This document shows positions 1-59,963 of a DNA stretch of 59,963 bases, piece after piece. The notes under the pieces were generated by a model. It was not told the DNA's origin. It worked only from the letters and a program-made list of their open reading frames with translations, and made no database searches. Numbering within the stretch: the first letter of the stretch is position 1; the number at the start of each line of letters is the position of its first letter. Origin of the DNA: Bacteroidota bacterium (lineage in GTDB: Bacteria; Bacteroidota; Bacteroidia; Cytophagales; UBA9547); assembly GCA_004293915.1 (NCBI GenBank), contig RDZG01000091.1, forward strand, positions 1 through 59,963, given 5' to 3'. The position numbers were made by a program, and so were the translations under genes.

Positions 1-162
1 GGGGTAGAACTCGACCGTGCCATTACCCTCTATAACAACGAAAAACCGCATAAATCATTAAAATATAAAACACCTTTGGAGGTAGAAAAAATAGCACTAC
101 TTTTGCACAAGCAAACAAAGCGTCTAATGACAGAGTCATTAGACGCAAATTCAACGATATAG
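1..162 (+). CDS. IS3-family transposase (rve integrase core), C-terminal end only
   Basis: The frame is open from the first base of the window and ends at TAG 160-162. The translated tail contains YNNEKPHKSLKYKTPLEVE, the pattern typical of the C-terminus of the rve/DDE integrase domain of IS3 (IS150-like) transposases, shortly after the catalytic glutamate. The DDE triad itself lies outside the window, so activity cannot be judged. Two palindromes sit at its 3' end, one inside the last codons and one across the stop codon. The family call is firm; the subgroup is inferred. Confidence 0.85.
   Translation, partial: GVELDRAITLYNNEKPHKSLKYKTPLEVEKIALLLHKQTKRLMTESLDANSTI
121..145. repeat. Palindrome inside the transposase 3' end
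   Basis: Ten bases (121-130) are exactly reverse-complemented at 136-145, with a 5-base loop. It lies within the last codons of the transposase and 7 bases before a second, longer palindrome. The 11-mer GCAAACAAAGC stands just before it (111-121) and again just after the second palindrome (188-198). Confidence 0.85.
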
Positions 163-185
163 TGGGCTATGCCCACTATATCGTT
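153..185. terminator. 15-bp perfect hairpin across the transposase stop codon
   Basis: Bases 153-167 pair perfectly with 171-185 around a 3-base loop (TAT). The transposase stop TAG lies within the left arm. There is no long U-run, so this may be a terminator, or a structure that blocks transcripts entering or leaving the element, rather than a classical intrinsic terminator. Confidence 0.6.
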
Positions 186-278
186 TAGCAAACAAAGCCT
201 CAATTTCCAGATGTATTATCTGCAAATTTATTGAGAGGTAAAAGATAAATAACGGTCAACGTTATTTAGGCATGGACA

Positions 279-723
279 GTTTTTTACTCCTGAACTTATC
301 CCAGTCAATAATCCTCGTAGACCATGGTTCGATGCTATAGATTTGCCTGGAGCCAATCAAATGAAATATCTTAAAAATTTGATACTCTCTCGACCTTATT
401 TAACTCGCATTCCCGATCAATCCTTAATAGTAGGAGAAAATAAATCTGGACCAGAATATATAGTAGCTACTAGAGACCAATCAGGTAGTTATGCGCTGAT
501 TTATATCCCTGTAGGCAAAACATTTACACTAGATTTATCTAAACTAAGTGGCTCTTCATTAAAAGCTACTTGGTACAATCCTAAAGATGGAAGTAGTGCT
601 ACAATTCCAAGCATCTCTAAAAAATCAAATCAAGAATTTACAACTCCTACTGTAGGAAAAGGAAATGACTGGGTGTTGATTCTAGATGATGCTTCCAAAG
701 GATATAAAACCGTAGGTAAATGA
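279..723 (+). pseudogene. C-terminal fragment of a DUF4038/GH140-type glycoside hydrolase
   Basis: An open frame without a start of its own reads QFFTPELIPVNNPRRPWFDA, continues with LSRPYLTRIPDQSL, YIVATRDQSGSYALIYIPVG and TWYNPKDGS, and ends at TGA 721-723. This is the end of the catalytic barrel plus the C-terminal 'putative collagen-binding' domain found in DUF4038/apiosidase-like hydrolases. The whole N-terminal part is missing and is replaced by the IS end. A TTG at 343 could start a shorter product, but most of the enzyme would still be absent. A broken gene is the most likely reading. Confidence 0.75.
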
Positions 724-777
724 TTCATAATATTTGCTTTTAACCAACAATGAAAGTATTATGAAAATCGAAATTGT

Positions 778-1057
778 TTAGCTGTCTTTTTCCCACATGG
801 TTTTACAGTTTTCTAAAAATTTAAGATGTAACGGATGTGTTTGGTAAACATCGTGTCCTTTTGCATCTGCAAAAACAGTTAATAAGCAATAGCTGTAACT
901 GCGGTCTATCACTGGTCTGTCGGTAGAAGCTGGTTTTCCAACATTAAATTCTGTGATAGTTTCAATCCCCTTAAGAGCTAATAAACCTTGTTCAAAAGTT
1001 TGAATATCTGTATTACTTAACTCTATTGACAACATGCACAAATTTTGTATTCGACAT
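778..1057 (-). pseudogene. Dabb-domain (stress-responsive alpha/beta barrel) gene, frameshifted
   Basis: The C-terminal part reads LSNTDIQTFEQGL, VGKPASTDRPVIDRSYSY, GHDVYQTHPLHLKF, a clear Dabb (PF07876) protein, normally about 100 residues. The expected N-terminus (start, then FVHxV) is present but in another frame: ATG at 1057-1055 gives MSNTKFVHVVN and then stops. Aligning both parts to the family suggests a 2-base loss in the codon after that N. The end is also short (WEKDS, where the family has several more residues before the final DS). A longer continuous frame starting at 1110 exists but has an unrelated N-terminus. Either a decayed gene or a sequencing error. Confidence 0.7.
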
Positions 1058-1137
1058 AATTTTGAAATTTTATTTTGTCCCAAAATTATGTTTTTTAGTT
1101 GTTTAAACATAAAATCTTATAACATTATGAATTATTT

Positions 1138-1168
1138 TTTGGCTAAAGTAAAAAATGATTTAAGTTTG
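1138..1168 (+). promoter_or_regulatory. Bacteroidota-type promoter of atpD
   Basis: TTTG (1138-1141), a 19-base spacer and TAAGTTTG (1161-1168) match the -33/-7 consensus TTTG-N19-TAnnTTTG exactly. Transcription would start a few bases downstream and atpD begins at 1212. Confidence 0.7.
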
Positions 1169-1208
1169 CACCCTGAAAACTAAGTTTCCCAAAAATATAC
1201 CATATTAA

Positions 1209-2714
<1,506 letters not shown>

Positions 2715-2723
2715 AATTAATTA

Positions 2724-2804
2724 AGAATTGAGAATGGAGAGTGGAGAATGGAGATTTATTATCCCAGTTTCATTCTCAATTCTCAATTCTACATTCTCCA
2801 TTAA
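2724..2804. repeat. GAGAATG-type tandem and inverted repeat between atpD and atpC
   Basis: The left part is built of 7-base units (GAGAATG, GAGAGTG, GAGAATG) and the right part carries the reverse complement (CATTCTCAATTCT). Bases 2724-2736 are exactly complementary to 2771-2783, and CATTCTCC at 2793-2800 is complementary to part of the left array. A large hairpin in the atpDC mRNA is possible. The spacer looks like an inserted repeat, not normal leader sequence. Confidence 0.75.
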
Positions 2805-2809
2805 ATAAG

Positions 2810-3055
2810 ATGAAAGTAGAAATAGTTACTCCAGATAAAAAAGTTTACGAAGGCGAAGTTGATGGCGTTCAGTTGCCTGGCGCTGATGGTTCGTTTGAGA
2901 TTTTAAATAACCATGCGCCAATTGTTGCTACTTTAGCAGCTGGAAAACTGAAAGTACGTACAGGAAAAGAATCAGAAGTTTTTACAATTTCTGGCGGATT
3001 AGTCGAAATGCAAAAAAACAAATTGATTGTACTTGCTGAAAGTGTAAGTTTATAA
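2810..3055 (+). CDS. atpC: F-type ATP synthase subunit epsilon (short form)
   Basis: Central-stalk subunit coupling the c-ring to gamma and beta. The start chosen is the ATG at 2810 (MKVEIVTPDKKVYEGEV), because an in-frame start at 2741 would translate the repeat. The 81-residue protein has the N-terminal beta-sandwich (QLPGADGSFEILNNHAPIVATL, SGGLVEM) and stops where the C-terminal helical domain would begin. That helical domain is the inhibitory part of bacterial epsilon, so this form probably lacks that inhibition; short epsilons are common in this phylum. Confidence 0.93.
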   Translation: MKVEIVTPDKKVYEGEVDGVQLPGADGSFEILNNHAPIVATLAAGKLKVRTGKESEVFTISGGLVEMQKNKLIVLAESVSL

Positions 3056-3077
3056 TTGACATTTGCTTCATAAAAAC

Positions 3078-3111
3078 AAAAAAAGTTATCTCATAAAAGA
3101 TAGCTTTTTTT
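3078..3111. terminator. Bidirectional intrinsic terminator between atpC and the helicase gene
   Basis: A 14-base arm (3078-3091) pairs with 3098-3111 around a 6-base loop, with one G-U pair. An A-run precedes it and a T-run follows it, so it can end transcripts of both convergent genes. Confidence 0.85.
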
Positions 3112-3116
3112 GTTTA

Positions 3117-4436
3117 TCAACTTGCCACTTCAATTTTTACTTTTATTTTCTTTATTTTTTCGTTTTTTAAGTTTTCTAGCATTTTATCGACCAAATCGCG
3201 TTCAACTGCAACATACGTACTGTGGTCTAGCGTAGTAATCAAACCAATGTTTTCGCCACTAATTTTGCCTTTTTGGGTCAAAAAACCAACTATATCTCCT
3301 TTATTAATTTTTTCTTTTTTACCAGCACTAATATAAATATTCACAAATTTAGGAGAAAGCAAAGTTTGTTTTTCTTCTGATACATCAAAAGATTTGATGT
3401 CTTTTTTTACATAAACAGGCAATTGCTCATCGTCAGCCAAAATCAAATAAGCCAAACCTTCGGCATGCATTCTGGCGGTTCTGCCATTGCGGTGGATATA
3501 GGCATCTTCTTGTGGTGGCATTTGATAATGCACCACATGTTTTATTTCTGGAATATCCAATCCACGAGCAGCTAAATCGGTGGCAATCATCACATTACAT
3601 GCAGCATTTCTAAATTTAATCAGATTTTTTTCTCTGTCTTTTTGCTCCATTCCACCATGAAAAACACTATGATCAAATTCGTTTGAAAGAAAATGTTCGG
3701 AAATTCGATCTACAGCCTCTCTATGGTTACAAAAAACCAAACTTTGTTCTTTTCCAAAACTCGAAATGAGTTTTAAAAGTATTGCTGTTTTTTCTATGCT
3801 TTTAGTTTTAATCAGCTTTAATTCTAAATTTTTATTTTTTTGTGGCTCACTAAAATCAATGGTATCAACATTTCTAAAAGGCAAAAAACTAGGCAAAATC
3901 TGCAAGTTTGTGGCTGAAGTCAAAAAATGTTTTTTAGTATGATATAATGATTTAAAAATAGTTTCTAATTGGGCATGAAATCCAAACTGAAGCGATTTAT
4001 CAAATTCGTCTAAAACCACATAGCTAATATTTTCGGTAGAGAACGATTTGCGTGTAATATGATCTGCAATTCTGCCTGGAGTGCCAATTATAATAGCAGG
4101 ATTTTGGCTTAAGTTATTGATTTCGGTTTTTGCATCGTGTCCACCATAGCAACAAGTAGCTGATATTGAGGTTTTTAAAGATTTAAAAACGTGTTCGATT
4201 TGCAACGAAAGCTCCCGAGATGGCGTTACAATTAATACTTGAGTAGTTTTACTTTTCTCATCAATATTTGGCAAAATGGATAACAAAAATGCCAGTGTTT
4301 TGCCCGAACCAGTAGGCGAAATCAAAATCACATTTTCTGAAATTGCAAAAGTTTCAATTGCATTTTTTTGCATTTCGTTTAGTTTTTCGATGCCTAAATG
4401 GCTAAGAAAGGTATCAAAACTGGCGTTTTCATTCAT
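3117..4436 (-). CDS. DEAD-box-type ATP-dependent RNA helicase (DbpA-like)
   Basis: RNA helicase probably acting in ribosome assembly or RNA turnover. Two RecA domains are seen: motif I PTGSGKT (41-47), PSRELSLQIE, GTPGRI, motif II as DEFD (143-146) instead of DEAD, motif III as TSAT, then RGLDIPEIKHVVHYQMP and the arginine-finger motif HRNGRTAR. The last 80 or so residues (GKKEKINKGDIVGFLTQ..., IKKIKVKIE) resemble the small RNA-binding domain of DbpA. It ends at the shared terminator with atpC, and murI lies 12 bases upstream in the same direction, so they may be cotranscribed. Confidence 0.9.
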   Translation of the reverse strand: MNENASFDTFLSHLGIEKLNEMQKNAIETFAISENVILISPTGSGKTLAFLLSILPNIDEKSKTTQVLIVTPSRELSLQIEHVFKSLKTSISATCCYGGHDAKTEINNLSQNPAIIIGTPGRIADHITRKSFSTENISYVVLDEFDKSLQFGFHAQLETIFKSLYHTKKHFLTSATNLQILPSFLPFRNVDTIDFSEPQKNKNLELKLIKTKSIEKTAILLKLISSFGKEQSLVFCNHREAVDRISEHFLSNEFDHSVFHGGMEQKDREKNLIKFRNAACNVMIATDLAARGLDIPEIKHVVHYQMPPQEDAYIHRNGRTARMHAEGLAYLILADDEQLPVYVKKDIKSFDVSEEKQTLLSPKFVNIYISAGKKEKINKGDIVGFLTQKGKISGENIGLITTLDHSTYVAVERDLVDKMLENLKNEKIKKIKVKIEVAS

Positions 4437-4448
4437 GGTTTTTAAAAA

Positions 4449-5261
4449 TTAATCCCAAAGCGGGTAATGTGATAAGTTAATTTTTTCATTAAAAAATATT
4501 TTTGTTGATGCTTCAAAGGATTGCGTATAATCTGAAACGAAGAATTTTTTATAAGATTCTGAATTTGAATGATTTAACAAAATATTTTTGGATAAAATAG
4601 CCGCCAAATATTGTGCCACAATTTCTGAACTATCAATAATTTCTATTTTGTTTTCATAAAAATTACTAATCTGTTTTTTTATTAATGGATAATGTGTGCA
4701 GCCAAGAATAAGTGCCTCAATATCAGCCAATTCAGGACTCGAAAGATACGTTTCTATTATGTTTTCAGAAATAGAATTATTAAAAAATCCTTCTTCTATT
4801 ATATGTGCTAAAAGTGGCGTAGCCAAAGATTTTAAATTTATATTTTCGTGGAGTTCTTCAATCTTTATTTTATAAACATTAGAAAAAACAGTTTTCTTTG
4901 TACCAATTAATCCAATCGTTTTTTGTGTATATCTGGCTTTGATATGATCAATTACCGGATCTATAACATTGATTACCAAGGCTTTACTTCCTACATATTC
5001 TTTAACTAATTCATACGATGCAGCTGATGCAGAATTGCAAGCAATTAAAATTGCTTTACAATTTTGTTTTAGCAAAACATCACAAATTTTGATAGAATAT
5101 GACTGAATGGCGGCAGTAGATTTATCGCCATAGGGCAAATGAGCAGTGTCGCCAAAATAGATAATATTTTCGGATGGCAAAAGAGAGGTAATAGCCTGAG
5201 TAACAGTGAGTCCACCAATGCCACTATCGTAAATTCCTATGGGTTGATTTGCCATTTCCAT
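4449..5261 (-). CDS. murI: Glutamate racemase
   Basis: Makes D-glutamate for peptidoglycan in the cytoplasm. Recognised by GIYDSGIGGLTV near the N-terminus, FGDTAHLPYGDKS, the first catalytic cysteine in IACNSASA (near residue 74) and the second in LGCTHYPLI (near residue 187). At 270 residues the length is normal. The start may be ATG 5261 or the ATG two codons later (MANQPIG). The upstream region is the 5' side of the divergent cobalamin operon. Confidence 0.95.
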   Translation of the reverse strand: MEMANQPIGIYDSGIGGLTVTQAITSLLPSENIIYFGDTAHLPYGDKSTAAIQSYSIKICDVLLKQNCKAILIACNSASAASYELVKEYVGSKALVINVIDPVIDHIKARYTQKTIGLIGTKKTVFSNVYKIKIEELHENINLKSLATPLLAHIIEEGFFNNSISENIIETYLSSPELADIEALILGCTHYPLIKKQISNFYENKIEIIDSSEIVAQYLAAILSKNILLNHSNSESYKKFFVSDYTQSFEASTKIFFNEKINLSHYPLWD

Positions 5262-5405
5262 TGTACAAATGTAATGTAAATATTGATTTTATCCATTTTA
5301 ATAACAGCTAAAATCAATGGTTTAAAAATCAATACTGTTTATGATTTTCTTTATTACATTAAACAAGATTTTATTTTTACATAATAGTTTTAAGATATAG
5401 ATTTT

Positions 5406-5436
5406 TTTGTTTAATATTGTATCAGATTTAGGTTTG
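5406..5436 (+). promoter_or_regulatory. Bacteroidota-type promoter of the cobalamin operon
   Basis: TTTG at 5406-5409, 19 bases, then TAGGTTTG at 5429-5436 fit the -33/-7 consensus exactly. It lies immediately upstream of the cobalamin riboswitch, where a promoter is expected. Confidence 0.7.
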
Positions 5437-5442
5437 AATTTG

Positions 5443-5632
5443 ATATTTATCAAAAACAATTAATAGGGAATTCGGTAAAAATCCGAAGCTGTTCCCGCAA
5501 CTGTAATCTTCAAAAAAATATTTTCATCAACTCGCCACTGCGTTTTAAATAATGTGGGAAGGCTTAAGAAAATAGAAGAAAGTCAGGAGACCTGCCTAAG
5601 TCTGATTGAATTTTGCTGAGCTCGGGAAAAAG
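5443..5632 (+). promoter_or_regulatory. Cobalamin riboswitch
   Basis: An RNA leader that binds adenosylcobalamin-type ligands and turns down the genes behind it. Visible elements in order: GGGAATTCGGTAAAAATCCG with GCTGTTCCCGCAACTGTAA (conserved stem and CCCGCAACTGT segment), GCCACTG (5534-5540), GGGAAGGC, and the B12 box AGTCAGGAGACCTGCC (5581-5596). The regulated genes are cobT to the T9SS protein at 11748. Bases 5633-5754 between the aptamer and cobT probably hold the expression platform; no clean terminator was seen there, which may suggest control of translation. Confidence 0.95.
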
Positions 5633-5754
5633 CCATCACTTTCGGACAATTTGTAACATCATTTTGAGTATTTTTTTACCATTTTTAGGTATAAGATGTT
5701 TCATATTTTTCGTTTAAGAAAGCAAAGTTTTTATTTTGAATTATTAAAATAATA

Positions 5755-6804
5755 ATGATGCAAGTATTTGATATTGAGCCTATTGATTTTTCTAAACAAA
5801 AAAGTTATCAGCATAAAATTGATACCAAAACTAAACCACTTGGCTCGCTTGGAATACTCGAAAAATTAGCTTTACAAATTTGTTTGATTCAAAAAACAGA
5901 ATATCCAAAACTTACTAATCCACATATAATTATTTTTGCTGCCGACCATGGTATAGCAAACGAAGGAGTAAGCCCTTTTCCACAAACAGTTACAGGGCAA
6001 ATGGTTCAAAATTTTTGGAATGGTGGAGCCGCAATCAATGTTTTTAGCAAAAATAATAATATAGGATTAACTATTATTGATGCTGGTGTAAATTGGGAAA
6101 ATAACGCAAGTGAATGGGCAATAAATAAAGGTACGAAAAACTTTTTATATGAACCTGCAATGACCGAAATTGAATTGCATCAAGCTATAAAAAATGGTGC
6201 AAAAATAGCTGAAAATCAGATTGTTAAAAACAATTCTAATGTTTTGGGATTTGGCGAAATGGGAATTTCAAACACTTCGTCTGCGGCAATATTGATGCAT
6301 ATTTACACGGGCATCATACTCGAAAAATGTGTAGGAAAAGGCACAGGATTAAACGAAAATGGAGTAAAAAACAAAGTCGAAATTCTTAAAAAATGCATGA
6401 ATACATCACATGGAAATGAAACAAAGCAAAATCAAAATCCATATTTAGCACTTCAATATTTTGGCGGTTTTGAAATTGCAATGATGTGTGGAGCTATGCT
6501 TAAAACGGCAGAAAAAAAAGCCATTATTTTGGTTGATGGATTTATTGCCACAGCGGCTTTTTTAGCAGCATACTTTATAAATCCTTTAGTAAAAGAATAT
6601 GCTATTTTTTGTCATCAATCCGATGAAAATGGACATAAGTTTATGCTAGAATTTTTAGAAGTTGAGCCTGTTTTGAAACTCAATATGCGACTTGGCGAAG
6701 GCTCAGGATGTGCGGTTGCCTACCCTATTATAGCTTCAGCGGTGCATTTTATGAATGATATGGCGAGTTTTGATTCTGCAAAAGTTGATACGATTAACAC
6801 TTAA
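5755..6804 (+). CDS. cobT: Nicotinate-nucleotide--dimethylbenzimidazole phosphoribosyltransferase
   Basis: Transfers the phosphoribosyl group of nicotinate mononucleotide to dimethylbenzimidazole, giving alpha-ribazole phosphate for the lower loop of cobalamin. It shows TKPLGSLGILEKLALQ, AADHGIANEGVSPFPQTVT, GGAAINVF, GFGEMGISNTSSAAI and, near the end, LRLGEGSGCAVAYPI-like residues (MRLGEGSGCA), with a glutamate in the position of the family's catalytic base. At 349 residues the length is normal. It is the first gene after the riboswitch; cobS starts 3 bases after its stop. Start may be ATG 5755 or the next codon. Confidence 0.95.
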   Translation: MMQVFDIEPIDFSKQKSYQHKIDTKTKPLGSLGILEKLALQICLIQKTEYPKLTNPHIIIFAADHGIANEGVSPFPQTVTGQMVQNFWNGGAAINVFSKNNNIGLTIIDAGVNWENNASEWAINKGTKNFLYEPAMTEIELHQAIKNGAKIAENQIVKNNSNVLGFGEMGISNTSSAAILMHIYTGIILEKCVGKGTGLNENGVKNKVEILKKCMNTSHGNETKQNQNPYLALQYFGGFEIAMMCGAMLKTAEKKAIILVDGFIATAAFLAAYFINPLVKEYAIFCHQSDENGHKFMLEFLEVEPVLKLNMRLGEGSGCAVAYPIIASAVHFMNDMASFDSAKVDTINT

Positions 6805-6807
6805 AAA

Positions 6808-7620
6808 ATGAAAGAACAATTAAAGATATTTCTTACTGCTGTAATGTTTTATACCCGAATTCCGTGTCCGAATTGGATTGATCATTCTGCTGATTATATA
6901 AACAAATGTACCCGTTTTTTTCCATTAATTGGCTGGATTGTAGGTGGTTTTTTTGGATTGGTTTTTATAGCTTCAAATTATTTTTTTTCAATAGAAATAT
7001 CTTTGATTCTTACAATGATTGCAAGCATTTTACTCACTGGAGCTTTCCACGAAGATGGTTTTGCAGATGTTTGTGATGGTTTTGGTGGCGGATGGACAAA
7101 AGAAAAAATTCTTACTATAATGAAAGATAGCACCATTGGTGTTTATGGTGCAATTGGATTGATAGCAATTTTGGCATTAAAATTTGCTACAATATTACAA
7201 ATAACACAATTGAATACGAATCTAATTGAACTCATATTGGTTTTCGTATCTGCAAATAGTTTAAGTAGATTTATGTCTGTAATTATCATATATACAGACG
7301 ATTATGTAAGAGAAGATGAGTTAAGCAAAGCCAAACCAATTGCTAAACAAATGGCGAATATTGATTTTGTTATCGCATCTATTTTTGGATTAACTCCATA
7401 TCTGTTTTTAATATTTTTGAACTTAAAATTTAATATTATAAACGTACATTATTACTCTTTAATATTACTTCCTATTGTGTTGATGTTTGCTGTTTGGAAA
7501 TTAAAAAAATATTTTAATAAATGGATTGGTGGCTATACAGGCGATTGCCTAGGAGCTACGCAACAAATTTCCGAAGTGTTATTTTACCTTATTTTGACCT
7601 TAAAATGGAAGTTTATTTAG
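6808..7620 (+). CDS. cobS: Adenosylcobinamide-GDP ribazoletransferase (cobalamin synthase)
   Basis: Integral membrane enzyme joining adenosylcobinamide-GDP and alpha-ribazole (phosphate), the last assembly step of cobalamin. The 270-residue protein has several hydrophobic segments and the family motifs FYTRIP, FFPLIGW, and the acidic motif GAFHEDGFADVCDGFGGG (residues about 78-95), plus GYTGDCLGATQQ near the C-terminus. The alpha-ribazole phosphatase gene overlaps its 3' end by 16 bases. Confidence 0.95.
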   Translation: MKEQLKIFLTAVMFYTRIPCPNWIDHSADYINKCTRFFPLIGWIVGGFFGLVFIASNYFFSIEISLILTMIASILLTGAFHEDGFADVCDGFGGGWTKEKILTIMKDSTIGVYGAIGLIAILALKFATILQITQLNTNLIELILVFVSANSLSRFMSVIIIYTDDYVREDELSKAKPIAKQMANIDFVIASIFGLTPYLFLIFLNLKFNIINVHYYSLILLPIVLMFAVWKLKKYFNKWIGGYTGDCLGATQQISEVLFYLILTLKWKFI

Positions 7621-8192
7621 TAAGACACACACAGCCAAATGTAGACAAAAACATTTGTTACGGGCAACTTGATTTGGCTTTGGCTGAAAGTTTTGAAAAT
7701 GATTTTCATACTATACAGTCTAAATTACCACTCAACGTTGATATTATATACACAAGTCCACTTGAGCGATGTGTAGAATTGTCTAAAAAAATTGCAGATG
7801 CTTACCAATATGATATTAAAAACTATAAAGCTGACACACGTTTGATGGAACTTAATTTTGGCGAATGGGAAGGCAAATCTTGGGATGATATCGACAAAAA
7901 TACATTAGGAGATTGGATGAGCAATTTTGTAAAGTATCGTGTGCCAGGAGGCGAAAACTTTGAAGATTTATATGAAAGAGCAATGGGATTTTGGGAACGA
8001 GAAATAAAACAAAATTCCGAAAATTCTTACCGTATGTTAATTGTTTCTCATGCTGGTTTTATACGTAGTTTACTGTGTTATTTACAAAATATTCCACTTG
8101 ATAAAGCATTTAATATTGCCATTGATTTTGGTTCAATTTCTAAAATTAATATTACAACAGAAGGTATTAAAATAGATTATATAAACCATTGA
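7605..8192 (+). CDS. cobC: Alpha-ribazole phosphatase-like histidine phosphatase
   Basis: Histidine phosphatase family protein, likely removing the phosphate from alpha-ribazole phosphate or cobalamin phosphate. The N-terminus MEVYLVRHTQPN carries the RHT signature with the phosphorylated histidine at residue 8, followed by YTSPLERC, LMELNFGEWEG and the second histidine in VSHAGF. The start at 7605 is chosen because it puts the RHT motif at the usual distance from the N-terminus; an upstream frame from 7521 would overlap cobS further. Its stop overlaps the receptor start. Confidence 0.88.
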   Translation: MEVYLVRHTQPNVDKNICYGQLDLALAESFENDFHTIQSKLPLNVDIIYTSPLERCVELSKKIADAYQYDIKNYKADTRLMELNFGEWEGKSWDDIDKNTLGDWMSNFVKYRVPGGENFEDLYERAMGFWEREIKQNSENSYRMLIVSHAGFIRSLLCYLQNIPLDKAFNIAIDFGSISKINITTEGIKIDYINH

Positions 8193-10105
8193 AGATCGTA
8201 TTTTTTTTATTAATTTTTCTTGCTCAAGTTGCTAATTGTCAAAAAGATAGCATCAAAACATATCATTTGCCCGAATTTGAATTGGGGCAAATACGATTGC
8301 AAAAATTTTCAAATGGGAATAAAATAATCTTACTTGATTCTACTATTCAAAAAAATACAAATTCTTTGTCAGATGTTTTGCTACAACAAAATTTTATTTT
8401 CATAAAACCATATAGTCCTGGAAATTTAGCTACACCAACTTTTAGAGGAACTTCTGCTAACCATACAGCAGTACTTTGGAATGGGTTTAACCTGCAAAGC
8501 ACCATGAATGGACAAGCCGATTTTTCGTTGATTCCTAATTTGGTATCTACACAAACTAAAATACAATTTGGTGGTAATGGTGCCTTAAATGGTAGCGGTG
8601 CTGTTGGTGGTACGATTCATTTGCAACATTTGCCAAGTTTTAACAAAGGAATTTCTGCCGAAATCGGGTTGCAAAATGGAAGCTTTGGAGCATTTAGACA
8701 ACAATATTCTGTAGAAATTAGCAAAAAGAATTTTGTTTCTATCATAAAATTTTACAACCAATCTGCATTAAATAATTTCCAATTTCAAAATAATTTTTTA
8801 CCCGAAAAACCCGTACAAACGCAACAAAATAGTGCATATCAAATCAAAGGATTACTTACCGAACATTTTTTTAGTTTTAAAAACCACCACCAAATCAATG
8901 TGAGATATTGGTTACAATATGCTAATAGACAGATTGCCCCTACTATGTTAGCATCAAAAAAACAAGAATCCCAAACCGATATTTCTCATAGAATAACAAG
9001 CGAATATGCTTATCAAAAAAATAATTTACATTTTATATCTCGAATTGCTTTTTTTAACGAAAATATTTCATTTCAAAGACCGCTGTATGATACGTTAAAA
9101 AACGTTTCGAACACACTCATATATGAAGCAGAAACTAAAATACAACTACCTAAAAATCAGCTAATTAATTTTGGTTTTAATAATACATTTTCGGTTGCAA
9201 ACGGAAATAATTTGGGTAGTTCAAAAGCATTGAATCGTACAGCATTTTTTGCTTCATATTTAGTGTCTTTTTTAAATCAAAAAATAGTTTTTAATACTAA
9301 TTTGAGAGAACAACTCGATAAAGGATCTGTCACCCCACTTACATTTGGGTTTGGAATAGAAGCAAAACCGTTTAAAGGTTTTACATTTTTTGCTAATACA
9401 AACCGAAGTTATCGTTTGCCAACATTGAACGACTATTTTTGGCGTGATGCTGGTGGTGCAAAAGGTAATTTGGATTTGAAACCCGAACTTGGTTGGAGCC
9501 AAGATGTTGGCATTGGGTACAAAAAACAAGTTGGCAATTTTATTTTTCAAACGCAAAGCACAATTTTTAATTCTAATATTTCGAATTGGATTTTATGGAT
9601 TGAAAACACAAATGGCATTTTATCTCCGCAAAACATCCAACAAGTTTGGGCTAGAGGTCTTGAATATGGAGGAAAAATTACTTTTATTAAAAACAAAACA
9701 GAACTTTCTTTGACAGCAAATGCAGATTATACTTTTTCTACAGTACAAAACATTTCAAATAATTTTTCAAATTTAGTAGGAAAACAAGTTATTTATGTGC
9801 CTTATAATAAGGGCTTTGCAACATTTTTAGCACGTTATAATAAAACAACTTTTATGTATAATTTTGTTTACACAGGTTTTCGTTTTTCAAACGAAGATAA
9901 TTCTGAATTTTTAGAGCCATTTTCGTTGAGTAATATCACTTTAAACCAAGATATAAATTATAAAAAAACAAAATTATTACTTTTTTTACAGCTCAATAAT
10001 ATTTTCAATAAACAATACCAAGTCTTGGCTATGCGACCTATGTATGGCTTCAATTTCAACTTTGGTCTAACCCTTAAATTCAATCAACCCAATAAATTAA
10101 CATGA
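8189..10105 (+). CDS. TonB-dependent receptor, BtuB-like
   Basis: Outer membrane barrel for energised uptake, by context of cobalamin or other corrinoids. It begins with TTG overlapping the previous stop; a signal peptide (MKIVFFLLIFLAQVANC) is followed by a plug domain (residues about 45-150, with LSDVLLQQNFIFIKPYSPGNLATPTFRG and GGNGALNGSGAVGGTIHLQ) and a beta-barrel ending in MYGFNFNFGLTLKF. At 638 residues it is of BtuB size, smaller than SusC proteins. No partner ABC transporter genes are in the operon. Substrate is inferred from the riboswitch. Confidence 0.87.
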   Translation: MKIVFFLLIFLAQVANCQKDSIKTYHLPEFELGQIRLQKFSNGNKIILLDSTIQKNTNSLSDVLLQQNFIFIKPYSPGNLATPTFRGTSANHTAVLWNGFNLQSTMNGQADFSLIPNLVSTQTKIQFGGNGALNGSGAVGGTIHLQHLPSFNKGISAEIGLQNGSFGAFRQQYSVEISKKNFVSIIKFYNQSALNNFQFQNNFLPEKPVQTQQNSAYQIKGLLTEHFFSFKNHHQINVRYWLQYANRQIAPTMLASKKQESQTDISHRITSEYAYQKNNLHFISRIAFFNENISFQRPLYDTLKNVSNTLIYEAETKIQLPKNQLINFGFNNTFSVANGNNLGSSKALNRTAFFASYLVSFLNQKIVFNTNLREQLDKGSVTPLTFGFGIEAKPFKGFTFFANTNRSYRLPTLNDYFWRDAGGAKGNLDLKPELGWSQDVGIGYKKQVGNFIFQTQSTIFNSNISNWILWIENTNGILSPQNIQQVWARGLEYGGKITFIKNKTELSLTANADYTFSTVQNISNNFSNLVGKQVIYVPYNKGFATFLARYNKTTFMYNFVYTGFRFSNEDNSEFLEPFSLSNITLNQDINYKKTKLLLFLQLNNIFNKQYQVLAMRPMYGFNFNFGLTLKFNQPNKLT

Positions 10106-11748
10106 AAAAAAGTATTTTTAAATTTTTATTTTTAACATCAATTTCACTTTATACATCTGCACAAGTATCTGATTTTGAGAATCTTACATTATCAGGCTCA
10201 AATAGTTTTTGGACCACCACTGTAAATGCAAGCTTTACAACAGCAGGTATAAAATTAAAACAAACCATTGATTTTGGATATTGGGATACAGGTTTTTCGT
10301 ATAGCAATGTTGTCAATACTACATTGGCAGGTTATGCAAATCAATATGCAGCAATAACTGGAAATGGTTTTCAAAACACTGAAAAATATGCAATTTGTTA
10401 TAACTCAAACTCAAAAATAATTTTTGATTCACCACGCTCCGTATCAGGTTTTTATATCACAAATAGCACATACGCTTACTTAAGTATGCGAAATGGCGAT
10501 AGCTTTGCAAAAAAATTTGGAGGAGTTTCTGGAAACGATAGAGATTATTTTAAAGTTAAAGCAAATGCTTATCAAAATGGAATATTAAACACAAATACAG
10601 GAGTAGATTTTTATTTAGCAGATTTTAGATTTGGTTCAAACTCGCAAGATTATATAGTAAATACTTGGAAATGGTTCAGTCTCACGGCTTTGGGAGTTGC
10701 CGATAGTTTGATTTTTACATTTGAATCTTCCGATGTTGGAAGTTTTGGTATTAACACACCTAAATATTTTGCTATGGATAATTTTAATGGAACGCCACCA
10801 ATTGATGTTCCTAGAAATATAGTTTCTTTTGCTCCTCAAGTTGGATTTGGCACTATCGATGCGATTAATAAAGATGATTTAAAAATAAAATCTTGGGCTT
10901 CGGGATGTGCTATTCAAACAGGTTGGGTGGATATAAATGATAAGAATTTAGGAAAACCTTCCTTTGGAACAACTGCCTCAGGAATTGGAAAATCTGATGG
11001 GAATTTAGTAAGTTTAGGAGATAGTGGTGTAGCTATTTTAACGTTTGATAATCCAATTAAAAATGGTTCTGGACCAGATTTTGCGGTATTTGAAAACGGA
11101 TTTTTGTACCAAAATTTAGGTTTGGCTTTTCTTGAACTAGCTTTTGTTGATGTTAGTTCTGACGGAGCAAATTATTTTCGATTTACCGCAACATCAAATA
11201 CGCAAACTAATACACAAATAGGCGGATTTGACTATCTTGATGCCACAAAAATAAATAATTTGGCTGGAAAATACTTAGCAAATTATGGTACGCCTTTCGA
11301 TTTAGAAGAACTAAAAACTGTGCCAGGATTAGATGTAAACAACATAACTCATGTAAAAATTACGGATGTAATTGGCTCTATTTCGCCATTTTATGCAAGT
11401 TATGATGCAAATAATAATATTATAAACGACCCATATTCTACAGCATTTTCAACTAGCGGTTTTGATTTGGATGCAGTAGCGGTATTAAACCAAGTTGGAG
11501 AAAATAATATTGCAGAAAATATAAATGACAAACTAAAAATCTATCCAACAATATTGAAATCTGGAGAAAAAATACACATTATGAGTGAAGATATTTTATC
11601 AATAAAAATCATAAACTCAACTGGACAAAATATTGATTTTCAAGCAAATAAAAACGAAATTACTTTAAACTCGATTTCAAAAGGAATGTACCTTTTGCAG
11701 ATTCATGAGTCAAACAAAATTTGTACCCAAAAATTTATGATTGAGTAA
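10102..11748 (+). CDS. DUF4465-type surface protein with T9SS sorting domain, in the cobalamin operon
   Basis: A 548-residue exported protein starting at ATG that overlaps the receptor stop (ATGA). Signal peptide 1-20. Residues about 23-235 match the DUF4465 pattern (WDTGFSYSNVVN, GYANQYAAITGNGF, FYLADFRF, TPKYFAMDNF). Residues about 245-470 form a second widespread but uncharacterised secreted domain (GPDFAVFENGF, FVDVSSDG, GTPFDLEEL, SGFDLDAVAVLN). The last 75 or so residues (LKIYPTILKSGE, IINSTGQ, ISKGMYLLQI, TQKFMIE) are a type A T9SS sorting tail, so it is probably placed on the cell surface. Function is inferred only from context: capture or processing of corrinoids with the receptor, comparable in role to the accessory B12-binding surface proteins of gut Bacteroides. 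Confidence 0.8.
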   Translation: MKKSIFKFLFLTSISLYTSAQVSDFENLTLSGSNSFWTTTVNASFTTAGIKLKQTIDFGYWDTGFSYSNVVNTTLAGYANQYAAITGNGFQNTEKYAICYNSNSKIIFDSPRSVSGFYITNSTYAYLSMRNGDSFAKKFGGVSGNDRDYFKVKANAYQNGILNTNTGVDFYLADFRFGSNSQDYIVNTWKWFSLTALGVADSLIFTFESSDVGSFGINTPKYFAMDNFNGTPPIDVPRNIVSFAPQVGFGTIDAINKDDLKIKSWASGCAIQTGWVDINDKNLGKPSFGTTASGIGKSDGNLVSLGDSGVAILTFDNPIKNGSGPDFAVFENGFLYQNLGLAFLELAFVDVSSDGANYFRFTATSNTQTNTQIGGFDYLDATKINNLAGKYLANYGTPFDLEELKTVPGLDVNNITHVKITDVIGSISPFYASYDANNNIINDPYSTAFSTSGFDLDAVAVLNQVGENNIAENINDKLKIYPTILKSGEKIHIMSEDILSIKIINSTGQNIDFQANKNEITLNSISKGMYLLQIHESNKICTQKFMIE

Positions 11749-11776
11749 GTTTTTAAAAATAATTTTAATTATATTA

Positions 11777-12550
11777 TTACCACAATTTCCAAGGAGCATC
11801 ATTGCTCTCCCACATTTCTTGCAATTTGGTTTTGTCTCTTATGGTATCCATGCATTGCCAAAAACCTTCGTGTTTAAAAGCTTTCATTTCGCCATTTTGA
11901 GCAATTTTTTGCATTGGATCTCGCTCAAAAATAGTTGTGTCATCTGTGATATAATCAATAATTGAAGGCTCACAAACAAAAAAACCGCCATTTATCCAGC
12001 CCGATTCTCCTTTAGGTTTTTCCAAAAATCCTTTCACTTCGGTATCGTTTTTAATATCTAAAATTCCATATCGAGCTTCGGGTTGAATGGCAGTAACAGT
12101 AAGTTGTTTTTTATGTTTTTTATGAAATTCATACGCTTCTTTTATGTTTACATCGCTTACACCATCTCCATAAGTAAGTAAAAAAGTTTCGTTATTAATA
12201 TAATTTTTTGCACGTTTTATTCGTCCACCTGTCATGGTCAATTCGCCTGTGTCAATCAAAGTAATTTTCCAATCTTCCGACACATTATTGAAATAATCTA
12301 TTTTATTGTTTTTCAAATCAATAGTCATGTCGTTTTGATGCAAAAAATAATTTGAAAAATATTCTTTTATGACTTGCCCTTTGTATCCACACAAAATCAC
12401 AAATTCGTTGAAGCCATACGAACTATAAATTTTCATGATGTGCCAAAGAATTGGTTTCCCTCCAATTTCAACCATTGGTTTGGGTTTAATAGTGGTTTCT
12501 TCACTTAATCTGGTTCCCAAACCACCAGCAAGAATAAGGACTTTAGGCAT
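11777..12550 (-). CDS. rfbF: Glucose-1-phosphate cytidylyltransferase-like protein
   Basis: Forms CDP-glucose from CTP and glucose-1-phosphate, the entry step to CDP-linked 3,6-dideoxyhexoses of O-antigen or capsule. The N-terminus MPKVLILAGGLGTRLSEETT has the nucleotidyltransferase signature, followed by KPMVEIGGKPILWHIMKIY, CGYKGQVIKEYF, LTYGDGVSDV and the C-terminal EGFWQCMDTIRDKTKLQEMW typical of RfbF. At 257 residues the length is normal. No rfbG is present in the window; its start overlaps the end of a decayed membrane gene. Confidence 0.92.
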   Translation of the reverse strand: MPKVLILAGGLGTRLSEETTIKPKPMVEIGGKPILWHIMKIYSSYGFNEFVILCGYKGQVIKEYFSNYFLHQNDMTIDLKNNKIDYFNNVSEDWKITLIDTGELTMTGGRIKRAKNYINNETFLLTYGDGVSDVNIKEAYEFHKKHKKQLTVTAIQPEARYGILDIKNDTEVKGFLEKPKGESGWINGGFFVCEPSIIDYITDDTTIFERDPMQKIAQNGEMKAFKHEGFWQCMDTIRDKTKLQEMWESNDAPWKLW

Positions 12551-12790
12551 TTTTAATTTCTTTTTTTGTGGTGCAATATACTAAAAGTGCAAATGAAATA
12601 ATAAAATACGAAATATCGCCACTTCCTTTGCCATCAAAATAGGCTTTTTGCAAACCATGTTTATAAACTGCCCAAGATAAAAAACAATTACATCGTCCAA
12701 AATACAGTTACAGGAGTAATAATATTTTGTTTGTTTTTCGGATAATAACCATTATAATAGATGAAATTAGATATAAATATAGTATATTAT
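12543..12790 (-). pseudogene. C-terminal remnant of a membrane protein gene, frameshifted
   Basis: On the minus strand two adjoining frames give a continuous protein-like text: FIYYNGYYPKNKQNIITP, VTVFWTM, then after a frame change near 12690 NCFLSWAVYKHGLQKAYFDG and KGSGDISYFIISFALLVYCT, ending TTKKEIKNA at a stop that lies within the first codons of rfbF. Two hydrophobic stretches suggest membrane segments. The 8-base overlap with rfbF shows that it once belonged to the same operon. The family was not identified; a polysaccharide-related membrane protein is a guess from context. Confidence 0.6.
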
Positions 12791-12805
12791 TATTATTTTG
12801 AGTTC

Positions 12806-13795
12806 TCAAATATTTACAACTTCCTTTTTATCTGATAACACAATTCTATTCCAAAATGCATCCAAAAACCCAATTCCATAGCCAAAAAACTGAATAAAAA
12901 CTGCAATTACGCTCAAAAAACCAATCCGTAACGAATGATTTTTTTGCGAAGAATCTATAAAAACAAGTATAAAATAGGTATAAAATAGGGCTTTCATTCC
13001 TATAAATAGGCTAGGATTTATGAAAATCATTAAATAGGTTAGCCCAAAATAAAACACAAAAAACACTGGAATCAGGTGAATAAATTTTAATGAACCTGGA
13101 ATATGCTTCAAAATATTGATACGAGATTTTCCAAAAAATTTCATGTATTTAAAAAATGTACCAAAATCCTTTTTACGATGATGATACACATAAGCTTCGG
13201 GAATTAACCCAATTTTATATCCCAATTCTCTGATTTTGAGGCTTAAAACAATATCCTCACCCATAAATCCAAATGGAAAACCACCTGTGGTTTCAAATAT
13301 TTTTTTAGAAAAACCCATATTAAAGCTACGTGGATGAAAAGTTGTAGCTCTTTTTGTTCCGCCACGCATTCCTCCTGTTGTTAAAAACGATGTGAGCGAA
13401 TAGTTAAATGCTTTTTCGATGTCCAAAAAACTTTCGTGGCATTTGTCGGGTCCACCATAGCAATCTAAATTTTGAGTTTTTATACCTATATCTACACTTT
13501 CTACAAAATTGTCTTCTAGCAAAACATCGCTATCTAAAATAATAAAGAAATCGCCTTTAGCATGTTCCATGCCATAATTTCTAGAAATACCAGGACCATA
13601 ATTGCCTGTGGGTAAATATTTTATAGCTAAAGTTGCGTTAAATTTTTCAACAATTTTATCTGACTTTCTTTGCTCGGATCCACTTTCAACTACACAAACT
13701 TCAAAATTCTTAAAAGTCTGTTTTTCAAGACATTGAAGCAGAATTTCGATTTCATCTGGTCTATTATAAACAGGAATAATGATGGAATAAAACAC
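12806..13795 (-). CDS. Family 2 glycosyltransferase with C-terminal membrane segments
   Basis: The N-terminal 230 residues are a GT-A glycosyltransferase: MFYSIIIPVYNRPDEIEILL, the DSDVLL metal-binding motif (about residue 93), GISRNYGMEHAKG and GGFPFGFMGEDIVLSLKIRE (an ED motif in the acceptor region). The last 90 or so residues hold two or three hydrophobic segments ending in FWNRIVLSDKKE, so the enzyme is probably anchored at the inner membrane. It lies in the polysaccharide group with rfbF. Sugar donor and acceptor cannot be told from sequence. Confidence 0.88.
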   Translation of the reverse strand: MFYSIIIPVYNRPDEIEILLQCLEKQTFKNFEVCVVESGSEQRKSDKIVEKFNATLAIKYLPTGNYGPGISRNYGMEHAKGDFFIILDSDVLLEDNFVESVDIGIKTQNLDCYGGPDKCHESFLDIEKAFNYSLTSFLTTGGMRGGTKRATTFHPRSFNMGFSKKIFETTGGFPFGFMGEDIVLSLKIRELGYKIGLIPEAYVYHHRKKDFGTFFKYMKFFGKSRINILKHIPGSLKFIHLIPVFFVFYFGLTYLMIFINPSLFIGMKALFYTYFILVFIDSSQKNHSLRIGFLSVIAVFIQFFGYGIGFLDAFWNRIVLSDKKEVVNI

Positions 13796-13894
13796 GTATA
13801 AATATATTTTGTTTGAAAAGTAATAAAGCTTTTGGCGATATTTCTCGCAAATATTAATTAAAAATTATAATTTTGAGTGATATTCGGCTTATAA

Positions 13895-14308
13895 ATGAAA
13901 ATTTATTCAATTCTTTTATTGCTTTTTTGTTTTCAAAATTTTTGTTTTTCGCAAGCAAAACAAGATAAATATGGACAAGATTATTTTGAAGGAGGCTTAG
14001 TTTCGAGTGCAGTACCAGTAATTCCTATTCCGCCAACACAAAAACCGGTTTATATGACAATTTTGAAATATACTACGAAAGATGTTTGGGCAGGGAATTT
14101 GTGTGTATTGGAAGAAACACATAATATGGGCTTTGAATATCTGGTTGTTTGTAACCCTAAAGTTACATTTATGACTAAAGTTGGAACATTTTTTTATAAC
14201 TTTGGATCAAATGTTACACTTACTTTCAAAAATGGCTTTGGATGGCGAAAACGATTAAGACAAAAAGTGGACGAATGCCGAAAAAATTCTGGCGATTACG
14301 TTTGGTAA
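13895..14308 (+). CDS. Secreted hypothetical protein, 137 residues
   Basis: Not recognised. A signal peptide (MKIYSILLLLFCFQNFCFSQ) precedes a mature part of about 117 residues, rich in aromatic residues and containing two cysteines in the middle (GNLCVLEET and LVVCNPK) and one near the end. A TAATTTTG box at 13868-13875 could be its -7 promoter element. The next gene, also secreted, starts 15 bases after its stop, so the two probably form an operon. Confidence 0.7.
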   Translation: MKIYSILLLLFCFQNFCFSQAKQDKYGQDYFEGGLVSSAVPVIPIPPTQKPVYMTILKYTTKDVWAGNLCVLEETHNMGFEYLVVCNPKVTFMTKVGTFFYNFGSNVTLTFKNGFGWRKRLRQKVDECRKNSGDYVW

Positions 14309-14322
14309 AAACATAAATTAAT

Positions 14323-14847
14323 ATGAAAAAAAGTGGTTTTTTAATACTATTTATAGGGAACATATTTTATTCCTTTGCACAAAAAGATTCAGTTGCAATT
14401 GTTTTGAATCAAGCACAAATTCAGCTCGAAAAATCCGATTCTTATGCCGATGAAAGTTTAAAATTAATAAAAAAAGCAGCTTTAAAAAAAAATGTTACCG
14501 AAATCAAATTATTGGTTTCAGAGGCAAATACATTAGCTATAAAAGCCGAAAAAGGTGCTAAAATGGCAGAAAAAAAATCTGACCTAGCCGAAATAATATC
14601 AAAAAAAATAAAATGCCAAGATGCTGCTTATGAGGCTGATGATGCAGAGAGCTATTGCCGACATATCGCTTTTTTTACGCACGAAATGGTTGTGTATACT
14701 CAAAAAATTAGCGAAGAAAACGAATTAACATTTATTCAAGAATATTTAAACAAGGCTATAGCATTTGGACAAGATGCATACGAGGCAGTAAAAAATGCTA
14801 AAATCGAACTTTCTGATGCATTAAAAGACCTTGATTCGTGCGAATAA
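14323..14847 (+). CDS. Secreted helical hypothetical protein, 174 residues
   Basis: Not recognised. It has a signal peptide (residues 1-19, ending FYSFAQ) and a lysine-, glutamate- and alanine-rich mature part that is predicted by eye to be almost entirely helical, possibly coiled coil (LVSEANTLAIKAEKGAKMAE). Two cysteines in the middle region (KCQDA, SYCRH) and one near the C-terminus could form a disulfide. It follows another secreted protein at 15 bases. Confidence 0.7.
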   Translation: MKKSGFLILFIGNIFYSFAQKDSVAIVLNQAQIQLEKSDSYADESLKLIKKAALKKNVTEIKLLVSEANTLAIKAEKGAKMAEKKSDLAEIISKKIKCQDAAYEADDAESYCRHIAFFTHEMVVYTQKISEENELTFIQEYLNKAIAFGQDAYEAVKNAKIELSDALKDLDSCE

Positions 14848-15068
14848 ATTGAACTAATCTAATATTAAATATAATTTATAATACATATCAATAAATTCAT
14901 AAGTCCTTTAATTTTAGTATTTTAAAACATTATTTTTTACTAAAATATAATTTAAAAATATATTTAAAATTGTAAGTTTCCAATATAATTCATCAAGAAT
15001 TCGGAAAAAACGTACATAATTATATATATTTGTAATCTTAAATTTTAATGTATCATCTTTAAAATACA

Positions 15069-16244
15069 TTGAGGAAATACACAGTAAAATTCGTTATTTT
15101 TTTAGGATTGATTTTATCTTTCTTTACATATGGACAAGATATTGACCAGTATTTTTCTATTGCTTTAGATGCATATAACAAGCAAAATTATCCATATTCA
15201 ATCAAATTTTTTGACAAAATTTTAGCCGAGAAACCAACCATGCATGAAGCTATTTTTATGAAAGGCAAATGCAAAGTCGAAAATGGCGATTTTAATGGCG
15301 CATTAGATAATTTTAATGAATGTATAAAACTATCTCCGCAAGAAGCTGAATATCATTTTTTTATGGGGTTTACGGAATGGAAGCTTAAAAGGCAAAAATC
15401 TGCTACAAAACATTTAGAAGATGCTATAATGTACAATCCAAAACACTTTTTAGCACATCAGATTTTAGGTTCTATTTATCATGAATTAAAAATGTTTAAC
15501 AAAGCCAAAGAATATTATGACAAAGCAATGACTTTTGAGCCTGAATTTATGGCAAATACATTTACTAAAGGCAAAGTTGAAATCTACAAAGAATCATATC
15601 GTTCGATTTTGAGAGAGTATAAAAGAGAAATACAAGCCGAACCAACAAATGCATTTGTATATTTCAATAATGGCATTTTGCAGGCTGTAGTAAGAGATAA
15701 TTACGGTGCCCATTCTAATCTTACAAAATGTTTAGAGCTAAATCCTGATTTTATGTTTTCATATTATTACAGAGGAGTTGTTAGTTATAATATGCAAAAA
15801 TTTAAAGATGCGATAACAGATTTTCATAAGTTTTCTAAAAAATTTCCTGATGATGAAATGGTTAAAGTTTTGATGGAAACCATAAACGAACAATCAAACA
15901 TAAAAGTATTGGAAGGAGAAAATGATGAGATTATGTTAGTTGCAGAAATTATGCCAGAATTTGAAGGTGGACATAAAGCGATGCAAAAATTTATTGCTGA
16001 AAACTTAGAATATCCAAATTTGGCAATGCAAAAGAAAATACAAGGAAGAGTTTTGATAAATTTTGTTATTGATAGCAAAGGTGAAATAAAATACCCTGCT
16101 GTAGTAAAAGGAATTGGAGGAGGTTGCGAATTAGAAGCCCTTAGAATAATAGCTTCAATGCCAAAATGGAAACCAGGAAAACAGAATGGGAAAAATGTTT
16201 CTGTTAAGTTTACTATGCCAATAGTTTTCGCTTTAGCTGAGTAA
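15069..16244 (+). CDS. TPR protein with TonB C-terminal domain
   Basis: A 391-residue exported protein with a TTG start and a cleavable-looking signal peptide (MRKYTVKFVIFLGLILSFFTYG). About six to seven tetratricopeptide repeats fill residues 25-270. The last 95 residues (PEFEGGHKAMQKFIAENL, YPNLAMQKKIQGRVLINFVI, GGGCELEALRIIASMPKWKP) are a TonB C-terminal domain, which in energy transducers contacts the TonB box of outer membrane receptors. The usual N-terminal membrane anchor and proline-rich spacer are absent. A TATATTTG box at 15025-15032 may be the -7 promoter. A paralogue without the TonB domain follows. Confidence 0.88.
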   Translation: MRKYTVKFVIFLGLILSFFTYGQDIDQYFSIALDAYNKQNYPYSIKFFDKILAEKPTMHEAIFMKGKCKVENGDFNGALDNFNECIKLSPQEAEYHFFMGFTEWKLKRQKSATKHLEDAIMYNPKHFLAHQILGSIYHELKMFNKAKEYYDKAMTFEPEFMANTFTKGKVEIYKESYRSILREYKREIQAEPTNAFVYFNNGILQAVVRDNYGAHSNLTKCLELNPDFMFSYYYRGVVSYNMQKFKDAITDFHKFSKKFPDDEMVKVLMETINEQSNIKVLEGENDEIMLVAEIMPEFEGGHKAMQKFIAENLEYPNLAMQKKIQGRVLINFVIDSKGEIKYPAVVKGIGGGCELEALRIIASMPKWKPGKQNGKNVSVKFTMPIVFALAE

Positions 16245-16309
16245 GTTTTTTTTTACATTTCCATTTTTTAATATCCGTTTTCACACAACTTTTTCACTTA
16301 ACTAACCGT

Positions 16310-16327
16310 ATTGTAACTAGTTACAAT
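16310..16327. repeat. 18-bp perfect palindrome upstream of a TPR gene
   Basis: ATTGTAACTAGTTACAAT reads the same on both strands, with no loop. It ends 10 bases before the GTG start at 16338. Perfect symmetry of this length without a stem-loop is typical of binding sites for dimeric regulators, so an operator is possible. Confidence 0.5.
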
Positions 16328-16337
16328 AATTATCTAA

Positions 16338-17177
16338 GTGAATCGAATAGTTTATAATATTTATTTTTTGGTTTTAATTGTATTTAAACTTAATGCCCAA
16401 TCGGCAAGTGAATATTTTCAGCTTGGTTTAAATGAGTTTGAAAAAGAAAAATTTGATAAAGCTTGGGATTTGTTTGATAAAGCTATTGAGTTGAAACCTA
16501 AATTCGAAAAAGCACATTATTTTAGAGGTAGATGTTCGCTCGAGCTAGAAAGTTATAATAATGCCCTTGACGATTTTCATATTGCAACAAATATTAATAA
16601 ATATGACGCTGAAAATCATTACTATAAAGCACGTTGCGAATGGCATTTGGAGCGGTACAACAACGCACTAAGCGATTTGGAGCAAGCAATTGTGTATAAT
16701 CCCAATCATTTTGAGGCATACCAAACAATGGGCATTATCTATCAAAAATTGAAAATGTACGACAAAGCCAAAGAACATTACGATAAAGCAATTGCATCAC
16801 ACCCGAATTTTCATGCTTCTGCTTTTAACAAATCTAAAGTCAAAGAATATACTGGCGATTATACATCGGCTTTGCATGAGTTTAATCATTCTATTACTCA
16901 CGACCCAAACGACCCATTATTGTACATGAATAGAGGTATTTTGCGTGAAATTGGAGGTGATATGGTTGGTGCTGTCGAAGATTTTACTAAAAGCATTTCA
17001 TTAGATCCTTCTGTTAAAATATGCTTTTATTACCGTGGACAAATACTTTTTCATCGTAAACAATACAAAGAAGCAATGATTGATTTACAAACGTATCTTA
17101 AAAGTTTTCCGTCAGATTATGAAATCAAAACAGAAATTCAGATGCTTAGAAAAATGATTGGTACAAATTCGTTTTAA
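16338..17177 (+). CDS. TPR protein, paralogue without TonB domain
   Basis: Starts with GTG (MNRIVYNIYFLVLIVFKLNA as signal peptide) and has about six tetratricopeptide repeats (for example SEYFQLGLNEFEKEKFDKAW, YNNALDDFHIATNINKYDAE, AEYHFF-like YHYKARCEWHLERYNNALSD) over residues 20-275. The repeats are clearly related to the preceding gene, but the protein ends where the TonB domain would start, so it arose by duplication with loss or gain of that domain. TPR proteins are scaffolds; the partner is unknown. It overlaps the convergent gene end by 4 bases. Confidence 0.85.
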   Translation: MNRIVYNIYFLVLIVFKLNAQSASEYFQLGLNEFEKEKFDKAWDLFDKAIELKPKFEKAHYFRGRCSLELESYNNALDDFHIATNINKYDAENHYYKARCEWHLERYNNALSDLEQAIVYNPNHFEAYQTMGIIYQKLKMYDKAKEHYDKAIASHPNFHASAFNKSKVKEYTGDYTSALHEFNHSITHDPNDPLLYMNRGILREIGGDMVGAVEDFTKSISLDPSVKICFYYRGQILFHRKQYKEAMIDLQTYLKSFPSDYEIKTEIQMLRKMIGTNSF

Positions 17178-17482
17178 GATTTCTTACGAAATGGCGACAA
17201 CATTCTGTCCCACATTTTTTTCTCAAAAGCATAAAAAAACTTGAATTGCCCAAATAAAAACCCTATCCAAAGTAACAACACTTGATATATTAAAAACACA
17301 GATAATATTCGAACCGGAACTCTAATCCAACCGTTTGTTTCTGGTGTAATTCCAACAAATTCAAGTATATGTCTGCCAATAAAAACGGATGACGAACCTG
17401 TAAGTGCAAATACCAAAAAAATTAGCCCAATTTGAGTCCATCCACCTGTGATGTTCCACCTTTTTTCAAGAAACTCTTTCAT
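17174..17482 (-). CDS. Small two-helix membrane protein (DUF6787-like)
   Basis: A 102-residue protein with two hydrophobic segments (around residues 16-38 and 55-78), a start KRWNITGGWTQIGLIFLVFA and a C-terminal basic tail FFYAFEKKMWDRMLSPFRKK. The pattern agrees with the small DUF6787 family of Bacteroidota, of unknown role. It lies 27 bases after the MaoC-like gene in the same direction. Confidence 0.7.
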   Translation of the reverse strand: MKEFLEKRWNITGGWTQIGLIFLVFALTGSSSVFIGRHILEFVGITPETNGWIRVPVRILSVFLIYQVLLLWIGFLFGQFKFFYAFEKKMWDRMLSPFRKKS

Positions 17483-17509
17483 GATTTATACTTAAATGCG
17501 ACAATATTT

Positions 17510-17917
17510 TTAAACAATTTTTTCTTTATGCATCAAAGTTCCTTCGCCTCGTAATGTAATTTTTCCAGTAGAAACGTCAATTATTTTACAATCGATAACA
17601 GCAGTATTTTTGGCAGATATAATTTCTTTCACAAACATTTGTGCTTCGTATGGAGTATCTACAAACATTGGTCGGAGAAACTCAAGCGACTGCCTCAAAT
17701 AAATTGTTCCTTCTCCAGGATTTATTGTTCCAAAATATTTTGAAAAAATGCTAGAAGTAAAAATTCCATGAATGATTGGTTTTTTAAATGGTGTGTTTGC
17801 AGCATAATTTGCGTCTAAATGAATCGGGTTGTTGTCTCCACTGCATTTGGCAAATGCTTCTACTTCTGCTTGTGTAAAACTAAATGCGTATTTGAATTCT
17901 TGATTTAATGTAATCAT
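17510..17917 (-). CDS. MaoC-like hotdog-fold dehydratase
   Basis: A 135-residue single hotdog domain with the (R)-specific enoyl-CoA hydratase motif AFAKCSGDNNPIHLDANYA (residues about 22-40), whose aspartate and histidine are the catalytic pair, followed by FKKPIIHGIFTSSIFS. It probably hydrates (R)-enoyl-CoA or a similar thioester. Substrate cannot be told. The start ATG 17917 gives the normal length. Confidence 0.85.
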   Translation of the reverse strand: MITLNQEFKYAFSFTQAEVEAFAKCSGDNNPIHLDANYAANTPFKKPIIHGIFTSSIFSKYFGTINPGEGTIYLRQSLEFLRPMFVDTPYEAQMFVKEIISAKNTAVIDCKIIDVSTGKITLRGEGTLMHKEKIV

Positions 17918-18019
17918 AGCGATTTTTTTGGTAAAATTAATAAGTTATTTTCTTTAATTTTGATAGAAATATTTATTTGTACTTATATTGTCTTTGAATT
18001 TTGTAAAATAGATTTTGAA

Positions 18020-18472
18020 ATGAAAAAAATTGCCGTTTTTCCAGGTTCTTTCGATCCATTTACAAATGGTCATTATGATATTGTATCGCGTGGGTTATCG
18101 ATTTTTGACGAAATCATTGTTGCTATTGGGCATAATTCTGACAAAAAAAGATATTTTGATATTCAAGCTACTTTGCCCAAAATAAAATCACTGTTTTTTG
18201 ATAAACCTCAAGTTTCGGTGCAACTTTATAATGAACTCACATCTGAATTTGCCAGAAAAAATGAGGCAAAATATTTGCTAAGAGGTTTGAGAAATACTAC
18301 AGATTTTGAATACGAAAATGCAATTGCTCAAGTAAACAAACAATTGAACCCAAATTTAGAAACCGTTTTTTTGATTACTACGCCACAATTTGCCACCATA
18401 AGCTCTTCTATTGTTAGAGAATTGCACAAATTTGGTGCTGATGTTTCGAGTTATGTACCTAATACAATTTAG
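18020..18472 (+). CDS. coaD: Phosphopantetheine adenylyltransferase
   Basis: Catalyses the penultimate step of coenzyme A synthesis, adding AMP to 4'-phosphopantetheine. The start at ATG 18020 gives MKKIAVFPGSFDPFTNGHYD with the (T/H)xGH nucleotidyltransferase motif, then YLLRGLRNTTDFEYENAIAQ, and the ISSSIVRE motif near the C-terminus. 150 residues is the normal length; an upstream start at 17960 would add unrelated residues. Confidence 0.96.
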   Translation: MKKIAVFPGSFDPFTNGHYDIVSRGLSIFDEIIVAIGHNSDKKRYFDIQATLPKIKSLFFDKPQVSVQLYNELTSEFARKNEAKYLLRGLRNTTDFEYENAIAQVNKQLNPNLETVFLITTPQFATISSSIVRELHKFGADVSSYVPNTI

Positions 18473-18477
18473 AAAAT

Positions 18478-20943
18478 ATGGAAATCACACTTTTGATTAT
18501 TGTCCTTGTTATATGCGTTTTATTATACCTCAACATCAATTCGTTAAAAGACGAAAACACGGATTTAAAATACAAACTCGACAATCTTTTACAATTATTT
18601 AAAACAAATGCAAAAGATATAGAAACATTAAAAGAGCTTTTTGGAGGTGCTGAAATTAAAACAAATCAAAATGTGGTTTTAAACAATAAAACTGAAACCA
18701 TTATCACAGAAGTAAAATCCGAAGCTATTATTGAAATTCCAACTCCAATAATTGAAGAAACTGAAGAAGAAAAACCTGTTTTTACGCCAAAAAGCTATAA
18801 ACCCGAATCGATTTTTAATATTCTAAAATCAAATTTGAGAGAAACAGAAGTCGAAACCGAAGAAAAACCAAGCTTTTGGGAGCGAAATCCAGATTTAGAA
18901 AAATTTGTAGGCGAAAATCTTATCAATAAAATAGGAATTGCTATTTTGGTTTTAGGAATTGGTTTTTTTGTAAAATTTGCCATTGACCAAAATTGGATAA
19001 ACGAAATTGGTAGAGTTTCCATTGGTATATTTTGTGGTGGAATTTTGTTGGGCATAGCACACAAATTAAGAAACACATTCAGACCATTTTCATCGGTTTT
19101 AATTGGAGGCGGAATTGCCGTATTTTATTTCACAATTGCCATTGCCTATAAAGATTACGCACTTTTTCCAAAGCCAGCAGCCTTTGCTATGATGGTAGTG
19201 ATAACTGCCTTTGCGGTGTTACTTTCTATTATTTACAACCGAATAGAAATTGCCATGATTGCTATTTTTGGCGGTTTTATTTCTCCATTTTTTGTGTCGG
19301 ATGGAAACGGAAGCTATATCGCATTGTTTGTATATTTAATAGTTTTAAATCTTGGAATGTTGGTTTTGGCTTATTTCAAACGTTGGAATTTGATCAACAT
19401 CACTTCTTATGTTTTTACCATAATTACATATTTTGGCTGGCTTCAAACAAAAGTTTTAGACCAACCAAATCCACCTTATGTTGGAGCTTTAATTTTCGCA
19501 ACTATTTTTTATTTGATTTTCTTTTTGATGAATATCATTAATAACATAAAAGAAAACCAACGATTTGTGTGGACCGAATTTAGTATTATTTTGAGTAATT
19601 CGATGTGTTATTATGCAATTGGAATGCTCATTTTTTCTAACATCGAGCAAGGTATTTACAAAGGAATATTTACTGTTTTAGTAGCCGTTTTTAATTTTGC
19701 TTTTGCTTATACACTGTTCAAATTTAAAAAAGTTGATGCAAATATTTTGTATATGCTTTTGGGATTAGTTTTGACATTTGCAACCCTTGCAGCCCCAATC
19801 CAACTCGAAGGAAGCTATATTACCATGTTTTGGGCTTTGGAAGGTGTTTTATTGCTTTGGCTGGCACAAAAATCTGAAATCTACCTCATCAAAATAGCTC
19901 ATTTAGCAATACTCCCTTTAACAATTTTTAGTTTAATAATGGATTGGAATTCTGTTTATTCTAGCTATTATTATGCAGAAGAATCGCTGTTTTATCCTTT
20001 TATAAACAAAGGTTTTATTACTAATATAATTGTTTCTATTTCGTTGATTTTACAAATCTATTTATATAAAAACGAACAAGAAATTTTTATTTGGACAATA
20101 AAAACAAGCTTACTAAAAAATCTGCTCCATGTATTATTAATTTGTTGCATATATTATGGACTTTATCTCGAACTAAACTACCAATTGTATTTTGCAATCG
20201 GTAACATTGATATAAATAATATGTATTTGGCAATTTATAATTTTGGGTTTGCTTTAGCCCTTTTTTATTACCTCAAAAAAATAATCACAAAACCAATATT
20301 TTATGTCGTTTTATCCATTTCAGTTTTGCTATTAATCAAATTATTTTTTATAGATAATACGACCATATTTAATATAATCGACACATATTATATTTATAAT
20401 CAAACAGATATAACTATTGCTGATAAAATGCCGATGAGTAATTTTCATTTTTATATGCACATCGTTTTATACGGATTAGCATTGTTTTATTTTTATAAAA
20501 TCTATAAAAATATTACCGAATATTTTGAAGATTTCGAAGCAATAAAGCAACTTACTACAGTTCTTTTTGCGTTTTTATTGATATTGCTTTTTAGTTTTTC
20601 GCTCAATCACCAAATTATTTTTTGGTTTTTTGATTCAAAATCAAATAACTTTTATGAATTGCAAAACACAATTGTAAGAGTTGGATTTCCAATACTTTGG
20701 GGAATAGGCTCTTTTGTTTTTATGATTATTGGGATGAAGAATAAACTACGGATTTGGCGTATTATATCGCTAGTGCTTTTTGCAATTACTTTGCTAAAAC
20801 TATTTATTTATGACATCTCAGAAATGGGAGAAGCTGGCAAAATTATTGCATTTATTGGGCTGGGTGTGATTTTATTAATCGTTTCTTTTATGTATCAAAA
20901 GCTAAAAAATATTGTAATTAACGAAAATGAAACAGACATATAA
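18478..20943 (+). CDS. DUF2339 multi-spanning membrane protein
   Basis: An 821-residue protein with an N-terminal anchor (residues 1-20), a short coiled-coil and acidic linker to about residue 135, then ENLINKIGIAILVLGIGFFV and GRVSIGIFCGGILLGIAHKL, the signature start of DUF2339, followed by roughly 20 membrane segments to the C-terminus. The function of the family is not known. The next gene (DUF3999-like) overlaps its end by 17 bases; the same pairing is seen in other bacteria, which suggests a common complex. Confidence 0.85.
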   Translation: MEITLLIIVLVICVLLYLNINSLKDENTDLKYKLDNLLQLFKTNAKDIETLKELFGGAEIKTNQNVVLNNKTETIITEVKSEAIIEIPTPIIEETEEEKPVFTPKSYKPESIFNILKSNLRETEVETEEKPSFWERNPDLEKFVGENLINKIGIAILVLGIGFFVKFAIDQNWINEIGRVSIGIFCGGILLGIAHKLRNTFRPFSSVLIGGGIAVFYFTIAIAYKDYALFPKPAAFAMMVVITAFAVLLSIIYNRIEIAMIAIFGGFISPFFVSDGNGSYIALFVYLIVLNLGMLVLAYFKRWNLINITSYVFTIITYFGWLQTKVLDQPNPPYVGALIFATIFYLIFFLMNIINNIKENQRFVWTEFSIILSNSMCYYAIGMLIFSNIEQGIYKGIFTVLVAVFNFAFAYTLFKFKKVDANILYMLLGLVLTFATLAAPIQLEGSYITMFWALEGVLLLWLAQKSEIYLIKIAHLAILPLTIFSLIMDWNSVYSSYYYAEESLFYPFINKGFITNIIVSISLILQIYLYKNEQEIFIWTIKTSLLKNLLHVLLICCIYYGLYLELNYQLYFAIGNIDINNMYLAIYNFGFALALFYYLKKIITKPIFYVVLSISVLLLIKLFFIDNTTIFNIIDTYYIYNQTDITIADKMPMSNFHFYMHIVLYGLALFYFYKIYKNITEYFEDFEAIKQLTTVLFAFLLILLFSFSLNHQIIFWFFDSKSNNFYELQNTIVRVGFPILWGIGSFVFMIIGMKNKLRIWRIISLVLFAITLLKLFIYDISEMGEAGKIIAFIGLGVILLIVSFMYQKLKNIVINENETDI

Positions 20944-22147
20944 ACTTGCTTTATTTATATTTTTTTTAGGTAAATCTTTTGCACAAGAAGGCTATTTGAA
21001 AGCCAAATTAGAAAACAATACGCAAAGTGGTTATTATAAAATCATGCTCAATCCTGGATTTTTGGGCAAAACCGATTTAGATTTAGCCAACATCCGACTA
21101 ATAGACAAAGATTCGGTTTTGATTCCATTTGAAATAAAAACCGAAAACAATGCCGAAGTATTTACTAAGCTCGATACCATTCCTTTTGAAATTAAATCAG
21201 CTCAAAAAACTAAAAAAACAGATGTTATTATAAAAAATATCGCTAATCAAAAAACTTTAATTCTTAAATTCAAAAATTTTGATTTTGATAAATCTTTAGA
21301 AGTTTTTGGAAGCGATAACCGAAAAAATTGGTTTGGAATAAAGCAAAATATCGTACTTGATTCAAAAAACAATTATACCGACAAAAATGTATTTTACAAC
21401 CTCAATTTTCCGAATTCAGGTTATAAATATTTGATGTTTTCGTTCAACGATTCGATTTCACCAAAGGTAAATTTGCTTAGTATTGGCACCATTTCTACAT
21501 TGGAAAAAGAGCAAATTTTTGAAAAAATAAAGTGCGAAAAAATAAAAATTACTGATAGTCTAAAAAGTAAACAAACCTTTTATCGTTTTGATTTTGAGCA
21601 AACTTATCAGTTTAGTTATTTCAACATTGAATTTAACGAAAAAAAGCCTTTTAAACGTTTTTTTAGACTTTACGAAATAAATTATGATATAAAAACAAAA
21701 AAAGAATTTTTGAATTATATTTCAGAATCTAGTTTTACAAATGAGAATTCTAGCTTGCATTTTTCTCCAATTTTAGCAAAATATTTTGTTTTAGTGAGCG
21801 AAAATCAAGATAATTTGCCATTGAAAATAAATTCTATTGTTGGTTTTCAAGAAAAAAAAGCCATCAATACCTATCTTGAAACAGGAAAAGAATATTTTTT
21901 GATTTCAAATCCATTATATCTACAAAAACCAAATTTTGACTTAACACTTTTTCAAGATTCGTTAACCAAAAATGCCTTGCTTTTAAAAATGGGCAATCCT
22001 GAATTTATTGCATTTAATAACCCAATTGTAAATCCGAAAGAAAGCTCTCCAAAATGGATACTTTGGGCTGTGGTTTTATTGGCAGTTGGTTTGCTAACTT
22101 TTATGTCTGTAAAACTCTTAAATGAGGTTAAAAATAGAAAACAATAA
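20927..22147 (+). CDS. DUF3999-like exported protein with C-terminal membrane anchor
   Basis: A 406-residue protein with a signal peptide (residues 1-19), an extracytoplasmic part with beta-sandwich-like patterns (KIMLNPGFLGKTDLDLANIR, LIDKDSVLIPFEI) and one membrane segment near the end (WILWAVVLLAVGLLTFMSV) before a short basic tail. It overlaps the DUF2339 gene, its usual neighbour, and the DUF3999 assignment rests partly on that. A strong terminator follows. Confidence 0.7.
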   Translation: MKQTYKLALFIFFLGKSFAQEGYLKAKLENNTQSGYYKIMLNPGFLGKTDLDLANIRLIDKDSVLIPFEIKTENNAEVFTKLDTIPFEIKSAQKTKKTDVIIKNIANQKTLILKFKNFDFDKSLEVFGSDNRKNWFGIKQNIVLDSKNNYTDKNVFYNLNFPNSGYKYLMFSFNDSISPKVNLLSIGTISTLEKEQIFEKIKCEKIKITDSLKSKQTFYRFDFEQTYQFSYFNIEFNEKKPFKRFFRLYEINYDIKTKKEFLNYISESSFTNENSSLHFSPILAKYFVLVSENQDNLPLKINSIVGFQEKKAINTYLETGKEYFLISNPLYLQKPNFDLTLFQDSLTKNALLLKMGNPEFIAFNNPIVNPKESSPKWILWAVVLLAVGLLTFMSVKLLNEVKNRKQ

Positions 22148-22151
22148 AATT

Positions 22152-22188
22152 AAAAATGCCTAAAACTTTATGAGTTTTAGGCATTTTT
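22152..22188. terminator. Bidirectional intrinsic terminator
   Basis: A 16-base arm (22152-22167) pairs perfectly with 22173-22188 around a 5-base loop, with A- and T-runs at the outer ends. It sits between the convergent DUF3999-like gene and the small gene at 22192 and can serve both. Confidence 0.92.
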
Positions 22189-22191
22189 AAT

Positions 22192-22368
22192 TTAAAAAAC
22201 CTCGTTTAAAACTTCTGGATGCAAGTTGCTATATTTTTTTTTGCACCAGTAATGAAGCAATATAACTTCTTTGTTTTTGAGCCAATTAACCGATTTTTTT
22301 AACTCTTTTTTAAATATATCTTTATCAAAAGAGACTTTTTCGAGAATTATAAAACTATATTTTAACAT
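22192..22368 (-). CDS. Small hypothetical protein, 58 residues
   Basis: Its ATG (22368-22366) overlaps the stop region of the preceding gene (ATGTTAA arrangement), so it is probably translated by coupling. The product begins MLKYSFIILEKVSFDKDIFK and continues with KELKKSVNWLKNKEVILLHY and W-C-K-K-K-Y, ending HPEVLNEVF. It is charged, without signal peptide or membrane segment, and resembles a small conserved cytoplasmic protein of Bacteroidota whose function is unknown. The stop lies next to a strong terminator, supporting a real gene. Confidence 0.65.
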   Translation of the reverse strand: MLKYSFIILEKVSFDKDIFKKELKKSVNWLKNKEVILLHYWCKKKYSNLHPEVLNEVF

Positions 22369-22673
22369 CTAATTTGAAATGGCTGAGTATCTAAAGTTTT
22401 GTTTTTTGCGTTTGCTTTAAAACGTGGAAGATTCAGATTTATTTCGTTTTCATCAAACTGAAGACTCAAAAATGTGCTTTTAAAGCTATTCAACATTTGA
22501 GTTTGATATACATTTGCCATTGACTTACTTTCAACCATCTCAACTAAATCGTTGTAATAGGAATCTACAAAAGACCCACTATTGATTTTGCCTAAACTAA
22601 ACCCATTTGATTTTGATTCTATTGTTGCAAAGGCAATAAGCGATAATGCAACAAAAATATTTTTTGCTTTCAT
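22362..22673 (-). CDS. Secreted hypothetical protein, 103 residues
   Basis: Not recognised. A signal peptide (MKAKNIFVALSLIAFATIES) precedes about 80 residues, with no cysteines except one at the C-terminus. The coupled 58-residue gene follows directly. The upstream 70 bases are AT-rich and could carry a promoter. Confidence 0.6.
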   Translation of the reverse strand: MKAKNIFVALSLIAFATIESKSNGFSLGKINSGSFVDSYYNDLVEMVESKSMANVYQTQMLNSFKSTFLSLQFDENEINLNLPRFKANAKNKTLDTQPFQIRC

Positions 22674-22743
22674 TTTATTTGTAATTTATAAGTGAATAAT
22701 ATTAAAATTAATAATATTAAAATTGTACGGACTTTAATATATT

Positions 22744-23049
22744 CTACAATCGAAAATTACAATGAGCAATATGTAAATGATGAAATAAAAAATACGAGAA
22801 TGCTTTAGCTGAAAAACTATATGTTAGTAAATCGTTTGAAACATTTTTAACATTACCGAATGCAATAGTTGGAAATTGTTTTCTGGATATAGTTATTTCA
22901 GATTTAGTTTTAGAAACAATTTTCTCTGATTCTAAATCAGTGTTTTCAATTAAAAAAGAGAATTGTTCTACAAATTCAAGATTTAAGTCATTTACAAGGA
23001 GAACAAAACCTAAAAATAAAAATAATAAAGACTTTGATTTAAGTATCAT
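22744..23049 (-). CDS. Hypothetical protein with N-terminal hydrophobic segment
   Basis: Not recognised. From the ATG at 23049 the protein (101 residues) has a hydrophobic N-terminus (MILKSKSLLFLFLGFVLLVN), a polar middle with serine and lysine, and a histidine-rich end FLFHHLHIAHCNF that could bind metal. A start 8 codons upstream is possible but puts charged and cysteine residues before the hydrophobic segment. The open frame is the only support, so it may not be real. Confidence 0.45.
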   Translation of the reverse strand: MILKSKSLLFLFLGFVLLVNDLNLEFVEQFSFLIENTDLESEKIVSKTKSEITISRKQFPTIAFGNVKNVSNDLLTYSFSAKAFSYFLFHHLHIAHCNFRL

Positions 23050-23125
23050 GTCGAGTTTTACGCACAAACACATTTCAAAGTTTATGGAAAAAAACTATAT
23101 ATGGTTTTCGATATATAAAAACCAA

Positions 23126-24476
23126 TTATGAATTTACAACAGAAAACTTAGGTAGGTTCACAGTAAAAATGGTACCTTTTTGCAAAAATGTACTCACATC
23201 AATTCGACCTTTGTGAATGGTAATGATTTTTTGGCATTTGCCTACTTGATGAACTGCGATAGAATGGCTCAAAAATATGTGGCAAATCTTCTTCTTTAAT
23301 TCCAACACCATTGTCTATAAAAACAATTTTTACATATTTTTCATAAACTACAAGCAAAACTTCCGAAGTATGATTAGAAGAAAATTTACAGGCATTTTCC
23401 ATTAAATTAACAAAAGAAGTTTTGAGCAAGCTTTCGTTTCCCATAATAACTAATGCTTCTTCTTCTTCTGGGAAATTTTCAAAAGAAAGTTTTACTTTAT
23501 ATTTTTTATTTTTTTGCTCCACTTCGTCTTTCGATTGCCACAAAACTTCGTCTATTCTGATTGGTTCGGGCTGTAATTTTGTACCCAAAGAAGTAATTCG
23601 AGCGAGTTCCAAAAGTCCGTTTGTCATTTTTGTCAAACGGCTAATATCTTCAAAAACAGCATGCAAAACAGCCTGATATTCTTCGTTTGTACGAGATTGC
23701 ATAAGCGTAACTTCAATATTTCCTCTAATCGAAGTTAATGGTGTTCGCAATTCATGCGAAGCATTTGAAACAAAATTTTTCTGCATAGCAAAAGATTCTT
23801 CTAGTCGTTCGAGCATTTTATTAAATGTGGCAGAAAGTTGTGCAATTTCATCGTTTCCTGTACCCGCTTGCACACGCATATTTAGGTTTGAAACATTGAT
23901 GGTATCTACCTGTTTTACAACCATTTTGATTGGCTCTAATGCTTTGGTAGAAAAGTAATATCCAGCAAAAAACACAATCAAAATAGAAAGCAAACAACCA
24001 ATCGAAATTATTAATTCGAGTTTATTAAGTTTTTCTAGTCCATATTTATCAATTGCCGAAATAAATACATAATAAATTTGGGCATTTGCTGTGATACTTA
24101 AGCCAATAACTTCACGGCTTTTGTCTTTTGTTTCTATTTTTTTGTTTAATATTACTTGGTTGATTAGCGAAGTATCGATAACCATTTTATTGTTTAGTGT
24201 TTTATAAACCTCATTTTTTTTTGTGTCCAATATTAAAGCTTCTTCATCAAACAATGTTTGTAGGTCGTATTTGTCGATTATTTGTAAAACTTTTGCGTCT
24301 ACATCGTTTAGCTGAAAAAGTAATTCTACTGTTTTGTGGGCTTTTTTGTCTAACCGATCAAAAAAATCTTTTTCACGATAAAGCGAATAAAAATAAAAAA
24401 TAGATATGGAAAAGACAACCAAAATAAAGGCAACAATAGAGCAAAAAAGTACTGTTAATTTAGTACGAATATTCAT
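23126..24476 (-). pseudogene. Sensor histidine kinase gene, frameshifted with loss of the G2 box
   Basis: The intact part (residues 1-412) has two membrane segments around an extracytoplasmic sensor region, a HAMP domain, the H-box SNASHELRTPLTSIRG (histidine near 240), the N-box NLMENACKFS and the G1 box DNGVGIKEEDLPHIFEPFYR. After FYRSSSSRQ the frame goes astray; the kinase end (KIITIHKGRIDVSTFLQKGT, IFTVNLPKF) continues in another frame to 23126. At the junction near 23240 the expected GxGIGL box with the ATP lid end is missing altogether, so about 25 bases appear to be deleted. Without G2 the kinase should not bind ATP. It lies directly downstream of its response regulator. Confidence 0.8.
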
Positions 24477-25151
24477 TTAATCTCTCATTATATAACCCAT
24501 TCCAACCACAGTATTGATAAGTTTTTTATCAAAATCTTTATCTACTTTTTTACGCAAAAAGTTTACATAAACATCCACAACATTAGTACCCGTATCAAAA
24601 TTTATATCCCAAACTTTTTCAGAAATATCCATACGAGAAACAACTTTGCCTTTGTTTCTGATAAAATATTCTAATAAACCAAACTCTTTTGCTGTCAAAT
24701 CTATTCTTTTTCCTGCTCTTATGGCAATTTTTTCGTCCATATTCAATTCCAAATCGGCAATTTTAAGCAAATTTGTGTCCATATTCGAATTGCTATTTCG
24801 GTTGTGCAAAGCTTTTACACGAGCCAAAAGCTCTCTAAATTCAAAAGGTTTTACTAAATAATCGTCTGTACCAGCTTCAAATCCTTTTAATTTATCATCA
24901 GTAGTTCCAAAAGCAGTAAGCATCAAAATTGGCGTTTTTATTTTTTGTTCTCTGATAGTTTTGCTCACTTCAAAACCATTCATACCAGGCAAATTTACAT
25001 CCAAAATAATAACATCATATCTGTTATTTAGTGCCGAACTTTTGCCTGATAAACCATCAAAGGCACATTCTACATCGAAAAGTTGCTCTTCGAGTCCTTT
25101 TTTTATAAACGATGATACATTAGGTTCATCTTCAATCAATAAGATTTTCAT
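24477..25151 (-). CDS. OmpR/PhoB-family response regulator
   Basis: A 224-residue regulator: receiver domain 1-120 with the acidic pocket (LLIEDEPN), phosphoacceptor aspartate in VIILDVNLPGMNGFE (near residue 52), TAFGTTDDKLKGFEAGTDDY and the conserved lysine in LVKPFEFREL, then a winged-helix DNA-binding domain (LTAKEFGLLEYFIRNKGKVV, VWDINFDTGTNVVDVYVNFL). It is followed without gap by the damaged kinase gene. Control may therefore now depend on another kinase or on no phosphorylation. Repeats of a GTGTTAA-like motif upstream (25203-25252) might be its own sites. Confidence 0.93.
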   Translation of the reverse strand: MKILLIEDEPNVSSFIKKGLEEQLFDVECAFDGLSGKSSALNNRYDVIILDVNLPGMNGFEVSKTIREQKIKTPILMLTAFGTTDDKLKGFEAGTDDYLVKPFEFRELLARVKALHNRNSNSNMDTNLLKIADLELNMDEKIAIRAGKRIDLTAKEFGLLEYFIRNKGKVVSRMDISEKVWDINFDTGTNVVDVYVNFLRKKVDKDFDKKLINTVVGMGYIMRD

Positions 25152-25417
25152 GTGCTAATTTTTATTTTTACCAAAAATAGAAAATAGAAAATTAGAAATC
25201 AGCGTGTTAAGATAATTTTAAGCACATTTTAACATGACTTGATGTGTTAATTTTTAAATGTTTTGGAAATAAACATTTTTTTAAACTAACTACTACTATT
25301 GAAATTTTAGCAATTTTTGGACTCACATTTGAATATTATTTGTATTTATGCGGACAAATGATACTGTCGGAATTGCTTTTTAAAATGAGTTATGATGAGT
25401 TTAGGATATTATAAAAT

Positions 25418-26353
25418 TTACCTCAATGCCCACCAACCTTTTTTATTAATTAGAATATATTGATTTAAAATATCTGTTTTTTGAATCAAAATAGTATGTT
25501 GTTCATTGTATTTTTTTAAGTTTTCTAATGCATTTTTAATATTGGTTTTATAATTGATGTTTTTTTCGTAGTTACTAACAAATTCAGTAAGTTTAAGTAA
25601 ATATTCTTTACTGAAATTAAATACTATTTTATCTTCTTTTTTTAATAATTCATCATTTGTTTTTATCGAATCGAGTACTGCTTTTGCTTTTGAATATTCA
25701 ATATAATCAATAGTATTTTTATCTAGTTTTTCAATATCTGTGGCTTTATTTTCAATATTTATCCATTTGTTTTTAAGTTCTAAATCGGGATTGAATAGTA
25801 ATTTTTTTTGCCATTTCGTATTTACTTTAATAGGTTTTGTGGTTTCTAAAGGCTGTTTTGTGTTTGCATCAAAAAAGGTAATAAATAGTGCTATTTTATG
25901 GTTCATAAAATATTTGTAAAGTAATACTGAATCGGTTACTTCGCTGATATTTACCAAAACAGAATTTGTATTTTTAAACGATTTTTTATCAAACACAAAT
26001 CCCAAACCTGCTTTTGTTTCAAAAATTTGAGTTTGATAATTATCTAATTTGAACCACTGAGGCTCAAGTTTGAGTGAATCGAAAATTGATATTTCAGAAT
26101 TTGTTTCAGAAGTAATATTACGTTTTTTAATTTTAAATTTATCTGAATTAGAATCTAAATACGGAACTAAAAAGTAAGCAAAAATTGCTCCAAAACTCAA
26201 AAAAAGCACAATTGAAGCGGCAATTCTCCAATTTGTTTTATTTTTGATTTCAATATTTTTTTCAGCATTATACCGTTCTAACAAGGCATCAAAATCTTGC
26301 GTGGCTTCTATTTCTTCGTCTGATGGCGGTTTGTAATGGATGTTGAGTTTCAT
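25418..26353 (-). CDS. Probable anti-sigma factor or membrane partner of the ECF sigma gene
   Basis: A 311-residue protein with a cytoplasmic N-terminus of about 45 residues, one membrane segment (IAASIVLFLSFGAIFAYFLV, residues 46-66) and a large extracytoplasmic part. The layout and the position 10 bases downstream of an ECF sigma gene are those of membrane anti-sigma factors, but no known anti-sigma motif was recognised. The extracytoplasmic region is rich in lysine and asparagine. Confidence 0.6.
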   Translation of the reverse strand: MKLNIHYKPPSDEEIEATQDFDALLERYNAEKNIEIKNKTNWRIAASIVLFLSFGAIFAYFLVPYLDSNSDKFKIKKRNITSETNSEISIFDSLKLEPQWFKLDNYQTQIFETKAGLGFVFDKKSFKNTNSVLVNISEVTDSVLLYKYFMNHKIALFITFFDANTKQPLETTKPIKVNTKWQKKLLFNPDLELKNKWINIENKATDIEKLDKNTIDYIEYSKAKAVLDSIKTNDELLKKEDKIVFNFSKEYLLKLTEFVSNYEKNINYKTNIKNALENLKKYNEQHTILIQKTDILNQYILINKKGWWALR

Positions 26354-26363
26354 GTTTCTTTTT

Positions 26364-26900
26364 TTAGTTCATCCAGTTTTTAAGTTTTTCTCTAATTCTA
26401 AACATTTTTACTTTGATATTTTGTTCAGTAGTATGGTAGATTTGTCCTATTTCTTTATACGTTTTATTATCTTGAAAAGCCATATTTAGCAAGTTTTGAT
26501 CGTTATTATCTAATTTTTTGAGTGCTGATTCAAGTTTTTCTACCTTTTTTTGGTCTTCACAATCTGTTTCAGACCAATCACTGAAATTTTCTAGAACTAT
26601 ATCCTCCAAAGAAAATATTTTCAACTTTTTATGTTTTTTAAAATACGAATTTATTTCGTTAATGGCAATGCGATAAAGCCAAGCCGAAAAAGGCAAGTTT
26701 CTGTGTTCGTATTTATCCAAATTATTCATTGCTTTTACAAAGCAATCTGCTGTAATATCTTTTGCTAAATCTTTGTCGAGGAGTTGCTTATGCACATATA
26801 AAAATATCGTTTTTTGGTATTTTTTGTATAGTAATCCAAAAAATTTAATGTCAGCTTTTGCATTTTCGATAAGTAATATATCGGTTTCAATATCACTCAT
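26364..26900 (-). CDS. ECF-type RNA polymerase sigma factor
   Basis: A 178-residue sigma-70 family protein with region 2 (LYVHKQLLDKDLAKDITADC, FVKAMNNLDKYEHRNLPFSA, WLYRIAINEINSYFKKHKK) and region 4 (NLLNMAFQDNKTYKEIGQIY with helix-turn-helix, TEQNIKVKMFRIREKLKN). It directs RNA polymerase to a set of promoters in response to an unknown signal, probably under control of the membrane protein encoded next. Confidence 0.92.
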   Translation of the reverse strand: MSDIETDILLIENAKADIKFFGLLYKKYQKTIFLYVHKQLLDKDLAKDITADCFVKAMNNLDKYEHRNLPFSAWLYRIAINEINSYFKKHKKLKIFSLEDIVLENFSDWSETDCEDQKKVEKLESALKKLDNNDQNLLNMAFQDNKTYKEIGQIYHTTEQNIKVKMFRIREKLKNWMN

Positions 26901-26937
26901 TGAAAGAGATTTTATAATATTATTAGATTCATTTGAT

Positions 26938-26976
26938 AATTTGTAGTTTCACTACGCTAAGACTATAAATAGTGAA
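26938..26976. repeat. Palindromic repeat family A, copy 1
   Basis: AATTTGTAGTTTCACTACGC followed by TAAGACTATAAATAG is a degenerate copy of the hairpin at 28928-28959. It lies at the border between the sigma factor gene and the accessory island, in the same orientation as copy 2. Confidence 0.6.
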
Positions 26977-26994
26977 TAGTTATTTTGATAAATT

Positions 26995-27273
26995 TTACTC
27001 TTGCATGAAAGCAGTAAAATCTGACCAGTTTTCTACTTTAAAAGCTCTAATATCTCTAACCGAGTTTTTAAACCAAGTTACACTTTTGAGTTTTATAATT
27101 GCACGTGTTAAATTGGCCATATCATTTTTATCAGAAACATAAACACTTCCTTGCGTTCTAAAAAAATGAAATTCTTCAAGTATTGTGCTTATTTCAAAAT
27201 AGGCATTGTTGTATGGCTCACCATAATTTTTTTTCAAGTTACTAATTACCATATCAAAACTAATAGCAAACAT
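26995..27273 (-). CDS. vapD: VapD-family endoribonuclease-like protein
   Basis: A 92-residue ferredoxin-like protein related to Cas2 and to the mRNA-cleaving VapD of pathogens. It starts MFAISFDMVISNLKKNYGEP with the aspartate of the VapD active region at residue 7, then NAYFEISTILEEFHFFRTQG, SVYVSD, and WFKNSVRDIRAFKVENWSDF. A 59-residue gene immediately upstream overlaps its start by one base (TGATG), as toxin-antitoxin partners do. The activity is known from relatives, not shown here. Confidence 0.85.
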   Translation of the reverse strand: MFAISFDMVISNLKKNYGEPYNNAYFEISTILEEFHFFRTQGSVYVSDKNDMANLTRAIIKLKSVTWFKNSVRDIRAFKVENWSDFTAFMQE

Positions 27274-27452
27274 CAGCTTGAAATTGGTTTAAAATACTTT
27301 TCTGCATCAAAATAAATATTACCAGAGCTATCTTTTATAGCAATTTCAATACCCAAAAAAGGGTTTTTTCTTACTTTAATAATAACGCCTTCTATCCAAT
27401 GATTTAACCCTGTTATCGCTGGGTCTGCACACGCTTTATCGCCAGTTTTCAT
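27273..27452 (-). CDS. Small partner gene of vapD, 59 residues
   Basis: Reads MKTGDKACADPAITGLNHWI, EGVIIKVRKNPFLGIEIAIK and ends YFKPISS. It is a compact beta-rich protein whose stop overlaps the vapD start, so both are translationally coupled. By position it is the likely antitoxin or modulator of VapD (a VapX-like role), but no sequence similarity to known VapX was established by eye. Confidence 0.65.
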   Translation of the reverse strand: MKTGDKACADPAITGLNHWIEGVIIKVRKNPFLGIEIAIKDSSGNIYFDAEKYFKPISS

Positions 27453-27609
27453 TTAAAAACAATTTTAACAAAAATATAAAATGTTTTTATATGAAAAAAG
27501 CTTTTTAATCTTATAATTTTTTAGTGTGTTCAGCATGGTTTCCTGACTATGTAGTGTTGGATTAATTTTTGATTATTAACGTATTACATTCAACCTTTTT
27601 CTTACAAAT

Positions 27610-27633
27610 GGATTATAAATTCTGAAGAGCGGA
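27610..27633. repeat. Repeat family B, copy 1
   Basis: GGATTATAAATTCTGAAGAG followed by CGGA is nearly identical (one indel, two substitutions) to 28236-28260. A further 6-bp hairpin (AAAGCG-AAA-CGCTTT, 27647-27661) lies just after it. The 281 bases from 27453 to 27734 hold only these structures; no gene was seen there. Confidence 0.65.
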
Positions 27634-27734
27634 AAAATATTTTATTAAAGCGAAACGCTTTATGGATTATTGGCACAAGAGATACCCATTCGCCAGTGGG
27701 CTTCAAGCGACAGCGAGAGAATTATATTATTTTC

Positions 27735-28055
27735 TTATTTTATCAAACCAGCGATTTTAGCTATAAATTCTAATGATTTAATATTTGTAATCACAACAAC
27801 CGCAACAATTACAACGCTCCAAACCGTGATTTTTTTATCAAGTTCTGATTTTAAAACCGCTAAATCAGCTTTAGATGCCAATTCTTTGCTTAATTCTTCT
27901 CTTATTTCTAGTTTTTTTTGAATGGCGATTTGTTCGATCCGATTATCAGCTTGTGCAAAAGAAAAATCAAGTAACGATGTAACTTTATCTGCTACCGCTC
28001 GTCCAAACTCTTTTTCAAGTGTTTTATAGGCTTCAATCGGAATACTTTGCGCCAT
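27735..28055 (-). CDS. Coiled-coil protein with C-terminal membrane anchor (DUF1640-like)
   Basis: A 106-residue protein: MAQSIPIEAYKTLEKEFGRA, then a long coiled coil (IEQIAIQKKLEIREELSKEL, ASKADLAVLKSELDKK, residues about 38-75) and a C-terminal membrane segment (TVWSVVIVAVVVITNI). This is the general build of DUF1640/CCDC90-like bacterial proteins, of unknown function. It is flanked on both sides by copies of repeat family B in the same orientation. Confidence 0.7.
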   Translation of the reverse strand: MAQSIPIEAYKTLEKEFGRAVADKVTSLLDFSFAQADNRIEQIAIQKKLEIREELSKELASKADLAVLKSELDKKITVWSVVIVAVVVITNIKSLEFIAKIAGLIK

Positions 28056-28150
28056 AATTATTCAATTTTTTTTGTAAATTTAATACGTTTATTCATAATT
28101 CAAAAAAAATCTATAATAATAATAATCAGGCTTTCTTGCTTTTAATAGCT

Positions 28151-28260
28151 CTGACACCGTATTTGAGTGTCAGGTGAGGACACCTGCCACGTAATAAATT
28201 TGTAGTACGGTTCAAAGAACCTATGATAAGGCTTCGGAATTATAAATTCCGATGAGCGGA
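28151..28260. repeat. Cluster of small hairpins including repeat family B, copy 2
   Basis: Four consecutive palindromes: CTGACAC/GTGTCAG (28151-28173), CAGGTG/CACCTG (28171-28186, sharing bases with the first, so only one can form at a time), GGTTC/GAACC (28209-28221) and CGGAATT/AATTCCG (28235-28251). The last one with GATGAGCGGA matches copy 1 at 27610. No coding sequence is seen in the region 28056-28260. Confidence 0.7.
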
Positions 28261-28407
28261 TTACAAAACCCTATTTTTATTATTTAAATATGCTTTTTTT
28301 ACTGTTTCATATTTACTACTAAAAATGGGAGATTCTCCGTATTTAATTTTAATAGAATTGATAATTTCCTTACCATCAAGCACAATTATATTTTTATTTG
28401 TTTTCAT
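28261..28407 (-). CDS. Small hypothetical protein, 48 residues, following a DUF6934-type gene
   Basis: An ATG at 28407 lies one base after the stop of the preceding gene. The product reads MKTNKNIIVLDGKEIINSIK, IKYGESPIFSSKYETVKKAY, LNNKNRVL; it is basic and without membrane segment. Its stop falls at the edge of the hairpin cluster. Codon use and the close spacing support a real gene, probably a partner of the upstream protein. Confidence 0.55.
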   Translation of the reverse strand: MKTNKNIIVLDGKEIINSIKIKYGESPIFSSKYETVKKAYLNNKNRVL

Positions 28408-28408
28408 A

Positions 28409-28852
28409 TTAAATTGCTTTTATACAAAATTGGACATAATTTTCGTTAAAGTCAATAGTTTTAAATTTATCTACCTCAGATAGCATCCCTGTAATTACAA
28501 ATTTGTTATCAAAATCCGATTTATAGGTTTTAATGATACGTTGATACAACTTTGTTCGTAGTTCAGTACTGCCTTTTAGTAAAACTAATGCATTGGGATG
28601 ATTTTCAAAAAAGTAATATAAAGTATTTATTACTGTTGATAACACTTTACGGGTATCACCATTATTAGATACAATTAAATCATCCAAAGTTTTAGTTTCA
28701 ATATTAAAGTCACCAAAGGCTAAATTAAAAACCATATCGTCAATAGGCTCATATACAACTACTTTAGGAATAATCCCTCTTTTGCCAATGCTAAAAAACG
28801 AAAATACAAGTTTTGAATCATCGCTACTTAATTTATAACTTTCCGCTTTCAT
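28409..28852 (-). CDS. DUF6934-like protein
   Basis: A 147-residue protein reading MKAESYKLSSDDSKLVFSFF, VVVYEPIDDMVFNLAFGDFN, STVINTLYYFFENHPNALVL and LKGSTELRTKLYQRIIKTY. This agrees with the DUF6934 family of Bacteroidota, small proteins often found in accessory regions with a tiny downstream gene; function unknown. Here a 48-residue gene follows after one base. Confidence 0.7.
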   Translation of the reverse strand: MKAESYKLSSDDSKLVFSFFSIGKRGIIPKVVVYEPIDDMVFNLAFGDFNIETKTLDDLIVSNNGDTRKVLSTVINTLYYFFENHPNALVLLKGSTELRTKLYQRIIKTYKSDFDNKFVITGMLSEVDKFKTIDFNENYVQFCIKAI

Positions 28853-28927
28853 TTTTTACTTTTCCACACGCAAAAATAAGGATTTTTTTGTTTATTATAT
28901 AGTTGGAAAACTACATTTCATTTGCTA

Positions 28928-28959
28928 ATTCGTAGTTTCGCTTTGCTAAAACTACGAAT
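28928..28959. repeat. Palindromic repeat family A, copy 2
   Basis: ATTCGTAGTTT (28928-28938) is perfectly complementary to AAACTACGAAT (28949-28959) with a 10-base loop CGCTTTGCTA. A degenerate copy lies at 26938-26976. This hairpin belongs to the palindromic repeats often seen between genes in Bacteroidota. Confidence 0.75.
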
Positions 28960-28966
28960 AGCAGGT

Positions 28967-29581
28967 TTATTTTTCTTCATTCAAAAATATAAAGTTTTTG
29001 GCAATGCCCAAATAATAAACATTTGGAAATGCGTTGCAATCTTTATACCTGTTTTGGACTTTATAAACCGAAAAAAGCAACAAATTTGTTTGCCTAGAAA
29101 CCATATCAAATTCTTTGCAAGCTCTTTCTCTTGTGCTTTTGTGTTCGGATGGGTAAAACTCCTCAAAATCTTTGATAGAGGGATTTGTGAACAGCAAAAA
29201 ACCTAAAATTACTGCACAAGTTATTTTAAATGTGGTGCTTTTGAAAAGATTACTAAAAAACAGCCACATTCGAGTTTTAAATTTTAAAAACAAAAACACA
29301 ATCAATATTACAAAAGAAATACTAAGCCCAGCAAAAGCAATTGGCATAGCATTGTCTTTAATAGTTTGCAAAGTACTCGTTTTTTCTACCACAGGCATTT
29401 GTTCCTGCTTTGACTGCGTTTGCAAATCTCCACCACCATCCTCTTGGCTTTCGTTTGGACTTTTTTTTTGAGAGATAGGATTATTTGTAAAATATTCATC
29501 TATTGCATCTCCAATATCCTCATTACTTACATTATTATCAAATGTAAATTTTTTTCCATTTGCTATTACTTCTTTTGGCAT
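28967..29581 (-). CDS. Membrane protein of unknown function, 204 residues
   Basis: Not recognised. The N-terminus (MPKEVIANGKKFTFDNNVSN, EDIGDAIDEYFTNN) has the look of the short N-terminal module found in some phage and phage-derived proteins. A polar linker rich in glutamine, glutamate and glycine leads to two membrane segments (residues about 80-100 and 115-130), and the C-terminal 70 residues are soluble, with cysteines at two positions. It follows a 37-residue gene by 4 bases and seems to be the third gene of an operon. Confidence 0.65.
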   Translation of the reverse strand: MPKEVIANGKKFTFDNNVSNEDIGDAIDEYFTNNPISQKKSPNESQEDGGGDLQTQSKQEQMPVVEKTSTLQTIKDNAMPIAFAGLSISFVILIVFLFLKFKTRMWLFFSNLFKSTTFKITCAVILGFLLFTNPSIKDFEEFYPSEHKSTRERACKEFDMVSRQTNLLLFSVYKVQNRYKDCNAFPNVYYLGIAKNFIFLNEEK

Positions 29582-29585
29582 AGTA

Positions 29586-29699
29586 TTATTTTGGTTCGGT
29601 AACTGTAAATTTTATACCTTTTTTAGATTTAATTTCTATTGTTTTTACTCCCGTTTTTATTCCTGCGTTTTTTATTGGTATTAATAACTCTAAATCCAT
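29586..29699 (-). CDS. Microprotein of 37 residues in the membrane cluster
   Basis: MDLELLIPIKNAGIKTGVKT followed by IEIKSKKGIKFTVTEPK. The ATG (29699-29697) overlaps the end of the upstream membrane protein gene by 10 bases, and its stop is 4 bases before the start of the next gene. The very tight packing is the main evidence that it is translated. Strongly basic, beta-like, no signal. Confidence 0.5.
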   Translation of the reverse strand: MDLELLIPIKNAGIKTGVKTIEIKSKKGIKFTVTEPK

Positions 29700-30793
29700 T
29701 TTAATTCTCGGTTGATTAAATCCCGAAATCGCAAAATAAAATAGAAAAACAAACCAGAGTTTAACGATGCTACAAATCCAATAAATATGGCAAATGTACG
29801 TGTATTATCATGAAATAGCAATAGTATAAATGGTAATAAAACACCAAAAAATAAACTTACATTAATTATATTAATAATTGTTTTACTTATGCCAATTACT
29901 CCTGTATTAAGTTCTATTAATTTTAAATGTAGTTCATTCAGATTATGTGCTACAAAATCATCTGTGATTTCTTTTAAAAGTTTATCACATAATATTTGTC
30001 CTTCATGTTTTTTATTAATTCTACTTATCGCATTATTGATGAATTCCTTATCTTTAGTGCTTAATATAGAATAACTTATTGCATTATATTCTTCATCAAG
30101 AAAACACCAAATTGAGCCAAATATATCGCATTCAATCCATTTTTCAACTATTTCTAAACTATAAAGTCCATTTAATACAAAATCGTTATCCAATTCTTTT
30201 TGATATTCATAATATTTGCTCTTTCTGTTATTAACTAATGAAACCATGGCAAGATATAATGCCGTTTCGTTTCCATTGTGGTTATTATGGTTAATAAGTT
30301 CTTTAATTAACACTTCATTTTTAGGTTTAATACAACCTGACCCATAAAGTTTATACTCATAAAAATCTATATTTTTGAATCTACCATTATCTAAAAGATT
30401 TTTAGTTGCATTTTCGTTTTTCCAAACATTGTAATATCTCGTTAGTATTCTCAAAATTCTAATATAGTCTAATATTTTTTGTGAGAGGGAAATAGCGTCT
30501 TTATAGGTGTCAAATTTTCTTTCTTTTACCCAAGAAATTCTAGTTATTAAAAATGTTATTAAAATCGAAGAAAATATTCCGTTAATAGTAAGTATATTTG
30601 ATAATATATCTTTTTCATTTGATATTTTAAAATTAATAACTAAAAATAATAATATTACTATTGCCGCTAAAAAAACAGAATTTATAATAGTTAAGATTTG
30701 TATCCAATCAAAGTTCTTGGATATTTCGTACCACAAACTAACCCTTGATTTTGATTTATTAAACACCTGGTTAATTCTATTTTTAAATATCAT
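29690..30793 (-). CDS. Four-segment membrane protein of unknown function, 367 residues
   Basis: Not recognised. Two membrane segments lie near the N-terminus (residues about 33-53 and 66-86) and two near the C-terminus (about 308-325 and 332-352), enclosing a soluble domain of about 220 residues with many conserved-looking aromatic and charged residues (WVKERKFDTYKDAISLSQKI, VEKWIECDIFGSIWCFLDEE). This 2+2 membrane layout with a large cytoplasmic domain recurs in effectors of defence systems, but nothing proves that here. It is the first gene of a three-gene operon. Confidence 0.65.
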   Translation of the reverse strand: MIFKNRINQVFNKSKSRVSLWYEISKNFDWIQILTIINSVFLAAIVILLFLVINFKISNEKDILSNILTINGIFSSILITFLITRISWVKERKFDTYKDAISLSQKILDYIRILRILTRYYNVWKNENATKNLLDNGRFKNIDFYEYKLYGSGCIKPKNEVLIKELINHNNHNGNETALYLAMVSLVNNRKSKYYEYQKELDNDFVLNGLYSLEIVEKWIECDIFGSIWCFLDEEYNAISYSILSTKDKEFINNAISRINKKHEGQILCDKLLKEITDDFVAHNLNELHLKLIELNTGVIGISKTIINIINVSLFFGVLLPFILLLFHDNTRTFAIFIGFVASLNSGLFFYFILRFRDLINRELKWI

Positions 30794-30821
30794 AGTTTTT
30801 TTAATGTTACTTTTCTATTTC

Positions 30822-31640
30822 TTACTTTCCCAAAACTCCTTTTACATTTACGGCACTCACTACTTTTTTGCCTGTTTTGGCTTCTAATTCTTGCAGGGCA
30901 ACTTTAGCTACATTGCCGCCTTGCATGGCTGCTGTTTTGCTTTCTTCAAAAGTGGTTGGGTTGGTGGCTTGCGAAATATCTTTGGTAGAGGCTTCGGCAA
31001 GCATATTCAAAATTAGTTCGGTATTGGTCATGTTGTCTCTCAGGTTTTCTTTTTTGAGTCCTTTCAGTATTTTGTATTCTTTGGTGGTTTTGCCTGCCCA
31101 AGCTTTGGTAATAATATCGGTAAGGGTTGCAAATTGGCGTCCTTCTTTAATGCCACGTTTTTTCCACTCATCGGTAAGTTCTTTGCGTATTTCTATGCTT
31201 TTGAGGCGTTGGTTAATCCAGTTTTCAGAATATCCAAGTTGCAAATATTGCTCCATGGCACGGTCTATGGTAAGCTCAGGGTCTTGCAATTCGTCTAATC
31301 TTTCGGCAGCCACTTGTGCCAGCCAAAGTTTAAAAGGCTCTGCTTTAGGAGATGGTATAGATTGCACCAACCTAAAAAGCTGTTCGGTATCTGCAACATC
31401 GGTCATGTAATTTTTGCCATCTGCAGCAAGCATTTTCAGTTGACTACAATTTGTAGCCAACTGAGATCCTTCTGCTTTTAATCTCGTTTTTAATACACTC
31501 CAATATTTTCTTGGATTAGGGCTGTCGGTCAAAACTCCCACTACATCCACAATCGAAAAATACCATTTTTCGTGCTCGGCATCCCACAAGGTTCTTACTT
31601 TTTTATCTTCAAATAATTGTATGGCGTTGGCTTGAGGCAT
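30822..31640 (-). CDS. BRO-N / DinD-like protein
   Basis: A 272-residue protein with an N-terminal BRO-N domain (IQLFEDKKVRTLWDAEHEKW, YFSIVDVVGVLTDSPNPRKY, DTEQLFRLVQSIPSPKAEPF) followed by a helical C-terminal part (WLAQVAAERLDELQDPELTI, LTDIITKAWAGKTTKEYKIL) as in DNA-damage-inducible protein D and phage antirepressors. It probably binds DNA or LexA-type repressors; phage and mobile regions commonly carry it. It is transcribed towards the membrane cluster with a gap of 28 bases. Confidence 0.85.
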   Translation of the reverse strand: MPQANAIQLFEDKKVRTLWDAEHEKWYFSIVDVVGVLTDSPNPRKYWSVLKTRLKAEGSQLATNCSQLKMLAADGKNYMTDVADTEQLFRLVQSIPSPKAEPFKLWLAQVAAERLDELQDPELTIDRAMEQYLQLGYSENWINQRLKSIEIRKELTDEWKKRGIKEGRQFATLTDIITKAWAGKTTKEYKILKGLKKENLRDNMTNTELILNMLAEASTKDISQATNPTTFEESKTAAMQGGNVAKVALQELEAKTGKKVVSAVNVKGVLGK

Positions 31641-31745
31641 GGCGTTTATTTTTTATCAAAATTACTATTTTCTATTTTAAAATTATCTAAAATTTATCTA
31701 CATATATAGTTAAATTTACGTAAATTGTTACTACCTATTTTTGGG

Positions 31746-32066
31746 TTATTCTTTTTTTCTTTCATATTGCACCACTTGCACAAAAATATAAAACAAAAGT
31801 ATTATCCCTACTAATTGAGAAGAGTAGAATAAATAGCTGCAATGCCATTGGGGTGTATGATGTTTTTCTTCCCAAAAATCACAACCCCACCAAAAATTAC
31901 TTTTACCATCAAGTTCATGTTGTTCATCAACTAAAAAAGACCCATCACATATCCAACAATCGTAAGCATCTTTAAATTGTGTTGGCAAAAATATACACCC
32001 TATTCCAACAATAATTAAAATTAAATAAAGCATTATCACATAATATCGCATTTTTTTAAGGTACAT
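31746..32066 (-). CDS. Hypothetical membrane protein
   Basis: Not recognised. From the ATG at 32066 (MYLKKMRYYVIMLYLILI) there are two membrane segments, one at the N-terminus and one near the C-terminus (YSSQLVGIILLFYIFVQVV), enclosing an extracytoplasmic loop rich in tryptophan, cysteine and acidic residues (YDCWICDGSFLVDEQHELDG, WWGCDFWEEKHHTPQWHC). The cysteines could bind metal or form disulfides. A longer frame up to 32138 exists but overlaps the neighbouring gene. Confidence 0.6.
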   Translation of the reverse strand: MYLKKMRYYVIMLYLILIIVGIGCIFLPTQFKDAYDCWICDGSFLVDEQHELDGKSNFWWGCDFWEEKHHTPQWHCSYLFYSSQLVGIILLFYIFVQVVQYERKKE

Positions 32067-32116
32067 ATTTTTGTCAATCACTATTTTAAAAATATCGAGT
32101 GTAATAATGACTAAAA

Positions 32117-32299
32117 CTATCGATTGTGTGTATAGCAATAATTACTATCTTTTTGAGCACAATTGCCACATTGGTAGCCATTTGCTTTTATTTTGGAACA
32201 TTCGCCATACTTACATTCTCGCAAACTTTGTTTTTGTATCCATGCCGAGCAAACCAACACTGTTGCACCCAAAACCAATCCTAATGCTACCTTTTTCAT
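32117..32299 (-). CDS. Small secreted cysteine-rich protein, 60 residues
   Basis: A signal peptide (MKKVALGLVLGATVLVCSA) is followed by 40 residues with five cysteines (ECKYGECSKIKANGYQCGNC, NYCYTHNR), a spacing that suggests a small metal-binding or disulfide-linked knot. Such small exported proteins occur in Bacteroidota, without known function. Confidence 0.65.
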   Translation of the reverse strand: MKKVALGLVLGATVLVCSAWIQKQSLRECKYGECSKIKANGYQCGNCAQKDSNYCYTHNR

Positions 32300-32465
32300 G
32301 TTTTTTATTGTTTAATTTTTAAATCTTACAACCACAATACCAAACCACACAAAAGGTTACAAAAAAATATTTCTTTTTTCGGTGCAAATAGTTGTTAATA
32401 AAAAAACTATATTCAATAGATTTGTAAACTTTCAAATTGTAGTTCCTCAAAACCAAAAAAAAGCT

Positions 32466-33128
32466 GTGCAAATTAAAATTGAGCCTTCGTGGCAAAAGGT
32501 ATTAGACCCCGAATTTTCAAAACCGTATTTTACTAATTTAGTGGTATTTGTAAAAAACGAATATGCAAATCACACTGTTTTCCCCGCTGGAAAAAATATT
32601 TTTGCTGCTTTCGACCACACTCCTTTTGATGATGTAAACGTAGTTTTAATTGGGCAAGACCCATATCATGGCGAGGGGCAAGCAAATGGTCTTTGTTTTT
32701 CGGTTAATGAAAACACAAAACTTCCTCCTTCGCTAAAAAATATTTTTAAAGAAATAGCAAATGATTTGGGTAAGGAATTTCCACAAAATGGTAATTTGGA
32801 ACGTTGGGCAAAGCAAGGAATTTTGATGCTCAATGCCACACTTACCGTGCGAGCAAACAATCCAGGTTCGCATCAAAAAAAAGGATGGGAAAATTTTACA
32901 GATGCTGTAATTAGCATTTTGAGCGAGCAAAAAAAGGATATTGTTTTTATACTTTGGGGTGCTTATGCACAAAAAAAAGGCGAAATTATCGACAAAACAA
33001 AGCATTTTGTAATCGAATCAGCACATCCTTCGCCATTTTCGGCAGACAGAGGTTTTTTCGGGAGCAAACCTTTTAGCAAGACAAACCAATTTTTACTGCA
33101 AAAAAAACTAAACCCAATTGATTGGTAA
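32466..33128 (+). CDS. ung: Uracil-DNA glycosylase
   Basis: Removes uracil from DNA as the first step of base excision repair. Motifs: the catalytic water-activating GQDPYHGEGQANGLCFSV (residues about 63-80), NPGSHQKKGWENFTD, and the uracil-binding HPSPFSADRGFFG near the C-terminus. The GTG at 32466 (VQIKIEPSWQKVLDPEFSKP) gives the normal length of about 220 residues; a GTG at 32382 would add 28 residues not typical of the family. Confidence 0.95.
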   Translation: MQIKIEPSWQKVLDPEFSKPYFTNLVVFVKNEYANHTVFPAGKNIFAAFDHTPFDDVNVVLIGQDPYHGEGQANGLCFSVNENTKLPPSLKNIFKEIANDLGKEFPQNGNLERWAKQGILMLNATLTVRANNPGSHQKKGWENFTDAVISILSEQKKDIVFILWGAYAQKKGEIIDKTKHFVIESAHPSPFSADRGFFGSKPFSKTNQFLLQKKLNPIDW

Positions 33129-33203
33129 ATTGTATGGAAAAAAGCCCTATTTATTTATCATCTAATTATTTTTAAAATTCGTAGTAAAACAAAACTTTTC
33201 GAT

Positions 33204-35630
33204 ATGCTCACTGTTCAACAGATTATTAAAATCACTAATGCTTCGGTTTTGCATATTTTTTCGGATGATGATGTGATACATTTTTTGGTTACCGATAGTA
33301 GAAAAATAACCAGCGGATCTAATTCTTTATTTTTTGCAATTAAAGGCATAAGACACGATGGACACGTTTTTATAGATGAGCTTTACAAAAAAGGGACACG
33401 AAATTTTATTATCGAACTCGATATTGATATTAAAAAATATCCCAATGCAAGTTTTTTTAAAGTTGTTAGTGCAATTGAAGCTTTGCAAAAAATAGCAGCA
33501 TTTAAAAGGAATCAATTCGATAAACTGCCTGTTTTAGCCATTACTGGCAGCAATGCAAAAACTATTATCAAAGAATGGATTTCGCAAATGCTAAATCCAG
33601 AATATGCTGTTGTGAAAAATCCAAAAAGCTATAATTCACAAATTGGTGTGCCTCTTTCGGTTTGGCAAATCAACGAAAAACATACGTTTGGGGTTTTTGA
33701 AGCGGGTATTTCTAAGCCTAATGAAATGCCAATTTTAGAAAACATTATCAAAGAAACAAGACAACAAAAAATAAATGAAAAATTAAGCCTTTTTGAGCAT
33801 ACTAAATGTGTGTTTTATTGTGCTGATCATCTAGATATTGATTTTGCTGTAAAAAACAATCAATTAACAAGTTTTTCGTGGTCAAAAGAAAACAAAGAAG
33901 CAGATGTGAATTTTTCTATTCTAACAATTTCTGAATCTTCTGTAAAAGTGCAAATGCTTACTCATGTAGAAAGCCATAAAGTATCTTCGGAACTTGATTT
34001 GCCTTTCACTGATCTAGCTTCGCTCGAAAATTTATTTCATTGCATTTCATTTTTGTATTATGTGGGATTTGATGTTGATTCTATTCAGCGTAAGTTGCAG
34101 CTAATCAAGCCAGTATCGATGCGTTTGGAGTTGAAACAAGCCAAAAAAGGATGTTATATTATTGATGACACCTATAATAACGATTTGGCTGGACTCACGA
34201 TTGCACTTGATTTTATTGCTCATCAACATCAAAAACAAAAAAAATCAGTAATTCTTTCCGATTTGTTAGAAACTGGACTCGATTCGGATGTTTTGTATAT
34301 GGTAATTGCCGAAACACTTAGTAAAAAAGGAATTACAAAATTAATTGGTATTGGCAAGAATTTTGTAAGCCATTCACACTATTTCAACACCATTGATTCG
34401 GTAAGCTTTTTTGATTCTACTTCGGATTTTATAAATAGTGAAGCCTTAGAAAAATTTTCGGATGAAATTGTATTGATAAAAGGAGCTAGAATTTTTGAGT
34501 TTGAAAAAATAGTAAAGCGAATGGAGCAAAAATCGCACCGTACAGTTTTAGAAATCAATTTGGATGCACTTTCGCACAATCTTAATTTTTATAAAAGCAA
34601 ACTTTTGCCAACAACCAAAATTATGGTAATGGTAAAATCTTTTGCGTATGGTGCTGGTAGCTTAGAAGTTGCAAATTTATTACAGTTCCATCGGGTTGAT
34701 TATCTGGCAGTTGCCTATACAGACGAAGCGGTTGAGCTTCGACAAGCAGGTATAGTTTTGCCCATTATGATAATGAATACAACCGAAGAAGATTTTGAAT
34801 TTTTGGCAAAAAACAAACTCGAACCTGTAATTTATTCTATTGATTTATTAAAAAAACTCATATATTATTTAGAATATAATTACGAAAACTTACCTATTCA
34901 TATCGAATTAGAAACTGGCATGAACAGACTTGGAATTGCCGAAGCAGAGCTTCCTGAAGCCATAGATATGATTTTAAAATCAGATAAAATTTCGGTTTCG
35001 TCTGTTTTTAGTCATTTGGCTGGTGCCGATGATGCCCAATTTGAGGATTATACACTCAAACAATATGGCATTTTGATGCGTTGTACAGCATATATTGAAA
35101 ACAAACTAAAATATAAATTTTTACGACATATTCTCAATTCGGCTGGTATTGTTCGTTATCCAGATTTGCATTTAGATATGGTTAGGCTCGGTATTGGATT
35201 ATATGGAATTGAAGCAAACGGACAGGAACAAAATGCTTTAATGAATGTGAGTACACTAAAAACTACGATTTCGCAAATCAAAAAAATAAAAAAAGGCGAA
35301 TCAATTGGCTATAGCCGAAAAGGGAAAATTTCTAAAGAATCCACCATTGGAACTATTGCTATTGGCTATGGCGATGGATATAGCCGAAGTTTTAGTAATG
35401 GAATTGGCAAAGTATTGATAAATAACAAATTAGCTCCAGTTATTGGAAACGTTTGTATGGATATGACAATGATAGATTTGACGGAAATAGAAGCAAAAGA
35501 AGGTGATGAAGTTATTGTTTTCGGAAAAGGGTTGAATACAACTGAAATTGCAAAATTAATTAATACCATTCCTTACGAACTTTTTACAGGCATAAGTGAG
35601 CGTGTAAAAAGAGTGTTTTTTGCAGAATAA
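33204..35630 (+). CDS. Bifunctional MurF (UDP-MurNAc-tripeptide--D-Ala-D-Ala ligase) / alanine racemase
   Basis: An 808-residue fusion joining the enzyme that makes D-alanine (Alr) with the ligase that adds D-Ala-D-Ala to the peptidoglycan precursor (MurF). Residues 1-440 are MurF-like (TDSRKITSGSNSLFFAIKG, AITGSNAKTIIKEWI, the helper VKNPKSYNSQIGVPLSV, DDTYNNDLAGL). Residues about 445-808 are Alr: the PLP lysine in MVMVKSFAYGAG, LETGMNRLGI, SIGYSRKG with the racemase tyrosine, and IGYGDGYSRSF. The fusion is common in this phylum. The ligase P-loop has alanine where TGSNGKT usually has glycine, and isoleucine after the threonine. Confidence 0.93.
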   Translation: MLTVQQIIKITNASVLHIFSDDDVIHFLVTDSRKITSGSNSLFFAIKGIRHDGHVFIDELYKKGTRNFIIELDIDIKKYPNASFFKVVSAIEALQKIAAFKRNQFDKLPVLAITGSNAKTIIKEWISQMLNPEYAVVKNPKSYNSQIGVPLSVWQINEKHTFGVFEAGISKPNEMPILENIIKETRQQKINEKLSLFEHTKCVFYCADHLDIDFAVKNNQLTSFSWSKENKEADVNFSILTISESSVKVQMLTHVESHKVSSELDLPFTDLASLENLFHCISFLYYVGFDVDSIQRKLQLIKPVSMRLELKQAKKGCYIIDDTYNNDLAGLTIALDFIAHQHQKQKKSVILSDLLETGLDSDVLYMVIAETLSKKGITKLIGIGKNFVSHSHYFNTIDSVSFFDSTSDFINSEALEKFSDEIVLIKGARIFEFEKIVKRMEQKSHRTVLEINLDALSHNLNFYKSKLLPTTKIMVMVKSFAYGAGSLEVANLLQFHRVDYLAVAYTDEAVELRQAGIVLPIMIMNTTEEDFEFLAKNKLEPVIYSIDLLKKLIYYLEYNYENLPIHIELETGMNRLGIAEAELPEAIDMILKSDKISVSSVFSHLAGADDAQFEDYTLKQYGILMRCTAYIENKLKYKFLRHILNSAGIVRYPDLHLDMVRLGIGLYGIEANGQEQNALMNVSTLKTTISQIKKIKKGESIGYSRKGKISKESTIGTIAIGYGDGYSRSFSNGIGKVLINNKLAPVIGNVCMDMTMIDLTEIEAKEGDEVIVFGKGLNTTEIAKLINTIPYELFTGISERVKRVFFAE

Positions 35631-36143
35631 TTACCGAAACCAATCGGCATACATGGTATAATTATTTGCAATGCGTTCGATAAGTTGTTGGGTTTGCTCT
35701 TGGCTAAGTTCTTTTACTTTTTTGGCTGGCACACCAGCAAAAATACTTCCAGATGGCACCAAAGTACCTTCCAAAACCACCGCACCAGCTGCAATTATAC
35801 TGTTTTTCTCTACCACAGCCCCATCCATAACAATTGCCCCCATGCCAATCAACACATTATCATGTATAGTGCATCCATGCACAATGGCATGATGCCCAAT
35901 CGAAACATTATTACCTATTGTAGTTGCCGCTTTTTGGTAAGTGCAATGAATACAAGCGCCATCTTGCACATTCACTTTATTACCTAAAACAATTTTATTT
36001 ACATCGCCTCTTACCACCGAATTGAACCAAAAAGTACAATCTTCGCCACTAATCACTTCGCCTACAATGGTTGCATTTTCTGCTATCCAATTGTTTTTCC
36101 CAAACTCAGGCATGATGCCTTTTACCGATTTTATAAGTGCCAA
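35631..36143 (-). CDS. Gamma-carbonic anhydrase-like hexapeptide-repeat protein
   Basis: A 170-residue left-handed beta-helix protein (YrdA/PaaY type) of normal length, with hexapeptide repeats throughout (IGNNVSIGHHAIVHGCTIHD, NVLIGMGAIVMDGAVVEKNS) and the closing IFAGVPAKKVKELS. Histidines in HCTY, GHHAIVH are in the positions of the metal ligands of the family, so zinc or iron binding is expected. Ends one base after the convergent murF-alr gene. Confidence 0.9.
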   Translation of the reverse strand: MALIKSVKGIMPEFGKNNWIAENATIVGEVISGEDCTFWFNSVVRGDVNKIVLGNKVNVQDGACIHCTYQKAATTIGNNVSIGHHAIVHGCTIHDNVLIGMGAIVMDGAVVEKNSIIAAGAVVLEGTLVPSGSIFAGVPAKKVKELSQEQTQQLIERIANNYTMYADWFR

Positions 36144-36155
36144 AATATGAGATAG

Positions 36156-36317
36156 TTAGCTTAAAAATTCTTTTAACTTGTTCCAAAAATCGTTTGTAGA
36201 ATTAGCCATTTTTGTGCGTGTTTCTTTCCCTTTATCAGGAGCAAATAATATTCCAATTATAACGCCAATCAAGGCTCCAATGCCAACTGTAGCAATCACT
36301 TCTTTTTTGTTTTTCAT
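36156..36317 (-). CDS. YtxH-like small membrane protein, 53 residues
   Basis: MKNKKEVIATVGIGALIGVI followed by IGILFAPDKGKETRTKMANS and TNDFWNKLKEFLS. The glycine-rich membrane segment followed by FAPDKGKETR is the signature of YtxH-domain proteins, small stress-related membrane proteins. It lies 12 bases upstream of the hexapeptide-repeat gene in the same direction, so they may be cotranscribed. Confidence 0.85.
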   Translation of the reverse strand: MKNKKEVIATVGIGALIGVIIGILFAPDKGKETRTKMANSTNDFWNKLKEFLS

Positions 36318-36406
36318 GTTTTACAAATTCGATTCGCATATAAAATTACATAAAATTGTATTTAATCAAATCGTTTTTTTAACTTTAAAATCATAAACAA
36401 AAGCTA

Positions 36407-38167
36407 ATGAAATTCCCATCCATTCAAAAACTTGCAAACGATGCATTTTACACCTTCAAAAGGTTTCCAATTGCACTAATTTTTTCTCTTTTAGCCTTAG
36501 TTTTGGTTTTGGAATCGATACACGAGATTTATTTTATTGACCAAAAATCCACCTTTAAACTCATTTTGATTTGCAACTATGGCATGGTTTTGTTTTTTGC
36601 AACCTCACTTTTAAAAGAACGATTGAGTTGGGTTAATAGCAAAAAAATAATTCTGGATATTTGTTGTTTAATCTTACTCTTAATTATTGCTTTAGCAGCT
36701 CATTTTTCGGACGAGAACATACGTTTTTACAATCGTTTATCTGTCGGCTGGATTGCAGTACATTTATTGTGTTCTTTTCTACCTTTTTTTATACATGGTT
36801 CATATTCAGGATTTTGGCAATATAATCGCACATTATTTTTCAGGATTTTAGAAACGCAACTTTATACTTTGATATTAATTGGCGGATTAGATTTAGCATT
36901 GTTTTCAGTAGACCAGTTGTTTCCAATCGAAATAAATTATAAAGCATATTTGTGGGTTGCAAGTATTGTTGGCATACTTTTTAGTTCTTGGTTTTTTATG
37001 GCTGGCATGCCAAAAAACAGTTTAGAACTCGACCAAAGAACTGATTATCCAAAAGGCTTATTAGTTTTCACACAATATGTTTTATTACCATTAATCACAA
37101 TTTATCTTACTATTTTGTATGTGTATGGAGGCAAAATTTTAGTTTCCATGGATTTGCCAAAAGGAATGGTTTCTTACTTAGTAATTGCTTTTTCTGTAAC
37201 TGGTGTTTTATCGCTTTTATTGATTGAACCGATAAAAAACGAAGAAAACAATACGTGGATACATGGTTTTTCAAAATGGTTTTATATCGCTATTTTGCCT
37301 TTGGTGGTGTTGCTATTTGTAGCCATTGGCTATCGTGTTTCAGAATATGGAATGACAGAAAATCGTTATTATATTTTACTTACTGCATGTTGGTTGGCAG
37401 GAATGTCGTTTTATTTTATTTTTTCAAAATCAAAAAACATAAAAATAATTCCTATTAGTTTATTTATTGTTAGTATCTTAAGTGTTTTTGGACCTTGGTC
37501 GGCATTTTCGGTTTCTGAAAATTCGCAACTCATGACTTTTGAAAAATTATTAGCGAAAAATAATATTACTGGCAAAATACATAGTCCAATAAAAATTCCA
37601 CACAAAGAAGAAGTAAGAATTAGCTCAATAGTAAATTATTTTGACAATCGAGGCAAAAGCAATGTTTTTGAAAAATTTATTACTGTACCTTCCGATAGTT
37701 TTTTTACACAAAAATACAATTATAATCGTGCATCAGATATTATGAGTTTGTTGGGATTGTCTATGAAATACAACGAAAACGACAGCACAAAATCCGACTA
37801 TATTAGTCTATATAATCAAAACCAAAATGTTTATAATGTATTGAATTGCAATGAGTTATTAATTATAAATTGGTATAGAAACTATTCGTCTGATTCAATT
37901 ATTACCGAAAAATTAAACTCAAATTATTCATATTGTTTTAATGAAAAAAAACGAGAAATATACATCACTAAAAATAAGGTAAATGACACATTGAACTTAT
38001 ATGTTTTTTTCGCTAAAATAATCGCCAAAAAGAAAGAAACTGATACCGAACTAAGCCAAGAAGAGCTTTTTTATGAAACACAAAAATATAAAATATTTGT
38101 CAAACAAATGAGCATAACAAACAATAAAATCGAAAGTATGGATTTGATGATTGGAGTGAAAAAATAA
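36407..38167 (+). CDS. DUF4153 membrane protein
   Basis: A 586-residue protein with about 11 to 12 membrane segments in the first 380 residues and a soluble C-terminal domain of about 200 residues. The motif RVSEYGMTENRYYILLTACW in the membrane part is characteristic of DUF4153. The family's function is not known. The C-terminal part contains the repeated pattern of short beta strands and many aspartates and serines. Confidence 0.85.
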   Translation: MKFPSIQKLANDAFYTFKRFPIALIFSLLALVLVLESIHEIYFIDQKSTFKLILICNYGMVLFFATSLLKERLSWVNSKKIILDICCLILLLIIALAAHFSDENIRFYNRLSVGWIAVHLLCSFLPFFIHGSYSGFWQYNRTLFFRILETQLYTLILIGGLDLALFSVDQLFPIEINYKAYLWVASIVGILFSSWFFMAGMPKNSLELDQRTDYPKGLLVFTQYVLLPLITIYLTILYVYGGKILVSMDLPKGMVSYLVIAFSVTGVLSLLLIEPIKNEENNTWIHGFSKWFYIAILPLVVLLFVAIGYRVSEYGMTENRYYILLTACWLAGMSFYFIFSKSKNIKIIPISLFIVSILSVFGPWSAFSVSENSQLMTFEKLLAKNNITGKIHSPIKIPHKEEVRISSIVNYFDNRGKSNVFEKFITVPSDSFFTQKYNYNRASDIMSLLGLSMKYNENDSTKSDYISLYNQNQNVYNVLNCNELLIINWYRNYSSDSIITEKLNSNYSYCFNEKKREIYITKNKVNDTLNLYVFFAKIIAKKKETDTELSQEELFYETQKYKIFVKQMSITNNKIESMDLMIGVKK

Positions 38168-38214
38168 CTTGCAAAGTATAGATTATTCCATGTTTTTATT
38201 TCTAATTTTGCTTC

Positions 38215-39015
38215 ATGGCATTTGATTTTCATTTTAATAAACCGCAATATTTCAACCAACAATTTTTAAATGCAAAAACGCATATAATTCCTTTTATTGA
38301 ACAAACTTTTGAGCTAAAAAAAGGCATGAAAGTGCTCGAAATTGGCTGTGCCGAGGGTGGAGTTTTGAAAGCATTTGTTAAAAAAGGTTGCCAATGTGTG
38401 GGTGTAGAACTAAGCCAAAGCAAAGTAGACAATGCACATATTTTTATGAAAAACGAAGTCGAAAATGACTCCATAAAATTTATCTGTAAAGATATTTATG
38501 CACTTGATTTTAAAACTGATTTTTTACATTATTTTGATATAATCATACTAAAAGATACCATAGAACATATTCATGAGCAAGAAAAAATAATTTCCTATTT
38601 ACATGATTTATTAGCCCCAAATGGCTGTATTTTTTTTGGATTTCCACCTTGGTATATGCCTTGGGGTGGGCATCAACAAATTTGTAAATCAAAATTTTTG
38701 ATGTATTTACCATATTTTCATCTTTTGCCAATGTGGGCTTATAAAGCCATTTTAAAAATATTTGGCGAAACCAATCAGCATATTGAGATTTTAGCCGAAA
38801 TTAAAGAAACTGGAATTTCTACTCGCAGATTTGAAAAAATTATTCAAAATTCTGATTTCAAAATTGAAAACAAACGTTTTTATCTTGTAAATCCCATTTA
38901 TACCTATAAATTTGGATGGAAACCTAGAATACAACCAAAAATCATTTCTGCCATTCCCGTTTTAAATGATGTGCTGTGTACAACCGTTTTTTATACCATA
39001 AAATCGAATGTTTAG
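38215..39015 (+). CDS. SAM-dependent methyltransferase
   Basis: A 266-residue class I methyltransferase: the SAM-binding motif I in KVLEIGCAEGGVLKAFV (residues about 40-56), the acidic end of beta strand 2 in CVGVELSQSKVD, KDIYALDF and the later IIILKDTIEHIHEQ. The substrate is unknown; the aromatic-rich C-terminal region (PPWYMPWGGHQQICKSKFLM) and the location in a housekeeping region give no clear hint. Its end overlaps the start of the symporter gene by 8 bases. Confidence 0.85.
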   Translation: MAFDFHFNKPQYFNQQFLNAKTHIIPFIEQTFELKKGMKVLEIGCAEGGVLKAFVKKGCQCVGVELSQSKVDNAHIFMKNEVENDSIKFICKDIYALDFKTDFLHYFDIIILKDTIEHIHEQEKIISYLHDLLAPNGCIFFGFPPWYMPWGGHQQICKSKFLMYLPYFHLLPMWAYKAILKIFGETNQHIEILAEIKETGISTRRFEKIIQNSDFKIENKRFYLVNPIYTYKFGWKPRIQPKIISAIPVLNDVLCTTVFYTIKSNV

Positions 39016-40237
39016 CAAAAATTTCCATTCAATATTTTTAAAATCAGGCATATTTATTTGGATAATAATTGCTATTATTTTAGGTGTTTGTGCAGGTTTT
39101 TTATTGCCCGATTTAGCTCAAAACACCCAACTTTTGAGCGATATTTTTTTGCGATTAATCAAAATGATTATGGCTCCGCTGGTTTTTTCTACAATAGTAA
39201 TCGGAATTGCAAAACTAGGTGATTTCAAAACAGTTGGACGTATTGGCATAAAAACATTGATTTACTTTTATGCTGCAACATGCGTTTCCTTGCTTTTAGG
39301 TTTGCTTTTAGTAAATTATTTTGAACCAGGCAAAGCAATGGATTTGAGCCTATCTACAGCTCAAAACCTAAACACAGTTCAATCGCAAAGTATTGATTTT
39401 AAGAGTTTTATATATCGAATTTTTCCTACAAGTATTTTTGAAGCCATGTCGAAAAACGAAATTTTACCGATTGTAATTTTTTCGCTTTTTTTCGGAACTG
39501 GTTTAGCTGCAATTGGCGAAAAAGGCAAACCTGTTTATGTATTATTAGAATCAGTTGCAGAAATAATGTTTAAAATTACAAGTTATGTGATGAAATTTGC
39601 TCCTTTTGCTGTTTTTGGGGCACTAGCAACTGTGGTTGGCAAACAAGGAATTGGCGTTTTAAAAGGCTATGGCTTTTTAATTGCCTGTTTTTATGGAGGC
39701 TTACTATTTTTTGGGTTTGTGATTTTGCCATTTGTATGTGCGATTTTTAAAATTAATTTCTTAAAACTATTTTCAAATATTAAAGAACCTGTTTTGTTGG
39801 CTTACAGCACCGCCACTTCAGAAAGTGCATATCCAAAAACCCTCGAAGGATTGGATAAATTTGGTTGTAACCCAAAAATATCTGGGTTTGTATTGCCTCT
39901 AGGTTATTCTTTTAATTTAGATGGATCTATGATGTATATGACTTTTGCTACTTTATTTATTGCACAATCTTACGGAATAGAAATTTCGATTAGCCAACAA
40001 TTCTCTATGATGTTGGTTTTGTTGGTTGCCAGCAAAGGAGTTGCTGGTGTTCCTAGGGCTTCATTAGTTGTGATTTCGGGTTTGTTAGATACCTTTCAAA
40101 TTCCAGCAGAAGGATTAGTTTTGCTCTTAGGAATAGATCACATTTTAGATATGGGTCGTTCGGCAATAAATGTAATGGGAAATGCAGTTGCTGCTTGTGT
40201 GGTTGATAAATGGGAGGTAAGCTCGCTAAGACGCTAA
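39008..40237 (+). CDS. Dicarboxylate/amino acid:cation symporter (DAACS family)
   Basis: A 409-residue transporter of the GltP/DctA fold, using Na+ or H+ to import C4-dicarboxylates or glutamate/aspartate. Motifs: LRLIKMIMAPLVFSTIVIGI, a serine-rich hairpin LLAYSTATSESAYPKTLEGL, the LPLGYSFNLDGSMMYMTFAT segment and SKGVAGVPRASLVVISGLLD, then LGIDHILDMGRSAINVMGNA. The last five residues before the stop (SSLRR) are encoded by the repeat array that begins at 40221, so the native end was replaced; after WEV the original tail is not known. Confidence 0.92.
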   Translation: MFSKNFHSIFLKSGIFIWIIIAIILGVCAGFLLPDLAQNTQLLSDIFLRLIKMIMAPLVFSTIVIGIAKLGDFKTVGRIGIKTLIYFYAATCVSLLLGLLLVNYFEPGKAMDLSLSTAQNLNTVQSQSIDFKSFIYRIFPTSIFEAMSKNEILPIVIFSLFFGTGLAAIGEKGKPVYVLLESVAEIMFKITSYVMKFAPFAVFGALATVVGKQGIGVLKGYGFLIACFYGGLLFFGFVILPFVCAIFKINFLKLFSNIKEPVLLAYSTATSESAYPKTLEGLDKFGCNPKISGFVLPLGYSFNLDGSMMYMTFATLFIAQSYGIEISISQQFSMMLVLLVASKGVAGVPRASLVVISGLLDTFQIPAEGLVLLLGIDHILDMGRSAINVMGNAVAACVVDKWEVSSLRR

Positions 40238-40361
40238 GACTCAAATTTTACTTTGCGAGATTTAAAAAACAACTTAGCGACTTTGCATCTTTGCGAGAAT
40301 AAAAAAAACAACTTAGCTGCTCCATATCTTTGCGAGAATAAAAAATTACTTTGCGAGACAA
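40221..40361. repeat. Left array of the TTTGCGAGA/TTAGCG repeat
   Basis: It begins with GCTCGCTAAGACGCTAAG inside the symporter gene and continues with an inverted unit (ACTTTGCGAGA), then two direct units of about 38 bases, AACAACTTAGCGACTTTGCA with TCTTTGCGAGAATAAA (40268-40306) and a variant with AACTTAGCTGCTCCATATCT (40308-40345), and a final partial ACTTTGCGAGAC. The same unit recurs in the right array. This palindromic repeat type is familiar from intergenic regions of Bacteroidota. Confidence 0.85.
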
Positions 40362-40372
40362 AAACAATATCT

Positions 40373-40828
40373 ATGACAGAAAACGAACTTTCAAGAATAA
40401 TTGTAAATACTGCATTTAACATTCATACTAAACTTGGACCGGGTTTATTTGAGTCTGTTTATGAAGAAATAATGAATTATGAACTCACAAATTCGGGTTT
40501 ATTTGTTGAAAGGCAAAAAGAAGTTCCTGTTTATTGGGATAATTTAAAAATGGAAATTGGTTTTCGTGCAGATTTAATCATTAATAATAAAGTTATCATT
40601 GAATTGAAATCTGTAAAAACAATTGAACCTGTACATCCAAAACAACTATTAACCTATTTAAAATTGACAAACCTTAAACTTGGATTACTCATAAACTTTA
40701 ATGAGGCTTTAATAAAAGATGGGATAACTAGAATTGTTAATAATTTATTGTTTTGTCTCGCAAAGTCGCTAAGACGCAAAGATTACTTTTCGACTTTGAA
40801 ACTTTGCGAAATAAAAAAAACAACTTAG
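40373..40828 (+). CDS. GxxExxY protein (PD-(D/E)xK nuclease-like), embedded in repeats
   Basis: From the ATG at 40373 (MTENELSRIIVNTAFNIHTK) the 151-residue protein carries the naming motif G24-x-x-E27-x-x-Y30 (GLFESVY), then RQKEVPVYWDNLKMEIGFRA, the nuclease-like acidic pair RADLIINNKVIIELKS (D then ExK) and HPKQLLTYLKLTNLKLGLLI, NFNEALIKDGITRIVN. This is the PDDEXK_3 / GxxExxY family, unknown in function. The last 24 residues (CLAKSLRRKDYFSTLKLCEI, KKTT) are coded by the right repeat array. An upstream frame from 40253 would translate the left array and is unlikely. Confidence 0.88.
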   Translation: MTENELSRIIVNTAFNIHTKLGPGLFESVYEEIMNYELTNSGLFVERQKEVPVYWDNLKMEIGFRADLIINNKVIIELKSVKTIEPVHPKQLLTYLKLTNLKLGLLINFNEALIKDGITRIVNNLLFCLAKSLRRKDYFSTLKLCEIKKTT

Positions 40829-40867
40829 CGGCTTTGCATCTTTGCGAGATAAAAAATTTACTTAGCT
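40752..40867. repeat. Right array of the TTTGCGAGA/TTAGCG repeat
   Basis: It starts with the inverted unit TCTCGCAAAGTCGCTAAGAC (from about 40755), continues with ACTTTGAAACTTTGCGAAAT, and ends with a direct unit ACAACTTAGCGGCTTTGCAT with CTTTGCGAGAT (40819-40855), matching the left units closely. Both arrays contain units in both orientations, with hisF beginning 14 bases after the end. Confidence 0.85.
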
Positions 40868-40880
40868 AGAACAAAAAAAC

Positions 40881-41636
40881 ATGCTTACAAAACGTATCAT
40901 CCCATGCCTAGATATCAAAGATGGCAAAACTGTAAAAGGAGTAAATTTTGAAAACCTCCGTGATGCTGGCGACCCGGTAGAACTTGCACAAATCTATGCG
41001 AACGAAGGTGCAGATGAATTGGTATTTTTAGACATCACAGCTACCGTTGAAAAGCGTAAAACTTTAGCAGATTTAGTAAAGCGTGTTGCACAAGTAATTA
41101 ATATTCCATTCACTGTTGGTGGTGGAATCAGTTCTATAGAAGATGCTTCAATTCTTTTGGCAAATGGGGCAGACAAAGTTTCTATCAATTCTTCAGCCGT
41201 TAAAAACCCGAAACTAATTTCAGATTTAGCAAAAGAGTTTGGTTGTCAGTTTGTTACAGTAGCCATAGATACACGTTTTGTAAACGAAAACCATTTTGTG
41301 CATACGCACGGTGGCAGACAACTAATAAATTTAGAAACTATTTGGTGGTCAAAAGAAGTCGAAAACTTAGGTGCTGGCGAAATTTTATTAACTTCTATGG
41401 ATCATGACGGAGTTAAAAATGGATTTGCAAATCAACTAACTTCAATAATTTCTACAAATGGAAACATACCTGTAATAGCATCTGGCGGTGCTGGAAATAT
41501 GGAACATTTTAAAGATGTTTTTTCTCAAGGGAAAGCCGATGCCGCTTTAGCGGCTAGTATTTTTCATTTCAAAGAAATTTCAATCCCAGATTTAAAAAAA
41601 TATTTAGCTCAAGAGAAAATTCATGTTAGAATATAA
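40881..41636 (+). CDS. hisF: Imidazole glycerol phosphate synthase cyclase subunit
   Basis: Forms imidazole glycerol phosphate and AICAR from PRFAR and ammonia in histidine synthesis, with HisH. The 251-residue (beta/alpha)8 barrel has [20 protein letters not shown] with the catalytic aspartate at residue 11, [47 protein letters not shown], the second aspartate in [14 protein letters not shown], and [15 protein letters not shown]. No other his genes lie in the window; the upstream neighbour is now the repeat array, so its promoter may have been altered. Confidence 0.97.
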
Positions 41637-41665
41637 ATAATATCGTAAATCAAAACGTAAATTTA

Positions 41666-43891
41666 TTACCTAATCATAGTTATCGAGCCAGGTATTTTGA
41701 ATGTAGATTCGTCTGCAAATTGCCCTTCGATGATATATGAATACGTGCCACTATTAAAGCCTTCGCCAGACCAACCTTTGGTTTTCATTTCTTGAAAATT
41801 AGTGGTTTCAAATACAGCTTTGCCATATATATTAAAAATTTTTGCTGAGAATGCTGCACTAGTATTGATTTGGGCATCGTCACAAAATATTTTAAAACTA
41901 CTATTTGATATGTCTGACGAAGCAGGTAAAAATACATTTGGGATATAAATTTTTCGAGTTGATGGCCTTTTTAGTTTAATCGAAATAGTGTCTTTCGACA
42001 AACATTTTGAACTGTTAAATCCAGTATGTGTAACAATATATACTCGAGCAGAATCGTAGCGATGAACCGCCTCAAAGCCAGGTGCAGTTGTATTTAAGTT
42101 ATCAGCAAAATACCATATAAGACTATCTAACCCATTTCCGTTGCTTTTGAAAGCTATAGAAGTTTGGATAAGTAAGTCTGAAGCTAACAAACCTCTATCG
42201 ATTTTTAAATCAAAACGAGGTAAGCCAGTTATTTCAAAAGTTGTAGTGGCATTGCAATCGGGTTCGTCTGCTTTTGACACTTTTACTGAATATTGCTTCA
42301 CTTGATTTTCTATCAAATTAGATGTATTAATAATTGGGCTAGAAATTGAGTCGTTGTTTAAGTCTGCCTTGTTTGCAATCCATTGATATTTGAAATCAAC
42401 ACCTAATCCTGTGATGTTTACTGGAGTGGCATCAATTTGTAACGGAGTTTTTGGACACCAACTTTTGTTTGGCAAATTTGATAGCGGTGCAGCAACTGCA
42501 GTTATGTCCAAAGAATCTTTGTCTGTACAACCTGCATTATCAGTTACAGTAACAATATATTTTGCATTTCCTGTCAATACTGGCGTTAAATATGTGCTAT
42601 CGTTGCCTTGAGCTATCAAACCTGGTGCGGCAATGGTAAAACTTGGAACTCCTTTTGATCTTCCAACCTCAATTGGTATAGCTCCACCCAAACAACGTGT
42701 AATAGCATCTGAATTATGGTTTTTAAATGTTAATCCAAGTGTACTTTTTTTAATCGTTACGGAACTAGAAACTGTACAATTTCTACTGTCTTTCGTCACT
42801 AAAGTATAAAGTGTACCTGTTTCTGATTGTGGTAAAATTATTGGACTTGAAACGGTTACACTGTTCAATCCATCACTTGGCGACCAAAGATAGGTAAACC
42901 CACCATTTCCTCCAGTTACATCATTAGTTAAGGTATAATTTCCAAATTTACATAATATACTGTTGTTTGGTGTAGTTACACCACCAGTAATTGGTAAATT
43001 AAAAACCACATTTATTACTGCAGTGGTTTTACAACCTTTTGAATTTGTGGCTTCTACGGTAATGTTTGTTGGAGCACGAACAGTTGGCAAAAGCGGTGCA
43101 AATAATTTTGGATTTGTATTTGTAGATGCATTTAGCACATTCTGACTAGTATTAAAAGAAAGTGGACTATTTGCTCCCGACCAATTGCATGTGATTGGCC
43201 AGTGAAGCTGTGTTGGCGTTGAAACATTAAATTGATAATCTTCGCTATAGCATTTGAATTGAGGAGAATTTACTCCTGAAAGTACAGGTGCGGGTTGAGC
43301 TTGCAAAACTACTTCGTCTGTTGCAATACACTGAAAAGTAGTTTCTGTAACCTCTAATTTATATATTCCTGCAGCAGTGGCAGTATGGCTTGGATTTACC
43401 GAAATGGCTGTATTTCCATTATTGAAATACCAATTATAAGAATATGTACCCGAACCTGGCGAAGTTAAATTGCTCATGCTCACAGTTGCATTTGGGCAAA
43501 AACTTGCATCTTCCATTAATTTAACCAATGGAGAACCCTTTACTTGTTTGAGAGGCGAAATCCAAGATTCTGTTGATACACCATTAAAAGCAGTTACAGT
43601 AACTACTATTGAATTAGATACAGTAAACATCCCCGCCTGAATGGTTTCTAATAATCCTCCATTAATAGTAAAAGTTGGACCAGAGCCAGTTAATATAATT
43701 GCATCATCAGCATCGCTTACTTGCCAAGAATAATTGGTTAAACCAGGCGTTGCCACAAAACTATAAACAGCTTGTGAACACACATAAGCATTATTAAAAT
43801 CGGCACCTGTTGAGGTAATATTTATTGCTTTTACATCAAAAATAGTAATAAAAAAAAAGGAAAAAAGAAATAAATTTAAGTGCTTTTTCAT
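41666..43891 (-). CDS. Gliding-motility-type adhesin with T9SS type B C-terminal domain
   Basis: A 741-residue secreted protein: signal peptide (residues 1-22), several Ig/PKD-like segments with the recurrent patterns YNWYFNNGNTAISVNPSHTA, YLWSPSDGLNSVTVSSPI and VTDNAGCTDKDSLDITAV, and a C-terminal gliding-motility domain (KIYIPNVFLPASSDISNSSF, FNIYGKAVFETTNFQEMKTK, GWSGEGFNSGTYSYIIEGQF) over about the last 85 residues. That domain directs export by the type IX system in the type B manner. The protein should be exposed on the surface as an adhesin; the target is unknown. Confidence 0.88.
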   Translation of the reverse strand: MKKHLNLFLFSFFFITIFDVKAINITSTGADFNNAYVCSQAVYSFVATPGLTNYSWQVSDADDAIILTGSGPTFTINGGLLETIQAGMFTVSNSIVVTVTAFNGVSTESWISPLKQVKGSPLVKLMEDASFCPNATVSMSNLTSPGSGTYSYNWYFNNGNTAISVNPSHTATAAGIYKLEVTETTFQCIATDEVVLQAQPAPVLSGVNSPQFKCYSEDYQFNVSTPTQLHWPITCNWSGANSPLSFNTSQNVLNASTNTNPKLFAPLLPTVRAPTNITVEATNSKGCKTTAVINVVFNLPITGGVTTPNNSILCKFGNYTLTNDVTGGNGGFTYLWSPSDGLNSVTVSSPIILPQSETGTLYTLVTKDSRNCTVSSSVTIKKSTLGLTFKNHNSDAITRCLGGAIPIEVGRSKGVPSFTIAAPGLIAQGNDSTYLTPVLTGNAKYIVTVTDNAGCTDKDSLDITAVAAPLSNLPNKSWCPKTPLQIDATPVNITGLGVDFKYQWIANKADLNNDSISSPIINTSNLIENQVKQYSVKVSKADEPDCNATTTFEITGLPRFDLKIDRGLLASDLLIQTSIAFKSNGNGLDSLIWYFADNLNTTAPGFEAVHRYDSARVYIVTHTGFNSSKCLSKDTISIKLKRPSTRKIYIPNVFLPASSDISNSSFKIFCDDAQINTSAAFSAKIFNIYGKAVFETTNFQEMKTKGWSGEGFNSGTYSYIIEGQFADESTFKIPGSITMIR

Positions 43892-44074
43892 GGCATATTA
43901 AGATTGTAAATTTTATAAAGTTGTTCTTTTATTGATATTTGTAACCCATTGCGTAAATAAAATAGGCAAATCTACGTAATTAATACGCTAATTTAATAGA
44001 AAAGTAATTAGAAATGAAATTTTGATTAAAGTAGTTATATTAAAATGCTAATAATCTGTGCAGTTGATAATAAA

Positions 44075-46402
44075 CTACGGCAAAGCTAAAATATAGCGTA
44101 CCATTTTTTTGATTTCATTTTTATCCAAATGTGTGTTTGCTCCCATTGCTTGCTCTCCCCAAACGCCACTTCCGCCTTTATGCACTTTTTCGGTAAGCTT
44201 GGTTAATGTTGCTGGGTCTGAATTATATTTATCGTTAATCATTTTAAAACTCGGACCCAATATCATTTTGTTAGGAGCATGGCATTGCAAACAACCGCTT
44301 TCGTCTACTAATTTTGGACCAACAGCTAAAATTTCTTTATCAGAAAGCTCTTTAGTTGCTGGTTTTGTTGCCGTATTAGATTTAGCAACCACAGCCGATT
44401 TTAGTTTAATTCCCGAAACTGTACCTTTTTCAATTGGAATTTTATTTAAAGTATACCAACCTTTATTTGCCCAGATTTTTCCTGCTGTTTTCCCAATTAG
44501 TGATTTCGAAAGGTTGATATAAACCACATAGCCAGATTTCAATCCATCTAGTTCTACAAAAACTTTTTTTCTATCTTTTGAATAGCTTATCGACAAAACA
44601 TCTAAAATTGTTGGATCATTTTTTGGTCCACCATATTGCATGGTAGGAATATATTTCCATTGAGTAAACTCAAAATCAGTAGGTTTATTGCCCGAATTTA
44701 TCGCTAATGGTTCTGTAAATTCTATTTCCATACCGTTTGCTTTTGCACGCACGGCAAGAATTTCAAAGGTGGTTTTTTGATTATATTTTATCTTTTCTAG
44801 ACCATACCATTTTTTGCCTGTATGCGACCAGTTTCCGTTGCTTCCAACTCCGCCAACATATAATGCACCATCGGGACCCCAACAAATACGATTAACTCCT
44901 GCTTGAAAACCTTGCATAAACGGAAAAACTATTCCTTGATATTCGCCACCAATTTTTTCGACAAAAACTCGTTTTAAACCTCCATGAGTTACATCTCCAT
45001 GAATCATTTGTCCTTTATATATTCCATCATTCAAAATAGCTGGCTGCGATGCAGAATTGCCAATTTCTCCTTGTGGCAACCAAACTACAGGTGGTTTTTC
45101 TGACAATGCACCAATTTTTAATAGTTCAACTGAATAACTACCAAAAAATGCATCTTTTGATAAATGTAGAATTTTACATGATGGCAACCAATCTCCTTGA
45201 TTGTCGGCTATAAAAATTTCATTATCAACTCCAATCCCAATGCCATTTGGTGTTCTTAAACCAGAAGCAACAACTTCATAAGTGCCATCTAAACCAATTT
45301 TTATAGCTTTGCCACGGTCTTTATTTTGTGGAATTGTGCTTTTCCCACCTGGGTTGATGGCAGTAGCTAAAGCAGCATAAAAATAACCCTCTTTATAAAC
45401 CAATCCAAATGCAAATTCATGAAAATTGCCGGTTGCTCCCCAAGCATTACAAATGGTTTTATACTCATCTATGATTTCATCTCCATCGCTGTCAATTAAT
45501 TCTGTAAGTTCTTGTTTTTGAAGCACATATATTTTATTATTTACAACTTTTACTCCCAAAGGCTCAGCTAATCCAACAGCAATTCGTTTGATTTCTGGCT
45601 TTCCAACACTATTTTGAGCTACGTTTTTGATTCTAAAAACCTGCCCTAACGAATCCCAAGTACTAACAATTAACGAGCCATCCGACATAAAATCTAATCC
45701 GCCAACAGCAAGTTTGGTGCCATCTAATTCAAAAGAAGTTAAATCGTAACTTGGGTGCGTAGCGTTAGAATATGATTTTTCTGAAAGTTCATTATCAGTT
45801 TTATCAACTCCATCTAAACCTGATGCAAGATTTAATTTCAGACTTTTTGTTTTATTTGCTGAACAATAGAATTGATCTGCATCAATCCAATCGAAGTTTT
45901 CATCTCCAGATTTATTCCAAGCAACTGATGTTTCATAATTATTAGATTCAACATTCAAATTGAAAGCTACAACTTTGATTTTGTGCAATCCCTTTTCGAG
46001 ATACATTTCGGCATCTTTATCTTTAAATTCATGTATACCATCATTGCTTACTACCAGTTTGTTGTCTATATATAACTCAGAACCATCTAAACCCTGCAAT
46101 TTAAAAATATAAGAACGTGTATTTAATATAGCTAAATATCCTTCCATTTGAATAAAAAACGGACCAGATGGTACAAAATTATAGTTGGCTTTCCAAGAAG
46201 CCACACCCGCTTGTTCTGTTTTTAATGTGGCAAAAAGCTCTCCAAGTTGTGGATTTTTAACTGTATTTATTTTTGGATTTGTTACTTTCCAACAATTTAA
46301 AATTAGTCCATTTGTTAAACTATCAGGAATATAATCAGGTCTATTTGAAGCAAATACTAACTTTGTAATATATAATAAAGCTATAAATATGGTTTTCTTC
46401 AT
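44075..46402 (-). CDS. PA14 / six-bladed propeller / cytochrome c protein
   Basis: A 775-residue secreted protein with a signal peptide (1-18), a PA14-like carbohydrate-binding domain (residues about 30-175, FKLQGLDGSELYIDNKLVV), a propeller resembling glucose/sorbosone dehydrogenases (residues about 215-530; GNFHEFAFGLVYKEGYFYAA, PNGIGIGVDNEIFIADNQG) and a C-terminal class I cytochrome c with the haem-binding CLQCH (residues 702-706) and a methionine in the GEQAMGANTHL segment. It could oxidise or bind sugars and pass electrons to the respiratory chain; this is inferred. It follows a small partner gene by 4 bases. Confidence 0.83.
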   Translation of the reverse strand: MKKTIFIALLYITKLVFASNRPDYIPDSLTNGLILNCWKVTNPKINTVKNPQLGELFATLKTEQAGVASWKANYNFVPSGPFFIQMEGYLAILNTRSYIFKLQGLDGSELYIDNKLVVSNDGIHEFKDKDAEMYLEKGLHKIKVVAFNLNVESNNYETSVAWNKSGDENFDWIDADQFYCSANKTKSLKLNLASGLDGVDKTDNELSEKSYSNATHPSYDLTSFELDGTKLAVGGLDFMSDGSLIVSTWDSLGQVFRIKNVAQNSVGKPEIKRIAVGLAEPLGVKVVNNKIYVLQKQELTELIDSDGDEIIDEYKTICNAWGATGNFHEFAFGLVYKEGYFYAALATAINPGGKSTIPQNKDRGKAIKIGLDGTYEVVASGLRTPNGIGIGVDNEIFIADNQGDWLPSCKILHLSKDAFFGSYSVELLKIGALSEKPPVVWLPQGEIGNSASQPAILNDGIYKGQMIHGDVTHGGLKRVFVEKIGGEYQGIVFPFMQGFQAGVNRICWGPDGALYVGGVGSNGNWSHTGKKWYGLEKIKYNQKTTFEILAVRAKANGMEIEFTEPLAINSGNKPTDFEFTQWKYIPTMQYGGPKNDPTILDVLSISYSKDRKKVFVELDGLKSGYVVYINLSKSLIGKTAGKIWANKGWYTLNKIPIEKGTVSGIKLKSAVVAKSNTATKPATKELSDKEILAVGPKLVDESGCLQCHAPNKMILGPSFKMINDKYNSDPATLTKLTEKVHKGGSGVWGEQAMGANTHLDKNEIKKMVRYILALP

Positions 46403-46406
46403 TTTT

Positions 46407-47111
46407 TTATTGAATAACTTTTGGAGAATAATAAACTGAGATTGTTGTTAAAGCATTATTTTTAAGCGTAATGTTTGCTTTAATATCTAAAAGCGTAGCC
46501 CAATCAAAATAATTTTCACTTTTAGAAATCAATTTTATTGTACCATCAGAAGTTAAATCTGTAATTTTCGATAAATTATTGTATTTGACAGTAGTATAAA
46601 CGCCATACCCTTCTGGAGCAGTTAGTTTGATTTTACGTTCTAATCCAGGCATATTTTCTAATGATTTAAAAATATGTTCTGGCGTTTCTTCAACATAAGC
46701 AATTTGATTTTCTGCACTAATTTCGTATTTGAACGTAACTTTATTGTTTTTCCAAACATAACCTTTGAATTGCACAGTAGAAGGTATTTTTATGCCATTT
46801 TTTGTTAAAAACCATACTTGCTCGTCAACTATTCCTTCTGTATAAGGTCTACCATTAGAAAGCGGTTGCGGACCATGTTTAGTGTCCCAAATTGTACCAG
46901 AATAATTTACACCATCTTTCCAAATTTTGAAAATACCACCATTATTGCCATCATAAGCCACATACAATTCTTTGTTTAAAGCCACCGTAATTACTCTAGC
47001 TCTTTTATCTAAAACAGAACGAAAAACCCAAGCTTCTTTTGGTCGATTTTGCGAAAAAACAGGAGTATAACCAATTGAAATAAAGGATATTAAAACTAAA
47101 AATTTATTCAT
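46407..47111 (-). CDS. Secreted companion protein of the cytochrome/propeller gene, 234 residues
   Basis: A signal peptide (1-20) is followed by a domain reading EAWVFRSVLDKRARVITVAL, NKELYVAYDGNNGGIFKIWK, DGVNYSGTIWDTKHGPQPLS. The same module forms the N-terminal region of large haem- and propeller-containing proteins of Planctomycetes and Bacteroidota; here it is a separate gene ending 4 bases before the propeller protein. The function is unknown; a role beside the propeller protein is inferred from this. Confidence 0.7.
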   Translation of the reverse strand: MNKFLVLISFISIGYTPVFSQNRPKEAWVFRSVLDKRARVITVALNKELYVAYDGNNGGIFKIWKDGVNYSGTIWDTKHGPQPLSNGRPYTEGIVDEQVWFLTKNGIKIPSTVQFKGYVWKNNKVTFKYEISAENQIAYVEETPEHIFKSLENMPGLERKIKLTAPEGYGVYTTVKYNNLSKITDLTSDGTIKLISKSENYFDWATLLDIKANITLKNNALTTISVYYSPKVIQ

Positions 47112-47119
47112 AATTTATA

Positions 47120-48262
47120 TTATTTTTTTCTAGTGAGGTAAAACAAAGTTCCAAAAGCAAAAATCAAAACTAAAGGTAAAAGTGCATAATAACGTAACAC
47201 AATTTCACCAGCAAACATATCTAAATTTGCGCCTAAAATGGGCAAAACCAAAGATACGGACAACATGCCAGCACCTCCAATAATTGACATACCTAATGCG
47301 CCTGTTTTAGCACAATTTTCGGCTACATAACCTATCATAGTGGGCCAAAAAAAGCAAATTCCAATTGCAAATATTGTTGCCGCACCAAAAGTCAAAAATA
47401 AACCAGATGCATAACTCAACCCTATTAATCCCAAAGTTGAAAATACAGCCGAAAACAAAAGCATGCCTGTTGGAGATAACGAATGTACAAATACACCAGC
47501 ATTTGAGCGACCAAGCATCATCAAACCATTGATATAAACCAATACTAAGATGGGTGCTATGCCTGTATTTTCTAATAATTTACCTATCAATTGACCTGTT
47601 CCTAATTCGGTTGAGGCAGTTATTAGCATACAAAAAACCATAAATATAAACAATGGTGTGGCACAGGCTTTAAACATATCGCTTGTACTCACACCCGAAG
47701 TTACGCGTTCGGTTTGCGGGAAAGTTTGTTTTAAAAACAAATATCCATAAACTAAGGTAGGAATGAGCATGGCTATCAATTGAATTTGCCAGTTTACTCC
47801 CATGTTTGATAAAAAATAACCAATCAAACCTCCTATTACTATTCCACCCGGAAACCAAACATGAAAACGATTAAGCATTTTGGTTTTTTGTTCGCTATAT
47901 ATGGTGGCTATCAGTGGATTACAAGCTGCTTCCACCATGCCATTTCCTATTCCTATCAATAAAGTAGAAATAAATAATGACCAAAAACCTGATGAAAATA
48001 TTGTAAGTATTGTACCTAATAAGTGTCCAAAAAATGCAATATAAACGATGCGTTTCATGCCAATAATATCACAAAGTGGACCACCAAAAATCATTGCTAA
48101 AGTAAAACCCCAAAAAGCTGTACCGCTTATCCAGCCTAATTCTGCAACAGTAAGTCCAAAATCAACTTGCCATTGATTTAGCATACTTGCTCGCAAACCA
48201 AATGCCATTGCAGTAACCACCAATGCCATACAACTTGCTAAAAATAATTTGTTTTTGTTCAT
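47120..48262 (-). CDS. MFS sugar permease (fucose permease-like)
   Basis: A 380-residue transporter with 12 membrane segments. The N-terminal pattern (MALVVTAMAFGLRASMLNQW, WISGTAFWGFTLAMIFGGPL, CDIIGMKRI) and the FFWPTMIGYVAENCAKTGAL segment place it in the FucP/NagP-like group of the major facilitator superfamily, which imports sugars with protons. The substrate is not known. It is the first gene of the three-gene operon on the minus strand; TATGTTTG on the minus strand at 48282-48289 is a plausible -7 promoter box. Confidence 0.85.
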   Translation of the reverse strand: MNKNKLFLASCMALVVTAMAFGLRASMLNQWQVDFGLTVAELGWISGTAFWGFTLAMIFGGPLCDIIGMKRIVYIAFFGHLLGTILTIFSSGFWSLFISTLLIGIGNGMVEAACNPLIATIYSEQKTKMLNRFHVWFPGGIVIGGLIGYFLSNMGVNWQIQLIAMLIPTLVYGYLFLKQTFPQTERVTSGVSTSDMFKACATPLFIFMVFCMLITASTELGTGQLIGKLLENTGIAPILVLVYINGLMMLGRSNAGVFVHSLSPTGMLLFSAVFSTLGLIGLSYASGLFLTFGAATIFAIGICFFWPTMIGYVAENCAKTGALGMSIIGGAGMLSVSLVLPILGANLDMFAGEIVLRYYALLPLVLIFAFGTLFYLTRKK

Positions 48263-48328
48263 TTTTTATGAATTAATGTTGCAAACATAATATTAAAATA
48301 TTTATATTTATTCTTTTATAAGCAATAA

Positions 48329-48348
48329 TTTGTAAATATTTTTACAAA
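48329..48348. promoter_or_regulatory. Palindrome between the divergent sugar genes, possible operator
   Basis: TTTGTAAA (48329-48336) and TTTACAAA (48341-48348) form an inverted repeat around TATT. It lies 13 bases before the oxidoreductase start and about 65 bases from the MFS gene start, in the shared promoter region, where a regulator of both operons would bind. No regulator gene is close by. Confidence 0.4.
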
Positions 48349-48361
48349 AAAAATTAGAATT

Positions 48362-49513
48362 ATGTCAAGTAAAATTAGAATGGGTATGGTTGGCGGAGGT
48401 ATTGATGCTTTTATTGGAGCTGTACACCGCATTGCGGCAAATATAGATGGACAAATCGAATTGGTTTGTGGTGCTTTCAGTAGCAATCCTGAAAAAACAA
48501 AAGCTACCGCAGATGCTCTTTTTTTGAATCCTAATCGAGCATATCCAACTTTTCAAGACATGATTTTGAAAGAAAAACTTTTGCCCGAAAACGAGCGAAT
48601 GCAAGTAGTTTCTATCGTTACGCCTAATCATTTACATTTTGAACCCGCAAAAATGGCATTAGAAAATGGTTTTCATGTGATTTGCGATAAACCCGTAACG
48701 TTTAGTTTGGCAGAAGCCATCGAACTCGAAAAAATAGTTACCAAAACAGGTTTAGTTTTTGCCCTTACGCATACCTATACAGGTTATCCTATGCTGAAAG
48801 AAGCCAAATATTTGATTAAAACTGGAAAATTAGGTAAAATACGAAAAGTAGTTGTGGAATATCCGCAAGGTTGGCTTTCGACAAATTTAGAAACTAGCGG
48901 ACAAAAACAAGCTGACTGGCGAACCGACCCAAAACGAGCAGGAATATCTTGTTGTATGGGAGATATTGGCACGCATGCTGAAAATTTAGCTGAATTTGTA
49001 ACTGGTTTACATATTACAGAAGTGTGTGCCGATTTATCAACTTTTGTTGAAGGCAGACTTTTGGACGATGATGGCAACGTTTTGATTCGTTTTGAAAACG
49101 GTGCAAAAGGAGTTTTACATGCAAGCCAAATTAGTGCTGGCGAAGAAAACAATATTAATATTCGAGTTTATGGCGAAAAAGGAGGATTGCAATGGCAGCA
49201 AAAAGACAATAACTCGCTAACTATCATGCTATTAGACAATCCTGTCGAAATTTTACGAACTGGAGGACCAGGTTTGAGTTCGAAAGCCGCTCCTGCCAAC
49301 ACACGCGTACCTGCTGGACATCCTGAAGGGTATTTAGAAGCATTTGCAAATATTTATAGAAATTTTGCTTTTGCCGTTAGAGCCTACAACAATGGAATAA
49401 AACATGATTTCGACACTTTTGATTTCCCTCAAATCGATGCTGGAATTAGAGGAATGCTGTTTGTTGAAAAAGTTGTAGAATCTAGCAAAAAAAATGCTTG
49501 GGTAAAAATGTAA
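48362..49513 (+). CDS. Gfo/Idh/MocA family sugar oxidoreductase
   Basis: A 383-residue NAD(P)-dependent dehydrogenase: Rossmann start IRMGMVGGGIDAFIGAVHRI (residues 5-25), HVICDKPVTFSLAEAIELEK with the conserved lysine of the CDKP motif, and a C-terminal domain with GDIGTHAENLAEFVTGLHIT, where the histidine is in the catalytic position. Enzymes of this family oxidise sugars or inositol, or act on 3-keto sugars. It is divergent from the MFS/propeller operon and is probably part of the same pathway. Confidence 0.88.
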   Translation: MSSKIRMGMVGGGIDAFIGAVHRIAANIDGQIELVCGAFSSNPEKTKATADALFLNPNRAYPTFQDMILKEKLLPENERMQVVSIVTPNHLHFEPAKMALENGFHVICDKPVTFSLAEAIELEKIVTKTGLVFALTHTYTGYPMLKEAKYLIKTGKLGKIRKVVVEYPQGWLSTNLETSGQKQADWRTDPKRAGISCCMGDIGTHAENLAEFVTGLHITEVCADLSTFVEGRLLDDDGNVLIRFENGAKGVLHASQISAGEENNINIRVYGEKGGLQWQQKDNNSLTIMLLDNPVEILRTGGPGLSSKAAPANTRVPAGHPEGYLEAFANIYRNFAFAVRAYNNGIKHDFDTFDFPQIDAGIRGMLFVEKVVESSKKNAWVKM

Positions 49514-49583
49514 TTGCTAAGATTTTTAGAACATTAAACGAAATCCAAACACCAAATTGTGTATAATTATAGTTTCAAATCAA

Positions 49584-49985
49584 TTACTCTTTAGAAAAAT
49601 ATTTTATGATGTTTCTATCATTAGTAATTAATTCGAAATTTAGGTTTATACACTGGCAAATTAAAAGTAAATCACAAGGATCTTTGTGGTTTTTAATCGG
49701 CTCAATTTTAGATAATAAATTAAAATCTGTAATAGAAATTTCTAATGTCAAAAAAGATTGTTCGAGCTGTTTGTTTCGTAACTCAGTTAACGAAAAATCT
49801 AGTTGAACTTTATTTACTCTAATCAAAGTGGCTAGCTCAAAATAACTAATTTCACTTACATAAATCGTGTTATTTTTATTTTCTATTGTGCTTAATTGTT
49901 GTAAAGTTAATCTAGATTTATCTGTAAAGTAAAAAATCAAAATGTGTGTATCTAGCAAATATTTATTCACTTTTAAATTTGCCAA
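49584..49985 (-). CDS. PIN-domain toxin (VapC-like)
   Basis: A 133-residue PIN ribonuclease with the usual four acidic residues: D in KYLLDTHILIF (near residue 12), E in VSEISYFELATLI, D in HKDPCDLLLICQCI and D in LITNDRNIIKYF. Such toxins cut RNA in the cytoplasm. The start (MANLKVNKYLLDTH) overlaps the end of a 46-residue upstream gene by 23 bases, as in toxin-antitoxin operons. Confidence 0.88.
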   Translation of the reverse strand: MANLKVNKYLLDTHILIFYFTDKSRLTLQQLSTIENKNNTIYVSEISYFELATLIRVNKVQLDFSLTELRNKQLEQSFLTLEISITDFNLLSKIEPIKNHKDPCDLLLICQCINLNFELITNDRNIIKYFSKE

Positions 49986-50103
49986 TGAAATTTTTTGGAT
50001 TTAAAACATATCCTTTTTTTCCGATGTTATCATCTTTCAACCAAGCATCATAAATGAATGCTTTTGATGTTTTTTCTTTACTATTTACTGTTTTAGTGGG
50101 CAT
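49963..50103 (-). CDS. Probable antitoxin of the PIN toxin, 46 residues
   Basis: MPTKTVNSKEKTSKAFIYDA followed by WLKDDNIGKKGYVLNPKNFI and GKFKSE. It lies upstream of and overlaps the PIN gene, is small and basic, and the end (YVLNPKNF) could wrap into the toxin's groove as VapB tails do. No DNA-binding motif was recognised. The role is inferred from position. Confidence 0.65.
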   Translation of the reverse strand: MPTKTVNSKEKTSKAFIYDAWLKDDNIGKKGYVLNPKNFIGKFKSE

Positions 50104-50181
50104 ACTATTTTTGTTTTCTATTAACAAAGCTACAAAATAAATTCAATTTTTCTAAATAGTTTTTCTTGTATTATTCAACTT

Positions 50182-50877
50182 TTACAATACTATGGGTGTA
50201 TGTTGAAGTAAACCAGTTTTAATTGTCGCAAAAGCCCGAACAGGAAATGTTCCCATGCCTTTTATTTTAGGTGGAATAGCAGAAAAGATAAATGATGTAT
50301 TTTTTAAACTAATCAAATTGCAAAGGTGCTCTACTATTAAAATTTCTGATTTTAGTAATATGGAATGAACAGGTCTTGATTTTGTTTTTGTATTATCAAT
50401 ATTATGTGAATCTATTCCAACTAGAGCAACTTGCTGATTTCTTAGGTATTCAGCTGCTTTTTTTGTTAAATAGGGGTGGTTGTTATAATACAATTCTGTA
50501 TTCCAATATTCTGACCACTCAGTGCAAATCAATACAGCTTTGTTTTTCAATTCCAAATTCAGAAATACACTCTCTGTAATTTCAAGCGTGTTATTGAATG
50601 GAATATGAATTAATACCCCTTCAATATTTGTAAATTTTTCTAACTCAATTTCTGATAAGTCTTTGCCATCGTTATATCTATGAAATGGGCAGTCAATATA
50701 AGTACCCGTATTCCCTACCATTTCAATTTTTCCAATTTGAAAAGTAGTTCCTTCTTCGTAGCTTTTCTTGGAGTTTTCACGGCTTAAATAATCACATATA
50801 ATAGGAGCAGGAAGTCCCTTATATGTGATTATATTATTATCTATTGTATGGCTTAAATCTATATATCTGACTTGCAT
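50182..50877 (-). CDS. Cyclase family protein (kynurenine formamidase-like)
   Basis: A 231-residue member of the PF04199 cyclase/formamidase family: MQVRYIDLSHTIDNNIITYK at the start, the metal-binding motif in GNTGTYIDCPFHRYNDGKDL (family consensus HxGTHxDxPxH; the first two histidines are replaced by N and Y, the final PxH is present), GIDSHNIDN and a late IVEHLCNLISL. Loss of the first two histidines may change metal binding. The substrate is not known. Confidence 0.82.
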   Translation of the reverse strand: MQVRYIDLSHTIDNNIITYKGLPAPIICDYLSRENSKKSYEEGTTFQIGKIEMVGNTGTYIDCPFHRYNDGKDLSEIELEKFTNIEGVLIHIPFNNTLEITESVFLNLELKNKAVLICTEWSEYWNTELYYNNHPYLTKKAAEYLRNQQVALVGIDSHNIDNTKTKSRPVHSILLKSEILIVEHLCNLISLKNTSFIFSAIPPKIKGMGTFPVRAFATIKTGLLQHTPIVL

Positions 50878-50906
50878 ACAAAACTAAATCAATGATATAT
50901 TTTCGA

Positions 50907-51809
50907 TTATTTCCAAAGATTGAGCGGATATTTTCCTGCATCAACTAGTTTTTTGATTTTGTCGGCAGCCAATTGTTTGTCGGCAGCATAGGTTACTCCT
51001 ATCCATTCTTCTTGTACATCTAAAACTTTTATTTTTGATATTTTATGTTTTACCAAATGGTTGAGCAACAACGGAATAAAGAATTCTTTTTTCGGATCTT
51101 GACCAATTTCTTTTAAAAAGTTTCTAAAATATTCTTCCATGTGAACAAAAATTTTAGGTGTAAACCCCATAAAATTCATCGAAACAGGTTCTTCGCCAGT
51201 GAAATTTATTTTTGTTCCAGTACTTTCGGTAAAAATTTCAGTTCCTTTTGTGAAAATATCTGTGCGTTCTACAATTCCAGTCAGGTTTCCGTCTTTATCC
51301 GTTTCGCAAACACCACGGTTTACAGAACCCTCTTCCGACATAGTATATTTCATTTGGTATCCTGCAATCGAAAATGTTTCTTCATCTTTGTTTGCTATCA
51401 AATGATCAGCAACTTTCTTGAATGCACTATATCCATAAAAATCATCAGCGTTGATTATTGCAAAAGGCTCGTGTATGACATCTCTTGCACACCAAACAGC
51501 ATGGGCAGTTCCCCAAGGTTTTAGGCGATGTTCGACCGACATTTCCATTCCTTTTGGCAACATATCCATTTCTTGAAAGGCATAAACCACTTCAATTCCT
51601 TTGTATTTGCTCGAAATAGCATCTTTAAATGCTTGTTCAATGCTTTTTCTAATTACAAAAACTACTTTTCCAAAACCTGCTTTTATGGCATCGTGGATAG
51701 AATAATCAATAATAATTTCGCCTGTAGGACCAATTGGATCAATTTGTTTTAAGCCTCCGCCATAGCGACTGCTCATGCCTGCTGCTAGTACGAGTAATGT
51801 TGGTTTCAT
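50907..51809 (-). CDS. Sugar-phosphate nucleotidyltransferase
   Basis: A 300-residue nucleotidyltransferase: LVLAAGMSSRYGGGLKQIDP with the phosphate-binding loop, PTGEIIIDYSIHDAIKAGFG, INADDFYGYSAFKKVADHLI with the metal-binding aspartates, and WIGVTYAADKQLAADKIKKL near the C-terminus. It is a Bacteroidota version of the UTP/CTP:sugar-1-phosphate family; the exact sugar cannot be told. Confidence 0.85.
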   Translation of the reverse strand: MKPTLLVLAAGMSSRYGGGLKQIDPIGPTGEIIIDYSIHDAIKAGFGKVVFVIRKSIEQAFKDAISSKYKGIEVVYAFQEMDMLPKGMEMSVEHRLKPWGTAHAVWCARDVIHEPFAIINADDFYGYSAFKKVADHLIANKDEETFSIAGYQMKYTMSEEGSVNRGVCETDKDGNLTGIVERTDIFTKGTEIFTESTGTKINFTGEEPVSMNFMGFTPKIFVHMEEYFRNFLKEIGQDPKKEFFIPLLLNHLVKHKISKIKVLDVQEEWIGVTYAADKQLAADKIKKLVDAGKYPLNLWK

Positions 51810-51890
51810 AAACTGTATTTTATTTTTTAATGTGCTACAAAAATTGTGTTTTTTTTTGTAAAAGCAAGTATTCTATACTATTTTAATCAT

Positions 51891-52553
51891 TTATTTTTCT
51901 GCTAACAAAATATCCATATCAAAAAGCATTTTATTGACTTCGTTTTCGTTTGTGCCATCATAATAACCTCTAATATTTCTATTTTTATCTACCAATACAA
52001 ATTTTTCGGTATGCACAAAATCATCATCGCCACCATCGCCTTCGGTGGCAGTAACATAATATCCTAAGCGTGCCATTTGGTAAAGTTTTGGTTTTGTACC
52101 AGTCAGAAAAATCCATTTTTTATGGTCTATAACTCCTTGTTTTTTAGCATATTCCATCAGAACTGTTATAGAATCTTCTTCAGGATTAACTGTGTGCGAA
52201 AGTATCACCACATTTGGATTATCTTTATAAGCAGCATAAACTCTTTGCATTTGTTTTGCCATTTTTACGCAAATACCTGGACAATTGACAAAGAAAAAAT
52301 CAGCTACATAAATTTTATTTTCTATGATTTTTAACGAAACCGAATCTCCAGTTTGAGAAGCAAAACTAAAATCTGGTATTTTGTGATAAATTGTATCGAT
52401 TTTTAATTTCCCATTTACGATAGTCGAATCAAAGGTATCGAATCCGAAATAGGGTAATTTTGGTTTTGAAACAGGATTTTTTTGTACAAAAAACCAAGTT
52501 GAAGCCAAAACCAACACCAAAAAAGCTAAAATATATAAATAAGTATTTTTCAT
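51891..52553 (-). CDS. SCO1/SenC-family copper protein
   Basis: A 220-residue protein with an N-terminal membrane anchor (residues 4-24) and a thioredoxin-like domain. The copper-binding CPGIC motif lies at residues 91-95 and the conserved histidine in DDFVHTEKFVLVDKN near residue 182. SCO proteins insert copper into the CuA site of cytochrome c oxidase or act as thiol reductases at the outer face of the inner membrane. No oxidase genes are adjacent. It is transcribed away from glnN, whose terminator lies upstream. Confidence 0.9.
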   Translation of the reverse strand: MKNTYLYILAFLVLVLASTWFFVQKNPVSKPKLPYFGFDTFDSTIVNGKLKIDTIYHKIPDFSFASQTGDSVSLKIIENKIYVADFFFVNCPGICVKMAKQMQRVYAAYKDNPNVVILSHTVNPEEDSITVLMEYAKKQGVIDHKKWIFLTGTKPKLYQMARLGYYVTATEGDGGDDDFVHTEKFVLVDKNRNIRGYYDGTNENEVNKMLFDMDILLAEK

Positions 52554-52582
52554 TTTTTATAATATGCACAAAGGTATAAAAC

Positions 52583-52612
52583 AAAAATGGGATTCTTGCG
52601 AATCCCATTTTT
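52583..52612. terminator. Intrinsic terminator after glnN
   Basis: A 13-base perfect arm (52583-52595) pairs with 52600-52612 around the loop TTGC. On the minus strand the stem is followed by a T-run, fitting the 3' end of glnN. Confidence 0.92.
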
Positions 52613-52630
52613 GAATGAAAAAAAGATTTA

Positions 52631-54826
52631 TTATTTCACAAATAACATCTCTCTGTATTTTGGTAAAGGCCAGAACTCATCACCAACATAATGCTCTAAT
52701 TTATCGACATGATAACGGATTTTATCAAAATATTTTCCTTTGATGTCGTGGCAATATGCCATAGCTTTTTTCTTACCATCTTCGATGTCGTTTGCTTTTT
52801 TACGAGCTTCTAACATTGCTTCTGATTCGTCAATCACCATTGCAACATGTTCTGAAATAGATTTGATGATATCAGTAGTTGATTTAGAATATTTCGCATC
52901 GATACCAATTTCTTTTTGTCCTTTCACGTTTGTTATCAAAGTAGATTGATAAGCCAATGCAGCAGGAATAATTTGGTTCATTGCCAAATCATACATCGAA
53001 CGAGATTCAATTTGAATACGTTTTGTATAAACTTCAAGCATAATTTCATGGCGAGCATGGATTTCAGTTTCGTTGAAAACACTATGATCTACAAACATTT
53101 TAACCGCTTTTTTGTCTAAAAATGCATCAAGTGCTTCTGGAGCAGTTTTGATGTTTTTCAAACCACGTTTTTCTGCTTCTTTTACCCACTCATCTGAGTA
53201 GCCATTGCCTTCGAAACGAATTTTTTTAGATGCTTTTACATACTCACGCAACACATTTACAATTGCGATTTCTTTTTTAGGCTCTTTTTTCAATTCTTTT
53301 TCTACATCAGCTTGGAATTTAATCAACTGATCTGCAACGATTGTATTTAAAACTGTCATTCCATGTCCATTATTGGCAGAAGAACCAACCGCACGGAACT
53401 CAAATTTATTACCAGTAAATGCAAAAGGAGAAGTACGATTTCTGTCTGTATTATCTAATATCAATTGTGGTATTTTGCTGATACCCAATTTCATATACAT
53501 ATTTTCGCCTTTATCAACTTTTACTTTTCCATTAGCTTCTAATTCATCAAATACAGAAGTTAAAGTTGTGCCTAAGAATACTGAGAAAATAGCTGGAGGA
53601 GCTTCATTTGCGCCAAGTCTGTGTTCGTTACCCACTGTTGCAATGGCAGCACGCATCAAATCGGCATTGTCATGAACAGCTTTTACTACGTTTACACAGA
53701 AAGTTAAGAAAATAAAATTATCTTTTGGTTTTGAGCTTGGACCCAACAAATTGCGACCATTATTAGTAGCCATAGACCAGTTGTTGTGTTTGCCCGATCC
53801 GTTTACACCAGCAAATGGTTTTTCATGGAAAAGCACTTTCAAATGATGTTTGTCAGCAACTTTTTCCATCACATCCATCATCAAGGCATTGTGATCAACA
53901 GCAAGATTGATTTCTTCAAACAAAGGAGCAACTTCAAATTGAGAAGGAGCAACTTCGTTATGACGCGTTTTTACAGGAATACCTAATTTCAACAATTCAA
54001 ACTCAGAATCAGCCATAAAAGCCAAAACACGAGGAGGAATAGAACCAAAATAATGATCTTCTAATTGTTGATTACGAGAAGAAACTTGACCAAATAATGT
54101 ACGTCCGCACATTACTAAATCTGGACGTGCCAAATAAAGTGCTTTATCAACCAAGAAATATTCTTGCTCTGGACCTAAATTGCAATATACTTTTGTTACA
54201 TCAGTGTCAAAATACTCTTGCATCACAGCTGTTGCAGCTTTATCAAGTGCATCGATAGATTTTAACAATGGAGCTTTATAATCTAATGCTTCGCCAGTGT
54301 AAGATACAAATATAGTAGGAATACAAAGTGTTTTTCCATAACCCAAATCCATTATAAAAGCTGGCGATGTTGGATCCCAACCTGTGTATCCACGAGCTTC
54401 GAAAGTAGAGCGAATTCCACCGTTTGGAAACGAAGAAGCATCTGGCTCTTGTTGAATCAAGGCAGAACCTTTGAAGGCTTCCATTGCACGTCCATCGGCT
54501 GTAGGCTCAAAAAACGCATCGTGTTTTTCGGCAGTAGTTCCTGTTAGTGGTTGAAACCAGTGTGTGTAATGAGTAACACCTTTAGAAATAGCCCAAGCTT
54601 TCATGGCAGATGCAATGATATCGGCAACAGACGAATCTATTTTTTCGCCTTTTTCGATACAAGCCATTAATTTTTTTAGCGTTTCTTTAGGTAAAGTAGC
54701 TTTCATGTTTTCGATACCGAATGTGTTGGTACCATAAAACTCTGAAACACGTCCTGCAGGAGGCGTAACCGTAACTGGTTGACGCGACTGCACAAATTCT
54801 AAGGCTTTAAATCTAAGATTTGACAT
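52631..54826 (-). CDS. glnN: Glutamine synthetase type III
   Basis: Makes glutamine from glutamate, ammonia and ATP in the cytoplasm. The 731-residue length, much longer than GlnA, is typical of the GSIII family. Recognised by the N-terminal EFYGTNTFGIENMKATLPKE, HYTHWFQPLTGTTAEKHDAF, CNLGPEQEYFLVDKALYLAR, SQFEVAPLFEEINLAVDHNA, GVNGSGKHNNWSMATNNGRN and NEHRLGANEAPPAIFSVFLG, and the later DRNRTSPFAFTGNKFEFRAV. Ends at a strong terminator. A TATATTTG box on the minus strand at 54857-54864 is a plausible promoter. Confidence 0.97.
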   Translation of the reverse strand: MSNLRFKALEFVQSRQPVTVTPPAGRVSEFYGTNTFGIENMKATLPKETLKKLMACIEKGEKIDSSVADIIASAMKAWAISKGVTHYTHWFQPLTGTTAEKHDAFFEPTADGRAMEAFKGSALIQQEPDASSFPNGGIRSTFEARGYTGWDPTSPAFIMDLGYGKTLCIPTIFVSYTGEALDYKAPLLKSIDALDKAATAVMQEYFDTDVTKVYCNLGPEQEYFLVDKALYLARPDLVMCGRTLFGQVSSRNQQLEDHYFGSIPPRVLAFMADSEFELLKLGIPVKTRHNEVAPSQFEVAPLFEEINLAVDHNALMMDVMEKVADKHHLKVLFHEKPFAGVNGSGKHNNWSMATNNGRNLLGPSSKPKDNFIFLTFCVNVVKAVHDNADLMRAAIATVGNEHRLGANEAPPAIFSVFLGTTLTSVFDELEANGKVKVDKGENMYMKLGISKIPQLILDNTDRNRTSPFAFTGNKFEFRAVGSSANNGHGMTVLNTIVADQLIKFQADVEKELKKEPKKEIAIVNVLREYVKASKKIRFEGNGYSDEWVKEAEKRGLKNIKTAPEALDAFLDKKAVKMFVDHSVFNETEIHARHEIMLEVYTKRIQIESRSMYDLAMNQIIPAALAYQSTLITNVKGQKEIGIDAKYSKSTTDIIKSISEHVAMVIDESEAMLEARKKANDIEDGKKKAMAYCHDIKGKYFDKIRYHVDKLEHYVGDEFWPLPKYREMLFVK

Positions 54827-55158
54827 TTATGTGATGTTTTTGATTAATTTTCGAGTCAAATATATAAAATTTATCAAAAAAAAATTAAAATGACTTAATT
54901 TTTAATAAACTTTTTAAAAAAAACATATAAAAATATACTTAGGACGATTTTTTTATAGAAAATAATCAAACTAAAAAAATTTGGTAATGTTTTGAAAATT
55001 ATAAAAATTATGATTTTCAAAAAGTTTAATTAATAACAAGTAAAAAATCACACTAATAAAAATTTAGTTATATATAAACTAAAACCTTGATGTTGTTTGA
55101 AAACTATAAGATGTGACTATAAAAGCTTTGATAACCGTGTGTTTATAGAAGCAAAAAC
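54827..55158. other. AT-rich intergenic region upstream of glnN
   Basis: These 332 bases are very AT-rich and hold no credible gene. The minus-strand box TATATTTG at 54857-54864 may be the -7 element of the glnN promoter, though no clear -33 box stands at the right distance. No riboswitch or strong hairpin was seen. Confidence 0.5.
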
Positions 55159-55449
55159 TTACAAAATCTGATTTTTGATTAAATTTTCTAAATCATCGGG
55201 GCATTTAAGCATGCTGATTTTTGATTTTAGATTATTTTTGATACAATCGTTGATTTTAAAATATTCGCTACAAGAGTTGCAGTTTTTTGTGCCATCCAAA
55301 AAAAACTTATCGGCATTTTTGCATGCCATATTATCTAAATAAAGCTGAATAAACTCTATACATTCGCCATCTTTGTTGCACGAGCGACTACATTTACTTC
55401 TAAATTTTTCTAAAATTTCTTCGCATGAAATATGTTCGTTACTTTCCAT
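55159..55449 (-). CDS. Probable zinc-type anti-sigma factor, 96 residues
   Basis: A cysteine-rich protein (SCEEILEKFRSKCSRSCNKD, GECIEFIQLYLDNMACKNAD, KFFLDGTKNCNSCSEYFKIN) that resembles the short anti-sigma proteins encoded next to ECF sigma genes in Bacteroidota, with CxxC near residue 70 and further cysteines before. The histidine of the canonical HxxxCxxC zinc motif is not present, so the metal site may differ. It lies 17 bases downstream of the sigma gene. Confidence 0.7.
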   Translation of the reverse strand: MESNEHISCEEILEKFRSKCSRSCNKDGECIEFIQLYLDNMACKNADKFFLDGTKNCNSCSEYFKINDCIKNNLKSKISMLKCPDDLENLIKNQIL

Positions 55450-55466
55450 TTTGGCAGCAATTATTT

Positions 55467-56024
55467 TTATTTATAGCCTAAAGTTTTGGCATATTCTTTA
55501 ATTTTTTCTTTCATAGCGTTTCTGGCTCTGTGCAATCTAGACCGCACCGTGCCGATTGGAATTTCTAAAATCTCGGCAATTTCTTCGTATTTGAAATCTT
55601 CTAAATCGCAAAGAATGATAATTTCTCTAAATTCTTCTTGCAAAGCATTTAGGGCAATTGTCATTTCGTCACCCAACATATCATTTACGATATCAACACG
55701 AAGGGCTTTATCTGATTCTCCAGTTGCATTTTCACCATTATATCGTTCTTCTATTTCCTGATAATCGTATTTTTGAGGTTCTTTGCTCTTTTTTCGATAA
55801 TCATTAATAAAAGTATTTTTTATAATCCTGAACAACCAAGCTTTAGTATTAGTTCCACGCTCGAAAGAATCGTAAAAACGAAAGGCTTTTACATAGCTTT
55901 CTTGAATCAAATCTTTGGCATCGTCTTCGCTATAGGTAAGCCTAAAAGCAAAGTTATAAGCCTGTCGCATGAGCGGCATAAAATCTTTTTCAAAATCAGT
56001 ACGTAGTGTTTTTGGTACAATCAC
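55467..56024 (-). CDS. ECF-type RNA polymerase sigma factor (RpoE-like)
   Basis: A 185-residue sigma factor with region 2 (LTYSEDDAKDLIQESYVKAF, TNTKAWLFRIIKNTFINDYR) and region 4 (EFREIIILCDLEDFKYEEIA, EILEIPIGTVRSRLHRARNA). It probably responds to an envelope or redox signal through the cysteine-rich protein encoded next. The enoyl-CoA hydratase gene ends 7 bases upstream in the same direction, so one transcript is possible. Confidence 0.93.
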   Translation of the reverse strand: MIVPKTLRTDFEKDFMPLMRQAYNFAFRLTYSEDDAKDLIQESYVKAFRFYDSFERGTNTKAWLFRIIKNTFINDYRKKSKEPQKYDYQEIEERYNGENATGESDKALRVDIVNDMLGDEMTIALNALQEEFREIIILCDLEDFKYEEIAEILEIPIGTVRSRLHRARNAMKEKIKEYAKTLGYK

Positions 56025-56031
56025 TTTGCAA

Positions 56032-56811
56032 TTATTTTCCTTTAAATACGGGTTGTCTTTTTTCTATAAATGCGGCTGTGCCTTCTTTAAAATCTCCTGT
56101 GCTAATACATGCTGCAAAAGCATTGGCTTCGGTCTGAAATCCATCTTGGTCTTTGCTAAAGGCGCTATTTACACAATCAATGATTAAACCTATCGAAATG
56201 GCAGGTTTTTGACTTATTTTATTCAATATTTCTTTGCATTTTGGAATTAATTCAGAAATTGGAACCACATAATTTGCCCAGCCTAACTCTTTGGCTTCGG
56301 CAGCTCCAAGCATATCGGCAGTGAGCATGAGTTCCAAGGCTTTGCCTTTGCCTACCAACCAAGGCAAACGTTGTGTGCCTCCATAGCCAGGAATGATTCC
56401 TAAATTTATTTCGGGTTGTCCAAATTTTGCATGATCTGCCATTACTCTGATATGACAAGCCATAGCCAATTCGCATCCGCCACCCAATGCATAGCCATTG
56501 ACAGCAGCAATAATTAATTTTGGGCAATTTTCTATCATTCCAAAAATTTCTTGCCCAGTTTCGGCAGCTTTTCTGCCATTGATTTCGTTTAGTTTTGCAA
56601 TTTCGGTAATATCGGCTCCAGCCACAAAAGCTTTTTCGCCTTCGCCAGTTATGATAGCTCCTTTTATTCCAAAATCATCATAAACTACACGAATAGCTTT
56701 GTGCAATTCGCCTAATGTTTCGAAATTAAGGGCATTAAGCCTTTCTTGACGAGAAATAGTAATTACCATTATCCCATCTAGTATTTCTGTTTTTAAGTTT
56801 TTGAAAAACAT
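56032..56811 (-). CDS. Enoyl-CoA hydratase
   Basis: Crotonase-family enzyme hydrating trans-2-enoyl-CoA in fatty acid or amino acid degradation. From the ATG at 56811 (MFFKNLKTEILDGIMVITIS) the protein has 259 residues, the normal length. It shows EKAFVAGADITEIAKLNEIN with the oxyanion region, NGYALGGGCELAMACHIRVM with the first catalytic glutamate, and FGQPEINLGIIPGYGGTQRL with the second. An in-frame start 14 codons upstream gives an atypical extension. Confidence 0.92.
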   Translation of the reverse strand: MFFKNLKTEILDGIMVITISRQERLNALNFETLGELHKAIRVVYDDFGIKGAIITGEGEKAFVAGADITEIAKLNEINGRKAAETGQEIFGMIENCPKLIIAAVNGYALGGGCELAMACHIRVMADHAKFGQPEINLGIIPGYGGTQRLPWLVGKGKALELMLTADMLGAAEAKELGWANYVVPISELIPKCKEILNKISQKPAISIGLIIDCVNSAFSKDQDGFQTEANAFAACISTGDFKEGTAAFIEKRQPVFKGK

Positions 56812-57013
56812 AAGGTATTCGAAAATTGTAAAATATTCGCTTTTGGATGTCAAATATCTGTAAAAGTAAAAATAAATTTTACTATAATTTATTAATTTTT
56901 ATCCAAATGTAAAACTGCAACAAAAAATCAACGTATTTTAACATAAATTTTGAAAGATTAAATTAAAATCATCAAAACATATTTGTGTATAATAAAAAGA
57001 AAATCATCGCTTT

Positions 57014-59584
57014 ATGAATAAATTTTTAGGAATAATCTCGCTTGCTACCTCTGTACTTGTATCATGTAATAAAACTAACAAAGAAACAGAAATACACAAA
57101 ATTGTTGAAAAAAAGCAAATTATAGACACGAGTGTGCATACCACACCCCTTGTACTTTGGTTTACTCAACCTGCATATCAACCCGACTCGATTCCCTATT
57201 TACATAATGGAAGTACCAATATTCATGGCGATGCCGAAGGAAAAGGCTGGGACGAAGCCCTACCAATTGGCAATGGACACATGGCAGCGATGGTTTTTGG
57301 AGGAACTCGATTTGAACGTTTGCAGCTCAACGAAGAAAGTATTTGGTCGTATCCAACAGTAACAAACACAAATTTTGCGACTCCAGAAGATATTAAGGAA
57401 ATTCAAAATTTAGTTTTTGCCGAAAAATATGCCGATGCACAAGCGTTAGTAGAACAAAAACTTACTGGAAACTCAGAAATGATGCCAAAATTTCAACCAT
57501 TATCTGATTTGATGTTTGAAATGACCGATATTGACGAAAGCCAAGTTACAGATTATTATCGTGATTTACATATTGATAGTGCCATTGCTACGGTTCATTT
57601 TCATATTGGCGAAAAACTTTATACTAGAGAAGTTTTTGCTAGTTTTCCTGATAAAGTTATTGTGATGAAACTGTCTTGCAATGTTCCAAATAGTATCAAT
57701 ACAAAAATTTCGCTTTTAAGAGAAGCTGAGGCTGAAACTTTTAGAAGTCCGTTTGATACCACACTTTTGATTCAACGTGGACAATTAAGTTCAAATGGAA
57801 TTAAGTTTGAAACCCAAGTAAAAGCAGTGTATAAAGGCGGTTCGGTGCGAAACGATACTAAAAAATTGGTAGCAAAAGATGTGGATGAGTTGTATATATA
57901 TATATCTGCTGCTTCGAGTACGAAAGGAGAAACGTATGCACTGGATGCCAAAACCAATTTATTAAATGCTATTGCAAAACCATATTCAAATCTGCGTGAA
58001 GAGCATTTTCAAGATTATAAAAGTGTGTTTTCGAGAGTTGAACTTAATCTAAATTTCAAAGACAAAGCCTATGATATTCCAACAAATCAACGTGTTGAGA
58101 AAGTAAAAAATGGCACAGAAGACAAATATTTAACAGAACTTTTATTTCAATACGGCAGATATTTAGTTATAGCATCGTCAAGAGGAAACGCATTACCGCC
58201 AAATATGCAAGGAATTTGGAACGAACATTTGTCGGCTGTAGATGGCAGTGGATACAAAATACCTTTTTCGTTGCCCTTTATGTATTCTTTTGTTGAAGAA
58301 ACTGGTCTAGCAGACTTAAAAACTTCCCTATTTAATGATCTTGAAAAATCGATGCCAAATGCAAAATTAGCTGCAAAAAATATTTATAATGTAGATGGAG
58401 CAGCGATATTTGACCGTATAGCCTCAAACGGAAGTGTAGCACCAACCGCACACAATTTACAAGCTGCATCGCCAATGGGTTTGGTTTGGCTGAGCAAATC
58501 GCTTTATGAAAGTTATGCTTATTCTAGTGACAAAGAAAATTTAAAAACAGTGGTTTATCCTATTTTAAAACAAGCATCGCTTTTTGTTTGCAATACCTTG
58601 GTTGAAGTACCACAGAATCTGCCTTTGGCAGGCAAATTAGTAGTTTGTCCTTCGTTTTCGATGGCAAATTCGTTTGAAAAAAATGGCGAAAACTTTAAAG
58701 TTGGATATGCCTCGATTTTAGACCAAAGTTTGGTTAGAGATTTGCTCAAAAATACATTAAATGCTATCGGTGCTTTATCTTCGAGTAATTATAAATTTGA
58801 TCCTGCTCATAAAACACTTTTAGAAACAAGCTTGGCAAAACTGGCTATGCCAACCGATACGATTACAGATTTTAAATCGCAATGGCTGAGTGGAGTAGCA
58901 ACTGCGGTTGAAAAATCTGCTATTTTCCCACAATTATATCAGGTTTTTCCATCAAATGGATTTAATTTTAAATTATCGGAACAATCAAAATTATTAAAAT
59001 CTTTGAAAGAAGATATTTTGGCAAATGTCTCAAAAACAGGAATGACTTATGCCTATGCAGCCATTATTTTGGCACGCATGAAAGAAGCTGCTCTTGCCGA
59101 TGATATGTTGCTAGAACACTTAAAAAATTCTGTTTCAACAAATTTATTAGCATCAAATCCTCCTTTTTCAATGGAAGGAAATTGTTTATTTACCACAGCA
59201 GTAAACAATATGTTGATGCAATGTTTAAACGATGAAATTCAGTTTACACCGGCTTTGCCTCCAACTTGGGAAGAAGGAAATTTCAAAGGTTTTAGAGCCA
59301 AAGGTGGTTTTACTGCAAATGTTGAATGGAAAGGCAGCAAAGTATACGCAACATTGCTTTCGACTAAAGGAAATGTGTGCAAAATCAGATCGAGATACAA
59401 ATTAAAAGTTTTTAGCGCAGGTTCCGAAGTTGAAGTAAACAAAAACGAAAAAGATTTATACACTTTTGCTACTTCGGCTGGGGCATCGTATACCATAACG
59501 TATTCAAATCCTGGCACAAAAGGCGAATCGACAGGAATGGGAATCTGGCCAGATTTGGGAATAAATTTGGGCTTGGGAATTTAA
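57014..59584 (+). CDS. GH95-like lipoprotein, probably without fucosidase activity
   Basis: An 856-residue protein with a lipoprotein signal (LATSVLVSC, modified cysteine near residue 18). The overall plan is GH95 (1,2-alpha-L-fucosidase): EALPIGNGHMAAMVFGGTRF and RLQLNEESIWSYP at the N-terminal beta domain, LVIASSRGNALPPNMQGIWN (residues about 385-403) in the (alpha/alpha)6 barrel and TPALPPTWEEGNFKGFRAKG at the end. Where active GH95 enzymes have the two catalytic asparagines in NINTxMNYW, this has KIPFSLPFMYS; where they have SPEN with the acid, SMAN (about 549); where they have IDGN, MEGN (about 718). It is probably a binding or otherwise repurposed protein. Confidence 0.82.
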   Translation: MNKFLGIISLATSVLVSCNKTNKETEIHKIVEKKQIIDTSVHTTPLVLWFTQPAYQPDSIPYLHNGSTNIHGDAEGKGWDEALPIGNGHMAAMVFGGTRFERLQLNEESIWSYPTVTNTNFATPEDIKEIQNLVFAEKYADAQALVEQKLTGNSEMMPKFQPLSDLMFEMTDIDESQVTDYYRDLHIDSAIATVHFHIGEKLYTREVFASFPDKVIVMKLSCNVPNSINTKISLLREAEAETFRSPFDTTLLIQRGQLSSNGIKFETQVKAVYKGGSVRNDTKKLVAKDVDELYIYISAASSTKGETYALDAKTNLLNAIAKPYSNLREEHFQDYKSVFSRVELNLNFKDKAYDIPTNQRVEKVKNGTEDKYLTELLFQYGRYLVIASSRGNALPPNMQGIWNEHLSAVDGSGYKIPFSLPFMYSFVEETGLADLKTSLFNDLEKSMPNAKLAAKNIYNVDGAAIFDRIASNGSVAPTAHNLQAASPMGLVWLSKSLYESYAYSSDKENLKTVVYPILKQASLFVCNTLVEVPQNLPLAGKLVVCPSFSMANSFEKNGENFKVGYASILDQSLVRDLLKNTLNAIGALSSSNYKFDPAHKTLLETSLAKLAMPTDTITDFKSQWLSGVATAVEKSAIFPQLYQVFPSNGFNFKLSEQSKLLKSLKEDILANVSKTGMTYAYAAIILARMKEAALADDMLLEHLKNSVSTNLLASNPPFSMEGNCLFTTAVNNMLMQCLNDEIQFTPALPPTWEEGNFKGFRAKGGFTANVEWKGSKVYATLLSTKGNVCKIRSRYKLKVFSAGSEVEVNKNEKDLYTFATSAGASYTITYSNPGTKGESTGMGIWPDLGINLGLGI

Positions 59585-59963
59585 TTTTAACACTAATATC
59601 TTGAACAGAAAAATAATATATATCTGTATTTTATTTTAAAAGCCCAAATAAATATTAGCATTACTTAAGTTTAAAATAGGAAATAGACAACCTAACAACC
59701 ATTTGGATTCACTGCCTTATAGCTGGAATCAATAATGGAAAGGTATATATAATCTTGATAATTATGTAAATTTATTATATGATTTAACAGAAGCGAAAAT
59801 TGGAATTATGGAAGGGAAATAACCTATAAGCTTTTTTTCAAACCATATAGGTTTACAAACCAAATATTTTAGGTATATGAATTATTTTGGTACGTAAGTG
59901 AGTTCAAAAATAATCGCTTGTTGAGAAGTTATAGTATAGTTGGGGACACTATAACCAAGTGAA
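59585..59963. other. Intergenic tail without recognised gene
   Basis: No ORF of convincing length is seen. A short open stretch on the plus strand (about 59737-59821) reads YNLDNYVNLLYDLTEAKIGI followed by MEGK and stop, and could be the decayed end of a gene such as an outer membrane efflux protein, but nothing upstream supports it. Two mildly palindromic places (AACCTATAAGCTTTTTTTCA... with ACCATATAGGTTT) are too weak to name. Confidence 0.3.

Follow-up and report, generated by a model that had tools for sequence, protein, structure and literature searches.

The GxxExxY gene analysed here, which sits between two arrays of one short repeat, is best explained as a member of a widespread REP-like system that has its own predicted PD-(D/E)XK nuclease and not a RAYT, a reading to which we give a probability of roughly 0.55. 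GxxExxY genes together with their palindromes look like an apparently undescribed counterpart of REP repeats and their transposases. An analogy with REP/RAYT pairs, a PD-(D/E)XK protein taking the place of the Y1 transposase, had been drawn in the preliminary description of this DNA, and it is upheld in many genomes, both by the enclosure of the genes in inverted repeats and by the agreement between repeat word and protein clade.

It has long been asked how short palindromes between genes spread, and RAYTs, where present, are the leading candidates (PMC3116915, PMC8266576). A family whose database names give just a motif and a fold can now be tied to repeats of its own by position and by clade-wise agreement. 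This makes the question directly testable, since each protein has a predicted DNA word.

The gene and its two repeat arrays

The window, that is, the whole stretch of 59,963 nt that was analysed, constitutes one of the 156 contigs of a 3.85-Mb draft genome. Profile searches assign the gene to the GxxExxY family (PF13366, 3.6e-39; TIGR04256, 1.4e-41), and with 141.5 bits against a cut-off of 35 for TIGR04256 and 134.2 against 22 for PF13366 it is a full member by score; the same searches match no other domain in the protein and no Y1 (HUH) transposase. Both arrays around the gene are formed by a 26-nt repeat made of CTTWGCGN octamers (Table 1). In the 647 bases of 40221-40867 the octamer scan finds 13 of these, on both strands, against a mean of 0.16 and a maximum of 3 in 2000 Markov-1 resamples; the remainder of the 60-kb window holds eight. 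Degenerate or partial units lie between the full ones, and a perfect 16-nt inverted repeat flanks the domain-coding part of the gene. Tested against shuffles as single-stranded DNA, the right array folds better than all 200 of them, and the left array does not (z -0.34). The sole match in an Rfam search of 39500-41500 is a chance-level miRNA.

Table 1. Features of the GxxExxY locus and its neighbours (positions in the window)
Feature	Position	Strand	Basis
Sodium:dicarboxylate symporter gene; terminal codons and stop in repeat	39008..40237	+	PF00375 2.1e-121; C-terminus compared with same-genus homologues
Left array, inverted partial unit (TCGCTAAG ACGCTAAG)	40222..40241	-	Octamer scan, repeat search
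Left array, partial unit ACTTTGCGAGA	40250..40260	+	Sequence, octamer scan
Left array, full 26-nt unit CTTAGCGACTTTGCATCTTTGCGAGA	40273..40298	+	Unit scan
Left array, degenerate unit	40312..40337	+	Repeat search, octamer scan
Innermost left arm ACTTTGCGAGACAAAA, perfect complement of 40751-40766	40348..40363	+	Repeat search
GxxExxY gene (PD-(D/E)XK); family match 40388-40738; C-terminal tail largely right-array-coded	40373..40828	+	Profiles, alignment
Innermost right arm TTTTGTCTCGCAAAGT	40751..40766	-	Repeat search
Right array, inverted 26-nt unit TCTCGCAAAGTCGCTAAGACGCAAAG, 5 mismatches to reference unit	40756..40781	-	Unit scan
Right array, degenerate unit	40786..40811	+	Repeat search, octamer scan
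Right array, full 26-nt unit CTTAGCGGCTTTGCATCTTTGCGAGA	40824..40849	+	Unit scan; DNA fold of 40745-40880, z = -3.53
Right array, fragment CTTAGCTAGAA	40861..40871	+	Sequence
hisF, far-side neighbour, begins 31 nt past last full unit	40881..41636	+	TIGR00735 8.8e-108

These counts bear out the preliminary description, in which the gene was placed between two arrays of one repeat with units in both orientations. It had also traced the last residues of the symporter and the tail of the GxxExxY protein to the repeat, rightly in both cases. The 3′ end of the symporter gene reads GTA AGC TCG CTA AGA CGC TAA (VSSLRR*), its last codons and stop lying inside the left array. The family match in the GxxExxY protein stops at residue 122, and most of the tail beyond, from about CLAKSLRRK on, is encoded by the right array. 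Relatives without the unit, with an uninterrupted symporter end followed by hisF, had been proposed as a check. Two same-genus homologues have repeat-free ends (VVDKLELNKS and VVDKLESQKS; window counterpart VVDKWEVSSLRR), which fits a rewritten symporter end in the window, but the symporter C-terminus varies in all relatives looked at, and no exact empty allele was found for the window site, as hisF does not lie 3′ of the symporter in either homologue.

Enclosing inverted repeats in other genomes

GxxExxY genes above the cut-off are present in 52 of 98 genomes of the order, with at most eight matches per genome. Our order sample comprised 75 loci, to which the host contributed four, its genus three and a search 28, with 40 more taken in table order; five loci with an in-frame stop were retained, three near a contig start (G023:C13, G096:C281 and G008:C427) were left out and a similar one (G005:C543) was kept. 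In the enclosing test, the 150 nt before the start codon are aligned to the reverse complement of the 150 nt after the stop, and the threshold of 15 is the 99th percentile of the scores of 154 control ORFs. These were taken both from the loci under test and from symporter loci and are any ATG frames of at least 120 aa, with flanks that are not always intergenic. Among the 73 loci with enough flank, 46 have enclosing inverted repeats scoring above 15, compared with 2/154 control ORFs (MWU p=2e-19), and 27 fail. Y1 genes, which served as a control of gene type, pass in 7 of 28 cases. The window gene itself scores only 10, since its stop codon falls inside the right array. In the passing loci 1-122 nt separate the arm from the start codon, the search having covered 150 nt, and in some GxxExxY genes the arms are direct-repeat arrays on both sides.

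A second set consisted of 58 loci from named genomes, found with one Hymenobacter protein; without its four from Hymenobacter and another seven that were truncated or incomplete, 47 were left, one of which was too short, so that 46 were tested. Here 28 loci pass and 18 fail, against 0/43 displaced controls. The record titles of the passing loci, many of which are metagenome bins, name Bacteroidota, Planctomycetota, Acidobacteriota, Chloroflexota, Pseudomonadota, Verrucomicrobiota, Desulfobacterales and a Firmicutes bin; all five Chryseobacterium loci score 12 or less. The claim that gene and repeats belong together is supported by both sets (46/73 and 28/46), and, judged by position in the sequence, gene and palindrome are associated far above controls.

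In the 46 passing units of the order, the flanks have periods of 8-10 bp (mean z 0.7-1.3; other periods below 0.6). Genes of the four-helix-bundle family TIGR02436 likewise are enclosed by inverted iterated repeats, heptamer palindromes in their case, and pass the test in 15 of 30 loci; however, they encode an unrelated protein, the flanks of the 15 passing genes follow a strict period of 7 (z 8-10.5), and no agreement between protein and repeat was found across the 30 loci (rho 0.005). That the two periods differ so clearly argues against one general repeat background.

Agreement between protein clade and repeat word

Repeat words differ between loci, and GxxExxY clades tend toward a core word of their own, as far as the compared sequences indicate. 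Over 2300 locus pairs that span two taxonomic families, protein similarity correlates with flank-repeat similarity (rho 0.312, null sd 0.029, 0/500 permutations), against 0.047 for control flanks 850-1000 nt away (19/500 permutations). The correlation persists as a partial rho of 0.307 once GC difference and control flanks are removed (0/300) and as 0.161 at protein similarity below 0.6 (0/300). We regard this as the cleaner test because it is class-free, whereas our seven classes of core words are hand-made regular expressions defined after the arms had been seen. These classes cover 82 of 111 loci, the other 29 belonging to none. The word of a locus agrees with those of its three nearest neighbours at a rate of 0.71, compared with 0.20 after shuffling (0/1000), and core classes change 19 times on the protein tree versus 48.9 times when shuffled (0/200), on a tree built from 117 columns only and with many forks open. 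The CACAAAG class (four rows) is not clustered on this tree.

Among 110 loci, 11 of the 12 nearest relatives of the window protein have CGCAAAG cores; these 11 come from Bacteroidota, Planctomycetota, Acidobacteriota, Ignavibacteriota and Pseudomonadota. The clade of the window protein (14 rows, support 100/97) comprises 12 CGCAAAG and two CACAGAG loci from Bacteroidota, Planctomycetota, Acidobacteriota and Pseudomonadota. As in REP/RAYT pairs, the repeat goes with the clade of the protein, and across families and phyla the clade predicts the word.

Dispersed copies and gene-less palindromes

The host genome has four GxxExxY genes. One (L004) lies within an array of palindromes that are spaced ~86 nt apart and built on a different word, GCCACGAAT...ATTCGTGGC; another (L002) is broken by an internal TGA and has ACACAGAG-type repeats on one side; a third (L003) has neither. 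Only L004 passes the enclosing test, and the other three, the window's included, score 12 or less. At up to two mismatches, the host genome contains 105 matches to the GCCACGAAT word, against none for a control pattern. Of 18 such loci inspected, 17 contain at least one palindrome, and 18 of the 22 palindromes are 44-47 bp long (the others 35, 57, 58 and 58). The window's own word is present at several other host sites, and all four that were checked sit between long ORFs. Intergenic palindromes are dispersed in many copies, as they are in REP systems.

In this genome repeats without the gene are commoner than repeats with it, and the expectation that repeat copies always lie near GxxExxY genes does not hold. 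The preliminary description had named such a surplus of gene-less repeats as a refutation; it is rather what a REP-like system gives. The window repeat is one of many words, which tend to go with particular clades of the protein. Copy number was also expected to track the gene, and this depends on the word. The window word CTTWGCGNCTTWGCG is present in 18 of 98 order genomes, and GxxExxY in 17 of these 18 versus 35 of the 80 others (p=5e-5, kinship ignored), including all 14 genomes with at least two matches; a reversed control pattern for the CTTWGCG word gives one match in each of ten genomes. For ACAGGATT, the association with the gene is not significant (5/7 vs 47/91, p=0.27, kinship ignored), and G051 and G094 have four and one ACAGGATT-type matches, respectively, without a GxxExxY match.

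One intergenic site in Hymenobacter

For one Hymenobacter unit we searched 61 genomes of the genus and examined the 40 that have the intergenic site with both flanks. The unit is present in the same orientation in five and inverted in one (G150), one site (G132) has a gene-less hairpin, and 33 have no GxxExxY gene, the latter counted by gene only, without a hairpin scan, and with gaps of 76 to 7125 bp. The gene-less hairpin folds with a z of -14.0 (single-stranded, DNA parameters); its alignment with the unit of G109 runs to the GGAGGAA that directly precedes the start codon and picks up again at the 3′ arm. It corresponds to the G109 unit minus its ORF, and the direction, loss or gain, may be either. 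In G144 the gene is absent from the site, and a 70% identical protein with closely matching arms and a similar word is encoded on another contig.

The two arms of a unit are 84-100% identical, against 25-74% between species (six units). Among orthologous arms, some pairs show mirrored substitutions (13:0) and others one-sided ones (0:8), which suggests that arm pairs are replaced together at times and drift apart at others; constant concerted evolution of the arms as a general rule is rejected on the same grounds. A target-site duplication was not found at this site, the intergenic DNA of Hymenobacter being too diverged to place boundaries.

The predicted nuclease

PF13366 is named as a PD-(D/E)XK family. 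Over 112 sequences the conserved residues are E27 (112), D67 (111), E77 (112), K79 (112), Q91 (109) and Y95 (110), so the active-site signature is intact in the predicted nuclease. The structure model of the window protein has a pLDDT of 86.5, with most of the tail from residue 135 below 50. Compared with this model by VIA-align 2, only three structures reach a Z of 8, all of them nuclease or restriction-endonuclease-like; matches below 8 perhaps reflect just a common arrangement. The best is 4ic1 (SSO0001; Z 9.7, rmsd 3.8, 105 residues), presumably a Cas4 exonuclease. Cas4 has the four cysteines of an Fe-S cluster, and in this the family differs from it: no cysteine is found among the columns conserved above 80% in the 112 sequences. 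A PADLOC search gives Cas4 only at E 0.0077. Foldseek matches include LHK-Exo, lambda exonuclease and Hjc, none at E <= 0.001, and a PDB sequence search with the window protein gave no match.

Proposed mechanism and alternatives

The mechanism that we propose starts from a GxxExxY gene in the loop of a palindrome, each arm of which is a row of core words spaced 8-10 bp. The protein would most likely bind these iterated cores, whose spacing is roughly a helical turn, and would cut the hairpin or cruciform formed by the two arms when extruded or single-stranded. Repair of the cut could copy one arm onto the other, producing matched arms, could drop the gene and leave a solo hairpin, or could flip it and yield an inverted unit; copies of the hairpin could settle elsewhere, usually between genes. 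Solo copies are dispersed, and unit, inverted and gene-less forms occur at one orthologous site. On these patterns rests our inference that each protein acts on its own repeats by binding or cutting, and that the repeats may spread in this way. Of the mobile unit pictured in the preliminary description, the gene-repeat association stands, and self-driven movement is hypothetical.

Several other explanations overlap, so that their probabilities, taken together with that of the main reading, may not add up to one. The agreement between gene and arms might come solely from transfer or inheritance of whole units, the protein never acting on the arms. L047 and L048 would suit this view, as they come from different families and yet have a protein similarity ratio of 0.93 and an arm score of 81, with unshared flanks 250-1300 nt away. 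However, arms change fast, given how little they resemble each other between species at the one orthologous Hymenobacter site compared with within a unit, and the word follows the protein even at low protein similarity, so that we consider this explanation unlikely, although more credible than the three that follow. Still less probable, in our judgement, is that the palindromes are ordinary REP or TIR repeats moved by a Y1 protein (RAYT or TIRYT), with GxxExxY as a passenger between two copies. REPtrons and TIRtrons are described in the available part of PMC3733652, Y1_Tnp is above its cut-off in 70 of 98 order genomes, and the host has four matches, one with a GCCAC palindrome ~460 bp upstream. 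Yet the palindromes that flank Y1 genes in 7 of 28 loci are of a different kind, short and closely spaced (e.g. CCCACGGTTTAAACCGTGGGC), the CTTWGCG word has five matches in G080 and one in G023 where there is no Y1 match, and a mere passenger would not be expected to foretell the word of its repeats in one phylum after another. The differing palindromes and the match of protein to word weaken this rival, which the four host matches keep alive.

An insertion-sequence-like element carrying GxxExxY might instead choose as its target the loops of palindromes already in place. REPs are known targets of some insertion sequences (PMC3116915), the gene does lie in the loop, and gene-less and gene-bearing forms share one site. 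Such targeting would make repeat word and protein clade independent, contrary to the agreement observed; moreover, by eye no further shared ends between arm and ORF were found in 21 loci, and, with the target duplication not found either, we rate this idea below the Y1 passenger. Lowest of all we place arms that act as RNA hairpins regulating or protecting the GxxExxY transcript, with no movement involved. The closeness of the arm to the start codon in the 46 passing loci and the strong single-stranded folds of the window's right array and the G132 hairpin (DNA parameters) are in its favour, but it is at odds with the many occurrences of these words, without the gene, in arrays and in the gaps between long ORFs, the inverted unit at one site and the direct-repeat arrays on both sides of some genes.

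Relation to known systems

The closest system in organisation is REP/RAYT. REP/REPIN sequences with their RAYT (TnpA-REP) resemble the GxxExxY units in having short palindromes scattered between genes, arrays, a single gene accompanied by many copies that lack it, and co-evolution of protein and repeat (PMC3116915, PMC8266576). In contrast, the GxxExxY enzyme is PD-(D/E)XK and not HUH/Y1, the arms are rows of cores spaced 8-10 bp, and the palindrome contains the gene; it is the enzyme that sets GxxExxY units outside the REP/RAYT class. As in insertion sequences and TIR elements, inverted repeats flank the gene, in the window as the perfect 16-nt pair and in the family at the frequencies given above. 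TIRtrons also have a gene between inverted repeats and repeat families elsewhere in the genome, but their enzyme is Y1 and the iterated-core build is absent from their description in the available part of PMC3733652. Nucleases of the Cas4, lambda-exonuclease and Hjc kind have the same fold type and the D, ExK and QxxxY residues, whereas GxxExxY proteins are shorter, have no conserved Fe-S cysteines and, in the window, are encoded next to a symporter and hisF. Among the open-licence papers searched, no repeat partner of the TIGR04256/PF13366 family was found, none of the matches listed ties GxxExxY to repeats, and searches by repeat strings return only papers unrelated by title. In one paper that mentions GxxExxY, it is just the name of an annotated domain.

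Should each protein act on its word, GxxExxY would amount to a compact but diverse family of nucleases, every one matched to a sequence, and would explain repeat families without a known mover. We advance more tentatively, as possible though short of probable, a further-reaching reading, in which GxxExxY proteins would be the founding enzymes of a new class of mobile DNA: Cas4/lambda-exonuclease-like, they would read iterated 8-10-bp words, process their own palindrome and seed hairpins that lack the gene. Every clade would have a single pairing of enzyme and word, and such pairings would have moved from phylum to phylum. GxxExxY activity would then account for many of the palindromic repeats between genes that are so far unexplained in Bacteroidota, Planctomycetota, Acidobacteriota and Chloroflexota. 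The unit is mostly chromosomal, as phage records have no GxxExxY match and 7 of 72,556 plasmid records have one.

Related units in different taxa and orientations

The unit, a GxxExxY gene (predicted PD-(D/E)XK nuclease) with inverted repeat arms on both sides, is near-identical in two genomes belonging to different taxonomic families (loci L047 in G048 and L048 in G023), and each of the two copies sits past the end of a similar gene. Past the repeats of L047, there seems to be another similar gene end, as judged by eye from the flank. Within a single family, the units of two genera (L049 in G075 and L050 in G019) encode proteins with a similarity ratio of 0.80, and their flanks are also related; to judge by these flanks, both seem to have leuC and leuD as neighbours. 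At the intergenic Hymenobacter site, one genome (L175 in G150) carries the unit in inverted orientation, its arms of 50 nt each matching each other perfectly.

The left array of the window is crossed by a TTG-started frame of 191 aa that continues into the GxxExxY gene, and the repeat is therefore open on the (+) strand. None of the five Chryseobacterium GxxExxY loci examined (L214, L219, L220, L221 and L227) has enclosing arms (scores 9–12, with a pass above 15); in this clade, the arms may have been either lost or never present. One host copy, L002, is likely a unit in decay.

Features of the window and of other host contigs
Feature	Contig	Position	Strand	Observation
TTG-started frame ahead of the GxxExxY gene	RDZG01000091.1 (window)	40253-40372	+	Crosses the left array
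GxxExxY copy L002	C98	16787-17137		In-frame TGA; ACACAGAG-type repeats adjoin
Locus L285, with a HEPN / nucleotidyltransferase gene pair	C96	131800-133629		PF05168 and PF01909 matches

Other genes among palindromes

Beside GxxExxY, four-helix-bundle genes (TIGR02436) are a second gene family within iterated palindromes: at 15 of 30 loci (L145-L174), they are surrounded by strict heptamer repeats in inverted arrays. PMC4679880 describes heptamer repeats (TAACTGA) whose origin is unknown; searched by term, its text nowhere refers to a helix-bundle gene.

The HEPN / nucleotidyltransferase pair, on a host contig from which a GxxExxY gene is absent, is possibly cargo. It is flanked by one single GCCACGAAT arm and, on the opposite side, by two GCCACGAAT palindromes.
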